From NCBI GenBank assembly GCA_013314735.1, contig JABUFD010000005.1:124001-188000 (forward strand): a DNA stretch of 64,000 bases, in the 5' to 3' direction. Position 1 is the stretch's first letter. Each line of letters opens with the position of its first letter. The notes under the pieces were generated by a model, which saw only the letters and a list, made by a program, of their open reading frames with translations, did no database searches and had not been told where the DNA came from. A program made the translations under genes and the position numbers. Positions 1-64,000 of this stretch are shown here, piece by piece. Source of the stretch: Anaerolineae bacterium (lineage in GTDB: Bacteria > Chloroflexota > Anaerolineae > Anaerolineales > Anaerolineaceae).

Positions 1-1124
1 CACCATGCATACGATGAATCGAGAAAACTGGTGACCGCACTGCATCCCGCCGGCGCGGCGGAGGGGTCATAAAACTTTGTGTGAATGGTGATTTTCGTGT
101 GTGTCTTTCCACCCGCTTCAAATGGAACAGGCACAAGATAGGTGATGGGCCCATTGACATCCGCAAAAGGATCAGCAACGCCGAGGTTCACCTGGACAGG
201 TTGATCGGAGAGCTTCTCTGGACGAAATGGGGTGTTTTCCACGTCTTCTGCAATGCCTGGGAATTGGTAACAACTGGTGCGGCCATCTGCCGCAGAGATG
301 ACCCGGTCGGCAGACCTGTGGGTGCCATCGTCCAGGATTACACCATGGACCTTGCCATTACTAACATCCAGCTTTGAAACCTTTGCCCGGTATTCGACCA
401 CTCCTCCCAGCTCTGTGAAGCGTTGTTCGATTGCCCTGGCAAAATCGAGCCACCCTTTGGCGGGAATTCCCGCCATTTTCCGGTGCGCATACGCCAGGGG
501 CAGCAGCATGGTCAACATCGGCACATCCGTTCCACCGAAATGGACGATGTTATGGAATACCTGCTTCAAATCTGGGTCATGGAATCGCTCGGCGAACTGG
601 CGGATGGTGAGCCTGCCGTACTTCATTAACGATGGCATATGAGGGAGCGACAGGGCGGCGGCTTGGATTCCTGCGATTATTGACTTGAGCCCCCCAGTTT
701 GCGGCATCGGTGGGTCAACTTTCAGGAAATCCCTGATCGCATGGGTGAACGTGGAAATACTTTCTTGCTCTGCAGGGAAGTGCTCCACCAGGTGGGTTTC
801 CAACCGGTTGATATCCGAATAAATAGTGATTGCTTTTCCGCTGGTGGTGATGATGGTTCCAAAATTTTCGCCGAAAAACAGTTCACAATACTGGATCACC
901 CCCAGTTCGCGCCATAATTCGTATAACGGGCTGCCTGGTGCCGAACCAGCCAGGCCTGCGGCACTGCCGTCGAACAGGTATCCTTTTCGTTTCCACGATG
1001 TACACAGACCGCCGGGCGTATTGGCCATTTCCAGGATGGTTGCCTGGTACCCATTCATTTGAGCATAACAACCTGCCGCCAAACCGGCAACACCTGCGCC
1101 AATGATGATGATGGTTTCTGCCAT
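1..1124 (-). CDS. NAD(P)/FAD-dependent oxidoreductase, phytoene desaturase-like (partial)
   Basis: The N-terminal 374 residues are present and the 3' end runs off the window; no stop is met. The protein opens with a Rossmann dinucleotide fold, GAGVAGLAAG at about residues 8-17, followed by the EMANTPGG segment that binds the FAD ribose, as in the CrtI/carotenoid isomerase-type amine oxidase superfamily. Family members desaturate, isomerise or oxidise polyisoprenoids and other hydrophobic substrates; the substrate cannot be deduced. The ATG is preceded by AAGGAAA at normal spacing, and a TATAAT lies about 43 bases upstream. The gene is separated by 76 bases from the upstream DUF3267 gene on the same strand and probably has its own promoter. 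The superfamily assignment is secure, the specific enzyme is not. Confidence 0.8.
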   Translation of the reverse strand, partial: MAETIIIIGAGVAGLAAGCYAQMNGYQATILEMANTPGGLCTSWKRKGYLFDGSAAGLAGSAPGSPLYELWRELGVIQYCELFFGENFGTIITTSGKAITIYSDINRLETHLVEHFPAEQESISTFTHAIRDFLKVDPPMPQTGGLKSIIAGIQAAALSLPHMPSLMKYGRLTIRQFAERFHDPDLKQVFHNIVHFGGTDVPMLTMLLPLAYAHRKMAGIPAKGWLDFARAIEQRFTELGGVVEYRAKVSKLDVSNGKVHGVILDDGTHRSADRVISAADGRTSCYQFPGIAEDVENTPFRPEKLSDQPVQVNLGVADPFADVNGPITYLVPVPFEAGGKTHTKITIHTKFYDPSAAPAGCSAVTSFLDSSYAW

Positions 1125-1166
1125 GGGGTTTCCTTTGAATACGATTAAATGGATGACCGCATCGGA

Positions 1167-1172
1167 ATTATA
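1167..1172 (-). promoter_or_regulatory. Candidate -10 box for the FAD oxidoreductase
   Basis: A perfect TATAAT on the minus strand lies about 43 bases before the oxidoreductase ATG, in a short AT-rich gap. No convincing -35 hexamer sits at 16-18 bases, so this is only a candidate. Confidence 0.35.
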
Positions 1173-1200
1173 CAGAAAATTGTGATAATTTGTTCATCAA

Positions 1201-1833
1201 TCATTCGAGATGATAAATGAGAAACCGGTCCCCCAGGTCCTGGTAGAGGGCATGCGCGGGTTGTGCCTTGCAAACCAGGGCGACATACAGATCGGCAGTG
1301 GAACCGGCAGCGTTGGCAATCATGAGATAAAACACCGGCAGCAGCCATGCGGCAGGAGCAATTGCGAACAGGAGCAGACATGCCAGGCTGATGACCACAA
1401 ACGGCGCCAGGCAGCTTTTCAGGTAACTGCTGCGGTCAAAATACCAGCCAGGCGCTGCTGCATATGCATAAACGCCCTTGAAGGCGTACTTCGGGCGGGT
1501 CTGGGTGGCAATACGGAAGAACAAGCCATGCAGGGCTTCATGTACTGTGATCATCACCATGGAAACCGCCAGCACAGCCACAATCCATCGCAGTCCTTCC
1601 AACAGGCCAAACTCAAATTCGGCAGGAATTAATGGTACAGCAGGACGAATCCAGCGGAGCAGTTGGAAGTTAATCGCTGCGAAGACCAACAGCAGCCCAA
1701 CGGATGCCAGGTTGAGGAACACGCCCAGGCGGGTATCGGCTTGCAGGTTAATTTCCCGCACCTGAACATACCGCGGCGGGAGGGTGGCCACTGCCCCATT
1801 TTTCCCCCTGACCTGGTTCACCGGCGCTTTCAT
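1201..1833 (-). CDS. DUF3267 family putative zincin metalloprotease, membrane protein
   Basis: 210 residues with about four hydrophobic segments. The motif HEALHG at about residue 99 is the HExxH zinc site of the DUF3267 (site-2-protease-like zincin) family, and a late NAAGSTADLY segment could supply the third ligand region, as the Asp-containing motif does in S2P-type proteases. That is family knowledge; no substrate is known. The ATG overlaps the stop of the upstream PP2C gene by four bases (ATGA), so the two are translationally coupled, and both follow the VWA/FHA gene in one operon. A role in cleaving membrane proteins under phospho-control is only an inference from the neighbourhood. Confidence 0.8.
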   Translation of the reverse strand: MKAPVNQVRGKNGAVATLPPRYVQVREINLQADTRLGVFLNLASVGLLLVFAAINFQLLRWIRPAVPLIPAEFEFGLLEGLRWIVAVLAVSMVMITVHEALHGLFFRIATQTRPKYAFKGVYAYAAAPGWYFDRSSYLKSCLAPFVVISLACLLLFAIAPAAWLLPVFYLMIANAAGSTADLYVALVCKAQPAHALYQDLGDRFLIYHLE

Positions 1834-2801
1834 GTCATCATCAAAAATGCCACCACAGCCAGCACCAGGGGCAGGGCGAGCAGTGCCATGCAGCCAGGTT
1901 TCTTTTTTTGTTGTACGGTTGGCGGTTGCTGCACTTCGACCGTTTCAGTTGGCGGGTCCTGTTTGGGCAGCCCGATGTCTGCCGGGATGCGGAACAGGAT
2001 CAGGGTGATATTGTCATGCCCGCCGCGGCTGTTTGCCATTTGGGTCAGTTCGCTGAGGGCGTCCTGCATCTGTTCACCGGACTCTTCGACGACAGCGAGG
2101 ATTTCCGGTGCATCCACCAGGTCACTGAGGCCATCAGAGCAGATCAGGATCCTGTCACCGCTGAAAAGGCGGGTACCCTGATTGGCTTCTGCCTGCGCAT
2201 CATTTTCCATACCGGTCAGAAACATACGCAGGTCCACTTCAGGTACGCCGGGGCCACCGAGATAGCGCCGGATGACATGCGCGTTGGGGTGTCCGTGCAC
2301 CTGGGCGGGGGTGATCAATCCCACATCCAGCGCATCCTGAATCCAGGTGTGGTCCTTGCTGATCTGCTGGATTTTGTGATCCCGGATGAGGTAGATGCGC
2401 GAATCGCCGACGGTGGCCGTGTACAGGCGGTTGCCCATCAGGCAGGCGATCGAAGCTGTGGATCCCATCCCGGCCCGGCCGGGACCGTCATTGTTAAGGA
2501 CTGCCTGCTTGTTGACTTCGATACTGGCGAGTTCAATTGCATTGACCAGCACATTGGTGAAATCTTCACCATTGGATTCCGCAATCGTATCGGTGATCAG
2601 GTTGACACCGATGGTAGAAGCCACCTCACCTGCCTGGTGTCCACCAACGCCATCACACAGTACAGCCAGCAACACCCGTGCCTGGTTGTGCTCGCTCATC
2701 TGGTAGGCGGTCACCCGGTAATTGTCCTCATTGTTTTTACCAGACATGCCCGCGTGGGTGCTGGCGGCTACCGGAACATGGGATTTTTCCATCTTGATCA
2801 T
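1830..2801 (-). CDS. PP2C-family Ser/Thr protein phosphatase with C-terminal membrane anchor
   Basis: 323 residues. The PP2C metal-binding motifs are visible: GKNNEDNY (Asp26), CDGVGGHQAGE (Asp50), ATVGDSRIYL, CSDGLSDLVD and GGHDNITL. The enzyme should remove phosphate from Ser/Thr with Mn or Mg. A Pro-rich stretch and one hydrophobic helix at the extreme C-terminus anchor it with the catalytic domain in the cytoplasm. An upstream in-frame extension is possible, but the ATG chosen here has AAGGAGAG at about 9 bases and starts 19 bases after the stop of the FHA gene; the longer form would overlap that gene. It lies downstream of an FHA protein (phosphothreonine reader) and overlaps DUF3267, suggesting a linked signalling unit. 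Confidence 0.93.
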   Translation of the reverse strand: MIKMEKSHVPVAASTHAGMSGKNNEDNYRVTAYQMSEHNQARVLLAVLCDGVGGHQAGEVASTIGVNLITDTIAESNGEDFTNVLVNAIELASIEVNKQAVLNNDGPGRAGMGSTASIACLMGNRLYTATVGDSRIYLIRDHKIQQISKDHTWIQDALDVGLITPAQVHGHPNAHVIRRYLGGPGVPEVDLRMFLTGMENDAQAEANQGTRLFSGDRILICSDGLSDLVDAPEILAVVEESGEQMQDALSELTQMANSRGGHDNITLILFRIPADIGLPKQDPPTETVEVQQPPTVQQKKKPGCMALLALPLVLAVVAFLMMT

Positions 2802-2820
2802 GGATTCGGGCTCTCCTTCA

Positions 2821-4755
2821 TCAGGGGGTTGGTGGCGTTTGCAATGTAAACACTGCGGCTTCGAACCGAAATACTTCCTGTCCCAATTGAACCAGATCAC
2901 CATCTTTCAAATGGGCACCCCGCGGGGTGACAGGGGTGTAATTCAACCAGGTGCCAGCCAGGGAATCACAATCTGCGATAATGAATGTGCCCTGAGCATC
3001 ACGTGTGACGCGCGCGTGCCGCGGACTGACAGATGGCTTCTGGAGCAGGATATCCGCGTAGCGTTCATCGCTGCCGATTGTGATTTCCTTATCACTCAAT
3101 ATTATCACTTTTTGGGTGTTGGTGGATGGTATTTCACTGACATAGGTTAACCGTGCGGGACGTGCTTCGGCATATTGTGTGGGCTGCTGCTGGGTGCTGG
3201 TTTGCGGCGCGGCGGTTGCGCGTGGCAGCAGGTCCTGCCGGATGAGTACAGGCTGTGTCAGTGGATCCGTAGACTGGCGCTGCCGTTCCACTTCTTCTTT
3301 TTGGAGGTTGCGGCGGCGACCCGCAAATACTATGACGGCCAGCAGGCTGACCGCAGCAATACCAATCGCCACACCGCTTACCAGGCGTGTATTCGAGAAG
3401 AATGACATCGGCCTCTCTGACACATTCAAGGTCAGAGGCAATGAGGCTGTTTGAGCTGTATAGCCAAGGGTATCGACTACCTCGGCCTGTACATTTACGG
3501 TTCGCGTTTCGGCGGTATCACCGATATACCATTGAAACCGGTCAAACGGGGCCTGCGTGTTCTCCTGTACCACTTCACCATCGATGTATAAACGGCTTGC
3601 CACAATCGGGCGGGGAATGCCATCCGGGAACTCGACAATCAGGTTCAATGTGAGATACTCCGGCTTCAACAGTGGATCAATCGCGTTAGGCGGGATTTCC
3701 CAGTTTTGTTCAACCACGGTGGGCGGGGCCAGGAAAATTGGATTGGGTGCCTCGAGAGTGATTGAAAATTCCTGCTTCGTGCTGTGCAGCTCCAGCGATT
3801 CAAAGAATACATTCACCAAAAATTCGTGCGTACCGGGTTGCGTCACCTGTGAATAATAGCCAACGTTGTAATAGTAGCGTAGTGGCTGCAGGTATTCTTC
3901 GATATCTGGCAGGAATTCCAGGCCCGTATAGATAAAAAAGCTGCCGCCAGTACGCTCTGCCAGTTCCTTCATGATTGGCGCACTTTCCGACTCGGCAGCG
4001 TATGCAGTACCAACCAGCCAGATATTGACCTGAACGCCCAGTGTTTCCGCCTGGTCGATCATCGGGGGGAGGAGCTGGTTCAGGGTATTATTGAGGGCCG
4101 GAGTAATCCACAAAATCGATCGCTTGCCCATTTCCTGCTGCATCGGTTCTCCCGCCAGTTCCAGCGCGGTGGAAAGGCTGTAGAGTGCGGGCAGTTCCGT
4201 CAGGAAATTGGGTTCATAATCTTCAAAGATGTTGGCGTACGCCCGGGGACTGGTATAGTTTGATTCCAGATAATTTTCACCGCCGACAAAGCTGAGGTCA
4301 TCTGGAATGCCCGGCGGCTGCGATTCTGCCCAGGTCTGGATTGCGAACGCGATGCGATCCCAGTTGGTGTACCCCAGGTAGGTGTTCAAGAACATCACAC
4401 CCGGGTTGAGAGCGATGGTAAACTGCAATCCGGGTTCCATCAGCGATACTTCCGCCGCGAGCATCGTCTGCCCATCCTCTACAATTTCGACCGCAGATGG
4501 ATAGAGTGTTGTGATAAAGCGACCACTCTGGTCATAGGCTTCCATCGAAAAGGTTACCAGGGGGAAACGGTCAATGCTGGGTGACCGTACCAGCATGGCG
4601 GCATTCCCCGCACTGACTGTACTCTCATCGCCTTCATCGCCATCTCCGCCGTCCTCCTGTGCCAACACGGAGGCTGATGGCAGCAACAGCGCCATCAGCA
4701 ACAAAAACACCGCTGCCACGGAGATGAGCGATTTTTTTGGAAAGCCGAATTTCAT
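2821..4755 (-). CDS. Membrane protein with signal peptide, VWA-like extracellular domain and cytoplasmic FHA domain
   Basis: 644 residues. A signal peptide (about 1-33) precedes an extracytoplasmic region resembling the VWFA-related family, then two beta-rich stretches, a transmembrane helix near 458-478, and a C-terminal FHA domain at about 550-620 with the signatures IGSDERYADI, SVSPRHARV and the loop before LNYTPV. FHA domains bind phosphothreonine; VWA domains bind ligands through a metal site, but the usual DxSxS is not evident here (NPGVMF occupies that strand), so metal binding is doubtful. The architecture would couple an outside ligand to an inside phosphopeptide. It is the first gene of an operon with PP2C and DUF3267. 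The ATG has a -10-like TACAAT only 7 bases upstream, so the mRNA may be leaderless. Confidence 0.85.
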   Translation of the reverse strand: MKFGFPKKSLISVAAVFLLLMALLLPSASVLAQEDGGDGDEGDESTVSAGNAAMLVRSPSIDRFPLVTFSMEAYDQSGRFITTLYPSAVEIVEDGQTMLAAEVSLMEPGLQFTIALNPGVMFLNTYLGYTNWDRIAFAIQTWAESQPPGIPDDLSFVGGENYLESNYTSPRAYANIFEDYEPNFLTELPALYSLSTALELAGEPMQQEMGKRSILWITPALNNTLNQLLPPMIDQAETLGVQVNIWLVGTAYAAESESAPIMKELAERTGGSFFIYTGLEFLPDIEEYLQPLRYYYNVGYYSQVTQPGTHEFLVNVFFESLELHSTKQEFSITLEAPNPIFLAPPTVVEQNWEIPPNAIDPLLKPEYLTLNLIVEFPDGIPRPIVASRLYIDGEVVQENTQAPFDRFQWYIGDTAETRTVNVQAEVVDTLGYTAQTASLPLTLNVSERPMSFFSNTRLVSGVAIGIAAVSLLAVIVFAGRRRNLQKEEVERQRQSTDPLTQPVLIRQDLLPRATAAPQTSTQQQPTQYAEARPARLTYVSEIPSTNTQKVIILSDKEITIGSDERYADILLQKPSVSPRHARVTRDAQGTFIIADCDSLAGTWLNYTPVTPRGAHLKDGDLVQLGQEVFRFEAAVFTLQTPPTP

Positions 4756-4762
4756 AACCTTT

Positions 4763-4768
4763 ATTGTA
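4763..4768 (-). promoter_or_regulatory. -10 hexamer abutting the VWA/FHA start codon
   Basis: GATACAAT on the minus strand ends 7 bases before the ATG, leaving almost no room for a leader. The same GATACAAT-N7-ATG arrangement, preceded by a TTTTTCG run, recurs before the small membrane gene that starts at 6685. Confidence 0.5.
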
Positions 4769-4864
4769 TCGAAAAAAGGGCGGATTCACTATACGTTATC
4801 CATTTTACCTTATTTGAAGAGAGAACGTTTGCCCTTCATCCGGCAGTTTCGCGGCAAAGAATGT

Positions 4865-4870
4865 TATAAT
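4865..4870 (+). promoter_or_regulatory. Extended -10 promoter abutting the LysM gene
   Basis: TGTTATAAT is a perfect -10 with an extended TG motif. It ends 8 bases before the ATG of the LysM gene, and no Shine-Dalgarno sequence is present, which points to leaderless transcription. Confidence 0.55.
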
Positions 4871-4878
4871 GCAGCCGT

Positions 4879-5709
4879 ATGGACGGTCATAAAATCCCTT
4901 CACAGCAACGAAACCGGGTTACAGTCGCATTTCTGGTAACCTGCCTGGTGTTGCCGTTGTTCCTGTTCATGGCGGTCAGCCCCACCCTGGCGGCGGAAGG
5001 TCAGCCGCAGGTGTTTTACCTGACACCCACCCCGGATGACCGCGGACGGGTCATATATATTGTGCAGGCGGGTGATAGTTGCACTTCCATCTCGTTAAAA
5101 AATAATGTTTCAATTGAAGATCTGCGCCTGCTGAATAATATCTCCGGCGAAGAATGTACCGTATTTGAAGGACAGGAATTGCTGCTGGCGATTGTGGAAG
5201 AACCCACCGCCATGGCAATCACACCCACCCCGACTTCCTTGTTTCCCACGCCGACGCCTTTTGCCGGGTTCGTTTCGATTTGCATCCGTTTGTTTGAGGA
5301 CCTGAATGGCAACGCGATCCGAGAAGAAACTGAATTCCTGATGGCAGATGGCGCGGTCAGTATTACGGATCGATTGGGTCAGGAAACGTGGACCGGACGT
5401 ACGGTTTTTAATGAAGAGCTTTGTTTTGATGAGTTGCCTGCCGGTGAATACAATATATCGATCGCCATTCCTGGCGGGTACAATAATACAACCATCAGCA
5501 GCCAGTTGGTGAATGTGAACCCGGGGGATATTGCCCTGGTAAATTTTGGCGCACAAAGTGCCGGTGTGATAATAGGGGATGAACCTGTGGAGAGTGAAAA
5601 CGGTGGTAGTTCCCCCTTGCTGGCAATCATAGGCGGGGTGATGCTGCTGGCTGGCGGTGGCCTTGGGCTGTATATGGCAGTATTCAACCGCGGCAAAGAC
5701 CGTTTCTAA
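4879..5709 (+). CDS. LysM-domain envelope protein with C-terminal transmembrane anchor
   Basis: 276 residues: a signal sequence (about 1-39), a LysM module near 57-106 (YIVQAGDSCTSIS through EGQELLL) that in this family binds N-acetylglucosamine polymers such as peptidoglycan, a Thr/Pro linker (PTPTS, PTPTPF), and a domain that begins with LFEDLNGNAIREE and resembles the SdrD B-like/Cna-type beta-sandwich found in surface proteins. A hydrophobic helix (about 248-268) and a basic tail (NRGKDRF) end the protein, so it is anchored in the membrane facing outward. No ribosome binding site is seen; a promoter box sits directly before the ATG. It is divergent from the VWA/FHA operon and could be co-regulated with it. 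Confidence 0.82.
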   Translation: MDGHKIPSQQRNRVTVAFLVTCLVLPLFLFMAVSPTLAAEGQPQVFYLTPTPDDRGRVIYIVQAGDSCTSISLKNNVSIEDLRLLNNISGEECTVFEGQELLLAIVEEPTAMAITPTPTSLFPTPTPFAGFVSICIRLFEDLNGNAIREETEFLMADGAVSITDRLGQETWTGRTVFNEELCFDELPAGEYNISIAIPGGYNNTTISSQLVNVNPGDIALVNFGAQSAGVIIGDEPVESENGGSSPLLAIIGGVMLLAGGGLGLYMAVFNRGKDRF

Positions 5710-5780
5710 CACGCCATCAACGGAACAAGCGGCCAACGTCCACAGTGAATCTGCGTCTCATCCATGCAGGGTTCGCACGA

Positions 5781-6338
5781 TCAGCGTGTGGGCGATTTCT
5801 TTCTGCTCAGCAGCCCCACAATGATTGCGCCGAGTAAAATCACAAACGAACCGTTGACAAACAACCATTTCAGCGGGGTGAATACTGCCGCGAGGGCAGC
5901 GAACACCGGGCTGGTTTGCGGAAAGCGCGCCATCACCACGGTGACAGCGGTGTTTTCGAGGAAATCAAATACCATGCCAGTCAAGGGTACCAGGTTCAGG
6001 TATTTCCACCCATTGCCAATGGCAGCGCGTTTGAGCAGCCACGAGATGCCTGTTCCCAGGAAGAGGGTGTATGCCAGCGGCCAGGCGACATCAAATGTCC
6101 AGCGTGCTAAGATGTAGGCTGAGCGCCCATCGGGACCAAAGGTTTCTGCCGTCTGATACAGCTCCCGGGGAGTATAGAAAAATCGGCCGTCCGGTGCCTC
6201 CGCACCGTTGGCTGCCTGTGCAGCGCTGCGCGCCTGTTCGGGGAGGATAAAAGCAATGAAGGCGGCAAACACCAACAGGCCAACCAAGGCCAGCCATCCT
6301 GATGATATTTGATAGAGCCATTGGGATATTGATTTCAT
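5781..6338 (-). CDS. Small integral membrane protein, function unknown
   Basis: 185 residues with four likely membrane helices (around 15-32, 80-95, 118-140 and 150-172). I recognise no catalytic motif. A longer in-frame start exists, but the chosen ATG is preceded by AAAAGGAAA at proper spacing and is followed directly by a typical first membrane helix, whereas the extension is low-quality sequence. It is transcribed away from radA and follows another small membrane protein on the same strand. Confidence 0.7.
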   Translation of the reverse strand: MKSISQWLYQISSGWLALVGLLVFAAFIAFILPEQARSAAQAANGAEAPDGRFFYTPRELYQTAETFGPDGRSAYILARWTFDVAWPLAYTLFLGTGISWLLKRAAIGNGWKYLNLVPLTGMVFDFLENTAVTVVMARFPQTSPVFAALAAVFTPLKWLFVNGSFVILLGAIIVGLLSRKKSPTR

Positions 6339-6406
6339 AGTGTGTTTCCTTTTCAACAGCGTAGCCAGTGATTGTAAGAAACACGTAAAAGTGAGGAAGA
6401 TCGAAG

Positions 6407-6685
6407 TCAGCGCGCCAGGAACAGGGCATACATTAATGCGCCCGGCGGCAGCAGCAGACCCAATCCTGACAGAGCCAGCCCAATCAGGGCCTGCCACGGT
6501 CGTCTGGAATCAAGGCTGGGATACGCCAGCAGGATGCCAAAAATCGCAAACACAACCGATACCGGGTAAGCCATAATGAACAGGAAGGTGGCGATTCCTG
6601 CCAACAGACTCAAGCCGCCCGCCAGGATTGAGAAGCTTGCCCGACGCTCGGGGTCATCGACCAGGTTTTGAATCCACTCTTTCAT
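6407..6685 (-). CDS. Small membrane protein, function unknown
   Basis: 92 residues with three hydrophobic helices and an N-terminal acidic/basic stretch (MKEWIQNLVDDPERR). The start shown lacks a Shine-Dalgarno sequence but has GATACAAT ending 7 bases upstream, matching the arrangement before the VWA/FHA gene; the upstream extension is Cys-rich and unlikely. No family was recognised. It is divergent from radA. Confidence 0.6.
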   Translation of the reverse strand: MKEWIQNLVDDPERRASFSILAGGLSLLAGIATFLFIMAYPVSVVFAIFGILLAYPSLDSRRPWQALIGLALSGLGLLLPPGALMYALFLAR

Positions 6686-6692
6686 AGCACCA

Positions 6693-6698
6693 ATTGTA
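6693..6698 (-). promoter_or_regulatory. -10 hexamer abutting the start of a small membrane gene
   Basis: TACAAT in the context TTTTTCGGATACAAT ends 7 bases before the ATG. It is nearly identical to the box before the VWA/FHA gene. Confidence 0.5.
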
Positions 6699-6795
6699 TC
6701 CGAAAAACAGCGGCATGGCAGGATTTGCCACTTCCGGCAAGTATACGGACAGCGCACCTATGTTAAAATGAGGCAAAGCGAAAAAGGAGTAACGC

Positions 6796-8220
6796 ATGGC
6801 CAAAGCGAAAACCCGGTTTGTCTGCCAGGAGTGCGGCAGGAGTGCGCCGCGCATGATGGGGCGCTGCCCATCCTGCGGTCAATTTGGCACGATGGTGGAG
6901 GAGTACGAGGAAGAAGAGGAAGTCCTGACCGGACCACACCGCGCATCAAACGCCAACAGCCATCCCCGGCAGCTTTCCGAGATCAGCGGGGATGCTGAAG
7001 CCCGTATGCATCTGCCGATCGAGGAATTCGCGCGGGTGCTGGGTGGGGGAATTGTGCCGGGTTCCGTGGTGCTGGTTGGCGGAGATCCGGGAATCGGGAA
7101 GTCGACCCTGACCCTGCAAATGGCGATCGAAATGGCGCAGCAGCAGACTGTGTTGTATGTTTCTGGCGAAGAAAGTGAACGGCAGATAAAAATGCGCGCG
7201 CTGCGCCTGCTGCGCCATGCGGATGGTTCCGCCAGGGATATCCCGCAGCGCTTATACCTGCTGACAGAAACCAACCTGGAGGCGATCCTGCAGCATGTTC
7301 ACACCTTGAAACCCAACCTGTTAATCGTCGATTCCATCCAAACCATCTATATTCCAGAATTGAAGTCCGCGGCGGGTTCGGTGACCCAGGTGCGGGAATC
7401 CAGCGCGCGACTGCGGGAAGAAGCGAAAACCTCAGACCTGGCGATATTTGTGATCGGGCATGTCACCAAAGAAGGGGCGATCGCTGGGCCGCGCGTGCTG
7501 GAGCACATTGTCGATACCGTGCTGTATCTCGAAGGTGACCGCTACCAGAGCTTCCGCCTGCTGCGGTCGGTAAAAAATCGTTTCGGTGCCACCTCAGAGG
7601 TGGGGGTATTTGAGATGGTCGACCGTGGGATGCGTGAAGTGGATAACCCCTCGGAAGCGTTCCTCGCGGAACGCATGGTGAACGCACCGGGTTCTGCAAT
7701 TGCGGTTACGATGGAAGGCACCCGCCCGATCCTGGTGGAAATCCAGGGGTTAACCAGTACCACCAATTTTGGCAATCCGCGCCGCACTCCCAATGGAGTG
7801 GATTTTAACCGCCTGCTGTTGATCGTGGCGGTGCTGACGCGCCGCCTGGGCCTGAAAATGGGCGATCAGGACGTTTTTGTGAACGTGGTTGGCGGAATGC
7901 ATATTGATGAACCGGCTGCTGACCTCAGCGTCGCGGCAGCGATTGCCTCATCCCTGTATGATCGCCCGGTGTTTGCTGATACCGCTTTGATTGGTGAAGT
8001 GGGATTAAGCGGTGAACTGCGTTGGGTGGGGCAGATGAGCTTGCGATTGCGCGAGGCTGCCAAGCTTGGGTTCAAACGCGCAATCATCCCGCGCCGTGTC
8101 GGGCAGGGAGAGCCGCTGCCGGAGGGAATCGAAGTGGTGCAGGCGCGTTCGCTGCGCGAGGCGTTAAACCTGGCGATGCTTCCCAAGGAGGCGCGAAAGG
8201 AGTCTGATCAGACGGTATAA
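6796..8220 (+). CDS. radA: DNA repair protein RadA (Sms), DnaB-like branch-migration ATPase
   Basis: 474 residues, the usual length. RadA is a hexameric ATPase that promotes branch migration in recombinational repair. A C4 zinc finger (Cys10, 13, 24, 27) precedes a RecA-like core with Walker A GDPGIGKST at about 96-104, the RadA-specific KNRFG motif, and a C-terminal Lon-protease-like domain (SVAAAIASS, GEVGLSGELR). AAAGGAG lies 7 bases before the ATG, and a TGTTAAAAT extended -10 is about 25 bases further up. The last 13 bases overlap the 3' end of the convergent cupin gene. Confidence 0.97.
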   Translation: MAKAKTRFVCQECGRSAPRMMGRCPSCGQFGTMVEEYEEEEEVLTGPHRASNANSHPRQLSEISGDAEARMHLPIEEFARVLGGGIVPGSVVLVGGDPGIGKSTLTLQMAIEMAQQQTVLYVSGEESERQIKMRALRLLRHADGSARDIPQRLYLLTETNLEAILQHVHTLKPNLLIVDSIQTIYIPELKSAAGSVTQVRESSARLREEAKTSDLAIFVIGHVTKEGAIAGPRVLEHIVDTVLYLEGDRYQSFRLLRSVKNRFGATSEVGVFEMVDRGMREVDNPSEAFLAERMVNAPGSAIAVTMEGTRPILVEIQGLTSTTNFGNPRRTPNGVDFNRLLLIVAVLTRRLGLKMGDQDVFVNVVGGMHIDEPAADLSVAAAIASSLYDRPVFADTALIGEVGLSGELRWVGQMSLRLREAAKLGFKRAIIPRRVGQGEPLPEGIEVVQARSLREALNLAMLPKEARKESDQTV

Positions 8221-8777
8221 CCTGCCGGCATGCGCGTCTCCCCGCTGCTGCCGCTCAACCGGAGAATTTCCGTTTTGCGTTCAGGATATTGCCGGATCAG
8301 CTCGGCAGAATCGGCGGCTTCAAAGATGCTGCCGTCAAAGCCGGGTGCCATGGTGCAGCCGAACAGGGCGTACCTTCCGCCGGGCAGGATTTCACCTGCC
8401 TGCCAGGAATTGGCAGGCACCACAAACTGCACGAGATCCCCGTTGAGCGGATTGCAGCCCATGCGGACGCTTTCGCTTGAGCCATCCGGATGGAGCAGGA
8501 TCAACTGGAACGGATCTCCGCCGTAGGCATGCCATACTTCGGGGTACGGCAAGCGGTGGAAACAGGAAGCGCTGCGGGGTACTTCACTATATAACCCGAT
8601 CATGGCGGTACCGGCAGGAATTCCCTGTGTATCACAGGTGTGTGAAACCCACGTGTTGAAATACAAGGCACCTTCCACCGGGATGCGGTGGAAGGGGTAA
8701 TGCCGCAGGACGGCAAGTGTATCCGGGTGGGTATTCTCCAATTCCTCGGGTGTGAACAGGTTTTCCAGGTCGATCAT
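8208..8777 (-). CDS. Cupin, DUF985 family
   Basis: 189 residues matching the DUF985 branch of the cupins: HRIPVEGALYFNTW, a GLYSEVPRSASCFHRL core strand, and VWHAYGGDPFQL. These are small beta-barrel proteins, usually uncharacterised, sometimes near sugar metabolism genes. The start overlaps the stop of the upstream Gfo/Idh/MocA dehydrogenase by four bases (ATGA), so the two are translationally coupled and may act on related compounds. A longer in-frame extension over the dehydrogenase gene is rejected because it would run fully antiphase through it. The tail overlaps radA. Confidence 0.88.
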   Translation of the reverse strand: MIDLENLFTPEELENTHPDTLAVLRHYPFHRIPVEGALYFNTWVSHTCDTQGIPAGTAMIGLYSEVPRSASCFHRLPYPEVWHAYGGDPFQLILLHPDGSSESVRMGCNPLNGDLVQFVVPANSWQAGEILPGGRYALFGCTMAPGFDGSIFEAADSAELIRQYPERKTEILRLSGSSGETRMPAGYTV

Positions 8778-9871
8778 GGTTTTGCTTCCCCCGCGATATC
8801 TTCCACTGCTGTCCACTGTCCCCCATTGGTCGCGCTCTGATACGCGGCGGCACAAATGGCGGCATTCACCGCCCCGTCGTAAAATGAGGGGTATGCGGGA
8901 GTGGATTGTTGGCTTCCCTTCTGGATGGCCTGGTAAAAAGCGGCAATGCTGTCGCGGAACGTCCCGGCAAATCCACCACCGAAGGGAAATGTGCACGTGG
9001 TAACCCCTGTGGATTTTCCCGCCTGGTGCAGTCGATACGGTTCTTCCGAATCCCACCACACGGAGTGCGTGCGGCTGTCGACTTCAATCTGCAACTGGTT
9101 AATCCTCCCGTGGGCGGTTTCAGAAACCACCAGACTGCCCATTGCACCGTTGGAGAATTGCAGCGAAATCACCGCGGCATCTTCAGAGTCGACAGGCAGG
9201 TTTGCGGTATGGTGGGCATCCGGCAGGTACATCGTACCGTTTTCGAGCCTGCGTTCCGGTGAAAACCGGGCAAAATGGGCAGAGACAGCACTGACTTCCA
9301 ACCCGGTCAGGTACCGTGCCAGGTCAAACCAGTGCGACCCGATTTCAGTGACTGCCCGCATGCACCCCGCCTGTTCGGGCTGGTATCGCCATGAGTATGC
9401 TGCTGGCAGGGCATGAAATTCTTGCAGGTATCTGCCATGGAGCAGGCAGGGATCGCCGAAGGCTGTTGATATGATGACACTTTGCGCCTGGTGGCAGGCT
9501 TCATGAAAGCGCACATTGAAGTTCACCGCTGCAATGCGCTGCCTGCTACGGGCGAGGTGGTATAGTTCGGCAGCCCTGGCTGGCTCCAGGCACAGCGGTT
9601 TTTCACAAAATACATGCATCCCGGCTGTTAACGCGTCCTTTGCCAGTCCATAATGGGATGCGGGTGGGGTGCAGATATGAACAGCATCCACCGGCAGGGA
9701 AAAGGCAAGGCATGGGTCGGTGGCAGCAGCGGCGGCGTTGTGTTGGCGGGCAAAGGCTTCGGCTTTTTCCTGTTGCGGGTGTACTACCACAGCCAGTTGA
9801 TGGCCCAACTCGGTCAATGACCTGGCGTGAATTTCTGCTGCAAATCCCGTTCCAATAATTGCTGCCCGCAT
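8774..9871 (-). CDS. Gfo/Idh/MocA family oxidoreductase
   Basis: 365 residues. The N-terminal Rossmann fold (IIGTGFAAEIHARSL) binds NAD(P), and the family CEKPL motif at about 93-97 contributes the catalytic/cofactor-binding Lys; a C-terminal alpha/beta domain (EIGSHWFDLARYL) binds substrate. Such enzymes oxidise or reduce sugars, inositols and related compounds; the substrate is not predictable. AGGAAGGAAA precedes the ATG. It is followed with a 4-base overlap by the DUF985 cupin. Confidence 0.9.
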   Translation of the reverse strand: MRAAIIGTGFAAEIHARSLTELGHQLAVVVHPQQEKAEAFARQHNAAAAATDPCLAFSLPVDAVHICTPPASHYGLAKDALTAGMHVFCEKPLCLEPARAAELYHLARSRQRIAAVNFNVRFHEACHQAQSVIISTAFGDPCLLHGRYLQEFHALPAAYSWRYQPEQAGCMRAVTEIGSHWFDLARYLTGLEVSAVSAHFARFSPERRLENGTMYLPDAHHTANLPVDSEDAAVISLQFSNGAMGSLVVSETAHGRINQLQIEVDSRTHSVWWDSEEPYRLHQAGKSTGVTTCTFPFGGGFAGTFRDSIAAFYQAIQKGSQQSTPAYPSFYDGAVNAAICAAAYQSATNGGQWTAVEDIAGEAKP

Positions 9872-10035
9872 GGGTTTCCTTCCTGATTCAGAACCTCATT
9901 CTAATTGTAGTCAACGGTATGAAAAATGTATAGGGGGCAGTCCAGGGGAGTGTTAGAATTGTATAAATATTGCAGCATAGCGTTTTCTGCTAATGAAATT
10001 TTGAACAAAGTGGGATAAAATTCAATTACATCTCG

Positions 10036-10140
10036 ATGAACAAACAAGCTGGAGGTGTTAACCCTCTGGATGACGTATCCACGATTCTTGTGGAAATAGA
10101 AAAGAAAGCATTATCGGTGAAGGAGCATTATTGTGTCTAG
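10036..10140 (+). CDS. Possible 34-residue leader ORF overlapping the clpC start
   Basis: An open frame MNKQAGGVNPLDDVST... of 34 codons ends in TAG inside the first codons of clpC, overlapping its GTG by eight bases. There is no clear ribosome binding site before its ATG. It may simply be chance reading of the 5' leader, or a small peptide whose translation couples to clpC. The rest of the 261-base gap before clpC is AT-rich and may hold the clpC promoter, but I see no confident -35/-10 pair and no CIRCE element. Confidence 0.25.
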   Translation: MNKQAGGVNPLDDVSTILVEIEKKALSVKEHYCV

Positions 10141-12646
10141 CATGCAGAAATTTACACCGCGCGCGAAGCAAGTGTTGACCCTGGCGCACCAGGAGGCGGA
10201 ACGCGCGAATAGCACAACGATCAATACTGAGCATCTTCTGCTGGGCCTGGTCCGCGAAGAAAGTGGTGTTGCCGGGCGTGTGCTGAAGGAACTGGGGATG
10301 GAGGAGGGCCGTATCCGCCAGATATTAAAAGAATTCGTGGAGGCAAGCCAACCAGAAGAAAGTGAAGCGCGGGAAATTGCCATCTCTACCGGTGTGCAGA
10401 GCGTGCTGGAAAAGGCGATCAACGAGGCGCACAGCGTCGGCCATCCTTACATCGGTACAGAACACCTGTTGTTGGGTCTGATCCGTTCAGAGGATGGTTA
10501 TGCAGCCCTCATTTTCCGTAAGATGGGCATCACCCCAGAAATGGTGCGCCGCCAGACACGCCGTATGCTGGAAGAAGGTACCAGCAAAAAGTCGGAAGAG
10601 CAAACGGCAGCTGTGAGTGCTACCACTGGCAGCAAAAAAGAAGAGAAGGAAAAAGCAAAAACTCCGCTGACAGATCAGCTGGCCACCGACCTGACCGCCC
10701 TGGCGGTACAGGGAAAATTGGATCCGGTGATCGGCCGCCAGAATGAAATTGAGCGCGTGATCCAAATTCTGGCACGCCGTACCAAGAACAACCCGGCTCT
10801 GATTGGCGAACCCGGTGTTGGGAAGACAGCAATTGTCGAAGGCCTGGCGCAACGCATCATCGAAGGCGATGTGCCCACCCCGCTGCTGGGGAAACAGGTG
10901 ATGCAGCTGGATGTGGGTTCGCTTGTGGCTGGTACCATGTACCGTGGGCAGTTCGAAGAGCGCCTGAAGCGGGTGATCGACGAATTAAAATCCTCCGGCG
11001 CCATCCTGTTCATTGATGAGATGCACATGCTCGTCGGCGCGGGAGCAGGTGGTTCCTCGGTGGACGCGGCCAATATTCTCAAACCGGCACTGTCGCGCGG
11101 TGAGTTGCAGGTGATCGGTGCCAGTACAATGGACGAATACCGCAAACATATTGAAAGTGATGCGGCACTGGAGCGGCGCTTCCAGCCGATCATTGTCAAT
11201 GAACCCTCCGCCGAAGAAACCCTCGAGATCCTGCGCGGCATCCGTCCGCCGTACGAGGAGCACCACTGCCTGACGATCACGGATGAAGCCCTTGAAGCTG
11301 CGGTTTACCTCAGCTCACGCTATGTCACCGAGCGATTCCTGCCCGACAAGGCCATTGACCTGATCGATGAATCGGCCTCCCGTGTGCGGATGTATAAAAA
11401 CCCGACCGCCAAACGTGCCAAGGAATTGACCCGCGAATTGTACGAAGTGCGTGGACAGCTCAAAGAAGCCAGCGAGGGGGATGACCCCGATCAACTGGCG
11501 GTACTGCAGCAGCAGGAACTTGATCTGGACCAGGAATTGGCTGAAATCCGCAGTACCTGGAGCCGCGAAACCAGCCCGAGCGTCGGTCCGGAAGATATTG
11601 CCGAGGTGGTATCAATGCTGACCGGCATCCCGGTAATGCAGCTGCGCCAGGAAGAATCCGAGCGCCTGTTGCACATGGAAGATGAAATGACGCAGTCCAT
11701 CATTGGCCAGCGTGAAGCAATAGAAACGATTTCGAAGGCTGTACGCCGTGCGCGTTCCGGCATGAAGGATCCCCGCCGCCCGATTGGTTCGTTCGTGTTC
11801 CTTGGCCCGACTGGTGTGGGGAAGACCGAATTAACCAAGGCGCTGGCGCGCTTCCTGTTCGGCAGTGAAGACGCCCTGATCCAGCTCGATATGAGTGAGT
11901 TCATGGAACGACATAACGTCAGCCGGTTGGTAGGGTCGCCTCCGGGGTATATCGGTTATGATGATGCCGGGCAATTGACCGAAACCATCCGCCGCAAACC
12001 CTACTCGATCGTCGTTTTTGATGAGATTGAAAAAGCGCATCCGGAAACCCATAACATGCTGCTGCAGATCATGGAAGAGGGGCATTTGTCGGACGCCCGC
12101 GGCCGCAAGGTTGATTTCCGCAACACGATCATCATTATGACCTCCAATATCGGGGCGGACCTGATCAAGCGCCAGACCTCGCTAGGTTTCTTGCAGAATG
12201 ACCCGGAAAGGGAAGAGGGGCGCGCGTATGATGAAATGCGCCGCAAGCTGATGGACCAACTGAAGAAAATCTTCCGGCTCGAATTCATGAACCGCCTGGA
12301 CGGGGTGATTGTGTTCCATGCCTTGAACAAGTCTGACATTCGCCAGATAGTTTCGCTGGAATTGGAAAAAGTCAGCAAACGGCTGGCGGAACACCAGATA
12401 AAAATGGAAGTTACCAACCTGGCGATGGATGAACTGGTTGAGCAGGGCTACGATCCCGAAATGGGTGCCCGTCCGCTGCGCCGTGTGATTCAGAACAGGC
12501 TGGAGGATGCCATCTCAGAAGCGTTGCTCTCTCACCAATTCACCGAGGGTGACATCATCAAGGTGGATGTGGCTGAGACAGAAAGCGGCAAGGAGTTTGT
12601 TTTCAGTAAAGTGGAAAGCCTGAAAGCTGAGGCAATCCTGGGTTAA
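10133..12646 (+). CDS. clpC: ATP-dependent Clp protease ATP-binding subunit ClpC
   Basis: 837 residues: two N-terminal Clp repeats (about 1-145), AAA+ domain 1 with Walker [10 protein letters not shown] near 226-234, a coiled middle domain (about 410-480) typical of ClpC, AAA+ domain 2 with Walker [10 protein letters not shown] near 560-568, and an LGF tripeptide near 685, where ClpC docks onto ClpP. It unfolds proteins and feeds them to ClpP in stress response and quality control. The GTG start is supported by GAAGGAG 7 bases upstream; the next in-frame ATG (9 bases later) is too far. No clpP, mcsA/mcsB or ctsR lies beside it. A strong terminator follows. Confidence 0.96.
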
Positions 12647-12650
12647 TCCA

Positions 12651-12684
12651 AAATCGGAAGCCGGAAAGGCTTCCGATTTTTTTT
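12651..12684 (+). terminator. Rho-independent terminator of clpC
   Basis: Perfect 12-base stem AAATCGGAAGCC / GGCTTCCGATTT with loop GGAAA, followed by eight T. Confidence 0.93.
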
Positions 12685-12814
12685 GACTGTCATTCATCCC
12701 GGGTTGTTTTAGCCGCCTCCCGATGGCTGGCCTGATTAACAGAATTCCTACATCCATCGGTTAGAATGACACTATGGAAAACCATTAACGAAAAAAAGTT
12801 AAGGAGAAACATGT

Positions 12815-14002
12815 ATGGCAGCAGAAGAAACCACTATCGAACAGTTCGCGATCACTGCTGAGGCATTATACGAACGGATCTTAAGCAAACAGCCTTTTGC
12901 ACTCGTCGATGTGCGTAGCGCTGATTTATTCAACCCCAATGACTTCATGGATGATGCCTCATTGGAGGTGTTGCACATCCCTTACACGGAATTCATGGAT
13001 GATTTGCAATCTGCATTGGCAAAATTACCGCAAGATAAGGAATGCATCTTCATATGCCGATCCGGCACCAAAACCAGGATCGTGATGTCGATCATCAAGG
13101 ACTTGCCGTTTGAAAAAGGTTGGGTTCCCGGCGGACTGGGAGCATGGCGAAATTTTTACGATCCGCGCCTGGCCGCAGTGTGGCCTTCCGGTAGCCTCTA
13201 CCAGATCGCCCGGCCTGGGCGCGGAGACCTCAGTTACGTCATCATTGATGGGGGCGATGCGGTTGTCATTGATCCCATGCGTAATATATCGATCTACACC
13301 CGTTTGATTGCCGATCAACAGGCGCAGCTCGTTGCCATTTTTGACACGCATAACCATGCTGACCGCATCAGCGGTGGACGTTTTTTGGCAGAGGAAACCG
13401 GTGCGCCGTATTTCAAGCACCCCTACGATGCGATCCACCTGGTAGACCGCATGCCGATGCGTGCCCCGTACCGGCCGTTGTGGGATGGCGATTCTTTTCA
13501 GGTGGGTGCTGCAGAGCTGCGCGCCATCTGGTTTCCGGGCCATACCCTGGGTATGACCAATTTCCGGTTGATCACAACGAATGGGAAAACCTTCCTGTTC
13601 ACCGGCGACGGTATTTTTATCCATTCCATTGGCCGGCCCGATTTGATGGGCAAAGGCGAACCGTGGGCGGAGATGCTGTACGACAGCCTGACCACCCGCC
13701 TGGCAGAAACCCTGGCGAAAAACCCGATCATTCTGCCAGCACATTTCCAGTATTTTTCTGAACAGAATGGGGAAGGTTTATTCAACCGTGATTATGAACA
13801 GCTGAAGGTCGAAAATCCATACCTGCGCCCGATGGAACGGCGTGAATTTGTGAAGTTGATCCTGGCAGATATTCCAGAAGCACCTGAAGAATATCTCGAA
13901 ATCCTGCGGATCAACCACGCTTTTCTGGATGTGTCAGACGATGTCGCGCAAACCCTGGAGGCCGGGAAAAACCTGTGCTCGGCCACGATCCTGGAGCATT
14001 AA
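12815..14002 (+). CDS. Rhodanese / metallo-beta-lactamase fusion (persulfide dioxygenase-like)
   Basis: 395 residues. An N-terminal rhodanese domain (about 10-120) has the active-site loop CRSGTKTR with Cys81, which carries the persulfide. A metallo-beta-lactamase domain follows with DTHNHADR (His179, His181), PGHT (His243) and TGD (Asp265). In ETHE1-type persulfide dioxygenases the iron is held by the first His of the THxHADH motif, the PGH His and the TGD Asp; all three are present, while the final His of the motif is Arg184. It probably handles sulfane sulfur, but the oxygenase activity is inferred. The C-terminal ~90 residues are family-specific. AAGGAG lies 8 bases before the ATG; a second out-of-frame ATG four bases earlier is ignored. 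Confidence 0.88.
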   Translation: MAAEETTIEQFAITAEALYERILSKQPFALVDVRSADLFNPNDFMDDASLEVLHIPYTEFMDDLQSALAKLPQDKECIFICRSGTKTRIVMSIIKDLPFEKGWVPGGLGAWRNFYDPRLAAVWPSGSLYQIARPGRGDLSYVIIDGGDAVVIDPMRNISIYTRLIADQQAQLVAIFDTHNHADRISGGRFLAEETGAPYFKHPYDAIHLVDRMPMRAPYRPLWDGDSFQVGAAELRAIWFPGHTLGMTNFRLITTNGKTFLFTGDGIFIHSIGRPDLMGKGEPWAEMLYDSLTTRLAETLAKNPIILPAHFQYFSEQNGEGLFNRDYEQLKVENPYLRPMERREFVKLILADIPEAPEEYLEILRINHAFLDVSDDVAQTLEAGKNLCSATILEH

Positions 14003-14069
14003 CCCTGCCAAATCGACACTCTGGGACAGATCAGAAGTGAGAGCGATGGTTTGATGAAACCGAACAGGT

Positions 14070-14570
14070 TTATTGGTTCAGGTTCCAGCGGGTGACATCC
14101 TCGGGGAATTTTGTCCATGCCATCACCTTGTGTGGCCTGAAGATGAACAAGCCACCGCCATCCCAGGCTTCGGGTGTGGGGGCGTATCCCAGGTGGGCAT
14201 ACTTCGCCTGGTATCCCGCTGAAATCCGTTCAGCCAGGTTCCGCTCCGGCGCAGTTTGCAGAATCTCGGCTCTCCCTTCAAGAATCACCGCATGCAGCCC
14301 ATCTTCCAGGTGCACGACTACATTTGGATTGGCCTGGATATTCCTGCCGCGGCGAGTGTCGGGACTCCCGTCGCCGTAAAGGGTATTCTCCAACCACACC
14401 CCCCAGATCGGACTGGCAGCGGGAAAGCCCGCAGGTGAAGCGGTAATGATCCAATAATTCTCAGATATTCCCATGCGTTCAGTAATATACTGCCACGAGA
14501 GGAGTTCTTCTTGATGGTCGGGTATGCCATATCCATCGGGGAAGTAAGGTCGGTCGACTTTCATATCCAT
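14070..14570 (-). CDS. Pyridoxamine 5'-phosphate oxidase-family protein
   Basis: 166 residues with the split-barrel flavin/F420-binding fold: WIITASPAGFPAASPIWGVW, NIQANPNVVVHLEDG and AVILEGRAEI are the classic strands. Members bind FMN, F420 or heme and act on diverse substrates; nothing here identifies which. No strong ribosome binding site precedes either of two close ATG codons (residues 1 and 3). It follows the sirtuin gene on the same strand after about 50 bases. Confidence 0.85.
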   Translation of the reverse strand: MDMKVDRPYFPDGYGIPDHQEELLSWQYITERMGISENYWIITASPAGFPAASPIWGVWLENTLYGDGSPDTRRGRNIQANPNVVVHLEDGLHAVILEGRAEILQTAPERNLAERISAGYQAKYAHLGYAPTPEAWDGGGLFIFRPHKVMAWTKFPEDVTRWNLNQ

Positions 14571-14620
14571 CGTATTCTACTTTCTGGGGTGAAAAATCCG
14601 GGTGTATCTGGAAAAACTTC

Positions 14621-15370
14621 TTAGCCATCCGGCAACATTCTTTGCAACCGGCACAAGACCTCACTGGCTGTGCCCCGCAAAAAGATGTCGGTGATGGTAT
14701 CAGTAAATTCAGAAGGCCGCACGTTGATTTCGATGATGATTGCTCCGTTGCGTTTGGCCTCTACCGGCATGGAGCAGGCGGGATGGACTTCCCCGGTGGT
14801 GCCAACCACCAGCCAAACGTCCGAGTGCTGCGTTTCGCCATAAGCTGCCTCATATGCCTCGTATGGGATACCTTCACCGTAAAACACAAAGTCAGGTTTC
14901 AACACCTTGCTGCACTGATTACAGCGTGGGGGAATGGCAGCCAGCACTTCGGGTGATGCTGGTTCACGGCTGCCGCAGCCCAGGCAGACCAGTTGCTGGT
15001 TATTGCCATGAAACTCAATCACGCGCTGGCTGCCGGCGGCCTGGTGCAGGTGGTCGATATTCTGGGTGATTACACCGCCCGGCAGCCAGCCGCCTGTTTC
15101 CCAGGCTGCCAGCACCTGGTGGGCCGCATTGGGTTGTGCCGTGCCAAAATAATCATAGAAAATTTCCTTGATGACCATCCACGCTTCACGCGGGTAGCGC
15201 AGGAAGTATTCCAGGTCCAGGCAGGAAGGGTCGTATTTTGACCATAGACCGCCCGGACCGCGGAAGGGGGGGATACCGCTTTCCACCGAAATCCCCGCGC
15301 CGGTGAATGCAATGGCGCGACGGGCGTTGCGCAGACGACGGGCAGCCATCTCGAGCAATTGCTGATCCAT
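14621..15370 (-). CDS. Sir2-family NAD-dependent protein deacylase
   Basis: 249 residues. Sirtuin signatures: GAGISVESGIPPFRG near 23-37 (NAD pocket), TQNIDHLHQAAGS, the catalytic His in EFHGNNQ, and two CxxC pairs (CLGC, CNQC) for the structural zinc. It removes acyl groups from protein lysines with NAD consumption. The start is uncertain: this ATG begins just after the upstream stop, while another in-frame ATG at 15385 would overlap it by 11 bases; neither has a clear ribosome binding site. Tight packing with the helical-repeat gene suggests one transcript. Confidence 0.92.
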   Translation of the reverse strand: MDQQLLEMAARRLRNARRAIAFTGAGISVESGIPPFRGPGGLWSKYDPSCLDLEYFLRYPREAWMVIKEIFYDYFGTAQPNAAHQVLAAWETGGWLPGGVITQNIDHLHQAAGSQRVIEFHGNNQQLVCLGCGSREPASPEVLAAIPPRCNQCSKVLKPDFVFYGEGIPYEAYEAAYGETQHSDVWLVVGTTGEVHPACSMPVEAKRNGAIIIEINVRPSEFTDTITDIFLRGTASEVLCRLQRMLPDG

Positions 15371-15374
15371 CGGG

Positions 15375-16190
15375 TCATCCAGCATCTTTTTGTTCGCTTT
15401 CTGCCAATCCGCGCCGGATCTGCCGCTCCTGCTCTGCATCAAAGTGGGCAGCCCATGCCCGGATCAGGCGGCGCCCGCGTTGTTCAATGGCAAAGGGTGC
15501 GATTTCCTGCAGAAAATAGGCAGTTTCGACGGGAGAGCGCACCGCCAATGCCTCACCGAGCGACCGCAGCAGATTGTCCTGTTGGCGGGGCGGGTTTAAC
15601 AGGTAAGGTTCCAGCAAGCGGTACACCGGCGGGAGGTTCAGGAAGGCTGCATCTTCAACCACTGAAAACAGGGCGACCAGGCCGGTTTCCTGCTGCTGTG
15701 GGTGGTTGGAGCGCATGTGGTCTTCGATCCATGCCAACCATTGCGCCGGCACCTCTGACCGCAGCCGGCGGCTGCCCCGCAGAACAAACTGGCGCCGCAT
15801 CCAGGCAGATTCTTCTTGTTCACAAAAAGTACGCAATGCATCAAGCACGGCCTCTGCCCCTGTCGATGGGATATTTCCCAAAATTTCACCAGCCAGCAGG
15901 CGTACTTCTGCGAAACGGTCGATCGCCAGCAAATCGCCCAGGCGCAATGCGGCGCCGGTATTTTGTGAACAAAACGCCGGCAGGTTGATTTCGATTTCGC
16001 GCAGCACCAGGGGCGGCAGGTGATAAGCGGGTTCCGGCAAGTTTGGCGCAAGGCCGGAAGGCCGGTGCGCTGGAAGTCCGTAGCGTTCGAAGATGCCGCG
16101 CAGCTGGTGCAGAAAATCGGTAGGGCGGGTGAATGCCAGCATCAGTTGATCCACCTGTTCCCGGAAGACAGACATCTCGATGCCCGGCAT
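15375..16190 (-). CDS. Helical-repeat (HEAT-like) protein, function unknown
   Basis: 271 residues, almost all alpha-helical in composition, with repeated amphipathic helices (RLGDLLAIDRFAEVRLLAGEILGN, then further pairs) that resemble HEAT or DNA-alkylation-repair-type repeats. No catalytic motif was found. AGGAG lies 8 bases before the ATG. It sits 21 bases after proS and immediately before the sirtuin gene, so all three are likely cotranscribed; a scaffold role is only a guess. Confidence 0.65.
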   Translation of the reverse strand: MPGIEMSVFREQVDQLMLAFTRPTDFLHQLRGIFERYGLPAHRPSGLAPNLPEPAYHLPPLVLREIEINLPAFCSQNTGAALRLGDLLAIDRFAEVRLLAGEILGNIPSTGAEAVLDALRTFCEQEESAWMRRQFVLRGSRRLRSEVPAQWLAWIEDHMRSNHPQQQETGLVALFSVVEDAAFLNLPPVYRLLEPYLLNPPRQQDNLLRSLGEALAVRSPVETAYFLQEIAPFAIEQRGRRLIRAWAAHFDAEQERQIRRGLAESEQKDAG

Positions 16191-16211
16191 ACGATTTTCT
16201 CCTGCGAATGC

Positions 16212-17669
<1,458 letters not shown>

Positions 17670-17758
17670 TCAAATTGCTGGTTATTGGGGAAACAGCAGG
17701 CGGTAGCCTGTCGGTTCCGCTTTATTATACCTGATCGCAGGACGGCGGACTTTCGGAC

Positions 17759-18523
17759 TTAGGACGCGGGATGGTCTCCCACCAATTTTTTCCGCAGGCG
17801 TCCGATGTCATCAGCCGAAACACCGGCGGAAAGCAAGTATTGTTCGGTGGAGCCATAGCGATGACGGAGATGCGCCAGTACAGCCAGCATCATTTCAGCT
17901 GTGGCGGTGGGACGTGACCAGAACGGCAGATTTTCTTCGCTGCCGGCTTCCTCCAGTGCCTGCTGGTAAAGGTGCCGCAGGCGGTTCTGGCTTTCGGCAT
18001 AATCTGCCGCGATCCACGCTGCCGGTACCCCGGCGAGGTCCAGCAGCAGGGCGGCAATCGTACCGGTGCGGTCTTTTCCCGCCTGGCAGTGGATCAATAC
18101 CGCGCCGTCTGCAACAGCGGCGATGGTGCGCAGCACTTCCGCCACCATGTCAGGATAATGGTCGAGGATGATGGTGTACACCTCGGCCCGAGTTTTGGCC
18201 TGGCTGATCAATGCACCGACTTCCGGCAGAAATTTTTCCAGCGGTCGGTTGCACCAGGCAATTTCGAATTCATCCGGGATGGTGTAGGGTTCTTTTTGCA
18301 CTTCATGCGGAGCGCGCAGATCGATGATCAGGCGGACGCCGGCCTGCGCTACCGCCTGCCATCCGGCGGGGCTCAACTGACCGGGGTCGTCCGAACGGAT
18401 CACTTCTCCCCGGCGGGTTTGTGCGCCGCTTTCGATGGGCATACCGCCCAGGTCGCGCACATTGTGGCAGCCTTCCCAATTTAGGCTGCGTTCATTGAAC
18501 TTATTCATGATCGTATCCAACAT
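17759..18523 (-). CDS. Tyrosine-protein phosphatase (Y_phosphatase3 family)
   Basis: 254 residues. HCQAGKDRTG, around residue 145, is the CX5R P-loop of Cys-dependent phosphatases with the catalytic Cys, and NVRDLGG near the N-terminus is the diagnostic motif of the bacterial tyrosine/serine or lipid phosphatase branch (MptpB-like). Substrates in this branch include phosphotyrosine, phosphoserine and phosphoinositides. AAGGAGA precedes the ATG. It is separated from the next minus-strand gene by a 290-base gap with a hairpin and short repeats. Confidence 0.9.
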   Translation of the reverse strand: MLDTIMNKFNERSLNWEGCHNVRDLGGMPIESGAQTRRGEVIRSDDPGQLSPAGWQAVAQAGVRLIIDLRAPHEVQKEPYTIPDEFEIAWCNRPLEKFLPEVGALISQAKTRAEVYTIILDHYPDMVAEVLRTIAAVADGAVLIHCQAGKDRTGTIAALLLDLAGVPAAWIAADYAESQNRLRHLYQQALEEAGSEENLPFWSRPTATAEMMLAVLAHLRHRYGSTEQYLLSAGVSADDIGRLRKKLVGDHPAS

Positions 18524-18568
18524 TGACTCTCCTTGCCGGATGTTGATTGTAGCATAGCTTTAACAACG

Positions 18569-18601
18569 AAATGACCCGGATTCGCCGATCCCGGGTCATT
18601 T
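18569..18601 (-). terminator. Hairpin downstream of alaX
   Basis: An 11-base stem AAATGACCCGG / CCGGGTCATTT around an 11-base loop. There is no long T run on either strand, but its place after alaX on the minus strand fits a terminator. Confidence 0.5.
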
Positions 18602-18604
18602 TCA

Positions 18605-18670
18605 CTACCTGTAATATTGTTGCTACCAATAATTTTGTGCTACCAGTAAATTTGAACTACCAATAATCAA
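18605..18670. repeat. Four degenerate 17-18 bp tandem repeats in the gap before the phosphatase gene
   Basis: Units beginning CTACC(A/T)RTAA start at 18605, 18623, 18640 and 18657, with AT-rich tails. They lie in noncoding DNA between alaX and the tyrosine phosphatase gene. The rest of this 290-base gap contains the hairpin and an imperfect CCAACA/TGTTGG palindrome with a T run on the plus strand. Confidence 0.55.
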
Positions 18671-18813
18671 CCATTTATCAATTACAAGGTGATTATAGGT
18701 GACTTCACCTGCCGGCGCACGCGTAGATTGATGGGTTTCGTGCCAACATCTGTTGGTTTTTTTGTGAATCCCACTGGCGGATTGTAGAGTTTGTGTCCTG
18801 AATGATTTTTCGG

Positions 18814-19533
18814 TTACTCAATGGAGACATAAATGCGTTTATTGATCCTGCCCTTGCTTTTGTAATCAACCACGCGGATGTACCCGACTTCACGGGTGTT
18901 CTGCACATGGGTGCCGCCATCCGCCTGCAAATCGAGCCCGATGATTTCCACGGTGCGCACTTCGGGTATCCCTGGCGGCAGCAGGTTAATCTTGGTGCGA
19001 ATCAGGTCGGGGATGGCGAAGGCTTCATCACGCGGGAGAATTTTCACCCGCAGATCGCGTGCCGCTGTTACCTCGGCGTTGATGGCTGCTTCTATCGTTC
19101 CAGCCAGCTCTCCGCTGAAGTGCTCAAATTCAAAGTCCATCCTTCCCTGCAGGGGGTCCATATCACCGCCGGTGACGGAAGCACCGTAATCCCGCCATAC
19201 CACACCGCACAGGATATGCATTGCGGTGTGTGTGCGCATCAGCTGGTAGCGCCGTTCCCAATCCAGTTCACCCTGCACCGCGCTGCCAACCGCTGGCAGC
19301 GAATTTTCCGGTGATAGAAAATGCAGTATGTCAGCGCCTGATTTTTTCACCTTAACCACTGGCAGCATGGTTGAATTGCAATGCAGCGCGCCAAAATCAC
19401 AGGGTTGGCCGCCCCCGCCCGGGTAGAATGCGGTCTGATCCAGAACCACGGCATGGGCATTCGCGTCAACGGCGGTTATCATCGCGGAAAACTGTTTCAG
19501 GTAACTATCGGTCTGATACAGGGAAATGGTCAT
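18814..19533 (-). CDS. alaX: Alanyl-tRNA editing protein AlaX
   Basis: 239 residues, the medium AlaX form. It hydrolyses misacylated Ser-tRNA-Ala (or Gly) in trans. Zinc ligands: HTAMH near 100-104 (HxxxH) and the GGTH signature in QADGGTHVQNT; the Gly-rich PGGGGQP of the editing fold is present near 38-44. AAAGGAGA is placed well before the ATG. The start overlaps the stop of the glycosyltransferase gene by four bases (ATGA), an unexpected translational coupling. Confidence 0.95.
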   Translation of the reverse strand: MTISLYQTDSYLKQFSAMITAVDANAHAVVLDQTAFYPGGGGQPCDFGALHCNSTMLPVVKVKKSGADILHFLSPENSLPAVGSAVQGELDWERRYQLMRTHTAMHILCGVVWRDYGASVTGGDMDPLQGRMDFEFEHFSGELAGTIEAAINAEVTAARDLRVKILPRDEAFAIPDLIRTKINLLPPGIPEVRTVEIIGLDLQADGGTHVQNTREVGYIRVVDYKSKGRINKRIYVSIE

Positions 19534-20870
19534 TTTGTCTCTCCTTTTGGATTGGTTTTGCTGCTCTTGTGGTGCAGCAGTTGTTCTTTCAGGGTGGCTT
19601 CGAGGTCATCCAGGAACAACTGGAATTGTTCATGGTCCCATAAGCCCAAATCGGATAAGATATCCCCGCCCAACTGTTGCACATTGCTGCGCACCTTTTC
19701 CATTGCCTGCCGGGCAGCGGTTGGCGCAGTGCGGGGGCCTTCGCATACAGCCTGCCAGCACAGGTCAGCAATCGTATAGGCGGCTTCGGCATGCCCCAGC
19801 GCGGTGGCTTTTTCACGGATGCGTTTCAGGCGTTTGCGGTTTTTCATCAACCAGTGATGTACCACTTCCAGCGCAGCCAGTGGCGTCTGGACGAAAGCCC
19901 CGGCGCCGTTTTCGGTGACGTAACGGGCATTACCCTCCTCCTGCCCGGGGATGGCCTCAACGATCAGCATTGGCAAACCGCACGCAAGCGCTTCGGTCGT
20001 GATCAGACCCCCGGCCTTGCAGATGATGGCGTCCGCGGCGTGCAGCAACGGTGCCATGTTTTCCACAAACTGGTACAGGAACACGGGGATGTGCCATTCC
20101 ATTTGCTGCAATTCCTGGTAAAGTGCCTCATCGCGTCCGCATACCACTGCCAATTGGAGTCTGCCGCCGTAGTGGTTGATCACATTCAACACTGGCAGCA
20201 GTTGTTTCACCCGCTTGCTGCCCACCGCCAGGAATGTGGTCCGGTTCATTTTCCACCCCAGCGCTTTGCGCAGGATGGTGCGGTTATCCGGGATTTGGCT
20301 GAGTTGGGGATTGACCGGGATGCCGGTCAGGTGGATGCGGCTGCGGGGAATGCCTGCCTTTTCCGCCTGTGCTGCCACCTGCTCGGTGGGAACCAGGCAG
20401 GTATCGATATGGCGGTTGTACCAGATTTGATGCACAGTGACCAGGTCGGTGATCACCAGGAGCGTGGGAATGCGGATGCCTTTGCTTTCAAAAACACTAT
20501 GCAATGCGGCACTGTAGAGCGGGTAAGTTGAGAGAATGGCATCGGGTTGATGGGTTTCGATCATTTGCGCGGTGGCGTTGAACAGTGCAACCGACAGGGC
20601 GCCTTCTCCGATGGCAGTGGTGATGCTGTCATCGCTGGCCTCATACCCGATCTGGTACAATTCTGGCGCGCGGCGAACCAATTTGTCATAATCATTCTGC
20701 GAATCACGCAGGATTTTGGGCGTCTGGGGTGAATCCAGCAGATTGATGATTGGCGCATCCAATTGGTCACCATACTTTTCCTTCACGGCGGCCTGTACCG
20801 CGTTGGCCGCGATGCGGTGCCCAAATCCTGCATCAGCAGTCAGGATCACCAACTTCTTTTTTTGTGCCAT
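19530..20870 (-). CDS. MGDG synthase-like glycosyltransferase (GT28 fold)
   Basis: 446 residues. The N-terminal half has the MGDG_synth signature (TADAGFGHRIAANAV, then YPLYSAALH), and the C-terminal half has the GT-B donor-binding segment (ADAIICKAGGLITTEALACGLPMLIVE, PGQEEGNA). Relatives transfer galactose or glucose from UDP-sugar to diacylglycerol, or work like MurG; a membrane glycolipid is the likely product. I chose the internal ATG because AAAGG lies about 9 bases before it, while the first ATG, eight codons earlier, has none. Coupled by overlap to alaX. Confidence 0.86.
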   Translation of the reverse strand: MAQKKKLVILTADAGFGHRIAANAVQAAVKEKYGDQLDAPIINLLDSPQTPKILRDSQNDYDKLVRRAPELYQIGYEASDDSITTAIGEGALSVALFNATAQMIETHQPDAILSTYPLYSAALHSVFESKGIRIPTLLVITDLVTVHQIWYNRHIDTCLVPTEQVAAQAEKAGIPRSRIHLTGIPVNPQLSQIPDNRTILRKALGWKMNRTTFLAVGSKRVKQLLPVLNVINHYGGRLQLAVVCGRDEALYQELQQMEWHIPVFLYQFVENMAPLLHAADAIICKAGGLITTEALACGLPMLIVEAIPGQEEGNARYVTENGAGAFVQTPLAALEVVHHWLMKNRKRLKRIREKATALGHAEAAYTIADLCWQAVCEGPRTAPTAARQAMEKVRSNVQQLGGDILSDLGLWDHEQFQLFLDDLEATLKEQLLHHKSSKTNPKGETK

Positions 20871-21076
20871 ATCCGTAGACCTTTCACTGATCATGGTTCT
20901 GCTTTGTCAGGAATGATAGCATAAAAAATCCTCCCGGTTGTGTTCCAGCCGTTATGGTGTGGATAATGTTCGGATGGCATTGAACATGCACACCAATCTG
21001 CACGCAGAATTTTGTTAACGGTTGAGGCTGTTTCAGGTTAAAATGAAATAGTCATCTGGCAGCAAGGAGGTTGCGC

Positions 21077-22207
21077 ATGCGGAAATTCTCGATTCGGAAA
21101 ACCAGTCTGGGGGTGTCTGCCCTGCTGTTCCTGATCCTGGTTTCCTGCAACCTGTTGGACGGCATCATGGGCGGCAGTGATGGGTTTTCTGCTGATGCCC
21201 AGGCAGCAACAGAGATCGCGCTGGTGGTGGAAATGACAGAAAACGCACTGCCCCAGCCGCAGCCCTTTTTAACCCAGACCCAGCAAGCCATGCTGGGTCC
21301 CTCCGCGACAGCCACACAACCCGCGACCGCCACGATGGAAGCAACCCAAACACCGCGGCCCGGTGAAACGCAAACCCCGGTTCTCGCTTTTACTTATACC
21401 CCAACCGTCATTTATACACCAACCCCCAGCCAAACACCTGTGCCTACTTTCACACCCACAGCCACAAAGCCGTTTGTCACCGACGACCAAAAGGCACGTA
21501 TTCAAAACGCGCGCGTGCTGGTTCTGGAAGATGTTGCTGGCGATCCACTGCTGGTGCCGCGAATTGATACTGTGTTGGGCAATATGGGGTTAACCGGTGA
21601 AAATGTGGTCAATACACATGATGCCACCGGGATTTTTGTCGAATTGTTAAATTCTGACCAGACCTGGGACCTGATCATTGTGGCAACTGAGCAGCGCACC
21701 GAAGCGCGCCTGGATATCTGGGATGCACTGTTGGAACACGTTAACCGGGGTGGGGCATTGATTATTGAAGCCTGGTACCTGGATGAGATCAGCGGCGGGT
21801 CAATCAAACCGCTGCTGGACACCTGCGGGGTGCAGGTGCTGAAGGATTGGTACCGCGTGGAAGAGGATGAAGCCTATAATTTTGTCGTCTATGATATCGC
21901 GGATAACAATCACCGCCTGTTTCACCAGCCTCGCAAAGTGGATATGCCACTGATCCCCACTTTTTATTGGATCGGTGATATGGGCGATCTGATGGAAATC
22001 CTCCCGGTTTCCAATTCGGCACTGGTCGGTGGTCTGCATGTGCGTAATACGGCCCAGTTTGGACTGTTGACAGAATGCGTCGAAGGGCGGATGATCCTGC
22101 AGACATTCTCGACCCACAGTTATAAAAAAGCTGATACCCTGGCTTTATGGGAAAACTACATCACCAATGCGCTGCTTTCCCATTTTGCCTATGTGGATTT
22201 GCATTAA
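21077..22207 (+). CDS. Lipoprotein with Thr/Pro linker and GATase1/ThuA-like domain
   Basis: 376 residues. A short signal with the lipobox VSCN gives lipidation at about Cys25, then a long Thr/Pro-rich linker (TQTPVL, YTPTPSQTPVPTFTP), then a Rossmann-like domain beginning NARVLVLEDVAG with DLIIVATEQ and GGALIIEAWYLDEI, similar to glutamine-amidotransferase-like or DUF4350-type folds; no catalytic Cys triad is evident. The ATG is 6 bases after AAGGAGG; an in-frame TTG touching the ribosome binding site is not used. Role unknown; it faces outward. Confidence 0.75.
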   Translation: MRKFSIRKTSLGVSALLFLILVSCNLLDGIMGGSDGFSADAQAATEIALVVEMTENALPQPQPFLTQTQQAMLGPSATATQPATATMEATQTPRPGETQTPVLAFTYTPTVIYTPTPSQTPVPTFTPTATKPFVTDDQKARIQNARVLVLEDVAGDPLLVPRIDTVLGNMGLTGENVVNTHDATGIFVELLNSDQTWDLIIVATEQRTEARLDIWDALLEHVNRGGALIIEAWYLDEISGGSIKPLLDTCGVQVLKDWYRVEEDEAYNFVVYDIADNNHRLFHQPRKVDMPLIPTFYWIGDMGDLMEILPVSNSALVGGLHVRNTAQFGLLTECVEGRMILQTFSTHSYKKADTLALWENYITNALLSHFAYVDLH

Positions 22208-22216
22208 CCACAGACC

Positions 22217-25078
22217 TTACTCAACCGTAAAGAATATGTCTTCTGAGCGGGTGGCGTTGCCGGCCAGGTCAATGACCTCGATGGTTGACAGGTAATTGCC
22301 GGGTGCCAAAGCGACGAAGGCCGTGTATGGAGATTGAGTGCGTTCTGCTGCCAGTTTGCCATTGATATACCAGCGAACAGCGGCCACCCCCAGGTTATCC
22401 TCTGGCCGTACCTGGAAAGTTACTTCACCAGCCGGGTTCCGCTGCAGAATGTCAGCCGGTTGGGGAGCGAGGATGGTCATCTCTGGTGGTTCGTTGTCGA
22501 CCGTCACCTGGATCGTGGCAGTCTCAATTTCCTGTGTACCGCGCTGGACGATCAGCCGGACAGCGTACAGGCCTTCCAGCCCGGTGGTGTCCCATTGTGT
22601 CAACAGGCCATCGCGTACCCGGCTCTGACCTGCATCACCAACCTGAATCCACTGCTGTGGGTTCAGGCCTTCACCGGCCTGGATGCGGTAGTTGGTGAAA
22701 CCGCTTCCGCTGGCGGTTCCGATAATATCAACCATCCCACTGACGTAAGTAAAGATGCCGGGAGAGGTAATATGTGTATCTGGCAAGGGCGGCGGGAGTT
22801 GAATGGCATCATAACTGTCTGGCGGCACGGGCAGGTCCATGGATTGTGCCCACGCCTGGGCTTCGGGAGGAACGATCAGAAATATTTGTTCTTCAATTAA
22901 TTCCAGCGGAGTAAATACGGTTGCCAGGCGGCCGGTTTCCCGGTTGATGGATAGTTTGCGGTAAAGGGTGTCTGCCGTTCCCGGCTGGTTGCCCTCGAGG
23001 AACAACTCACTCACCAGGCTGGGGCAATCATCGGTTGGCAGCAGGCCGGAGGGGTCGCAGACGATCGCCTGGGCGATACCGGCAGGCTGGTCCCAACCGT
23101 GCGCTGGAAAGGGCTGGGTGGCATACTGAATCAGGGCATGCCAGAGTCCGGCGGAAAAACGGTAATCCAATGCTGCCTGCGGCGGGGCGGCGACCCAGGT
23201 GACCACCAGGCGTTCGGGGGTGTAACCAACCGTCCAGCTTTGACTGCGCTGATCGGCGAATCCAATGGTAGCTGCGCTGGGGCGGCCAATGCTGAGCGGA
23301 CTGGGGTAGCCAAAGGTCAGACGGCGGCTGACTTCGTCTGTAAGAATGTCATGTACCAGGAACGCCAATGACGGGCTGAGGAGCGAGCGGACCTGCGGTT
23401 GCAGCGAAGGCAGTACCATGGGTTCTTTACCTGCTTCGTTGATCGAAAGCACCATCGCCGGCTCCACCAGCCATGGCCCACTGTTCTCAATCGCGGTCTG
23501 GGTGCCCATGTTGGCGAATGTGCTGTAGGCCAGCGCGGTTTGCAGGAGGCTGGTTTCGCCACCCCGGAAAACCAGTGACGCACCGCTTTCAATGGAACTG
23601 GCTGGTTCCCAACCCATCTGCCGGATGAGTTCGAGGACATCATCAGTTCCTAATTCTTCCATCCATTCAGCGAAAACGAGGGCATCATCATTGGCGAGGG
23701 CGGTTCTGGTGCGGATTGGTCCCTGAAATTGTTCATCCGCAGTTACCCATGCCGCCAGATCTGCGGATTCATCACCCGGAATATCCCAGCGCAGGGTGGC
23801 AGGTCCAGCACCGCGGGTGAATGCTGCCAATGCGATGAAAGGTGATAGCAGGCCGCCGGGTTGTTGTTCCACGGGCAGGGCTGACTGAGAAGAATCATCG
23901 GTCAGACGGTTTACATACGCCAGCACCTCTGCACTGCGCGGGTCGAGAATTACTACGCTGCCTTGCATCTGTTCCCACAACGAACCCGAGGAAGGCGGTA
24001 AAGGCGAGAGGAGTTTCGCGGAAGGGCAATCGTCCATGGATACTGCCAGGCCGCTCTGCCGGTTGTTAATGCGGTCAAATTGCACCCGGGTACTGCATTC
24101 TGCCTGCTGCTGCAGATCTGCATCCAATGTTGTGATGATGGTGAAACCGCCCTGTTCCAGGCGCTTGCGCGGGATTTCTCGCTCCAACATTGCCAGTACT
24201 TGTTCGACAAAAGCAGTTGTTCCATTGGAACCTTCTTCAGGCTTTTGGGTGAGAACGATATCCACCTTCATGGCCTGGTTAAAGTCCTCCACCTTTACAA
24301 CTCCGGTGTCTCGCATGACCGTGAGGAGGGCATCCTTGTTTTCCAGGACAGCTGCGGGGGAATCCCAGGGATTCAATGCGGGTGACTGGGCAGCTGCCAG
24401 CAAAACAGCCGCCTCCGCAAAGTTCAATTCAGACGCACTTTTGCCAAAGTAGGCTTGCGCAGCCGTTTCCGCCCCGTATAAGCCACTGCCGTAATCAGTG
24501 CTGTTCAGGCGCCAAAGCAGAACTTGATCATGCCCATATTCAAGCAGCAGTTGTGCAGAAATGAACCCAACCACCAGTTGATCTGGTTCCGGGTGTTGCC
24601 ATAATAACAATTCATTCACCAGCCTGGCAGTGATGCCGGATTGTCCTTCGGTACCAGACCAGAACCCATCAAACAAGCTTCGTTCGTAGAAATCCGGATC
24701 TTCCATTGCGACCGTTAATTGCGCCAGGGGTAAAGACCGGATTTCCTCACCAGCCAGTGTGAGTACGGCACGTTCCACGCCTGCCGGTGAGAGTTCAGCC
24801 AATAAAATGGCCCCACTGCGGTCCATCAATTGTGTGGGTTGAAGCAAAACACCGTCCTGGGGGTTCAACAAACGTTCCAATTCTCCGGGGGGGGGTAACT
24901 GGTCAATTTGGCGTGCCAGGCTGATGGAACCTGCCAGCAGGACTGTGAGAATTCCCAGAAGCAGCACCGCACCGATGGTAAGGGAAATTTTTCCAATGAT
25001 CGTCGTCGGCCGACGGGATTGCTGTTTTCTGCGGGTACGGCGGTTATGAAAGATACGATAGATGCGCAGGGTGTTCAA
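22217..25078 (-). CDS. Class A PBP-like protein with apparently inactive catalytic domains
   Basis: 953 residues: short cytoplasmic basic region, one membrane helix (about 28-54), a GT51-like domain (about 80-245), a transpeptidase-like domain (about 375-660) and C-terminal Ig-like domains (about 765-953). The overall order matches class A penicillin-binding proteins/PBP1C. In the transglycosylase, Glu126 (AMEDPDFYE) is kept, but the usual STITQQ reads SGITAR and the second-Glu region reads LVVGF. In the transpeptidase, aligned positions of SxxK read GLLS (409-412), SxN reads DDA (464-466), and KTG reads TIG (604-606). Acylation chemistry seems impossible; it may be a structural or binding protein. 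It follows the TPR gene by 11 bases. Confidence 0.85.
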   Translation of the reverse strand: MNTLRIYRIFHNRRTRRKQQSRRPTTIIGKISLTIGAVLLLGILTVLLAGSISLARQIDQLPPPGELERLLNPQDGVLLQPTQLMDRSGAILLAELSPAGVERAVLTLAGEEIRSLPLAQLTVAMEDPDFYERSLFDGFWSGTEGQSGITARLVNELLLWQHPEPDQLVVGFISAQLLLEYGHDQVLLWRLNSTDYGSGLYGAETAAQAYFGKSASELNFAEAAVLLAAAQSPALNPWDSPAAVLENKDALLTVMRDTGVVKVEDFNQAMKVDIVLTQKPEEGSNGTTAFVEQVLAMLEREIPRKRLEQGGFTIITTLDADLQQQAECSTRVQFDRINNRQSGLAVSMDDCPSAKLLSPLPPSSGSLWEQMQGSVVILDPRSAEVLAYVNRLTDDSSQSALPVEQQPGGLLSPFIALAAFTRGAGPATLRWDIPGDESADLAAWVTADEQFQGPIRTRTALANDDALVFAEWMEELGTDDVLELIRQMGWEPASSIESGASLVFRGGETSLLQTALAYSTFANMGTQTAIENSGPWLVEPAMVLSINEAGKEPMVLPSLQPQVRSLLSPSLAFLVHDILTDEVSRRLTFGYPSPLSIGRPSAATIGFADQRSQSWTVGYTPERLVVTWVAAPPQAALDYRFSAGLWHALIQYATQPFPAHGWDQPAGIAQAIVCDPSGLLPTDDCPSLVSELFLEGNQPGTADTLYRKLSINRETGRLATVFTPLELIEEQIFLIVPPEAQAWAQSMDLPVPPDSYDAIQLPPPLPDTHITSPGIFTYVSGMVDIIGTASGSGFTNYRIQAGEGLNPQQWIQVGDAGQSRVRDGLLTQWDTTGLEGLYAVRLIVQRGTQEIETATIQVTVDNEPPEMTILAPQPADILQRNPAGEVTFQVRPEDNLGVAAVRWYINGKLAAERTQSPYTAFVALAPGNYLSTIEVIDLAGNATRSEDIFFTVE

Positions 25079-25089
25079 AAGCTCACGCC

Positions 25090-26994
25090 TTATCCATTAT
25101 CGGTCGGGGTCGGGGTGGCGGTGGGGGTCCGTGTCGGCGAAGGAGTACGGGTAGCGGTCGGGGTACGGGTGGGTGTCCCGACCGGTGTGCCCGGTTCTGT
25201 CGCGGTTGTCGTTGGCGTTCGGGTAGGGGTGCTGCTTCTCGTCGGAGTTTGACTGGGTGTGGCGGTATGGCTGCGTTCAATGCCTGCCAGAGCGTCGTCA
25301 TACCAGCCTGCCGGTAGGATTTCCTTGGGTAACTGGGATAACGCCAGCCAATCACGATAAGCCAGGTTGTTATAACCCATCTCAGTGCTGCACGTTGCAC
25401 GGTAGTAATACACTTGCGCCAGCTGCGGGATATTATCGGCGGCGTAGACTTCCGCACGGTCAAAGTAATAGAATGATTTTTCGCAGTTATCCATTCCACG
25501 GTGTGCCTGGGCGATCCCGAGGTTTATCTCAAAGGATTTGGGGTCTTTCCTGTATGCCAGCAGCATGTGGGCCAGGGCGGTTTCATAGTCAGCCTGCACC
25601 AGGGCAAACGCGCCCTGGTAGTAGGCTGCGGAGGGATCGTTGGGATTGATCTCGGTGGATACTGTAAAGGCATCCTGCGCCTGGTCGGGTAGTTCCAACA
25701 TGGCATAGCTGTAACCGAGTTTCGCCCACACCTCGGCATTTTCTTCACCGGTGTACACAGCCGAGATGCGCAGGGGTTCCACAGCCTGGGCGTAATTCCC
25801 GGCAGCGAAGTAGATATCACCCATCCATTGGTAGACCTCGAGAATGGTTCCATCCAGCTGCTGGGCAGTGGTGATATAGTCGATTGCTTTTTCAGGCTGG
25901 TTCAGTGACAGATACAGGCGGGAAAATGCCATGTAAACGTCCGGATTGTTCGGCAGCAGTTTGCTGACCTCAGTCAGGATCGGAATCGCCTCCATGCCCT
26001 GCCCCTGCTCGATGTAGATATCGGCCAGGGCCAGGTAGGTATCTGGCAGGTTTTCATCCGCCTCCAATGCTGCCTCCAATTTCGTCACGGCTGCTTTCCA
26101 ATCTTTGGGGTTCTGCTGGTACAGACTCAATCCCTGTCCCAGCAGTGCCGGCGCATACGCGGGGTCGATGGTGAGTGCTTTGTTGTAATTTTGCATGGCC
26201 AGCTGGTGGTTTTCATCCTGCAGGCGGTAGGCTTCCCCCAGGTAGTACCATGCATCCGCGGCGTCCGGTTCTTTTTCCAGCAGTGCTTCCAGGTTGCGGA
26301 TGGCAGTATCCCAATCCTGGCGCTGGAAGGCACTGATTACACTGCGGTTTTCCTCATACTGATTGTAACTCAATAGCACGTATGGTGTACGCGTGGGGAC
26401 CGGGGTGGCGGTCAGTGCGATCATGTCTGCCAGGGGGGTCTGTTTATTGAGGATGTCCAGGTTAAAGAACAGAAACTCATGCGGCAGGGCGGTGGGGGTA
26501 GCGCTGGGTGTGGAGGTTTGCAGAACGCCGAACGCGCCTGTTTTGGGGCGGAGCAGCCGACTGATTCCGAGACCGCCGAATACCAGGACTGCGATTACCA
26601 CAAGCCCCAGCGCGCCAAAGAACACCGGTCGCCACAAACCAGCCATGATGTATTGCTGGATTGCCGTTGGCGCTGTAATTCCCTGGAGTTTTTCCCAATC
26701 GCGCCGCTGCTGTTGGAATGGGATTTTCATTGCCTTGCGGTGTTCGCTGTCACCCATCGCTGCCAGCGCATGCCGTGCCGCTTTGTTGTTGGGATCCAAT
26801 TTGGTGACCTGTTCCAGGCAGAATTTACGTTCTTTCTGGGTTTCCACTACCGCGGAAAGCCACAGCCAAACCTCTGGATTGGCTTTTTCTGTCTTGATGA
26901 CTTCGGTTAATAACACACGCGCACGGTGAGAATCGCCGTTTTGAATGGCGGCTTTCGCTTCCATTAATTGACGCTGCGCACGTGAGGATGCCAT
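25090..26994 (-). CDS. Membrane-anchored TPR protein with Thr/Pro-rich tail
   Basis: 634 residues. An N-terminal TPR-like cytoplasmic segment (1-80) and a membrane helix (about 122-142) precede an external region with roughly ten TPR units (about 195-570; examples ADAWYYLGEAYRLQ, PAYAPALLGQGLSLYQ, VYMAFSRLYLSLNQPEKA), and a 60-residue TPTRTPTATRTPS tail. TPR arrays hold protein partners. The tail is encoded by a CAC/ACC/ACG-rich low-complexity stretch that could slip. There is no ribosome binding site; TGCTAAACT, an extended -10, ends 6 bases before the ATG. Cotranscribed with the PBP-like gene, so it may scaffold a cell-wall complex. Confidence 0.85.
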   Translation of the reverse strand: MASSRAQRQLMEAKAAIQNGDSHRARVLLTEVIKTEKANPEVWLWLSAVVETQKERKFCLEQVTKLDPNNKAARHALAAMGDSEHRKAMKIPFQQQRRDWEKLQGITAPTAIQQYIMAGLWRPVFFGALGLVVIAVLVFGGLGISRLLRPKTGAFGVLQTSTPSATPTALPHEFLFFNLDILNKQTPLADMIALTATPVPTRTPYVLLSYNQYEENRSVISAFQRQDWDTAIRNLEALLEKEPDAADAWYYLGEAYRLQDENHQLAMQNYNKALTIDPAYAPALLGQGLSLYQQNPKDWKAAVTKLEAALEADENLPDTYLALADIYIEQGQGMEAIPILTEVSKLLPNNPDVYMAFSRLYLSLNQPEKAIDYITTAQQLDGTILEVYQWMGDIYFAAGNYAQAVEPLRISAVYTGEENAEVWAKLGYSYAMLELPDQAQDAFTVSTEINPNDPSAAYYQGAFALVQADYETALAHMLLAYRKDPKSFEINLGIAQAHRGMDNCEKSFYYFDRAEVYAADNIPQLAQVYYYRATCSTEMGYNNLAYRDWLALSQLPKEILPAGWYDDALAGIERSHTATPSQTPTRSSTPTRTPTTTATEPGTPVGTPTRTPTATRTPSPTRTPTATPTPTDNG

Positions 26995-27012
26995 GGATGT
27001 AGTTTAGCACAA
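26995..27012 (-). promoter_or_regulatory. Candidate leaderless promoter of the TPR gene
   Basis: TGCTAAACT on the minus strand (an extended -10 form) ends 6 bases before the ATG and no ribosome binding site is present. The -35 is not evident. Confidence 0.35.
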
Positions 27013-27047
27013 CGAAAATGGATGGGCAAGCGGTGCACTGCCACCAA

Positions 27048-27527
27048 CTACGGCTTGATCTTACGGGTGATGATGTGTTCAGGGGTGGCAGGCAGGTCTG
27101 CCAATGAAAGCTTCAGAAATGCGGGAACCAGCGGGATTCCATTCAACTGGTGGATATCAACCCAACGGAAGAACAGGCGCGCATCGCCTTCGCGGCCCTG
27201 AAATTCACCATCTTCCGCGCCGTCCGCAGTTACCAGATAATAGAAGGAAACCTCGTGGATCTTTTTGCCATTGGCGCGCAAGTAAAAATTCTCCGAAATC
27301 CATAACAGGCGTTCGATCCGTATTTGCAGGTTGGCTTCCTCTGCCATTTCACGGATCAACGCCTGGCGGGAATCTTCATCAGGGTTCATCCGACCGCCTG
27401 GCAGCGACCAGTATTCAGACCCTTCATACTGGTAGATCAACACCTTGCCGTTGCGGATGGCAACTGCGGTGGAGCGGAGCTTGAATTTGATTTCAGTGCG
27501 TTTGGCTTTGGCCCTGGCTTTTTTCAT
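27048..27527 (-). CDS. NUDIX hydrolase
   Basis: 159 residues. The NUDIX box reads GGRMNPDEDSRQALIREMAEEANL, i.e. Gx5Ex7REUxEE with Ala for the usual Gly, so metal and pyrophosphate binding should be intact. Substrates are nucleoside diphosphates linked to another moiety; specificity is unknown. The ATG lies inside the upstream YihY gene (35-base overlap), and a longer in-frame extension into YihY is not credible. The N-terminal ARAKAKRTEIKFK is strongly basic. Confidence 0.85.
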   Translation of the reverse strand: MKKARAKAKRTEIKFKLRSTAVAIRNGKVLIYQYEGSEYWSLPGGRMNPDEDSRQALIREMAEEANLQIRIERLLWISENFYLRANGKKIHEVSFYYLVTADGAEDGEFQGREGDARLFFRWVDIHQLNGIPLVPAFLKLSLADLPATPEHIITRKIKP

Positions 27528-28485
27528 CGGTGATTCCGGCAAGATGGTATCGATATTCAGGCAGCTTGAGGTTTTCTCTGCCGCGCAGGCGGCTGTCAGT
27601 ATAGGCTTCGATGGCTGCCGTGAGATGCGCGCAGAACAGGATGACGACAAAATTGATGTAGACCCAAAACATGAGGGTCATGATACTACCCAGTGTACCA
27701 TAGACCACCTGGTAACGAACCAGCCCGTTCTGGAGCATCCATTTGAAACCCCGACTGGTGGCTTCCAGGGCCCACATCGCAAAAAACGCCACAATGACTG
27801 CACTGCGGCCCCGGACCGGGACATTGGGCACCCAGCGATACAGGCTGAAATATACCAAAAAACGCAGCAGGAACGGCAGCAGTGCCAACAGCCAGTTCCA
27901 CAATGGCGTTTGCAGCAGGTTCAGGAATGGCAGCAGGCTGTTAATCAGGTTAACGACGGTAGTCAATGTGGTTGACAGCACCAACAGTCCCAGCAGCACA
28001 CCGATGATTGCCAGTGCCGCGATCCTGTTTTTGAACGGCTGAGCGGCAGCGCGGCGTGACCACGGCAGGTTGATGTTATACACCAGCATATAGAACACGG
28101 TGGTAGCTGACCAGAGCAAACCCACAACCGCTATGACCCCAGCAACATTGCTATTTTCGAACACGAATATGATATTGGCAAGAATGAAATCAGACGCAAA
28201 GGGGATGAATTGCATCACCCAATCCGTTACCAGGATTTGCACCTGGCTCTGGTCAACAAAGAAGGAAGCGACGATGATCATCACCAGCAGGAGTGGAAAC
28301 AGGGAAAAGATGGTGTAGTAACCAAGGCTGGCGGCAGCCATTGAGGCACGGGTTTCGCCGAAGCTTTGCAGGCAATTCACCAGGATTTCAATACCGCCAT
28401 TGCTGATGCGGTTAAGCCGCCGGTAGCTTTTCTGTACCGTCTGGCGGTATTTTTTTGTCCAACTGCGCAAGAATACGGGCGCCAT
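27493..28485 (-). CDS. YihY/virulence factor BrkB family membrane protein
   Basis: 330 residues with six membrane helices and the family motif AASLGYYTIFSLFPLLL near the N-terminus; other hallmarks are GLLWSATTVFYML and YGTLGSIMTLMFWVYI. Family function is unsettled (once called RNase BN in error). AGGAG lies 6 bases before the ATG chosen here, which is the second in-frame ATG; the first would begin directly at the ribosome binding site. The 3' end overlaps the NUDIX gene. Confidence 0.9.
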   Translation of the reverse strand: MAPVFLRSWTKKYRQTVQKSYRRLNRISNGGIEILVNCLQSFGETRASMAAASLGYYTIFSLFPLLLVMIIVASFFVDQSQVQILVTDWVMQFIPFASDFILANIIFVFENSNVAGVIAVVGLLWSATTVFYMLVYNINLPWSRRAAAQPFKNRIAALAIIGVLLGLLVLSTTLTTVVNLINSLLPFLNLLQTPLWNWLLALLPFLLRFLVYFSLYRWVPNVPVRGRSAVIVAFFAMWALEATSRGFKWMLQNGLVRYQVVYGTLGSIMTLMFWVYINFVVILFCAHLTAAIEAYTDSRLRGRENLKLPEYRYHLAGITDEKSQGQSQTH

Positions 28486-28545
28486 ATTCATCTCCTATGG
28501 GGCTGTCCCTGTATTGTAACCGGAATTATGAGCGGAAGTTGAATC

Positions 28546-29664
28546 TCAGGGTTGTTGCCCTGCCGGACGGTTCGCCATCTCTTCGAACATGGGGGCGTGC
28601 TGATCCAGCAGGCGGTGATCATAGGCAAAGAAATTGACCCCATCCGCGCCGGACTGCAGGGCGGCGTCGATGCTGTGGCGCAGCATCGGGTCATCCAGTT
28701 GGATGATGGGGATCAGGTTGCGGGTGTTGGGCAGCATTGATCGGGCACGCCTGACTTCGATGCCTACGGCATCGGTCGGGAATCCCTGGAGTCGGATGTC
28801 GGCACCGCTGAGTCCACCGCCCAGCGGCAGGCCGGTGAGTACAGACAGGATTTCGAGAGTTGAGTGGGGGGAGAACACGCAACGGCTGAGCTCCGCCGCT
28901 ACAGCAGCAAGTTCATGATTCAACGTAGCCGGGCCGTCCTCTGCATTGTAGCAGCGGTAAATCATGGGCGCGACGATGTCCATCTGACCATCCAGGTCGC
29001 TGTAACTTTGTCCGACCAGGGGGGCAATGGCAGGCGAAAAAATGTAGATGCCAACCGCCAGTTCCGGGTTGAAAGCCTTCACGCCGTTAACAAAATTCAA
29101 CAGGTGTTCAGTGGTACAGCGGCGACGGAAGGAGAACCAATCCAGCAACCTTTGGGCATGCGGGAGCAGCCGCTCAGCAGTACCGCCCCGCATCCATTGA
29201 TACAAGGCCTGAACTGCTGAGCGCATCAAATCGAAGTCATACCTCAGTTGTTCCGCTTTTTCAGCGCAGACCGGGCAAAAGCACGTATAAAAGGCATCAG
29301 GATTGCGGCTGGAAGCCGGCGAAGCAAAGCGCGCGCCGTCGATCAATATCCCGCGAATACCGCTGACAGCAGCCATCTCGGCTGCGGCTTCGAGATTGGC
29401 TTTGCGTACCTCCGGCTGGTTGGGGCAGGTGGAGTTAAACCACAACTGCGGTTTGCCATTGATATCGCGTGCCAGGTAATTCTCCGCGGCGAACCTGCCG
29501 CTGGCGCCAAAGGCACCACTGCAAAGGTATGCGTCCAGGCCGGCGTGGTTGGCTTCTGCTATCAATTGGGGTTGATTGCCCACCACAGCTTCAAAGCCTG
29601 CTTTTTTCAATACGCGGACGGCAGCAGGAATGTCGGGACCACTTCCATGCATCCAAAGGCGCAT
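28546..29664 (-). CDS. TIM-barrel glycoside hydrolase-like protein, unknown function
   Basis: 372 residues with alternating strand/helix pattern of a (beta/alpha)8 barrel: DAYLCSGAFGA, IRGILIDGARFA, FYTCFCPVCAEKA, LAVGIYIFSPAIAPLVG and DIVAPMIYRCYN. The CFCPVCAE segment and the barrel recall uncharacterised GHL-type (glycoside hydrolase-like) proteins, where the Cys pair often binds a metal or shapes a loop. No catalytic acid pair can be assigned. AAAGGAGG precedes the ATG. It is divergent from a UroD-like gene across a 107-base gap. Confidence 0.6.
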   Translation of the reverse strand: MRLWMHGSGPDIPAAVRVLKKAGFEAVVGNQPQLIAEANHAGLDAYLCSGAFGASGRFAAENYLARDINGKPQLWFNSTCPNQPEVRKANLEAAAEMAAVSGIRGILIDGARFASPASSRNPDAFYTCFCPVCAEKAEQLRYDFDLMRSAVQALYQWMRGGTAERLLPHAQRLLDWFSFRRRCTTEHLLNFVNGVKAFNPELAVGIYIFSPAIAPLVGQSYSDLDGQMDIVAPMIYRCYNAEDGPATLNHELAAVAAELSRCVFSPHSTLEILSVLTGLPLGGGLSGADIRLQGFPTDAVGIEVRRARSMLPNTRNLIPIIQLDDPMLRHSIDAALQSGADGVNFFAYDHRLLDQHAPMFEEMANRPAGQQP

Positions 29665-29771
29665 TCAGCCTCCTTTCGCTTTGTGCTTTCATTGTACATC
29701 GGCTCTGGTGATTCTTTCAAATATACAGTATGCTTTGATGGAAACTGAAATTAACGTTGGAGTATACGGCC

Positions 29772-30890
29772 ATGGATTCACGCACACGGATATTAAAGAC
29801 GATCCGACACGAAGCGGTTGATCGGGTTCCGATCAGCACCTATGAATTGTGCGCGTTCCAGCCTGCCAATTTTGAAAATCAAGCGCCCAGCTATACGGCT
29901 TTGATGAACCTGATCCGGGAATCGACCGATGCGATCACGATGTGGAATCCATCTTCTGACCAGCACATGGCGTTATCGGCGCACCCGGCAGTGGTTTCGG
30001 AGGTGGTTGAACGCCGGGATGGAATCACCATCCGCCGCGCCAGGTTGGAAACACCAGCCGGCAGGACCCTCACTTCGACAGACCAGGCCTATGACGATGT
30101 GCATACGGTATGGCACACCGAACATTGGTGCAAATCCAGTGCTGATGTTGATGCATTGCTGTCCATCCCGTATACGCCGGTTTCCTACGATTTTTCAGAA
30201 TTGGGCGCGATAACAAACACCATGGGGAATCGGGGGATTGTGATGACTTCCCTGGCAGACCCGGCCTGCACGGCGATGGAGCTGATGGAGTTTGGGGCTG
30301 CCACGGTGTGGGCGATGACCGAGACCGACCATTTCGCCGCGGTGATGGAGGAATTACACCGCCGCACGATGCAGAATCTTAAGTGCATGCTGGAGGGGGG
30401 TGTGGCGGACCTGTATCGTATCTGCGGGCCGGAATACCTCACCCCTCCCTACCTGCCGCCCGCATTTTTTGAACGTTTTGTGGTTCCGTATGACGCGGAG
30501 ATGACCGAGCTGATTCACAGCTGCGGTGGGTTGGTGCGTGTTCACAGTCATGGGAAAATCCGGCGCGTGGTGGATCTGATCCGCAAGATCGGCGCTGACG
30601 GCCTTGATCCCTGTGAGGCTCCACCGGACGGCGACATAGAGTTATGGGAACTGAAGCAGCGGCTGGGAAGTGAATTATGCCTGTTTGGAAATCTGCAATT
30701 GAAATTACTGGAACACGGCAGTACAGATGAGGTACGGGCGGCAGTGCAGGGATGCATGGATGCTGCAAAACACGGCGGTGGGTTTGTCATCATGCCGACA
30801 GCCAGCCCGATTAATGTACCTTTATCTCCGAAGACTGAGGAAAATTACCGGGTATTCATCGAAAGTGCACTGACATTGGGTCGTTATTGA
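29772..30890 (+). CDS. Uroporphyrinogen decarboxylase-like protein (corrinoid methyltransferase family)
   Basis: 372 residues of the URO-D superfamily, the MtaA/CmuA-like branch: TIRHEAVDRVPIS at the N-terminus, SCGGLVRVHSHGKI (substrate-side strand), GADGLDPCEAPP and LFGNLQ late in the barrel. Such proteins are often methyltransferases on cobamides rather than heme enzymes. No corrinoid protein gene is nearby, so the methyl acceptor is unknown. The ATG with GGAG 9 bases upstream is preferred to an in-frame TTG, which would begin inside this ribosome binding site. Confidence 0.82.
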   Translation: MDSRTRILKTIRHEAVDRVPISTYELCAFQPANFENQAPSYTALMNLIRESTDAITMWNPSSDQHMALSAHPAVVSEVVERRDGITIRRARLETPAGRTLTSTDQAYDDVHTVWHTEHWCKSSADVDALLSIPYTPVSYDFSELGAITNTMGNRGIVMTSLADPACTAMELMEFGAATVWAMTETDHFAAVMEELHRRTMQNLKCMLEGGVADLYRICGPEYLTPPYLPPAFFERFVVPYDAEMTELIHSCGGLVRVHSHGKIRRVVDLIRKIGADGLDPCEAPPDGDIELWELKQRLGSELCLFGNLQLKLLEHGSTDEVRAAVQGCMDAAKHGGGFVIMPTASPINVPLSPKTEENYRVFIESALTLGRY

Positions 30891-30920
30891 TTTGAAGCGA
30901 AGGATCTATCCTGCCAACGA

Positions 30921-30954
30921 AAAAAGCACAGGCAACTTGTTGCCTGTGCTTTTT
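30921..30954. terminator. Bidirectional terminator between UroD-like gene and tRNA-Ser
   Basis: A 15-base perfect stem AAAAAGCACAGGCAA / TTGCCTGTGCTTTTT around CTTG. It has A and T runs on both sides and so can end both convergent transcripts. Confidence 0.92.
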
Positions 30955-30956
30955 CA

Positions 30957-31046
<90 letters not shown>

Positions 31047-31064
31047 ATTGGGTTAACGGGAATG

Positions 31065-31092
31065 ATTATACCGTGAATTGGTTGTTTTACAA
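31065..31092 (-). promoter_or_regulatory. Promoter of tRNA-Ser
   Basis: Minus-strand TTGTAA, 16-base spacer, TATAAT, ending about 18 bases before the mature tRNA 5' end. Confidence 0.7.
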
Positions 31093-31120
31093 AGAATTTC
31101 ACGGTGCACGGATCGCGTCA

Positions 31121-32521
31121 TTATCCTTCCAATACATCACCGGCGGCGGGGTAGATCACATTCTCGATGCCGTGCTGTTTCATTAATGCCGTCAGCGGCT
31201 CGGCGCCTTTGAGTTCGCCGTGTACCAAAATCACCTGCTTGAGTTTATGCTGGGTGGACTGGGCATAACGCAGCAACAGGTCCTGTCCGGCATGTGCCGA
31301 CAATCCGCCAATCGTTTCCACCTGCGCCTTGCGGTGATAGACTTCGCCGAATATCTTAATTTCAGTATCTCGTTCAGCCAACCGGCGGCCGAGGGTGTAG
31401 GGCGCCTGCCACGAAACGATCAGGATTGTGTTGTTGGGGTCTTCAATGTTGTTTTTCAGGTGGTGCAGGATACGGCCGGTTTCTGCCATCCCCGAGGCCG
31501 AGATGATGATTAATGGACCTTTTTGATCGTTGATGTTTTTGCTTTCCTCAACGGAACGTGTATAGACCAAACCCGGGAAGACGAGGGCAGGATGACCGCC
31601 ATCTTTGCTGAAAGATTTTGCTTCTTCATCAAAGTCTTTGGCATGTTTTCTGAAAATATCCGTGGCATTAACTGCCAGGGGGCTGTCGACATACACCGGC
31701 AGCACAGGTATGTCACCGTAAGTGACCATACGGTTGAGATGGTAGACCAGTTCCTGCGTACGCCCGACAGAAAATGAAGGGATGATTACTTTGCCGCCGC
31801 GCTGCACGGTTTGTTTCACCACGCTGCGGAATTCATCAAACGCCATTTCGGGGTCATGGTGTGGTTTGTCGCCGTACGTGCATTCCATCAGCAGGTAGTC
31901 CACATGGTCAGGCATCACGGGGTCGGGCAGAAGCGGTTGCCCAAAGCGGCCGATATCTCCCGAAAACCACAATCGGCGCGGTTTCCTGCGTCCCTTCTCA
32001 TGGAGGTCCATCTGCGCAGCGGCGGCACCGAGGATGTGCCCGTTTTCTACCAGCCTTGCATTCACGCCAGGGACGGGTTCAAAAGATTCATAGAATTTTT
32101 TCGGCTGAACCTGCCATTTCACCATATCGGCGTCGCGCTGGGTATAAAGCGGCTCCACTGCCGGCAGGCCTTTTTTGCGGCGTTTTTTGTTGACATATTC
32201 CACGTCCGCTTCCTGGATGTAACCGGAGTCGAGCAGCATAATCTCTGCCAGGTCTGCTGTGGCTGGTGTGCAGTAAATGGGGCCGTCATAGCCCTGTTTC
32301 ACCAGGTTGGGCAGGTTACCACTATGGTCAATGTGAGCATGAGAGAGGATTACGGCATCGATTGACTTTGGATTGAAAGGGAAATTCTGGTTGCGTTCGT
32401 AACTTTCCTGGCGCTTTCCCTGGTAGAAACCACAGTCCAACAGCAAGCGTTTGCCGTTGATTTCCACGAGGTGCATCGAACCGGTGACGGTTTGCGCAGC
32501 TCCCCAAAATTGAATTTTCAT
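31121..32521 (-). CDS. Metallo-beta-lactamase/beta-CASP (CPSF-type) ribonuclease
   Basis: 466 residues. The MBL zinc site HAHIDHSG near 58-65, LMECTYGD, a beta-CASP insertion (VVKQTVQRGGKVIIPSFSVGRTQEL, SASGMAETGRI), and the closing SAHAGQ are all typical of RNA-processing CPSF/Int11-like enzymes, found in many bacteria as RNA exo- or endonucleases. The C-terminal segment ends with a HGE motif. AAGGAGA precedes the ATG. It is the first of a minus-strand group together with RNase D and the M3 peptidase, which lie upstream. Confidence 0.9.
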   Translation of the reverse strand: MKIQFWGAAQTVTGSMHLVEINGKRLLLDCGFYQGKRQESYERNQNFPFNPKSIDAVILSHAHIDHSGNLPNLVKQGYDGPIYCTPATADLAEIMLLDSGYIQEADVEYVNKKRRKKGLPAVEPLYTQRDADMVKWQVQPKKFYESFEPVPGVNARLVENGHILGAAAAQMDLHEKGRRKPRRLWFSGDIGRFGQPLLPDPVMPDHVDYLLMECTYGDKPHHDPEMAFDEFRSVVKQTVQRGGKVIIPSFSVGRTQELVYHLNRMVTYGDIPVLPVYVDSPLAVNATDIFRKHAKDFDEEAKSFSKDGGHPALVFPGLVYTRSVEESKNINDQKGPLIIISASGMAETGRILHHLKNNIEDPNNTILIVSWQAPYTLGRRLAERDTEIKIFGEVYHRKAQVETIGGLSAHAGQDLLLRYAQSTQHKLKQVILVHGELKGAEPLTALMKQHGIENVIYPAAGDVLEG

Positions 32522-32554
32522 CTTCGATCTCCTTTACTGGTACGCAGATCAGAT

Positions 32555-33706
32555 TCAACCGGTGTGATTGTCCAGCGCGTTCAGGATATCCGGGCCGAAT
32601 TGCTGATAACGTTCAGGCACAATATCCATCAGCGGCTGCAGATCCTGCAGGTTCTTCGGATTTTGTTCTGCGATGTTTTCCATGATGTCCCGTGTTAAGA
32701 TCACATCCGATTCAACATCCATTAACTTCGCCTGGTGTTTCCGCCAGGTACGCAGGGCATCGAGATTGTTATGATACATCTCGTCATACGGTTTCGCACG
32801 GCGGGGCGAGGGCATCAGAGGGGCCTTCATCCCACGTTTGACGGCCGCAAGCAGTTGGTGGCCAAAACGGTCAAATTGTCGTTGGGAAAGCGGTGTGACC
32901 GCCCGCAATTCTTCCAGGGTTTTCGGCATATGCTGGGCAAGCGCCACGAGTATTTCCTTTGAAAAGACCTTGAATGACGGTCGGTTCATGCGCTGGGCAA
33001 ATTCCTCCCGCAGTTTGCACACGGCATATAGAACCGTGGATTGGCGGGGGGTGAAGCCGCGCTGCATGCAGGCCTGCCAGGCATTCATCAGGGGGTCGGG
33101 TGGTTCTGGAATTTCCATCAGCGTCATCTGGCGGAAATTTTCCTTAGCCAGGTCCCAGCGTCCCGCTTCTACCAGGGCATCATACACCAGGTTGCGGAGG
33201 GGAATCAGGTAGTGTGTGTCGGTACGGGCATAATCCAGCTCTTCCGGTTTCAACGGCCGTTTTCCCCAGTCTGCACGTTGAAACCGTTTATTGACGGCCA
33301 CGCTGAAATGCTCCTCCAGCAGACTGCCCAGGCCGATCTTGCGCCAACCGAGAGTGCGTCCGCCGAGCATGGTGTCAAAAATGGTGTTGAATTCAAAGCC
33401 AAAATCTCGTTTGAGACAGATCAGGTCATATTCCACAGCATGGAACACTTTTTCGATCCCAGGATTCGCAAAGACAGGTGCCAGGGCTGAAAGGTCTGCC
33501 AGTGAAAGTGGATCCACCAGGTAATCGGTAGTATGGGTGGAAAATTGGATCAGGCATACCTGCTCGGTGTAGGCATACAGGCTGTTGGATTCAGTATCAA
33601 CAGCGATGATGGATTGCAACAGCAAATCATCGACCATTGCGGCCAGTTTGGGTGGTGTATCCACCCAAACTGGTTCATGGAGTGGGGGCAGGGGTGGCAG
33701 ACTCAC
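32555..33706 (-). CDS. rnd: Ribonuclease D
   Basis: 383 residues. DEDD exonuclease motifs: AVDTESNSL (near the N-terminus), EKVFHAVEYDLICLKRDFG and YARTDTHYL with HRDC domains following (residues about 210-380). It trims tRNA and structured RNA 3' ends. The start is GTG with AGAAGG six bases upstream; the longer in-frame extension runs into the M3 peptidase gene with no support. It begins 41 bases after the peptidase stop and ends 34 bases before the beta-CASP gene, so two RNases are likely cotranscribed. Confidence 0.92.
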   Translation of the reverse strand: MSLPPLPPLHEPVWVDTPPKLAAMVDDLLLQSIIAVDTESNSLYAYTEQVCLIQFSTHTTDYLVDPLSLADLSALAPVFANPGIEKVFHAVEYDLICLKRDFGFEFNTIFDTMLGGRTLGWRKIGLGSLLEEHFSVAVNKRFQRADWGKRPLKPEELDYARTDTHYLIPLRNLVYDALVEAGRWDLAKENFRQMTLMEIPEPPDPLMNAWQACMQRGFTPRQSTVLYAVCKLREEFAQRMNRPSFKVFSKEILVALAQHMPKTLEELRAVTPLSQRQFDRFGHQLLAAVKRGMKAPLMPSPRRAKPYDEMYHNNLDALRTWRKHQAKLMDVESDVILTRDIMENIAEQNPKNLQDLQPLMDIVPERYQQFGPDILNALDNHTG

Positions 33707-33746
33707 TGCGCGCCTTCTTTCCGGTTGGAATGTGTGTTGTTGCAGG

Positions 33747-35519
33747 TCAAGCCAATGCTTCCAATTCACTGACCATGTAGTTGAGCATATCGAATCCGCC
33801 CTGCCAGAAAGAGGCCTGGGTGACATCAATCCCTGCTTCAGAAAGCAGTTGCACCGGTGCTTTGGAACCGCCGGTGGCAAGGATATTCATATAGCGCGGT
33901 TTGAATGAATCACCCTCCTGCTTGAATTGTTGGTAGAGTGAGAGCACCAGCAATTGGCCGAAGGCATACGCGTACACATAGAACGGGGTGGCGTAGATGT
34001 GAGGAATGGAAACCCATTCCCACTTGAATTCATCGCTGACTTCAACCGAATCGCCGAACATCTCTGCCAGGTTTTGCAGGTAAGCTGCAGCCAGTTCATC
34101 CACAGAGGCATTGCTGCGGACCATCTCATGGGCGGTGCGCTCGAACAAGGCAAAGTAAATCTGTCGCATGATGGTTGCGTAATTGTCATCCACCTGTTTA
34201 AAGAGAATATCGCGGCGCACATCCGGATCAGATTCCTTTTCCAGCAGGCGATCCACCAGCATCATCTCGCCGAAGGTGGAGGCGGTTTCAGCCAGCGGCA
34301 GGCAGCTGTGAACGGTGAAGACAGTATGCTCTTCCGCCATCATGGCGTGGATGGCATGGCCCAGCTCGTGGGCAAGGGTAGCTACGTCTTCCGCTTTTTT
34401 GTTGTAGTTCACCAACACCCAGGGGGTCAGTTCCGGCAGAATGCCAGCACAGAATGCGCCGCTCATCTTTCCTTTGCGCACCTCGGCATCGATGTGGCGG
34501 TCCTTGAACACGCGTTCGGCCAGGGATGCAAATTTGGGGTGAAACTGGTGGAAAGAATCCATCACCATGGAGAAAGCATCTTCAAAGGGATATTCTTTGT
34601 CGGCTTCGACCACGGGGGCATAAACATCACAGCGGCGCAGTTTGTCCATTCCGATCAGTTTTGCTTTGAGGCGGAAGAAGCGTTGAAACACGGCTGCATT
34701 TTTCCGGGCAACTTCCAACAGGGTGTCGACAACGGAATCGGGAATATCATTGGCGAGGTTGCGTACTGAAATCGGCGCTTTGAACCCGCGTAATGTTATG
34801 TTTTCGTTGTACCAATCGCGCACGAGTGTCTGGTAAATCTGCCCCAGGATGGAGCCGTCCTGCCCATAGACCCGGTACAGTTCAGCATAAGCCGCCTGGC
34901 GGATATCAGGGTCGGAACTGCGGACGTACACCATCAATTCGCCGCGTGTCAGCTCCTTTACCTCCCCATCTACGGTCAGTTTGAAGACATAACGGTTGGT
35001 GATCTGGTCATAGAGGGTGTTCAGGGCGGAAGCGCCTGTGACATCCTTGAGGTTGATCACCTTTTCCTCTGGTTCTGTGAGGGTGAAATCTTTAAAATTG
35101 CGGATCTGCTCCAGCCAGTAGCGGTAATCACCGCTGACGGCAAGAAATCGTTCGGCAGCCTGGGGGGAAACCTGTTTCCACCACAGGTTAAAAAACAGGG
35201 TGCGATTCGACAGTTCGGTCACAAATTGCTCAATGCGGCCAAGCAATGCCATCGCCTTCTGGTTTTGGGTGTCTTCGGTGAACCATAGTTCCACAAAGCC
35301 GTACATGCGGTGCCCGATGCGCGTGATCTTATCCATCTGATCGACCGCGTCCATGAATTCTTCCACGTCCATCGCTTCGTTGAGTTTGGGTCTGATTTGT
35401 TCAAAGCGGCTGACGAGGGAGTCCATCTCAGCAAAAGCAGATTCCAATTCGGGGCTGTCGGGGGCGGGGAAGAGGTCGGTCAGGCTCCATCGGCTCTGGG
35501 TATAGGTATGAGTTGTCAT
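33747..35519 (-). CDS. pepF: Oligoendopeptidase F (M3 family metallopeptidase)
   Basis: 590 residues, the normal length. Zinc site HELGH within LAHELGHAIHAMMAEEH near 385-389, with a downstream Glu in FGEMMLVDRLL about 25 residues on, matches the M3B family. The N-terminal helical domain LFPAPDSPELES and GFKAPISVRN are typical PepF features. It is a cytoplasmic enzyme that degrades peptides of 7-17 residues. AAAGGAG lies 7-8 bases before the ATG. It may start an operon with RNase D and the beta-CASP nuclease. Confidence 0.96.
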   Translation of the reverse strand: MTTHTYTQSRWSLTDLFPAPDSPELESAFAEMDSLVSRFEQIRPKLNEAMDVEEFMDAVDQMDKITRIGHRMYGFVELWFTEDTQNQKAMALLGRIEQFVTELSNRTLFFNLWWKQVSPQAAERFLAVSGDYRYWLEQIRNFKDFTLTEPEEKVINLKDVTGASALNTLYDQITNRYVFKLTVDGEVKELTRGELMVYVRSSDPDIRQAAYAELYRVYGQDGSILGQIYQTLVRDWYNENITLRGFKAPISVRNLANDIPDSVVDTLLEVARKNAAVFQRFFRLKAKLIGMDKLRRCDVYAPVVEADKEYPFEDAFSMVMDSFHQFHPKFASLAERVFKDRHIDAEVRKGKMSGAFCAGILPELTPWVLVNYNKKAEDVATLAHELGHAIHAMMAEEHTVFTVHSCLPLAETASTFGEMMLVDRLLEKESDPDVRRDILFKQVDDNYATIMRQIYFALFERTAHEMVRSNASVDELAAAYLQNLAEMFGDSVEVSDEFKWEWVSIPHIYATPFYVYAYAFGQLLVLSLYQQFKQEGDSFKPRYMNILATGGSKAPVQLLSEAGIDVTQASFWQGGFDMLNYMVSELEALA

Positions 35520-35604
35520 TGAAAAATTTCTCCTTTTTGGCTTTTCTTACCATGTTATGATTCAACCATGTTGCGCAATCCGCGCAGCGATACGGTTGCT
35601 GAAA

Positions 35605-35618
35605 GCTGCCATGGCAGC
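35605..35618. repeat. 14-bp perfect palindrome in the pepF/UroD-like divergent gap
   Basis: GCTGCCATGGCAGC sits midway in the 175-base gap between pepF and the second UroD-like gene. It could be an operator or a weak hairpin. Confidence 0.35.
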
Positions 35619-35694
35619 CGGGATTTTCTATACTTGATTCTACCTTATTTCAGCATTGAATTGCCAACCGTTGGAGGAGTGACCTGTTATTGAG

Positions 35695-36828
35695 ATGAAA
35701 CGAAAATGGACCCGTCACGAAGAACTGTCGATCATCCGCGGGGAAAGTATTTTGCGCGATGAATATCTGAACTATATGCGCTTTGAAGAAAACCGTCGTC
35801 CCCTGTTCACCGAAATTTTCGGGCCAATCATCGGGTTAAAGGAGGAATGGGAAGCACAGGGCGCTTCGCAGCAGGAATTGGATTTTTCCGCTTTCCGCTA
35901 TCGCTGTGAAAAACGGCATGACATCTCCGCCAAAACCGGTTTCTTTGGGGGTGTGCCAGAAGTTGTGATTGCTGAAACAGCAGAAGATATCATCAGCCAG
36001 GATTCATACGGCAGGCGGATGCGCCTGGTGAAAGGTTCAGCTACACTGCCGCTTCCATTGGACTTTCCAGTGCGTGGTTGGGAGGATTGGCTGCGGTTCA
36101 GGCATCATTACCAGTTTACAGCGGACCGATTTCAACCCGGCTGGCTGGAAACCGCCCGGCAGAAGCAGGCAGAAGGCTGCGTGCTGTCGCTCAGTATCCC
36201 GGGCGGATTCGATGAACTGCGCCAGTTAATGGGGGAGGAAGCTGTGTGCCTGGCTGTGTACGATCAACCTGACCTGCTCACGGATATGCTGAACACCATT
36301 ACGGAAACTGTTTTGAAAATTGTCGATCAGGTGTCTTCCGCAGTGGTGATTGATCGCCTGTTTGTGCATGAAGATATGGCGGGAAAGTCCGGGCCGTTGT
36401 TTGGGCCGCGTGCTGTCCGGCGTTTCATCCATCCCTATTACCGGCAGGTGTGGGATCTGGCTGCAGAGCGGGGAACGATGGTGTTTGATCAGGACAGCGA
36501 CGGCAACATGAATGCGGTGATCGAGGCTTTTCTCGAAGCAGGCATCAATGCCATGCACCCGGTTGAACCCGCTGCCGGGATGGATATGGTCCAGCTGCGC
36601 TGCAAATACGGAGACAGGTTGGCTTTTACCGGTGGAATTGACAAGCATGTGTTACGCCGCAGCCGCGAAGAGATTGAAGCCGAATTGGAGTACAAACTCC
36701 CACCGATGATCCACAGCGGTGGTTGCGTGCTCGCCCTCGATCACCGGATACCAAATGGAACTCCGCTGCAGAATTATCGCTACTATATTCAAAAGGTATG
36801 GGATATCATCAACCGTGAAACTCGTTGA
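35695..36828 (+). CDS. Uroporphyrinogen decarboxylase-like protein (second copy, different subtype)
   Basis: 377 residues. URO-D superfamily signatures: ILRDEYLNYMRFEENRRPLFTEIF, DRLFVHEDMAGKSGPLFGP, HPVEPAAGMDMVQLRCKYGDRLAFTGGID and the closing ALDHRIPNGTPLQNY; sequence identity to the other UroD-like protein in this window looks low. The family includes corrinoid-dependent methyltransferases and true decarboxylases; no heme genes are nearby. GGAGGAG is 15 bases from the ATG, which is long; an ATT codon six bases upstream would be at normal spacing. Confidence 0.8.
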   Translation: MKRKWTRHEELSIIRGESILRDEYLNYMRFEENRRPLFTEIFGPIIGLKEEWEAQGASQQELDFSAFRYRCEKRHDISAKTGFFGGVPEVVIAETAEDIISQDSYGRRMRLVKGSATLPLPLDFPVRGWEDWLRFRHHYQFTADRFQPGWLETARQKQAEGCVLSLSIPGGFDELRQLMGEEAVCLAVYDQPDLLTDMLNTITETVLKIVDQVSSAVVIDRLFVHEDMAGKSGPLFGPRAVRRFIHPYYRQVWDLAAERGTMVFDQDSDGNMNAVIEAFLEAGINAMHPVEPAAGMDMVQLRCKYGDRLAFTGGIDKHVLRRSREEIEAELEYKLPPMIHSGGCVLALDHRIPNGTPLQNYRYYIQKVWDIINRETR

Positions 36829-36835
36829 TGGCTGA

Positions 36836-38242
<1,407 letters not shown>

Positions 38243-38393
38243 TACATCACCCGCTGACAGCATCGGGAAACAGCGGAATTCGGCAGGAAGGATATCCCAT
38301 CAGCTTGCTGTTTGCATATAGATGCAGGACGGTGGCAATGACGGCTGTGGTATTCTTGATATTGTTGCTTTCTGATCCAAAAAAGGAGCCACC

Positions 38394-38990
38394 ATGACCC
38401 AAATTTCACATCCAACCACCTATTTTTCCGGTAAAGGCAAAGAAAACACCCAGCAGGTGATGTCACTTGCCCGTGAGCGTTTACATGCCCTGGGCATTAA
38501 CAAAGTGCTGGTGGCAACCACCACTGGTGAAACCGGCGCACTGGCTGCCAGCCGCCTGGATGCCTGCGAGGTGATTGCTGTCACCCATTCTACTGGCTTC
38601 TCTGTTCCCAATAACCAGGAATTGCAGCTGGAATACGCCAGTGTGATCGAATCGGCCGGGGGAAAAATCCTAACAACCCAACATGCGTTGGGTGGGGTGA
38701 ACCGGGCGGTACGGCGGAAGTTGAACACCTTTCAGTTGGATGAGATCATTGCCCACACCCTGCGCATTTTTGGGCAAGGAATGAAGGTGGTTTTTGAGAT
38801 TGCCATGATGGCTTCGGATGCTGGATTGGTACGTACAGATGAGCTGGCGTTGTGCATAGCCGGCAGCGGCAGAGGGGCGGATACCGCCGTGGTGTTGCAA
38901 CCCGTAAACGCGCAGGATTTCTTTGACCTGAATGTGGTCGAGATCATCTGCATGCCTTCACCCTTGCACCCGGATTTTTCCGGAGAATAA
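38394..38990 (+). CDS. Stand-alone pyruvate kinase C-terminal (alpha/beta) domain protein
   Basis: 198 residues matching the pyruvate-kinase alpha/beta domain alone, without the catalytic barrel: NTQQVMSLARERLHALGINKVLVATTTGETG, VTHSTGFSVPNNQE, GVNRAVRRKL and IAGSGRGADTAVVL. Free-standing homologues are known but not characterised. AAAAGGAG precedes the ATG. It runs 14 bases ahead of the YcaQ-type gene and the two are likely cotranscribed. Confidence 0.85.
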   Translation: MTQISHPTTYFSGKGKENTQQVMSLARERLHALGINKVLVATTTGETGALAASRLDACEVIAVTHSTGFSVPNNQELQLEYASVIESAGGKILTTQHALGGVNRAVRRKLNTFQLDEIIAHTLRIFGQGMKVVFEIAMMASDAGLVRTDELALCIAGSGRGADTAVVLQPVNAQDFFDLNVVEIICMPSPLHPDFSGE

Positions 38991-39004
38991 GAGAACAGCC
39001 AGTG

Positions 39005-40231
39005 ATGACAGTCTACATTCAACTTAGCTTACGCGATCTCCAGATTATGCAGCTGCACCGCATGGATTTGTTACATACCCCCACACAAAAAGCACAAAAG
39101 GCAGATTTGATTGCCCATATCCGCAAAATGGGGTATTTACAAATTGATACCATGCAGGCGGTTGCCCGCAGCCCCTACCTGGCATTGTGGAGCCACTTTG
39201 GCAATTATCCCCCGGAATGGCTGGATGAACTTCTGGCTGAACACCAGTTGTTTGAATTTCTGGCACATGTGCTGTGCTTTATTCCCATCGAAGATTTTCC
39301 AATTTACCGCGGTTTGAACCTGGCAGGCCAGCGGCCACGCAGCATCTGGACGCCGGACCCTACTCCGCATTTTCCGGAGATTGAACAGGAAATTCTGGAG
39401 ATCATTCGCAATGAAGGGCCGAAATGTTCCTCCGATTTTAATGAGCGGCAGTACCCGGACGGCTACGAGAATTCGTGGGGGGGGCGCAAACCAGAAAAAC
39501 ATGTCATGGACCGCATGTTCTGGCGGATGGAATTGATGATCGCCTACCGGAAGAAATTCCGCCGGTATTATGAGCTGCGGGAGCGGATTCTGCCGGATTG
39601 GGATGACCGGGATGCCGTGCCGCCGGAGGAAGGCAATCGCGCGCTGTTGTTGAAAGCGGTACGCCAATTGGGGGCAGCCACTCCAGGTTGGGCACGTACC
39701 TATTATTACTACTTCCAACGCAGTATTCCCGATTCATTCTTTCAGCAGGAATGTGAAGCCGGTCGGTTGGTGGAGGTCAGTGTGGAGGGAATACGAGGTA
39801 CTCTTTATATGCACCCGGACAACCTACCGCTGTTGGAGGAGGTGCAGCAGGGGTTGCATCAGCCAGACCTGACGACGTTTCTCTCACCGTTCGACCCGTT
39901 GGTCAGTGATCGCGGACGCGCTTCGCAGGTGTTCAATTTTGATTACCAGTTGGAATCGTACGTGCCCGCAGAAAAACGCGTATACGGCTATTTTTGCCTG
40001 CCAATTTTGCACCGAGGGCAATTGATTGGCAGGATGGATGCCAAGGCGTGGCGCAAAGAAAAATGGATGGAAATCAAGGCTTTCCACCTGGAACCCAATG
40101 TCCAGTTGACAGACCAGGATATCATCGCTTTGCGCTGCCGGATGGGTGATTTTACCCGTTGGCACCAGTTGAAAGAGTGGCGGATTACGATGCAAAATTT
40201 GCCGGAAGAGGCTGTACGCCTGCGAGGTTGA
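39005..40231 (+). CDS. Winged-helix DNA glycosylase, YcaQ/AlkZ family
   Basis: 408 residues of the HTH_42 (YcaQ) family, which unhooks interstrand DNA crosslinks. LQIDTMQAVARS contains the QxD catalytic motif (Q-I-D) typical of YcaQ; the closing FSPFDPLVSDRGRASQVFNFDYQLESYVPAEKR region, rich in the family's conserved residues, is present. A GTG sits one codon upstream and could be the start instead. A strong terminator follows. Confidence 0.9.
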   Translation: MTVYIQLSLRDLQIMQLHRMDLLHTPTQKAQKADLIAHIRKMGYLQIDTMQAVARSPYLALWSHFGNYPPEWLDELLAEHQLFEFLAHVLCFIPIEDFPIYRGLNLAGQRPRSIWTPDPTPHFPEIEQEILEIIRNEGPKCSSDFNERQYPDGYENSWGGRKPEKHVMDRMFWRMELMIAYRKKFRRYYELRERILPDWDDRDAVPPEEGNRALLLKAVRQLGAATPGWARTYYYYFQRSIPDSFFQQECEAGRLVEVSVEGIRGTLYMHPDNLPLLEEVQQGLHQPDLTTFLSPFDPLVSDRGRASQVFNFDYQLESYVPAEKRVYGYFCLPILHRGQLIGRMDAKAWRKEKWMEIKAFHLEPNVQLTDQDIIALRCRMGDFTRWHQLKEWRITMQNLPEEAVRLRG

Positions 40232-40266
40232 ACAACCCATCAACGGCAGTGGTTGACAAAAAAATT

Positions 40267-40296
40267 ATCCCCGCGGATTTGCCGCGGGGATTTTTT
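40267..40296 (+). terminator. Rho-independent terminator after the YcaQ-type gene
   Basis: Stem ATCCCCGCGG / CCGCGGGGAT with a five-base loop and six T. Confidence 0.9.
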
Positions 40297-40310
40297 GTAT
40301 TTAAATGTCA

Positions 40311-40341
40311 GACGCCAGAGTGAGGGGGGCACCCTGGCGTC
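40311..40341. repeat. Second hairpin downstream of the YcaQ-type terminator
   Basis: GACGCCAG / CTGGCGTC arms around a 15-base loop, directly behind the terminator, no T run. Possible backup or transcript-end structure for the opposite strand. Confidence 0.4.
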
Positions 40342-40541
40342 CAACAAATATAGTTTAGCATAGGTGTTTTAAAAATGCAAGGAAATTCGTTAAATATATT
40401 TTCATAACAATAAGCGTCTATTCACATATTCGGTATGTTCTTTGAATACTCAATTCACGCATCCTGTTAGTCAGATTGAGACTTGACGAATGGGTGACAT
40501 CAGGATGCCGCGCAAATGGATGCTAACTGTAAAATGGCTGG
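40342..40541. other. AT-rich noncoding gap before the SWIM gene
   Basis: Part of a 310-base gap that also holds the two hairpins. It has AT-rich runs, and an inverted repeat GCATCCTG (40460-40467) / CAGGATGC (40501-40508) with a 33-base spacer. No coding sequence was found. Confidence 0.4.
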
Positions 40542-40787
40542 TTATTCGCTGTCCGCCTGGTCCGGCAGCATTTGATCCAGAATAATCTCCAGGGACATGG
40601 TATGACCACAATACCCGTGGCTTCCGAAATAATCGCAATCACAACTCCAATCCCCATCATGAAAACTGACATGGTGCGGATTGTTTTCCCCCTTGATCTC
40701 CACGGTGAACTGGTGAAAAGTGAAGCGATCACGTTCTTCTGCATAGCGCCGGGCTTTTTCACGTTTACTGATCAAACCAAAATCCAT
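40542..40787 (-). CDS. Small SWIM zinc-finger protein
   Basis: 81 residues. CDCDYFGSHGYCGH is a CxCx(n)CxH SWIM motif; SWIM fingers bind DNA or proteins. The rest is short and charged, with a FTFHQFTVEIKG strand. AAGGAG is 7 bases before the chosen ATG, so the upstream in-frame extension is rejected. No partner gene is adjacent. Confidence 0.7.
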   Translation of the reverse strand: MDFGLISKREKARRYAEERDRFTFHQFTVEIKGENNPHHVSFHDGDWSCDCDYFGSHGYCGHTMSLEIILDQMLPDQADSE

Positions 40788-40997
40788 TTCCCAATCTCCT
40801 TTACTTTCAGTACTATCTGGTGAATATATATCAAAGGGCACGCGAACGTCGCGTGCCTGATTTTCATCGGTCCGTATTCTCTATCCACATGATTAAATTG
40901 ACCTCTGGTTCATGTTAATTCTATGATAAATCAGCCGATGGTGGATGTCAACTGTTCAGGGGGGAATTGCATGTTTGACGTAGATTGCCCGGGCTGC

Positions 40998-42437
40998 TTA
41001 CTGTTGATTGGCAATCAATTGCCGGGCACGGGTCAGTTGCACCTGCGCTTCTGTCATGGAAAACAGTAACAGGTGGGTTCTGGCCTGATCGAGGGCGCCG
41101 TAGATTTCCAAATGAGCGGCAGAGCCGTCAAAATCGGGCATAAAACTGCGGTATTCCTCTGCAAGATCCAGCACCATTTGGGCAAACCCGACAGGCTGCA
41201 AATGTTGTTGTTCCGGCACCTCCATCAGCCAGGTCTGGAATTCATCATTTAGTTCGGCGAGGGTGCGGCCTAACAGTGCCTCATAATTACCGCTGCTGTA
41301 CAGTTGTTTCATCACATCAATGGAGGTTTGCTGGTAAAGAAAATCGTAAAAACAACCCGCGGTATGGAAGTTCACCATATCACCAGATTCGCTCTCCCAG
41401 CGCAAGTCAGAATCTGACAGGGTTGGGAGGATGCCATCATTGAGGTAGGCGATGCAATAACGGCGCAGGGATGGCACACTGGTGTCAATCAGCGCGGCTT
41501 TCTCCTGCGCAATATACATGGCTGCGCCTTCCTTGAGCAATGGGCTATCTGCTGTTCCCAGAACCCGTTCGCCATAGAACCGGGCAGTTTCATAGGTCAC
41601 CAGGCGGAAGAGTTCGGTGGGTGTACCGCTGCCATCAAACACGATAAACACCATGCCGGCATCGGCATAGGAGGCGGAACGGATCAGGTGATCTTGTTCG
41701 AATAATGTTCCGGCTACGTAGAGATCGAAACTGCCAGGTGACAATTCCTGGTACCAGCTTTCGACACTGCTAAGTGCATCCAGGTGGAGCGAAAATAACT
41801 CGGCTTCGGCATTTGCTGGATATTGAGCCGGGTTAACATACAATGTAATCCGCGGTGCGGGATCGTTGGGTGGAATGTAACGCTGTGAAAAAAGCTGCGG
41901 TTTTGGCAGATCGGAAAAATCATAAGCCCAACTGGTGCCGGCATCCGGCTCGGGAACGTAGATCTTCTGCCCGGCCAGAATGGTGTCGCCTGCCATCTGA
42001 TTGGCGGTTCGCAAGGCAGTATCCGCAATTCCAAACACTGCTGCAATACTCTGCACGGTATCGCCCGGGCGAACGGTGTAATAACCATCATCCAGCAGAG
42101 ATTCCTGGTTCTGTGTGGGTGTCAGGGTGGGAGTTTCTGTCGGGGTGGCGGTGACTTCTTCAGGGGTGGCGCTGATCTCCGGTGTGGGTTGGATCGTTTC
42201 GCTGGGAGCGGCCATCAGGGTCAGGGCGGCCAGTTGCGTTTGGGTCAGCTCAAATGCCTGCTGCGTGCCCTGAACTGCAGCATCCACGTCGACGATCGGC
42301 GTTGGCGTTTGCGGAGGTGGTGCCAGGAACAGCTGCCAGACAAAAAAGCCGTTGACCAGGAACAGGACAAAATTTGCAGCCAAAATCAGGATGAGCAAGA
42401 TAAATAGTGATCGTTTGAGGTCCTGGTTATTTTTCAT
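40998..42437 (-). CDS. Membrane-anchored LysM protein with degenerate peptidase-MA-like domain
   Basis: 479 residues: an N-terminal membrane helix (about 9-34), a Thr/Pro linker (PTPTETPTLTPT), a LysM domain (YYTVRPGDTVQSIA ... GQKIYVPEP, near 115-165), and a C-terminal region like gluzincin peptidase MA family: FRLVTYETARFYG lines up with the usual HExxH, but reads YETAR; LLKEGAAMYIAQ lines up with the W-L-x-EG-x-A-x-Y strand. Zinc ligands are missing, so it is probably not catalytic. AGGAGAGG precedes the ATG. It follows the PP2C gene by 35 bases. Confidence 0.78.
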   Translation of the reverse strand: MKNNQDLKRSLFILLILILAANFVLFLVNGFFVWQLFLAPPPQTPTPIVDVDAAVQGTQQAFELTQTQLAALTLMAAPSETIQPTPEISATPEEVTATPTETPTLTPTQNQESLLDDGYYTVRPGDTVQSIAAVFGIADTALRTANQMAGDTILAGQKIYVPEPDAGTSWAYDFSDLPKPQLFSQRYIPPNDPAPRITLYVNPAQYPANAEAELFSLHLDALSSVESWYQELSPGSFDLYVAGTLFEQDHLIRSASYADAGMVFIVFDGSGTPTELFRLVTYETARFYGERVLGTADSPLLKEGAAMYIAQEKAALIDTSVPSLRRYCIAYLNDGILPTLSDSDLRWESESGDMVNFHTAGCFYDFLYQQTSIDVMKQLYSSGNYEALLGRTLAELNDEFQTWLMEVPEQQHLQPVGFAQMVLDLAEEYRSFMPDFDGSAAHLEIYGALDQARTHLLLFSMTEAQVQLTRARQLIANQQ

Positions 42438-42472
42438 GGGGTTCCTCTCCTGGCTGCAGCGGCTGGCATATT

Positions 42473-44182
42473 TCAGGGGATAGCAAGCCAGGTGCCGTTT
42501 TTGTCCTGGCAAAGTGAATAATCAGCCTGGTTGATTTCAATAAACCAACCGGTCAGAATGATATTGTTGTTTTCGATTTCCTGGGCATCTTCACAGGTGA
42601 TGCTTTCACCTTCTCCTTTGCATATGCGGTACAGGAATGGGGCGGCGGCATCATATGTAAGTCCATAGATGTCGCGGATGATCAGTCCAAGAGAATCGCC
42701 GGATTGGACTTGTGCCAGGCAAACCCCTTTTGTTGGGGTTTGCGGCAGAGCTTCTTCCACCGTTTCCGCTTCTGCCTGTCCGGGGTCTGATGTTGGCAAT
42801 TCCTGGGTCGGAAGGGATTCGTTTTCGGGCGGGTTTTGGTCTGGCAATGGTTCATCAACAGCCATGTCGGCGATTTCGGGGGGGATGGAGGCATCTTGCG
42901 GCGCATTGCGCAGGGCGAAGAACCTTCCGCCGAATGTAAATGCGAGGATCGCCAACAGTACGAAAATCATAGTGGAGAGAATGATCAGCAGGATATAACT
43001 GCGGACACTGATCCGCTGGATAAAACTGGTTTTCTCAGGCTGCGGTGGGCTTTGCGGCGTTATCCGTGCCGCCGGTGAGGCCGGTCTTGGAATGGCCTGT
43101 GTTTGCACATTCGCCAGGCGCATGGAATCCACAGTAACGGTCTGGGTTTGTTCTGCCTCTGATGGGTGTTTGCCCAAATCCCCCGTATCTTCCAATTCCT
43201 CATCGGTGGCAGCCTGGTTGATGCCCGGGATGGAAAGTGCGTCAGCGGCACGCATGGGGGAAACGGTCGGGTCAGGTTTGAACAACCCTTGCTGGGGTTT
43301 CGCTTCAGCCATACGGGCTTCCTGTTCCGGGCTGCGTGCCACCATGGTGAGGGGGTCACGAACAACAGTTTCCATGTCCACCGCCGCGGGACGGGTGCCG
43401 TTATCCTCGGTCATGGGGAGGGTTTCAGTAACGCCATCGACACAGATCATCAGTACAGTTATGTTATCCTGTCCACCGCTTTTGCGTGCGTATTGAATAC
43501 CATTGTTCACAACCTGTTCGGGTGTGCCAGACAGGGCGAGTTTCTGAATGATCGGCAGCTCTTCCGCGTAGCGGCATAGACCATCTGATGCCAGCAACAG
43601 CAAGTCACCGGCCTGAAGCTTTTCGATGAAAACATCAGCCTTGAACACCTCATGCCCGCCGAGGGAACTGGTTAACTGGTTTTTCACCCGGGCGGTTTTT
43701 GCCTGTTCTTCTGTCAGTACGCCGTTGCGGATCATCTCATTGACCAGGTTGTGATCCTGCGTCAATTGGCGTACCTGCTGGTTTCGGATCAAATAGGCAC
43801 GGCTATCACCGACATTGACCAGGGTTAATTCATCCGCATTGATGGCTGCAGCCACCATGGTGGTGGCCATGCGCGCCTGCGCATTCTGCCGGATGTATTC
43901 CACCAGGGCGATGTTGGCATGTTTCATCCCTGCTTTAATGCGCTGCCAGGGTTTTAACAACGGTTGGTGATAGTACGTGTGAAGGACTTTGAGTGCGGCG
44001 TATTTGGAAGCCACTTCACCGGTGGCAGCACCGCCCACGCCATCTGCGACAATGTACAGGCGACCAAGCTGTTCCACAATTTGCGGATCCCCTGGTTCAA
44101 AGTATGTCAGGTAATCCTCATTATTTTTGCGAACCAACCCAACGTTGGAATCACCCCAAACAGTCAGTTTCAGTTCTGGCAT
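42473..44182 (-). CDS. Transmembrane PP2C phosphatase with extracytoplasmic LysM-like domain
   Basis: 569 residues. A full PP2C catalytic domain (about 1-245; RKNNEDYL, VADGVGGAATGE, VNVGDSRAYLI, LASDGLCRYAE, GGQDNITV) is followed by a long linker, a transmembrane helix (about 390-415), a Pro/Glu-rich stretch and a C-terminal LysM-like domain (VQSGDSLGLIIRDIYG, near 485-530). The layout mirrors eukaryote-like Ser/Thr kinases with external wall-binding domains, here on the phosphatase. AAGGAAGAG precedes the ATG. Cotranscribed with the LysM/peptidase-like protein. Confidence 0.92.
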   Translation of the reverse strand: MPELKLTVWGDSNVGLVRKNNEDYLTYFEPGDPQIVEQLGRLYIVADGVGGAATGEVASKYAALKVLHTYYHQPLLKPWQRIKAGMKHANIALVEYIRQNAQARMATTMVAAAINADELTLVNVGDSRAYLIRNQQVRQLTQDHNLVNEMIRNGVLTEEQAKTARVKNQLTSSLGGHEVFKADVFIEKLQAGDLLLLASDGLCRYAEELPIIQKLALSGTPEQVVNNGIQYARKSGGQDNITVLMICVDGVTETLPMTEDNGTRPAAVDMETVVRDPLTMVARSPEQEARMAEAKPQQGLFKPDPTVSPMRAADALSIPGINQAATDEELEDTGDLGKHPSEAEQTQTVTVDSMRLANVQTQAIPRPASPAARITPQSPPQPEKTSFIQRISVRSYILLIILSTMIFVLLAILAFTFGGRFFALRNAPQDASIPPEIADMAVDEPLPDQNPPENESLPTQELPTSDPGQAEAETVEEALPQTPTKGVCLAQVQSGDSLGLIIRDIYGLTYDAAAPFLYRICKGEGESITCEDAQEIENNNIILTGWFIEINQADYSLCQDKNGTWLAIP

Positions 44183-44295
44183 ATCTCTTCCTTCCGTCCG
44201 TGCTAAGCGGTTCTAGAAGCTCTATTTTGTTATTGTAGCATATTTCAACCCGATGGACAGATGATAACTGGGGGGCGTTCGGCGACCATTTTCAA

Positions 44296-44332
44296 CAAAA
44301 ACAGGAACCTCCAGGGAAAGGAAGTTCCTGTT
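44296..44332 (-). terminator. Terminator downstream of the GyrI-like gene
   Basis: Minus-strand stem AACAGGAAC / GTTCCTGTT followed by TTTTTG; lies between the GyrI-like gene and the PP2C start. Confidence 0.65.
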
Positions 44333-44351
44333 CCAGGCGCAGTATGGCTGT

Positions 44352-44840
44352 TTATTTTTTCAGGATCGGCATATAACAATCAAAATCATCCAGCCCGGGT
44401 TCCAGGCCGAACATCTGCAGCGGAGTGAGACATTCCTCCAGCCATTGTCGGCTGCCATCATACACATGACCGGTTTCAATGCGCCAACTGGAAAGTGCAG
44501 GCCAGACCGTTCCGAAGCTTTCCGGAGTGGAGTTGCGGAAACCCATTACGGCAAACAATCCACCCTTTAGTGTTTTGATGTCGTCACCCTCCTGCGGGGA
44601 ATATTCTTCAGGCAAAGTCATCCATTGTTCATATCCATAATTCGGGCTGCCTACCGCAGGATCTGGATTATTGAAACCGAAGAAGCGCTGCTTTGAAATT
44701 TCTGCACGAAGACCGCGCGCATCGATCCACTGCAGCAGCTTTTGGATCGCAATTCCTTCCGGTCCTTCACCGTAACCGTGAGCTGAGATTACCCGCATAT
44801 CGGGCAGTTCAATAAAATGAAGATCAGTTACCATTGTCAT
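44352..44840 (-). CDS. GyrI-like effector-binding domain protein
   Basis: 162 residues of the GyrI/AraC-effector-binding fold: HFIELPDMRVISAHGYGEGPEG, GFNNPDPAVGSPNYGYEQW and GGLFAVMGF. Members bind small molecules, and stand-alone copies often serve as sensors or drug binders. AGGAGA is 6 bases before the ATG. It is divergent from a WYL regulator gene, and palindromes lie between them. Confidence 0.9.
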   Translation of the reverse strand: MTMVTDLHFIELPDMRVISAHGYGEGPEGIAIQKLLQWIDARGLRAEISKQRFFGFNNPDPAVGSPNYGYEQWMTLPEEYSPQEGDDIKTLKGGLFAVMGFRNSTPESFGTVWPALSSWRIETGHVYDGSRQWLEECLTPLQMFGLEPGLDDFDCYMPILKK

Positions 44841-44913
44841 TTTTATCTCCTGTTCGTTCCTTTCCGCCTTCTTCCGGATTCGGCGGCTGATTAATTTCCT
44901 TCGAAGTATTCAC

Positions 44914-44919
44914 AGTATA
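44914..44919 (-). promoter_or_regulatory. -10 box of the GyrI-like gene
   Basis: TATACT on the minus strand lies directly downstream of the palindrome at 44927-44951, which would cover the -35 to -10 spacer. Confidence 0.45.
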
Positions 44920-44926
44920 GCAGGAT

Positions 44927-44951
44927 ATCCCTGACATGTATTGACAGGGAT
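44927..44951. promoter_or_regulatory. Operator-like inverted repeat 1 (CCCTGACA half-site)
   Basis: ATCCCTGACA, five-base spacer, TGACAGGGAT: near-perfect palindrome with one mismatch in ten, using the same CCCTGACA half-site as the second palindrome in this intergenic region. Confidence 0.65.
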
Positions 44952-45050
44952 GATCAGAGCGCAATTCATTACCGATAAATATTTAAGGTACAGTCAGTTA
45001 TCGCCGAAATCTGACAAACGGCACGGTTTGGTAATCCTGAGGACTTTTCA

Positions 45051-45077
45051 CAACCCTGACACAGGTTGTCAGGGTTG
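45051..45077. promoter_or_regulatory. Operator-like inverted repeat 2 (perfect)
   Basis: CAACCCTGACA, spacer CAGGT, TGTCAGGGTTG: perfect 11-base arms. It ends 5 bases before a TATAAT at 45082-45087 and 45 bases before the WYL-regulator ATG, consistent with autoregulation. Confidence 0.75.
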
Positions 45078-45081
45078 TCAG

Positions 45082-45087
45082 TATAAT
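45082..45087 (+). promoter_or_regulatory. -10 box of the WYL regulator
   Basis: Perfect TATAAT about 36 bases before the ATG; the -35 region would lie inside palindrome 2. Confidence 0.6.
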
Positions 45088-45122
45088 TATTGATAGAATT
45101 GAAAAAATTTGTGAGGGTTATC

Positions 45123-46088
45123 ATGCGGGCTGACCGACTATTGTCTGAATTAATGCTGTTACAGGTGCGGGGAAAAATGAGCGCAGCCGAATTGGCACGA
45201 GAAATGGAAGTAACTGAACGTACCATTTATCGCGATATGGTTGCGCTCAGTGTATCAGGTATCCCGATCTATGCCGAGCAAGGTGCGGGAGGAGGTTACC
45301 AGTTAATCGACGGTTACAGAACCCAGCTGACCGGGCTGAATGACCACGAGTTGCGTGCGTTATTTGCTGTCAACATCCCTGCATTGCTGGGTGCACTGGG
45401 GATGGATGAGTCACTGAATTCTGCCATGCGTAAACTGCAGGCTTCCATTCCCGCTGGTCGGGAGAATCAGGGCGTTTGGGTGCAGCAGCGTTTCTACCTC
45501 GATTCAGCACCCTGGCAGGATCGGGATTACTCAGAGGTGAAGAATCACCTGACGTTGCTGCAGGATGCCGTGTGGAATGACCGTAAGGTGCGAATGGAAA
45601 TTGATCTGGCTCCTTTCGGTACCCTTGCCGGGTTGGAATTGGATCCATATGCCCTGGTTATCAAAGACAACCGCTGGTATCTCATCTGTCACCGGGAAGG
45701 CAATTTCAGTGTGAAAGAGCTGCGGGAAATTCGCAGGATCGAGGTGCTGGAGGATCAATTTCAGCGCGCGGCAAATTTCGACTTGTTTTCATTCTGGCAG
45801 GAATGGCTGGGTATCATGCGGGATAGCTGCCGTCGGTATCCAGTCATAATTCGAGTGAATACACGGTACTGGCGGGATGTGCTGCATCACCTGCGTTTTG
45901 CGTTTGCCCATGCCCTGGATGAAGAGACGGATGGCTGGCGCGAAGTGATCCTCCATTTCGATTCATTGCATGATGCGCGCAACCAGCTGATTCAATTGGG
46001 TGGTAGTGTGCAGGTGCTCACACCGGAGCCCCTGCGGCTTTCGCTGGTTGATTTTGCAGCGCAGATTTCAACACTGTATCAAGATTGA
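45123..46088 (+). CDS. YafY-type HTH/WYL-domain transcriptional regulator
   Basis: 321 residues: an N-terminal winged helix (MSAAELAREMEVTERTIYRDMVALS, near 20-45) and a WYL domain with DNRWYLICHRE (residues about 188-198), followed by a WCX-type C-terminal region. WYL domains bind ligands or nucleic acid. GAGGG is upstream of this ATG; an in-frame extension from an earlier start lacks one. It reads away from the GyrI-like gene and shares palindromes with it. Confidence 0.92.
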   Translation: MRADRLLSELMLLQVRGKMSAAELAREMEVTERTIYRDMVALSVSGIPIYAEQGAGGGYQLIDGYRTQLTGLNDHELRALFAVNIPALLGALGMDESLNSAMRKLQASIPAGRENQGVWVQQRFYLDSAPWQDRDYSEVKNHLTLLQDAVWNDRKVRMEIDLAPFGTLAGLELDPYALVIKDNRWYLICHREGNFSVKELREIRRIEVLEDQFQRAANFDLFSFWQEWLGIMRDSCRRYPVIIRVNTRYWRDVLHHLRFAFAHALDEETDGWREVILHFDSLHDARNQLIQLGGSVQVLTPEPLRLSLVDFAAQISTLYQD

Positions 46089-46112
46089 TCCCTGGCGCAG
46101 TTTGGTTAATCA

Positions 46113-46151
46113 AAACCGGTTTCGCTGGGTATTGTGCAGCGAAACCGGTTT
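46113..46151. terminator. Long hairpin between the convergent WYL and kinase genes
   Basis: Perfect 15-base stem AAACCGGTTTCGCTG / CAGCGAAACCGGTTT around a nine-base loop. Only short T runs follow on each side, so it is a likely bidirectional terminator. Confidence 0.7.
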
Positions 46152-46174
46152 CGGCTCACTTTTAGCCGGAATGA

Positions 46175-48130
46175 TTATGGTTCATACAGAACGAAATTAT
46201 CAAAGGCAAAGGTCACAAATTGGTCGGCATCGTACAGTTCGATGCCGATGCCCATTTCACCGAAACTGAGGGTGTTATCCTGCAAGGTCTCGATATAGAC
46301 TCCATTAAAATAGACATCGAACCAGTCCTCATATCCGTACACACCGATACTATTCCAGTCATCAGGAATGATATTCGAGTTATACGTCCACTCCTTCAGG
46401 GTGTACCAGGTATCACCGTCTTTGCGGTAGAAGGCATAACTCTGGTTGGCATCGCTGATGGTGAGGAAGTAATACTTGTCGTTGTCGTAATCCATCCGGA
46501 ACAGCAAGCCTGCATCAGAATTGGTTGGCCCAGTAATGCGCTTGATGCTGACCTGGGCGGCAAAGTGGCCCACCGATTGGCGCAGGGGGAACTGTTCGTA
46601 CGTCATCACACTGCGTTTACTGGTCATATCCCAGCGCAGAGTGTCATTGACAAAGTAGCGTGTATGGTACTTGTATTCATTGTCTGTCGGGTCCATGAAC
46701 CAGCCGGTGTTGGTCGTGAACTGGTCGCAGTAGATTGGCGGGAGCGAGGAAAAGGCGGAAATGGCGAAGGAATCTGCACACGCCTGCAATGGGTCTGAGG
46801 AAGCCTCGGTGGGGGAAAGCGCTTCCGGGGTCTGGGAGGGAAGATCCGTCCAGGTTGGTTCCAGGGTGGGCTGATCGGTGGCTGTTGGACGTTTGGTGTT
46901 GGTGGGGATCAACGTGCGGGTTGCTGTGGGTGTGCTGGTGGTAAAGGGATTGATTGCATCGGGCAGTAAGTCAAACACGACGAGAAATACACCACAAACA
47001 ACGAGCAATAGCAGCAGGATTCCCGCGACCAAAGCCACAATACACCCCTTTGACATCCCCTTTTTGGCAGGTACTGACGGGGGAGATGCAGGAATTTGTG
47101 CTGACCGGAATGCATCACCGGGTGGTTGAGCGGGATAAGGTTGGCCTGTCTGGTTCAGCGGTACAATGGGTGGTGGTTGCTGAGTATAACGTGGCTGTTG
47201 TTGAGGAGGCTGGGTGTAGGTCGGTGGGGTGAATACCGCGCTTTCTGCCTGGGTGGGGGGTGTTTGAGCGGGGTAATTCACCGGTTGCTGCATTGTGCCT
47301 GGAACGGGTAAGGTGGCGATCTGTTCAAGCACATGCACCAGTTCTTCCATGGTCTGGTAGCGGTCTGCAGGGCGTTTCTGCAGTGCCTTTTGCAATACAG
47401 TGCTGACAAACGGGGGTAAGCTGGGAACATATTGGCGGGGGTCGGGCAGCGGTTCAGTGACTTGTTTCCATACCACCGCCATGGGGGTATCGGCTGTGAA
47501 TGGCTTACGGCCAGTCACCAGCTCATAGAGCACCAGGCCGAGTGAATAGATATCGGCACGGCGGTCGATTGCTCCGCCCTGACCCTGTTCCGGTGCCATG
47601 TATTCGGGGGTGCCAATGCCCACGCCCATCTGGGTTAATTGAGGCTGGTCCGTTTCCAGCACCTTGGCAATACCGAAATCTGAAAGCATTGGTTCGCCAT
47701 TCCGCTGCAAGAGGATATTGGCGGGTTTCACATCGCGGTGGACAATGTCTTGCTTATGGGCATATCCCAACGCTTTGGCAATCGGGATCAGCAACCGGGC
47801 TGCTTCCTGATATGCAATCGGCGAACCCATTCGGTTCTTAAGTGTACCGCCGTCGATAAATTCCATCACCAGATATGGCTGCCCATCCTGTTCACCGTAA
47901 TCATGGACGTGAACAATATTGGGGTGTGAAAGTTTGGCCAGCGCTTTGGCCTCACGCTCGAAACGTTTGAGAAATTGTTCTGAAGTTTGCTGCTGGGTGG
48001 TAATCACCTTCAGCGCCACATGGCGCTCGAGGCGGGTATCAAACGCCTTATAGACAGTTGCCATTCCGCCTTCCCCCAACTGTGCGACGATCTGATACCG
48101 GTCGATTTGTTTTCCAATTAAAGCTGGCAT
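46175..48130 (-). CDS. PknB-like transmembrane Ser/Thr protein kinase with extracellular beta-sandwich domain
   Basis: 651 residues. The kinase domain (1-270) has GEGGMATVYKAFD (glycine loop), HVALKVI (Lys), HRDVKPANILL (catalytic loop) and DFGIAKV. A Pro/Gln-rich juxtamembrane stretch (280-355), transmembrane helix (about 362-388), a Thr/Pro linker, and an extracytoplasmic domain of about 200 residues (SIKRITGPTNSDAGLLFRMDYDNDKYYFLT...) resembling LamG/3-keto-disaccharide hydrolase-like sandwiches follow. It should sense an outside ligand and phosphorylate inside. GGAGG precedes the ATG. The PP2C enzymes and FHA proteins in this window are natural partners. Confidence 0.95.
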   Translation of the reverse strand: MPALIGKQIDRYQIVAQLGEGGMATVYKAFDTRLERHVALKVITTQQQTSEQFLKRFEREAKALAKLSHPNIVHVHDYGEQDGQPYLVMEFIDGGTLKNRMGSPIAYQEAARLLIPIAKALGYAHKQDIVHRDVKPANILLQRNGEPMLSDFGIAKVLETDQPQLTQMGVGIGTPEYMAPEQGQGGAIDRRADIYSLGLVLYELVTGRKPFTADTPMAVVWKQVTEPLPDPRQYVPSLPPFVSTVLQKALQKRPADRYQTMEELVHVLEQIATLPVPGTMQQPVNYPAQTPPTQAESAVFTPPTYTQPPQQQPRYTQQPPPIVPLNQTGQPYPAQPPGDAFRSAQIPASPPSVPAKKGMSKGCIVALVAGILLLLLVVCGVFLVVFDLLPDAINPFTTSTPTATRTLIPTNTKRPTATDQPTLEPTWTDLPSQTPEALSPTEASSDPLQACADSFAISAFSSLPPIYCDQFTTNTGWFMDPTDNEYKYHTRYFVNDTLRWDMTSKRSVMTYEQFPLRQSVGHFAAQVSIKRITGPTNSDAGLLFRMDYDNDKYYFLTISDANQSYAFYRKDGDTWYTLKEWTYNSNIIPDDWNSIGVYGYEDWFDVYFNGVYIETLQDNTLSFGEMGIGIELYDADQFVTFAFDNFVLYEP

Positions 48131-48280
48131 GCGGCCTCCAAAGGTAGGGCGTTATTGGTTCCCATTGGATTAATGCGACTTCATCATTACAGGATGACTT
48201 TCGATAACCTTCATTCTATTGTATACGATTTGGCCCCAATTTGAGTATCCTGTTTCTACAGTTCCATCGTTCATAATGGA

Positions 48281-48312
48281 AAGAATCCGCCTTGTGGGAG
48301 CAGCGGATTCTT
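48281..48312 (-). terminator. Hairpin downstream of the Arg-rich-tail membrane gene
   Basis: Ten-base stem AAGAATCCGC / GCGGATTCTT with a 12-base loop, 24 bases past the gene's stop on the minus strand; only a short T run follows. The remaining 206-base gap before the kinase holds no ORF. Confidence 0.5.
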
Positions 48313-48336
48313 TCAGTGGGAGGGTTATCGTCAGTC

Positions 48337-49080
48337 TCAGAAGTTACGTGTTTGTTGGGAGTTATCGTTGTCTGCAACACCCATGGAATGGTATGTGGGT
48401 TCAGGCCTGGGATAGGTACGACTGCCTGTGCGTGGGGCAGCTGCCCGTGGAATATTGGTGGTACGCATTGGACGGCTGGCAGAGCTGATGACCGGATTAT
48501 CCTGGGTGCGGTTGAGGTTCGGGCGTGCCATCCGCTGACTGCTGCGGGTGGCCGGCCGTGTTGCATTTCCCCACAAAATTCGGCTGCCCATGGCAGATAT
48601 TGAACCGATCACCAGTACCCGGATCACCCACACCAGGATGGCGACAAATATCGGTACCACTTTGAGAATGGTGCCTGCCTCAATGATGGCGGTGCTTTGT
48701 ACTGTGTGGTTGGCAATCGCCATGGAAACACCCCACCAGGTCAGGGAAGCATTCATTGTAGCTGCCAGCAGCCATGCGCCGAACAGGTACCACACTTCTT
48801 TGGGCTCTTCATGCCCTTCTTCCGGGGTGAACATGCGGGATATCCCGGCGAAGTCGATGGCACAAAAAGCGATTGCCAGGGTGGTTGACCATTGAATGCC
48901 CATGAATTTCAACTCGCCCAACAGATCGCGCAGGGCGAAGTGGGTGGTGGAGAAGTTAAATATTTCGAAGAAAATCAGGGCGGCCAGTATCAGCAGGCCG
49001 AAGATGGCGGATGCCCCGCCGAGGGAGCGAAATCTGTCGCTGATCGAATTGCGATTCAATTTTATGCTGGAAAAACTCAT
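48337..49080 (-). CDS. Membrane protein with basic Arg/Pro-rich C-terminal tail, unknown function
   Basis: 247 residues with about four hydrophobic helices (near 23-42, 58-77, 98-118 and 140-165), then a polar tail rich in Arg, Pro, Ser and Asn. No family recognised. GGAGGTG precedes the ATG; the first in-frame ATG, nine codons upstream, has no ribosome binding site. Confidence 0.65.
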   Translation of the reverse strand: MSFSSIKLNRNSISDRFRSLGGASAIFGLLILAALIFFEIFNFSTTHFALRDLLGELKFMGIQWSTTLAIAFCAIDFAGISRMFTPEEGHEEPKEVWYLFGAWLLAATMNASLTWWGVSMAIANHTVQSTAIIEAGTILKVVPIFVAILVWVIRVLVIGSISAMGSRILWGNATRPATRSSQRMARPNLNRTQDNPVISSASRPMRTTNIPRAAAPRTGSRTYPRPEPTYHSMGVADNDNSQQTRNF

Positions 49081-49253
49081 CTTACACCTCCGTTGGTATA
49101 GAATCATAATAGAACAAATATTCTATATATGCAATGGGCTGACCATTGTCAAAACCGGCAATCCAGGGTGTATTTGGGACATAAACCATGTCGACTGTTT
49201 TTTTCTTTATGAATGTGATACCATTTTGGCATGTTCTTGGTAGGAGAGGTTAT

Positions 49254-50045
49254 ATGCAATTTCGGAATTTAACCCTGGGCTGTCTTTTCATTCTCGTTTT
49301 TGTCATCGCTGGCTGCCACTCAAAAGTTGAATCCGTATCAAGTATGGTGCAGCTTCAAGCGACAACTGAAGTGGATGATACAACCACTCCTGTCCCAACC
49401 GTCGCTGCCACCGAAACACCCACAAGAACAGCAACGGCAACTCATACAGCTACAGCCACATTAACCGCCACCGCAACCCCAACGGAAACAATCACTCCTT
49501 CTCCGACCCCATTTCTGGGATTTGAAGAAAGCACATTGAACAGCAGTTTTCAGCAAAACGGGCAGACCGTCATGATTTTCTCTGTGCCGGGTGTGAGCCG
49601 TACCTATTTTGCCCTGGTCAATAACTACTTCGGGATGACGTGTACCCCCAGTGGTTCGTACACTGATGTCCTGGTATGTTCAGCGCCCGTCTTCAGAATC
49701 AGCACCACAACTCCCAAAATCATTTTCTATGAAGACGAAACGTACAGCACGGCACTTCATTCTGCGTATTTTTTTGTGCCGGTCAGCTCCGGGTTGGTGA
49801 TTCCCACACCCATCCCATGGATCATCAGTTGGGCTCCAGATGATGGAACCTGCGAGCGGGGGATCAATGTATTTTGCGAAACGGAATACCGCACTTATAA
49901 TGGCGTTCCTTGCATGGATGCCACCTGTTCGGATACCTGCGGTTATTATTATTCGGTTGACAATTGTCCTCCAAGCGGTGATTGGGTGGCGATCGCCCGT
50001 CCCCCCGGACCGGGCTGGGAGCCGCTTGACGTTATTAAAAAGTAA
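49254..50045 (+). CDS. Lipoprotein with Thr-rich linker, unknown function
   Basis: 263 residues. Signal peptide with lipobox IAGC (lipidated Cys near residue 21), then a Thr/Ala repeat linker (TPTRTATATHTATATLTATATPT) and a globular domain with several Cys pairs near the C-terminus (CERGINVFC, CMDATCSDTCGYYY), probably disulfide bonded. No enzyme motif seen. AGGAGAGG precedes the ATG. Confidence 0.7.
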   Translation: MQFRNLTLGCLFILVFVIAGCHSKVESVSSMVQLQATTEVDDTTTPVPTVAATETPTRTATATHTATATLTATATPTETITPSPTPFLGFEESTLNSSFQQNGQTVMIFSVPGVSRTYFALVNNYFGMTCTPSGSYTDVLVCSAPVFRISTTTPKIIFYEDETYSTALHSAYFFVPVSSGLVIPTPIPWIISWAPDDGTCERGINVFCETEYRTYNGVPCMDATCSDTCGYYYSVDNCPPSGDWVAIARPPGPGWEPLDVIKK

Positions 50046-50080
50046 AACCACATATTTTCTTAAAAAATGGAGGTGTTTTG

Positions 50081-51565
50081 TTGGACACTTTACTAATCGT
50101 ATTGGCTGGAGTCCTGGTTGTTTTCGGGCTACTCATCCTGTTACTGATCCTGCGCACCCGGGCATTTTCGGGTAAAACCCCGGCAATTCCACAGGTGGAA
50201 CTGCCGTCCATTGATGCTGAACGAGCGGCGGAGCATCTTGCCAATACCATCCGCTGTGAAACACTTTCCAATCCGGATGTTGCAAAAATCAATCTGGCGG
50301 CGTTTGACCAGCTTCATCAGACACTCGAAACTGATTTTCCATTGTTGCATCGGCATCTCCGCAAAGAAGTGTATGAAGGCCACAACCTGATATATCATTG
50401 GGAAGGATCAGAGCCGGAGATGGCGCCGATCCTGTTCATGGCGCATCAGGATGTGGTGCCAGCGGATCCATCTTCCCTGGATCGATGGACACATCCGCCC
50501 TTCAGTGGGGCAATTGTTGACGGCGTGGTATGGGGACGCGGCACGCTCGATTGTAAATCACAGCTGGTGGGTGTGATGGAAGCGGTCGAAAATCTGTTGC
50601 AGCAGGATTACCAGCCGGAACGTACCATCATTCTCGCTTTTGGGCAGGACGAGGAAATCGGCGGTCTGCGCGGGCAGAAATTGATGGCGGAGCATTTCCA
50701 GCAGCAAGGCATCCAGTTCGCGGCTGTGATTGATGAAGGCGGGGCGATCCTGACCGGGCAGATCCCGGGTGTTGCTGCCCCGGTTGCCCTGGTGGGGAAT
50801 TGTGAAAAAGGATACCTGTCGCTTCAGATCAAAGCAGTTGGCAGCGGTGGACATTCCAGCATGCCTCCGAAAGTGACCCAGATTGGGCGCCTGGCACGCG
50901 GTATTGTGCGCCTCGAAACCAATCCGGTTCCCGCGGAGATGGAACGAATCATCCCGATGTTCAAAGGGATGGGCGACAAAGCGCCGTTCTTGTATCGGAT
51001 GGCATTTGCCAACCTGTGGCTGTTCAAGGGCTTCCTGATGAAGAAAATTGAAGCCAGCCCGAAAATGTCTGCCATTATCCGCACCACCACCGCACCGACG
51101 ATCATCAACGGCGGGGTGAAAGATAACGTGCTTCCCAGCGAGGTCAGCGCGGTGGTCAACTTCCGCCTGGCATCTGGCGATTCCATTGCTTCGGTGATTG
51201 AGTACGTCAAATTCCTGCTGAGGGATCTTGACCTGGAAGTCAGCGTCGCCGGTGACCATCCCGGGGAGGCCTCACCTGTATCGAGCATGAAATCACCTGC
51301 TTTTCACCGGCTGGATACCTGCATCAAACAGGTTTTTGGCGACGTGGCGGTTGCACCGTTTATCATGCTGGGAGCCACCGACGCGCGGTATTATGCCGGT
51401 CTGAGTGAAAACGTATACCGTTTTGCCCCACTGCACATGCAGGAAGGGCAGATGGATAGTGTTCACAATTTCAATGAGCATATCACGGTGGAACAATTTG
51501 CCGGCATGGTGCAATTCTTCATACACCTGATCCAATCCTGGTCAAGAGCCAGCTGGGTGGATTGA
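50081..51565 (+). CDS. M20 family metallopeptidase, carboxypeptidase S-like
   Basis: 494 residues: an N-terminal membrane helix (about 2-24), then the M20 catalytic domain. Zinc motifs: FMAHQDVVPADP, GRGTLDCKSQ, GQDEEIGG (catalytic Glu) and MLGATDARYYA. Related to carboxypeptidase S/PM20D1, which act on N-acyl amino acids or dipeptides. The start is one of two neighbouring TTG codons; this one is about 7 bases from GGAGG. An inverted repeat terminator lies 38 bases after the stop. Confidence 0.9.
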   Translation: MDTLLIVLAGVLVVFGLLILLLILRTRAFSGKTPAIPQVELPSIDAERAAEHLANTIRCETLSNPDVAKINLAAFDQLHQTLETDFPLLHRHLRKEVYEGHNLIYHWEGSEPEMAPILFMAHQDVVPADPSSLDRWTHPPFSGAIVDGVVWGRGTLDCKSQLVGVMEAVENLLQQDYQPERTIILAFGQDEEIGGLRGQKLMAEHFQQQGIQFAAVIDEGGAILTGQIPGVAAPVALVGNCEKGYLSLQIKAVGSGGHSSMPPKVTQIGRLARGIVRLETNPVPAEMERIIPMFKGMGDKAPFLYRMAFANLWLFKGFLMKKIEASPKMSAIIRTTTAPTIINGGVKDNVLPSEVSAVVNFRLASGDSIASVIEYVKFLLRDLDLEVSVAGDHPGEASPVSSMKSPAFHRLDTCIKQVFGDVAVAPFIMLGATDARYYAGLSENVYRFAPLHMQEGQMDSVHNFNEHITVEQFAGMVQFFIHLIQSWSRASWVD

Positions 51566-51603
51566 TGTCTGCCCGTTGATTACACTTAACAAGTGTTGAT
51601 ATC

Positions 51604-51641
51604 AAACGAGGCTGTTCAATGATTCACGAACAGCCTCGTTT
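51604..51641. terminator. Bidirectional hairpin between M20 peptidase and mutS2
   Basis: 14-base perfect stem AAACGAGGCTGTTC / GAACAGCCTCGTTT with a ten-base loop; located between convergent genes. Confidence 0.75.
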
Positions 51642-51739
51642 CCATTCCTTAATGTAATGGCAGTGCTTTTTGGCGGGTAACAATTTGCTGATAGATGGCT
51701 CCCTGGTTAATGAGTCCCAGCGGTTGCCTTTTTCGATGA

Positions 51740-54307
51740 TTAACCCTTGATCTTGACGATCGTTACCCCGCTGCCGCCTTCTTTTTCGTCCGCTTCTTCC
51801 CACTGGCTGACATAGGTGGATTGCTCGAGGGCTTCCCGTACCACGTCACGCAGGCGGCCTGAGCCTTTGCCGTGGATAATGCGTCCAAACGGCAGATGTG
51901 AGAGATAAGCCTGCTCAAGATACCCGCGCAATTGATCGAGCGCGTCATCCGCGCGCTGTCCGCGCAGATCCAGTTCCATTCCAGGAGAGGGGACGCGTAC
52001 AGAAATCACCGGTTCCGGCGAAGGAGCGGGTTCCTGGGCCAATGCCATGCGCACAGCTGCTGACATATGCGGCGGAATCTCTGGTTTTTTCTTCGCCCGT
52101 TCCAGGTCTCGGGTGCTGGTCTTCATTCGCATCGGGCCCAACTGTACTTCAGCAGTACTCCCATCCAGCGATACCAGGGTGCCTTCTTTTTGCAGCGAAC
52201 GGATCATTACCAGGTCGCCGGCTTGCATGGGGCGTGGGGCCTGGCTGGTCTGCACCTGCGGCAATACTTCCTCCTGGCGCGAAATCGGAGCGCTCAATTC
52301 TTCATCAATACGGTCCAGCGTGGATTCAACCTTCTCAGCCAGGCTTTCCTGGCGCAGCACCTCACGCTGGGCGCGTTTCTGTTCGGGGCTGGCTTCCAGC
52401 GCGGCTTCGGCTGCCTTTTCGGCGTAACGCACGGCGCGTTTCATGCGGCGCTTCAGGTTGCGAACTTCCTTCTGCAATTTCTCCACCCGCTCCTGTGATT
52501 CCTTTCGCGCCTGTTCCAGAATTTTGATGCGTTCCTGCTCGGCATTGTCCAGGCGTTTTTGCAACTCCGCCCGTAACTGCTCTGCCTTGCGCAATTGCTC
52601 TTCAGCAGCGGTGCGCGCTTCACGCATTTGGTCTTTCTGATACTGGATATCTTCCAGCATATCATCCGCTTTGCGGTCTTCGCTACTGATGTTTTCGCGA
52701 GCCAGTTCGATGATTCGAGGCGAGAGGCCCACCCGCTCCGCAATTAACAGCGCGTTGGACCGGCCCGGCAGGCCGATCAGCAGGTGGTAGGTAGGGGACA
52801 GAGTTTCGAGGTCAAACGACATGGCGGCATTGACCACGCCCGGGGTGTGGTAAGCAAAATTCTTCAATTCCGGGTAATGGGTCGCCACCATGCAGGGGAT
52901 GCGGCGGTTGGTAAGAGAAATCAAAATGGCATGGGCCAGGGCCGCACCTTCACCAGGATCGGTGCCGGAACCCAATTCATCCAGCAAGACAAGGGTTTGC
53001 TGGTGGGCTTCATCCAGGATGTGCACCATATTCTTAATGTGACCGGAGAAGGTCGAAAGTGATTGTTCGATCGATTGTTCATCGCCAATATCGGCGTAGA
53101 TATCTTCAAACACGGTAAAGCTGGAGCCGGATTGCACGGGAATGTGCAGGCCGCTTTGCGCCATCGCCACCAGCAGACCGGCGGTTTTCAAGGTAACTGT
53201 TTTCCCCCCGGTATTGGGGCCAGTGATCACCATGGCGTAATTGGGCGGTTCCAACAGAATGTCAACGGGTACGGCGGTGCTTTTTGCCAGCAGGGGGTGA
53301 CGGGCTTTAATCAGCCGCAGAACACTGCCAGGATGGCTGTTATCTTTGCCGGGTTTCCACGGCAATACCTCCGGTTCCGCGGCGCGCAGGTCTTCGGCAT
53401 ATTTGGCGCACATCAGGGCAAAGTCGATTTCTGCCACCGATTCGACGATACCGCGAATTTGGACATGCACCTCGCCAATCTCAGCGGAAAGCTCCGCCAG
53501 GATGCGGCGGACTTCGTCGCGTTCCTCGAGTTTTAACTGCTGCCAGGTGTTGTTCAGTTCCACCACCGCCAGCGGTTCGACGAACAATGTCTGCCCGGAG
53601 CCGGATTGGTCGTGGATGATGGCCGGCACTTTGCCTTTGAAGCCTGCCTGGAGCGGGATCACATAACGTCCCCCGCGCTGGGTGATAATGGCTTCCTGTA
53701 GCATGGGTGTAATGGAGGCATCCGAGATCATCGATTGCAGTTTGGTCATCAGGCGATTATGGGCTACCTTAATCTCTCCCCGCAATACAGCAAGCTTCTT
53801 TGAAGCATTGTCCAACACCTGCTTGTCTTCACCAATCACCTGGTTGATGCGATCAATGATCCCTTTGGGTGGGGTAAGGTGTCTGGCAATTTCCACCAGG
53901 TGCGGGAACAGGAGTTCTGGCGCGTCTTCCCTCAGTTCTGCTTTGTTAACGACGATCGGCTCATCATCCACCTGGGAACGCTTGCTGAAAAATGGGCGCT
54001 GCAGCTTACGGGCTGCCACCAGGGTATCCTTGATATCAACCAATTCGTCAATGCTGAGGGTGTAATGCAACGAAGCCTGTTCCACCGCCTGACGCACATC
54101 GCGCACACCGCCGATGCGTATATCAGGGTTCATACTGAGCAGCAGGCGCGATTCGCGCGTGAAGTTCAGGCGGCGACGCACTTCTTCCGATTGATTGGAA
54201 GGTTTAAGTGCCAGCGCAATTTCGGCCGATGCGCTGAAAGCGGCATACCCGGACAGCTTGTCCAGGATGCGCGGATATTCAATCAGTTGTAATGTTTTCT
54301 GGTCCAT
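51740..54307 (-). CDS. mutS2: Endonuclease MutS2
   Basis: 855 residues. It lacks the mismatch-recognition domain of MutS, as in MutS2. Walker A GPNTGGKTVTLKTAG near 361-375, Walker B VLLDELGSGTDP, a long coiled coil (about 520-650), a KOW-like stretch, and a C-terminal Smr nuclease domain (LDLRGQRADDALDQL, IIHGKGSGRL). It suppresses recombination or acts on stalled ribosomes, depending on organism. No ribosome binding site is visible. A TTGCCA-16-TATAAT promoter lies about 150 bases upstream. Confidence 0.96.
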   Translation of the reverse strand: MDQKTLQLIEYPRILDKLSGYAAFSASAEIALALKPSNQSEEVRRRLNFTRESRLLLSMNPDIRIGGVRDVRQAVEQASLHYTLSIDELVDIKDTLVAARKLQRPFFSKRSQVDDEPIVVNKAELREDAPELLFPHLVEIARHLTPPKGIIDRINQVIGEDKQVLDNASKKLAVLRGEIKVAHNRLMTKLQSMISDASITPMLQEAIITQRGGRYVIPLQAGFKGKVPAIIHDQSGSGQTLFVEPLAVVELNNTWQQLKLEERDEVRRILAELSAEIGEVHVQIRGIVESVAEIDFALMCAKYAEDLRAAEPEVLPWKPGKDNSHPGSVLRLIKARHPLLAKSTAVPVDILLEPPNYAMVITGPNTGGKTVTLKTAGLLVAMAQSGLHIPVQSGSSFTVFEDIYADIGDEQSIEQSLSTFSGHIKNMVHILDEAHQQTLVLLDELGSGTDPGEGAALAHAILISLTNRRIPCMVATHYPELKNFAYHTPGVVNAAMSFDLETLSPTYHLLIGLPGRSNALLIAERVGLSPRIIELARENISSEDRKADDMLEDIQYQKDQMREARTAAEEQLRKAEQLRAELQKRLDNAEQERIKILEQARKESQERVEKLQKEVRNLKRRMKRAVRYAEKAAEAALEASPEQKRAQREVLRQESLAEKVESTLDRIDEELSAPISRQEEVLPQVQTSQAPRPMQAGDLVMIRSLQKEGTLVSLDGSTAEVQLGPMRMKTSTRDLERAKKKPEIPPHMSAAVRMALAQEPAPSPEPVISVRVPSPGMELDLRGQRADDALDQLRGYLEQAYLSHLPFGRIIHGKGSGRLRDVVREALEQSTYVSQWEEADEKEGGSGVTIVKIKG

Positions 54308-54459
54308 GATTTTCGTTTGTTGTTTTCTTCGTTTTCTTTCGGTTCGGATGTGGTTGTATTAACACACAAAAAGAACACGGTTTGTGGTGAACCGTCAGGC
54401 AAATATACCGCCTGGTTGACCGCCTCGCGTTCTGAATCCGTTCTCGCCTATCCGATATG

Positions 54460-54487
54460 ATTATACACCCAGGATGTGATATGGCAA
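54460..54487 (-). promoter_or_regulatory. Promoter of mutS2
   Basis: Minus-strand TTGCCA, 16-base spacer, TATAAT; about 150 bases of leader to the ATG with no obvious riboswitch. Confidence 0.6.
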
Positions 54488-54510
54488 GCATTTTCAGAAA
54501 CCAGGGTGAG

Positions 54511-55827
<1,317 letters not shown>

Positions 55828-56025
55828 ATTCTGCTCCTGGATGGGAACCATCGAACCTGTTTTTAAATTATACGGTAAATTTACAGGTATGAATCGACCT
55901 CTTTTCTGTCAGTGGGAAATGAGTGAATGAAACAGGTTAATTTCTTATATAATAAAGGGAATAGAAAACATTCCAATGCCAATCTCGCCATTCTCTGGCA
56001 ATTCACACAAATATGGATGGACATT

Positions 56026-57144
56026 ATGCAAACCAACCAAACCAACACCTGGCTCCTGGCAATTTGGGTTCTGTTGTTGAGCCTGATGATCACGGCATGC
56101 ACCAACGGGCGTCCCAATGATGAGGCTGCCATTGATGCCACCCGTGCGCTGATCGAAACCTATGTGGCGGGAACGCAAACCGCCAATGCTCTACCGCAGG
56201 ATACACCCACCGCACGGCCAACACGCACCGAACTACCCACCTGGACACCGAAGCCTGCTGCAACCGCGGAGTTGGTGGCGCCGACAGCGATCCAGCACCT
56301 GGTGGTTCCTGTGGGGCCGGGCCTGGCGTGGAGTGAGATTGCGGACACCTTCAGCGGAAATACTGCTGCAGAGAAACGAGCACCGGAAGGGGATTTATAT
56401 ACCAGCCAGCAGTTATTGGAACGGCCCTTCAACCAGGCGATGGCCTACGTGCCGCAGGTTGACATTCGCGGAGCTGAGTTGGCAAAGGACAACCAATTTA
56501 TTTATGTAACAATTAACCTGGACCAGGTTGTGCAGCAGTTTGATGCTTCATATGGGGTCGAACTGGATGTAGACGCGGATGGACGCGGGGATTACCTGGT
56601 ATGGGCAGTCCAACCCGATTCCGATTTGTGGACCATTGATAAGGTGTTCATTTACACTGACACCAATCATGATGTCGGTGGTGCCAATGTGCTGGCTTCT
56701 GACGCCCCCAACGGCGGTGATGGCTTCGACGGGTTGCTGTTTTCGGCCTCCCAATTTGACGACCCTGACCTGGCCTGGGCACGGATTAACCCGGATCGCG
56801 GCGGTAGTATCCAGTTTGCCTTCAAAGACAGCTTCATCGAAGGTGGTGCCTCCTTCTTCTGGCGGGTGTGGGCTGATGCCGGTCTACAAAACCCCGCTGC
56901 CTTTTATTACCATGATTTCTATGAATTCAGCCATGCGGGATCACCCTTGGCGGATTCTGAAGCATACCCGCTGGGGACGGTTTTCGCGCTGGATAATACC
57001 TGCCGGATGCCGTTCCAGATTGCCAATGATGGTTTTGAACCTGGCTTGTGCGGGAATGGGGGCATGTTACCGACATCTACGCCGGCCCCTGATGTATCGC
57101 TGACAAAATTGCCAGTGATTCCCACGATTAAATTGACGCCCTGA
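56026..57144 (+). CDS. Lipoprotein-like envelope protein, unknown function
   Basis: 372 residues from the ATG chosen. A hydrophobic signal ends with MITACTNG (lipobox-like, Cys near 25), followed by Thr/Pro linker (PTARPTRTELPTWTPKP) and a globular domain with Asp-rich loops (DVDADGRGD, YTDTNHDVGG) that suggest calcium binding. The start is uncertain; another in-frame ATG lies three codons upstream. Upstream lies TATAAT. Two FHA-ABC transporter genes follow on the same strand. Confidence 0.65.
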   Translation: MQTNQTNTWLLAIWVLLLSLMITACTNGRPNDEAAIDATRALIETYVAGTQTANALPQDTPTARPTRTELPTWTPKPAATAELVAPTAIQHLVVPVGPGLAWSEIADTFSGNTAAEKRAPEGDLYTSQQLLERPFNQAMAYVPQVDIRGAELAKDNQFIYVTINLDQVVQQFDASYGVELDVDADGRGDYLVWAVQPDSDLWTIDKVFIYTDTNHDVGGANVLASDAPNGGDGFDGLLFSASQFDDPDLAWARINPDRGGSIQFAFKDSFIEGGASFFWRVWADAGLQNPAAFYYHDFYEFSHAGSPLADSEAYPLGTVFALDNTCRMPFQIANDGFEPGLCGNGGMLPTSTPAPDVSLTKLPVIPTIKLTP

Positions 57145-57241
57145 TTATCCTGTTCTCTTCTCAATTCACCGGGAACGGGCGTTCATCGATGAGTTGACTT
57201 ATTGCTGAATAATTGAAGGAGTGCCCAAAGAGGAGACATTC

Positions 57242-60200
57242 ATGGGAATCCAATCGCCAGTCCTATCCATTTGCCCAAACCAGGGGCAATGGTCTTCGCG
57301 GGTGTTAAAACCCGGTAAATGGATCATTGGCCGTTCCTCCCATGCAGACATCAGCCTGGAAGATGCCAGCCTGTCACGCGAACATTGCTCCATCGAAATT
57401 GCCCCGGAGGCAGTATTTCTCACTGACCTTGGCTCTGCCAATGGAACATTTGTTAACAATACAGCCCTGGCTCCCTTCCAGCCGTTGGCGCTGGCGTCGG
57501 GGCAGATGTTCCGGATTGGGATGCACCATGCCCGGATTGACTGGTGTGTTTCACCCGGCAGCCCGGAAGATCCCATCGTGGAATCCACCGATTTGGCGGT
57601 GGATGATATGTCCACTGGTGGTGCCGGGGAGGCTAACCAACCCGGCAGGCAGGATGTTCTGCCTGCCCAAAACCATGCAGAACTCATTCTGCAATATCAT
57701 CATGGGAACGGGGTGTGGGAGGAAATTTGCTTGCTGCCAGGTGAAACCATCATCGGCCGGGCTGAAGACGCGGATTTGCGGTTGTATGATCCTCAGGTTT
57801 CCCGCCGCCATGCGCGGTTGACACTGGCAGAAAACGGAACGGCCACAGTGATGGACCTGGGTTCCGCCAATGGAACACAGCTGGATGGCGAGCCTTTGAA
57901 GCCGAGAGATATGGTTCCATTTCAAGCAGGACAGTTGCTGATGATCGCCGGCTGCCGCCTGCGGATTGACAACCGTACTGCACCGTTAAACCTGTCTGCG
58001 CCTGACCTGCCGGCTGAAGAACCATGTGCCGAGAGTACCAGCCTGGCTGTTTCCCGACCTGTTGAAACAGGATTGCTGCTGCGCTACCGGAAGGTGGACC
58101 AGCCGTGGTGTGAATTGCCGTTGGCTGACGGCCGGTACCAGATTGGCCGATCGGAAGAGGTGGAAATCCAGCTGGATTCCCACATGGTATCGCGGAAGCA
58201 TGCTGAAATCCGGGTGGAAACCGGGCAGGTGTGGGTGACGGATCTGAATTCCCGCAATGGCATCCTGGTGGCCGGGACGCGCCTGGGGGCAAATGTACCG
58301 AAGTCTGTATGCCTAACAGAACGGTTTTCAATCGGTGAATTTGTGTTTGAACTTTGCGAAGGTTTAATGCCGGCACAGGCGGTACCGTCTGCCATTGGAT
58401 TGCCTGAGGATCAAGTCCCTGTGGAAAAAACGGTGATTGGGTCCCAAATGGGGATCGATCTGGCAGCCATGTTTGCAGATTCCGCTCCTGCGCCGGTCAA
58501 CCTGGCTGGGCATGATCGTGTGACAATCGGCCGGGCATCGGATAACATGATCCGGTTTGATCACCCCCTCGTCAGCCGTTACCATGCCGTGATCGAGCGC
58601 ATGGGAACACGTACCAGGATCACCGACCTGCACAGCGCCAACGGGATTTACCTGAATGGCGGCATTGTCGAAGGACAGGGCTGGCTGAAGCAGGGCGACC
58701 TGATCAAGATCGGGCCGTACCTGATTACCTTTACTGGCAATGAATTGCGTCCATCCAGTGAACAGTCCTACACCATTGATGTGGTTGGGCTGCAAAAATG
58801 GGTCGCGCGTGAGGTCAACCTGTTGAAAGAAATTTCGCTCAACATCGGCCAAAATGAGTTTGTCGCGTTGGTGGGGATGAGCGGGGCCGGGAAAAGTACC
58901 CTGATGGATGCGATCAATGGATTCCGACCGGCAACGGATGGCAAAGTGTATATCAACGGGTTGGACCTGTACCAGAACTATAACCAGTTCCGTGATGAAA
59001 TCGGGAATGTGCCACAGCGTGATATTGTCCACATGGAATTAACGGCGGAGCAAGCGCTTTCGTATGCGGCTGAATTGCGCATGCCGCCGGACGCTTCGGA
59101 AGAGGACCGGCAACGGGCAGTGGCCGACACGCTGGAGGACCTGGGATTGACGTACCGCAAGGATTTGCAAATATCACGGCTCTCCGGCGGACAGATCAAG
59201 CGTGTGTCAATCGGGGTGGAGTTGTTGACCAAGCCGCGGCTGTTCTTCCTCGATGAACCCACCAGCGGCCTGGACCCTGGCACGGAATATGAAATGATGA
59301 AACTGCTGCGCCGCCTGGCGGATCAGGGGCGTACCATCATGCTGATCACCCATGCCACCAAGAATGTGATGTTTTGCGACAAAACCATCATACTGGCAAA
59401 CGGCGGGCACCTGGCCTTTTACGGTCCACCGGAAGATGCATTGGTGTATTTTGACCAATTCCGCAACCATCGGGAACGCCTGGAAAAGGAGATGGAATTT
59501 GACGACATTTACCGCATTCTGGAAGACCCGGAACGCGGCACCCCCGCGGATTGGCGTGAACGCTACTTGAAAAGCGAATATGCCCGTTACACCATCAGCA
59601 GTGGCCGGGTTGCGGCAGCTGCGGCAGAACTATCCGCCGAGTCCGGTGCGAGCAGAGTGGCTGGCCAGCGAATATCTGGCGCACGCCAGCTGGGAATACT
59701 CTCCCGCCGTTACCTGCGCTGCATGGTGCAGGATAAAGTCTCTTTGATTCTGACCCTGTCACTGGCACCGATCCTGGGTTTGATGAACTTTATCTGGGGC
59801 AGTAAGCTGTTTGATCCTGTGGTGGGCAATGCGGCAAAAACGATGGGTGTGTGGTTTGCAGTCACCGTGATGGGAATCCTGGTGGGGTATATGGGCAGTA
59901 TCCAGGAACTGGTTAAGGAAAAAGCGATCTACAAACGGGAACGGGCGGTGGGGTTAAAAATTACTTCGTACGTTCTTTCCAAAATCTGGGTGGGGGGCGC
60001 ACTGGCCTTTTACCAGGCGTTCTTCATTCTGCTGTTCGCGGTGCTGCTGGTCAAACCGTTGGTGACAGAACCTTCCGGCTATGTCAGCATGTATTTCACG
60101 CTGGTGTTGGTGATTTTCAATGCCTTCATCCTCGGCCTGGTGATTTCAGCACTGAGTGAAAATGCCAATACAGCACAGTTAATCATGATTGCCGCTTTTG

Positions 60201-61156
60201 TGCCACAGCTGCTGCTGGCGGGAGTGCTGCAGCCGTTGCACATGATTGTCGGCGGTGAGTTGATCAGCCCGATTGTGGAAGCACGCTGGAGCTTTGAGAA
60301 TTTTGTCAACGCCACCGGCATGGGGGATCCCCTTGTAAATGACCCGTGCTGGTCCGAATATGACCGCTCCCAGCGCAACAGCCTCACCAACGAACAGAAG
60401 GACGCGCAGTGCGTGTGCATGGGGGCGGGATTATTCAAAAATTGTGCCCGGATTCCCGGCATCTTATCCGATGATTTTTATGACGCAGAAGCGCAGCTGG
60501 TACTGGCGATGGACAGACCCCAGCAGCCGGTGGCGCCGGAACGGCTGCCAACCCCAACCCCGCGCAGCACCCCCACCACCATTGCCAGCCCGACCTTCAT
60601 GCCTTCTCCCACCTACCTGCCCACCCCGACCGCCTGGGCAACATTGACGCCGCGCCCGGTGTGTTCACAACCGGGGCAGGGCAATTGCGTGCAATTCCAG
60701 GCGCAGCAGGAGGAAGCCGGACGCCAGATGATGGAATACCAGGAGACCCGCAGCGCGCAATTTGAGGATTACCGGGATGATACGGAAGAACAGTTCCAAT
60801 CCTACTGGGAAAACGTCGGCGACCAGATGGAGGGCTACAAGGTTGAGATCAATGATCAGATTGATACTTTTGCAGATGAAGAGCGTGACAATGTAGATGC
60901 CTATGCCCAGGAAAATATGGATCTGTTCGAAGGATACCAGGTGGAAATGGAAACCTACAGTGAAGACCTGAGCTATTATGAGCGCAGCCGGCAGGAAGCC
61001 ATTTCGTCAGCTGAGGCGATCATCAGCATCTTGTGGGATGATTATGGAAGCGCTTTCCGCGGCGGGGTCTTGCCCAGGATGGGATATATTACCGCCATTA
61101 CCGTGGTCCAATTCATTGTGCTGTTGGTGCTGATGAAACGGAAGGATACCGTGTAA
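57242..61156 (+). CDS. ABC transporter with four N-terminal FHA domains (ABC2 permease fused)
   Basis: 1304 residues. FHA domains at about 25-95, 165-235, 295-365 and 420-490 each show the GRxxxxxI, SRxHA and NG-type signatures. An ABC ATPase follows (Walker A GMSGAGKST near 545, LSGGQIKR, Walker B FFLDEPTSG near 668), then an ABC2/ABCG-like permease (about 820-1010), an extracytoplasmic loop with Cys residues, a TPTPRSTP linker (1100-1140) and an acidic coiled stretch (1150-1245), and a last helix. It resembles mycobacterial Rv1747, which has two FHA domains and is phospho-regulated. AGAGGAGA lies before this ATG; an upstream GTG is less likely. Confidence 0.95.
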   Translation: MGIQSPVLSICPNQGQWSSRVLKPGKWIIGRSSHADISLEDASLSREHCSIEIAPEAVFLTDLGSANGTFVNNTALAPFQPLALASGQMFRIGMHHARIDWCVSPGSPEDPIVESTDLAVDDMSTGGAGEANQPGRQDVLPAQNHAELILQYHHGNGVWEEICLLPGETIIGRAEDADLRLYDPQVSRRHARLTLAENGTATVMDLGSANGTQLDGEPLKPRDMVPFQAGQLLMIAGCRLRIDNRTAPLNLSAPDLPAEEPCAESTSLAVSRPVETGLLLRYRKVDQPWCELPLADGRYQIGRSEEVEIQLDSHMVSRKHAEIRVETGQVWVTDLNSRNGILVAGTRLGANVPKSVCLTERFSIGEFVFELCEGLMPAQAVPSAIGLPEDQVPVEKTVIGSQMGIDLAAMFADSAPAPVNLAGHDRVTIGRASDNMIRFDHPLVSRYHAVIERMGTRTRITDLHSANGIYLNGGIVEGQGWLKQGDLIKIGPYLITFTGNELRPSSEQSYTIDVVGLQKWVAREVNLLKEISLNIGQNEFVALVGMSGAGKSTLMDAINGFRPATDGKVYINGLDLYQNYNQFRDEIGNVPQRDIVHMELTAEQALSYAAELRMPPDASEEDRQRAVADTLEDLGLTYRKDLQISRLSGGQIKRVSIGVELLTKPRLFFLDEPTSGLDPGTEYEMMKLLRRLADQGRTIMLITHATKNVMFCDKTIILANGGHLAFYGPPEDALVYFDQFRNHRERLEKEMEFDDIYRILEDPERGTPADWRERYLKSEYARYTISSGRVAAAAAELSAESGASRVAGQRISGARQLGILSRRYLRCMVQDKVSLILTLSLAPILGLMNFIWGSKLFDPVVGNAAKTMGVWFAVTVMGILVGYMGSIQELVKEKAIYKRERAVGLKITSYVLSKIWVGGALAFYQAFFILLFAVLLVKPLVTEPSGYVSMYFTLVLVIFNAFILGLVISALSENANTAQLIMIAAFVPQLLLAGVLQPLHMIVGGELISPIVEARWSFENFVNATGMGDPLVNDPCWSEYDRSQRNSLTNEQKDAQCVCMGAGLFKNCARIPGILSDDFYDAEAQLVLAMDRPQQPVAPERLPTPTPRSTPTTIASPTFMPSPTYLPTPTAWATLTPRPVCSQPGQGNCVQFQAQQEEAGRQMMEYQETRSAQFEDYRDDTEEQFQSYWENVGDQMEGYKVEINDQIDTFADEERDNVDAYAQENMDLFEGYQVEMETYSEDLSYYERSRQEAISSAEAIISILWDDYGSAFRGGVLPRMGYITAITVVQFIVLLVLMKRKDTV

Positions 61157-61350
61157 ATTATCGTTGGGAATTTTGGCAGGAAAGCGATTGCCATTTTCCC
61201 CGATTGGTCTTAGAATTTATGTAGGGCATTGCAGGGGGATTCTGGAAGATGGTAAGTGGATTCACCTTACCTATCATTTCCATCCAACAGTACAAAGAAC
61301 AAATCCAGTCATGTGTTCACTCACGTAGTGTTTCAAATCGGAGGAGCGTT

Positions 61351-64000
61351 ATGGCACACATTCAATCCGTGCGGTTGTTCTATCACCGGCAAGGCGAAGA
61401 TTGGCAGGAGAAGGCATTGGCAGTCGGCACTTACGTCGTCGGCCGTTCCTCTGATGCTGATATCCAGTTTGATGCATCCAACATCTCGCGCCGCCATTTT
61501 CAACTGGCGGTTTCGGACGAAGGTGTGCAGATTATCGACCTGGGCTCATCCAACGGCACTCATGTGGAAGGAAAACCGATCACTGCCAATGTGCCGTTTG
61601 ACCTGCAATCTGGCCAACCGATCCGGGCTGGTCTGTACGAAGCCTACGTGGAATGGCAAACAACCGCGGTTGTTTCAGAATATGTAGAAGAGGCCACCAG
61701 TTTCCGCCCGCCGGAACCGTTGATGGCGACCCAGGTGGAATCCGAAGAAGGTGAAGCAACCCAACTGGATGCCCCGGCTGATGGACGGCTGGAAACACCT
61801 GCTGTCGTCTACCCGGTACTGACGGTGACGATGGTGGATGGCACGCTCAGTGAAAAAGTTCTGCCGGATGGACAATATGTCATTGGACGCACCTCTGCAG
61901 CAGATATCCAGATTGCGGAAACCAAGGTGTCACGGCTGCACGCACGTATCACCGTCCGGGATGGCCTTTGCACAGTGGAAGATGTGGGTTCATCCAATGG
62001 TACTATGTTGAATGGTACTCCTCTGACACCGCATGTGCAGGTGCCGTTTTCGGCCGGCCAGGTATTGATGATTTGCGGCTGCCGTTTGCAGGTTACTGCT
62101 GTGGAAGGTGCAGAGGTTCCGCATAAAGAGAAGCCGGTGGAGGCCACCCGGATTGAAACTGTTGAAGAAGCTGCGGGAACTGTGATGGAAGGCGTGATCG
62201 CCGAAGCTGCCACAGCCCTTGATGGCGGGATGCCGGAACAGGCAACTGCCCTGGAGATGGGGCTGGAAGCGGAACGCACCGCGCTGGGTGAAATGCCGGC
62301 GGATTGGAAGGACCGTACCAACCTGGATGCGATGGCGCCTGTGGTCCCGCTAGGCGACACTTCCGGCGGTGTGGTGCTGCGTTTCCGCCGCGGTGGAGGT
62401 GAGTGGGACCAGATCACCCTGCGGCCGGGCGAGTACGTGCTGGGCCGCTCGGAACAGGCAGACTTAAGTATGCCTGACCACCAGATCTCTCGGCGGCATG
62501 CCAAATTGATCGTGGATGCCGCCAGCGGTGTTTTCCTGATGGACCTGGGTTCTGCCAACGGCACCCAGATCAACGGCAGTCCGCTTCGGCCGCGCGAGCC
62601 GGTGCCTTTTGGCAAAGACCAGATCGCTTCCATCGGCGGATACCAGATGCAGGTGGTGGAATTAACCGGCGACAGCCGCACCCTGCTTGAAGTTGCCAAG
62701 ACCGAAATTGGTGAGGTGATGGTTGGCGCCACCCAGGTGGTATCCGTCAAAGCACCAGTGTTACGCTATCGCCAGGGCAGCGCGCCCTGGCAGGAATTCC
62801 AACTGGTTAACGGTGAACAGGTGCTCGGTCGCTCCAGTGAAGCGCATTTGCGCATCCCTTCCGGCACGATTTCCCGACAGCACGCCCGCCTATTCGTACA
62901 GGAGGGCCAGGTATGGATCACCGACCTGGCTTCCAAGAACGGTATAACGATTAACGGGCAGCGCATCGCGCCGGAACGCCCGATGGCACTTCCGATGGGG
63001 CAGACGTTCACCGTGGATGATTTCGAATTCCAGCTGCTGGGTGGGGCCGAACAACCCGCTGGTTATGATGCCACACGCATATCGGGCAATGTCGGTGCAT
63101 GCATCCTGGAACCGGGCAAGATGGATATGCTGTTGAATATGCCGGCAGCGGTCGGTGCTGGTGACCAGACGATGATTGGCGCTGAGATGGGAATTGATAT
63201 GGCCATGCTCGGGGCGCAGCAAGCCCAGGCACCGATCAACCTGGCGGGACATGACCGCGTAACGATTGGCCGCGGTTCGGATAACATGATCACACTGGAC
63301 CATCCGCTGGTCAGCCGCTACCATGCTGTGATCGAACGCATGGGCACGCGCACACGCATCACTGACCTGCACAGTGCCAATGGAGTGTTTGTCAATGGCG
63401 AGGCGGTTGACACACAAGCCTGGCTGAAACAGGGCGATGCGATCAAGATCGGCCCGTACCTGATCCATTTCACCGGTAACGAACTGCGTCCTTCCGCCCA
63501 GCAATCTTACAATATCGACGTGCTGGGGCTACAAAAATGGGTTACCAAGGACCTGAACCTGCTGAAGGAAATTTCGCTCAATGTCGGCCAAAATGAATTC
63601 GTGGCACTGGTGGGGATGAGCGGTGCCGGGAAAAGCACCCTGATGGATGCGATCAATGGCTTCCGCCCCGCGACACACGGCCAGGTATTTATTAATGGGG
63701 TGGATCTGTACCAGAATTACAACCAGTTCCGCGATGAGATCGGCAACGTGCCGCAGCGCGATATTGTTCATATGGAGCTGACAGCGGAGCAGGCACTGGA
63801 TTATGCCGCTCAACTGCGCATGCCGCCGGATGCCAGCGCGGGTGATCGCAGGGCTGCGGTTAATGAAACCCTGGATGACCTGGGTCTGACCTTCCGCAAA
63901 GATGTGCTGATTTCGCGCCTTTCCGGCGGTCAATTGAAACGCGTATCGATTGGCGTTGAATTGCTGACCAAGCCGCGGCTGTTCTTCCTCGATGAACCCA
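61351..64000 (+). CDS. ABC transporter with five N-terminal FHA domains (truncated by window end)
   Basis: 883 codons are visible and no stop is reached. FHA domains centre on GR motifs at about residues 29, 177, 363, 491 and 638. The ABC ATPase starts near 720 with Walker A GMSGAGKST near 756; the window ends within Walker B. From the last FHA onward it is closely similar to the upstream neighbour, so the pair is a tandem duplication with one extra FHA. GGAGG is just before the ATG. The gap of about 194 bases between the two genes holds no other gene or clear terminator. Confidence 0.95.
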   Translation, partial: MAHIQSVRLFYHRQGEDWQEKALAVGTYVVGRSSDADIQFDASNISRRHFQLAVSDEGVQIIDLGSSNGTHVEGKPITANVPFDLQSGQPIRAGLYEAYVEWQTTAVVSEYVEEATSFRPPEPLMATQVESEEGEATQLDAPADGRLETPAVVYPVLTVTMVDGTLSEKVLPDGQYVIGRTSAADIQIAETKVSRLHARITVRDGLCTVEDVGSSNGTMLNGTPLTPHVQVPFSAGQVLMICGCRLQVTAVEGAEVPHKEKPVEATRIETVEEAAGTVMEGVIAEAATALDGGMPEQATALEMGLEAERTALGEMPADWKDRTNLDAMAPVVPLGDTSGGVVLRFRRGGGEWDQITLRPGEYVLGRSEQADLSMPDHQISRRHAKLIVDAASGVFLMDLGSANGTQINGSPLRPREPVPFGKDQIASIGGYQMQVVELTGDSRTLLEVAKTEIGEVMVGATQVVSVKAPVLRYRQGSAPWQEFQLVNGEQVLGRSSEAHLRIPSGTISRQHARLFVQEGQVWITDLASKNGITINGQRIAPERPMALPMGQTFTVDDFEFQLLGGAEQPAGYDATRISGNVGACILEPGKMDMLLNMPAAVGAGDQTMIGAEMGIDMAMLGAQQAQAPINLAGHDRVTIGRGSDNMITLDHPLVSRYHAVIERMGTRTRITDLHSANGVFVNGEAVDTQAWLKQGDAIKIGPYLIHFTGNELRPSAQQSYNIDVLGLQKWVTKDLNLLKEISLNVGQNEFVALVGMSGAGKSTLMDAINGFRPATHGQVFINGVDLYQNYNQFRDEIGNVPQRDIVHMELTAEQALDYAAQLRMPPDASAGDRRAAVNETLDDLGLTFRKDVLISRLSGGQLKRVSIGVELLTKPRLFFLDEP

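Follow-up and report, generated by a model that had tools for sequence, protein, structure and literature searches.

Two adjacent genes in the window (the whole stretch of 64,000 nucleotides analysed here) encode proteins that, judged by sequence, are ABCG-type half-exporters with the architecture of the mycobacterial protein Rv1747, carrying four (copy A) and five (copy B) FHA domains. The pair extends a known exporter design by degrees: FHA counts form a graded series, of which its arrays are the long end, and the commonest count in the clade is three. New here are the series itself, from one FHA domain to five on a single related core, a threonine motif of the linkers, the dating of the pair and a clade-wide four-cysteine module. 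Rv1747 is the best-worked example that we found of phosphorylation of an FHA linker making a bacterial ABC exporter condense or cluster. The natural series, with threonine tags in the longer-array clade, makes the idea of valence directly testable, and the cysteine module and a lipoprotein neighbour provide handles on the exporter.

Copy A (57242–61156, forward strand; 1304 residues) consists of four FHA domains, an ABC ATPase, an ABC2 permease, a long extracytoplasmic loop and a last transmembrane segment. The in-window part of copy B (61351–64000, forward strand) covers five FHA domains and most of the ATPase. The whole gene is complete in the contig (61351–65955 in window numbering, 1534 residues; L020:5351-9955; C1), and beyond the window it goes on to encode the permease, a long loop like that of copy A and a final hydrophobic segment; the contig ends 265 bases past its stop. 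Both starts (ATG at 57242 and at 61351) have a GGAG-type ribosome-binding site in front, as read from the sequence. By Pfam, copy A matches FHA in four stretches as well as ABC_tran and ABC2_membrane; copy B, as far as it lies in the window, matches FHA in five stretches and ABC_tran. In copy A, the ATPase (58823–59266, forward strand) has all of its Walker A, LSGGQ, DEP and ITH motifs and the ABC2-type permease core lies at 59687–60247 (forward strand, Pfam). The order FHA, ATPase, permease on one chain was established by Pfam for copy A and by a local core profile with NCBIfam for copy B, and a simple hydropathy scan gave six hydrophobic segments in each. Hence, A and B have the features of an ABCG-type half transporter, i.e. 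an ATPase before the permease, the ATPase motifs and six transmembrane segments, and the kinship proposed in the initial annotation is upheld for the architecture of Rv1747, whose domain order both copies keep. The NCBIfam model TIGR00955 (pigment precursor permease) scored 198.8 and 191.7, below its cut-off of 736.35. The best solved sequence matches of the ABC part are transporters such as ABCA3, ABCA4 and ABCG2, the last over residues 539–1002; A and B share the ATPase-then-permease order of ABCG2-type half transporters, but add the FHA array and have a larger loop before the last transmembrane segment. An AlphaFold2 model of the ABC half with the ectodomain was too low in confidence for use (mean pLDDT 36.3). 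Across the whole genome, full-length matches to the ABC half are A and B only; the other 95 matches cover just the ATPase part, each at 99.6 bits or less.

The FHA domains are genuine throughout. The FHA model (PF00498) gave 19 hits over the whole genome, nine of these within A and B, and all nine score 57.8–73.5 bits, above the gathering cut-off of 20.7. All lie on the forward strand. In copy A they are FHA1 (57320–57520, an extra N-terminal unit), FHA2 (57746–57946), FHA3 (58136–58297) and the membrane-proximal FHA4 (58520–58714); in copy B, FHA1 (61432–61632, also an extra unit), FHA2 (61876–62073), FHA3 (62434–62616), FHA4 (62821–63012) and the membrane-proximal FHA5 (63259–63453). In Rad53, R70, S85 and N107 touch the phosphothreonine, and H88 and G69 stabilise (PMC5549992). 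When 269 FHA domains of the exporter family were aligned, the pocket Arg, Ser and Asn proved to be present in nine of the nine A and B domains, and the G and H likewise. The count of four and five in the initial annotation, which had named loss of the phospho-binding residues as a point on which it could fail, is therefore confirmed by Pfam, by the whole-genome search and by pockets that are whole. A FHA4 also matches the solved Rv1747 FHA chain 6cah (E 5.8e-7). It is 84% identical to B FHA5, whereas all other A–B unit pairs are just 24–51% identical. Clade-wide, this position is also the most conserved, with a mean pairwise identity of 0.53 compared with 0.34–0.42 at the remaining positions.

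We then placed the arrays among their relatives. With the ABC half as query, homologues at E ≤ 1e-60 turned up in genomes sampled from the class (57 of 396), the order (107 of 400) and the phylum (80 of 400); the three samples overlap. We scored 105 FHA-ABC proteins, from 100 fetched stretches (L036-L135) and the window's own contig; the stretches are part of the homologue hits, and all counted relatives belong to the phylum. Four proteins cut N-terminally by stretch ends were excluded. Among the 101 with a complete N-terminus, three have one FHA domain, 39 have two, 49 have three, nine have four and only copy B has five, in a sample that is uneven because the stretches were chosen by core similarity or, for at least eight (L116-L123), by a long frame. 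In L039, a masked run in a linker may conceal one FHA unit. Three matched frames in the homologue listings exceed 1350 residues: copy B (1576), a two-FHA protein extended by AAA and TPR (1434) and a four-FHA protein (1357). The initial annotation had allowed that arrays of this size might be common in the class. This holds in part: three-FHA arrays are the commonest and four-FHA arrays recur, but five were seen in copy B only. A literature search by title, thin on subscription papers, retrieved no exporter with three or more FHA domains and nothing joining Anaerolineae with forkhead-associated. Three-FHA Anaerolineae exporters share the four-cysteine module, the Thr/Pro stretch and the upstream lipoprotein (L096) with our pair, and differ in having three FHA domains and a single exporter gene at the locus; in one of them (MAG Anaerolineae bacterium isolate Ch132, JABLXC010000022.1, L034) the core is 56% identical. 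Two FHA-ABC genes per locus also occur in L040, L079 and L080, in tandem in L040 and L080; paired copies are therefore recurrent in the family.

On the core tree, which was quick, has SH-aLRT support only and carries a long-branch warning, A and B are sisters (SH-aLRT 100) within a group of seven rows, in which the four complete members besides them each have three FHA domains. On the same tree array length changes 11 times, and the four-FHA label requires at least five gains or losses (counted by starred branches). Pairwise identity and a tree of the FHA units gave consistent counterparts. The last FHA of the relatives has its counterparts in A4 and B5, the middle one (FHA2) of near relatives in A3 and B4, and the first one of near relatives (three-FHA proteins in the case of A2) in A2, B2 and B3. 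A1 and B1 are sisters (99/90). A 13-row set (98/92) unites A1, B1, A2, B2 and B3 with FHA1 of the eight nearest relatives tested; FHA1 of six further relatives falls elsewhere on the tree, outside this set. All extra units thus look to be of the first-FHA type of near relatives. B3 lies outside A2+B2 (95/86). Taken at face value, this implies an ancestor with five units, one of them since lost from copy A, a reading for which the 86 columns of the unit tree are too few for firmness.

The duplication is not recent. The initial annotation had taken the likeness of the last FHA and ATPase parts as a mark of recent duplication, and this claim fails: from the last FHA to the end, four-fold silent sites of A and B are 46% identical (n = 315), where composition alone predicts 30%. 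Silent-site identity stays low throughout the gene, at 28–60% in blocks of at most 100 codons from the last FHA on (18–46 sites each) and 22–41% in the four earlier FHA pairs compared, which also rules out gene conversion. Silent change is near saturation while 489 of 607 residues are the same in the last FHA and core. Hence, the likeness of the proteins reflects constraint, not youth.

The linkers between the FHA domains carry a threonine motif. In the long clade (57 proteins, 122 linkers), T-hyd-hyd-[GADE] occurs 70 times against 9.6 ± 2.8 in shuffled linkers, and its Ser version five times against 9.0. After reduction to 70% identity, a slightly narrower pattern is present in 17 of 53 linkers against 3.6 ± 1.8 (Ser: 3 against 3.2), and at 60% identity the motif is found in nine of 23 linkers against 1.4, with six of ten proteins having it and four lacking it. 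The linkers of the other 48 proteins (two-FHA and others) show no enrichment of the strict motif (2 against 2.7). Part of the Thr bias may reflect a preference of beta-strands, since the Thr form also exceeds the Ser form inside the FHA domains (37 against 7 in 20,556 residues), although linkers are about six times denser. A looser pattern, [DEQN]-x-T-x-hydrophobic, occurs 51 times against 21.4, with its Ser form raised less (30 against 19.7). Copy B has 22 Thr in 292 linker residues, including a Thr-rich part between FHA2 and FHA3 (62137–62292, forward strand) where three T-A-L units 11 residues apart are candidate phosphothreonine tags. Copy A has six Thr in 168, and a single one fits the strict motif (VEKTVIG). 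FHA domains are highly specific for phosphothreonine (PMC3146460), and a Thr motif therefore fits tagging by a kinase and reading by FHA domains. The motif suggests that these exporters have built-in phosphothreonine ligands, with the linker threonines as candidate sites.

The extracytoplasmic part holds a mark of the clade. The loop after the fifth hydrophobic segment has four cysteines near its start, then a Thr/Pro stretch, a helical-looking region and the last segment. In copy A (forward strand), these are a module C-x20-C-x-C-x8-C (60290–60484), a Thr/Pro-rich linker (60536–60661) and a helical-looking region with 11-residue repeats (60722–60994). The clade pattern is C-x(17-34)-C-x-C-x(8-14)-C, with neighbours that are mostly CW, CxCMG and PG. 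The four cysteines occur in every long-clade member whose tail reaches 180 residues or more (51 of 51, A and B included), a count that omits six members with shorter tails (two of them cut or incomplete); outside the clade, none of 48 proteins has four cysteines in that stretch. A profile of the module found 18 places in 15 of 61 genomes, all 18 within exporter hits. By its sequence distribution the module is a mark of the clade, and it is probably disulfide-bonded. At E ≤ 1, Pfam gave no family for any of the ten profile rows, and the PDB gave no chain for the profile itself. The tail is as unusual as the initial annotation had it, but copy A is not alone in having it: each of its parts recurs in copy B, and the four cysteines are found in 49 further clade members. 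The 11-residue period in the helical part was reached by none of 2000 shuffles in either copy. As a hallmark of the clade, a hendecad stalk is ruled out: lag 11 exceeds lag 7 in just 20 of 50 long-tailed members. Directly upstream of copy A lies a lipoprotein-like gene (55927–57144, forward strand) with a lipobox-like start read from the sequence. Its product matches no Pfam or NCBIfam family, and its AlphaFold2 model (mean pLDDT 34.6) is too low in confidence for use. In L096, L097 and L100 a homologue occupies the position just before the exporter; L099 has none and L098 is cut there, so that the gene is kept in four of the five loci of the subclade with upstream DNA.

The evidence for a kinase is stronger across the family than at the window locus. 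A same-strand kinase gene lies within 5 kb of 48 of the 105 family proteins (27 of 57 in the long clade, 21 of 48 others), counts that are lower bounds because many of the flanks scanned (717 kb in total, by BLAST from one kinase) are shorter than 5 kb. About 4.6 kinases would be expected in 717 kb at the density of the window's genome, with the reservations that density in other genomes may differ and that the window genome was counted by Pfam and the family by BLAST. In the window's own subclade, none of seven proteins has a kinase within 5 kb of scanned, partly cut flank. No kinase adjoins A or B, where the downstream side of copy B covers 265 bases only. The nearest, a Hanks-type Ser/Thr kinase (46175–48130, reverse strand) whose membership in the module is only putative, is 9.1 kb from copy A on the opposite strand. 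The genome has 26 kinase hits by Pfam, and the chance that any of them falls within a 9.2 kb span is about 6%. Its proximity by itself is thus weak evidence for a partner of the exporter. Of the multi-site control by this kinase that the initial annotation envisaged, control by a kinase is plausible and the specific pairing is unsupported. Two PP2C-type phosphatase genes are also present in the window (42476–44182 and 1833–2903). The latter adjoins an FHA-bearing frame (both within 1833–3084, reverse strand; FHA hit 2881–3084), and the former, which has a long C-terminal part, adjoins a LysM-domain gene (both within 41001–44182, reverse strand).

Rv1747 indicates how such an exporter could work. 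It has two FHA domains with a disordered linker between them; after treatment with the kinase PknF its N-terminal part condenses at a lower concentration, an effect undone by the phosphatase PstP, and the exporter forms nanoclusters (PMC9312465). Mutants have altered phosphatidylinositol mannosides (PIM) (PMC5549992). Like Rv1747, A and B have FHA domains and linkers, ATPase and permease on one chain, in a family where kinase neighbours are common. They differ in the number of FHA domains, in the long loop with four cysteines and in gene context, since Rv1747 is in an operon with pknF. Our best explanation, which we hold with as much doubt as belief, is that A and B are exporters of an envelope component tuned by a kinase through multivalent self-association. 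They would work as homodimers or as an A–B heterodimer, with the FHA arrays in the cytoplasm as readers of phosphothreonine. Threonines in the linkers between FHA domains would be phosphorylated by at least one Hanks kinase and then bound by FHA domains of the same or neighbouring molecules. The array could thereby serve as a multivalent sticker through which exporters are clustered or gated, reversibly through a phosphatase, with longer arrays giving a higher valence and a dose that can be graded. The conserved membrane-proximal FHA probably has a structural or gating role beside the ATPase, while the outer ones evolve fast. On the outer side, the cysteine module and the helical stalk may make contact with the upstream lipoprotein or with the envelope, and the cargo would most likely be a lipid or glycolipid envelope component. 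GarA and OdhI, which match the FHA domains in sequence, are controlled by their own N-terminal phosphothreonine and offer a model for self-binding between linker and FHA, although each is a single soluble FHA domain without a transporter.

A real possibility, on balance doubtful, is that the arrays are docking platforms where each FHA recruits its own client among other phosphothreonine proteins (cargo-making enzymes, stress proteins or kinases) and linker threonines are minor. The divergence of all A–B unit pairs except A4–B5 is as expected for different ligands, FHA I of Rv1747 binds Rv2623 through pT237 (PMC5549992), and the 26 kinase hits of the genome also speak for this reading. The enrichment of the Thr motif in the linkers, however, suggests ligands within the exporter itself. 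We think it rather unlikely that the clade is a distinct Anaerolineae exporter family in the fuller sense, i.e. with a database-unmatched four-cysteine ectodomain and its own phosphothreonine ligands, with cluster size set by kinase activity, the response tuned by gain of FHA domains and Thr tags, and A and B forming a nine-FHA heteromer. That the arrays expanded neutrally, with FHA domains duplicated by chance, one or two of them doing the work and the others adding nothing, would suit the repeated changes of array length and the single type of the extra units; it is improbable given that all nine pockets are whole despite near-saturated silent sites. It is very improbable that the proteins are mainly mechanotransmitters linking cytoplasmic phospho-signals through the ABC core to the extracytoplasmic stalk and the lipoprotein, as the large ectodomain with its conserved cysteines, the helical repeats of A and B and the conserved lipoprotein gene might suggest, since the ABC2 permease match, the complete ATPase motifs and the best solved matches are those of transporters.

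Leads on the cargo come from neighbouring genes in a sister subclade. There, an AMP-binding/ketosynthase megasynthase family occurs at nine exporter loci (L050:8808-14000, L051:3-4157 and seven more; one member, from L050, was scanned), which hints at a lipid or polyketide cargo in that subclade. A different lipoprotein-like family adjoins the exporter at 15 loci of this subclade. We rejected a shared origin of these downstream lipoproteins and the one upstream of copy A, for which the profile match spans just 41 columns around the signal region. Some relatives carry additional parts. The 1425-residue protein of L073 (3417-7691, reverse strand) has AAA and TPR ahead of two FHA domains and the ABC exporter; a kinase fusion was ruled out, as the extra part matches AAA and TPR. 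A two-FHA exporter in L122 (4528-8436, forward strand) has an HlyD-like membrane-fusion part at its C-terminus. Elsewhere in the genome of the window, a group of genes (L022:1684-13152) resembles a type VII secretion locus and appears to encode a vWA-FHA protein, a WXG100-like protein, a partial kinase, a 1508-residue FtsK/EssC-like ATPase and a two-FHA protein, where FHA and kinase were identified by search and the other names by reading the sequence.
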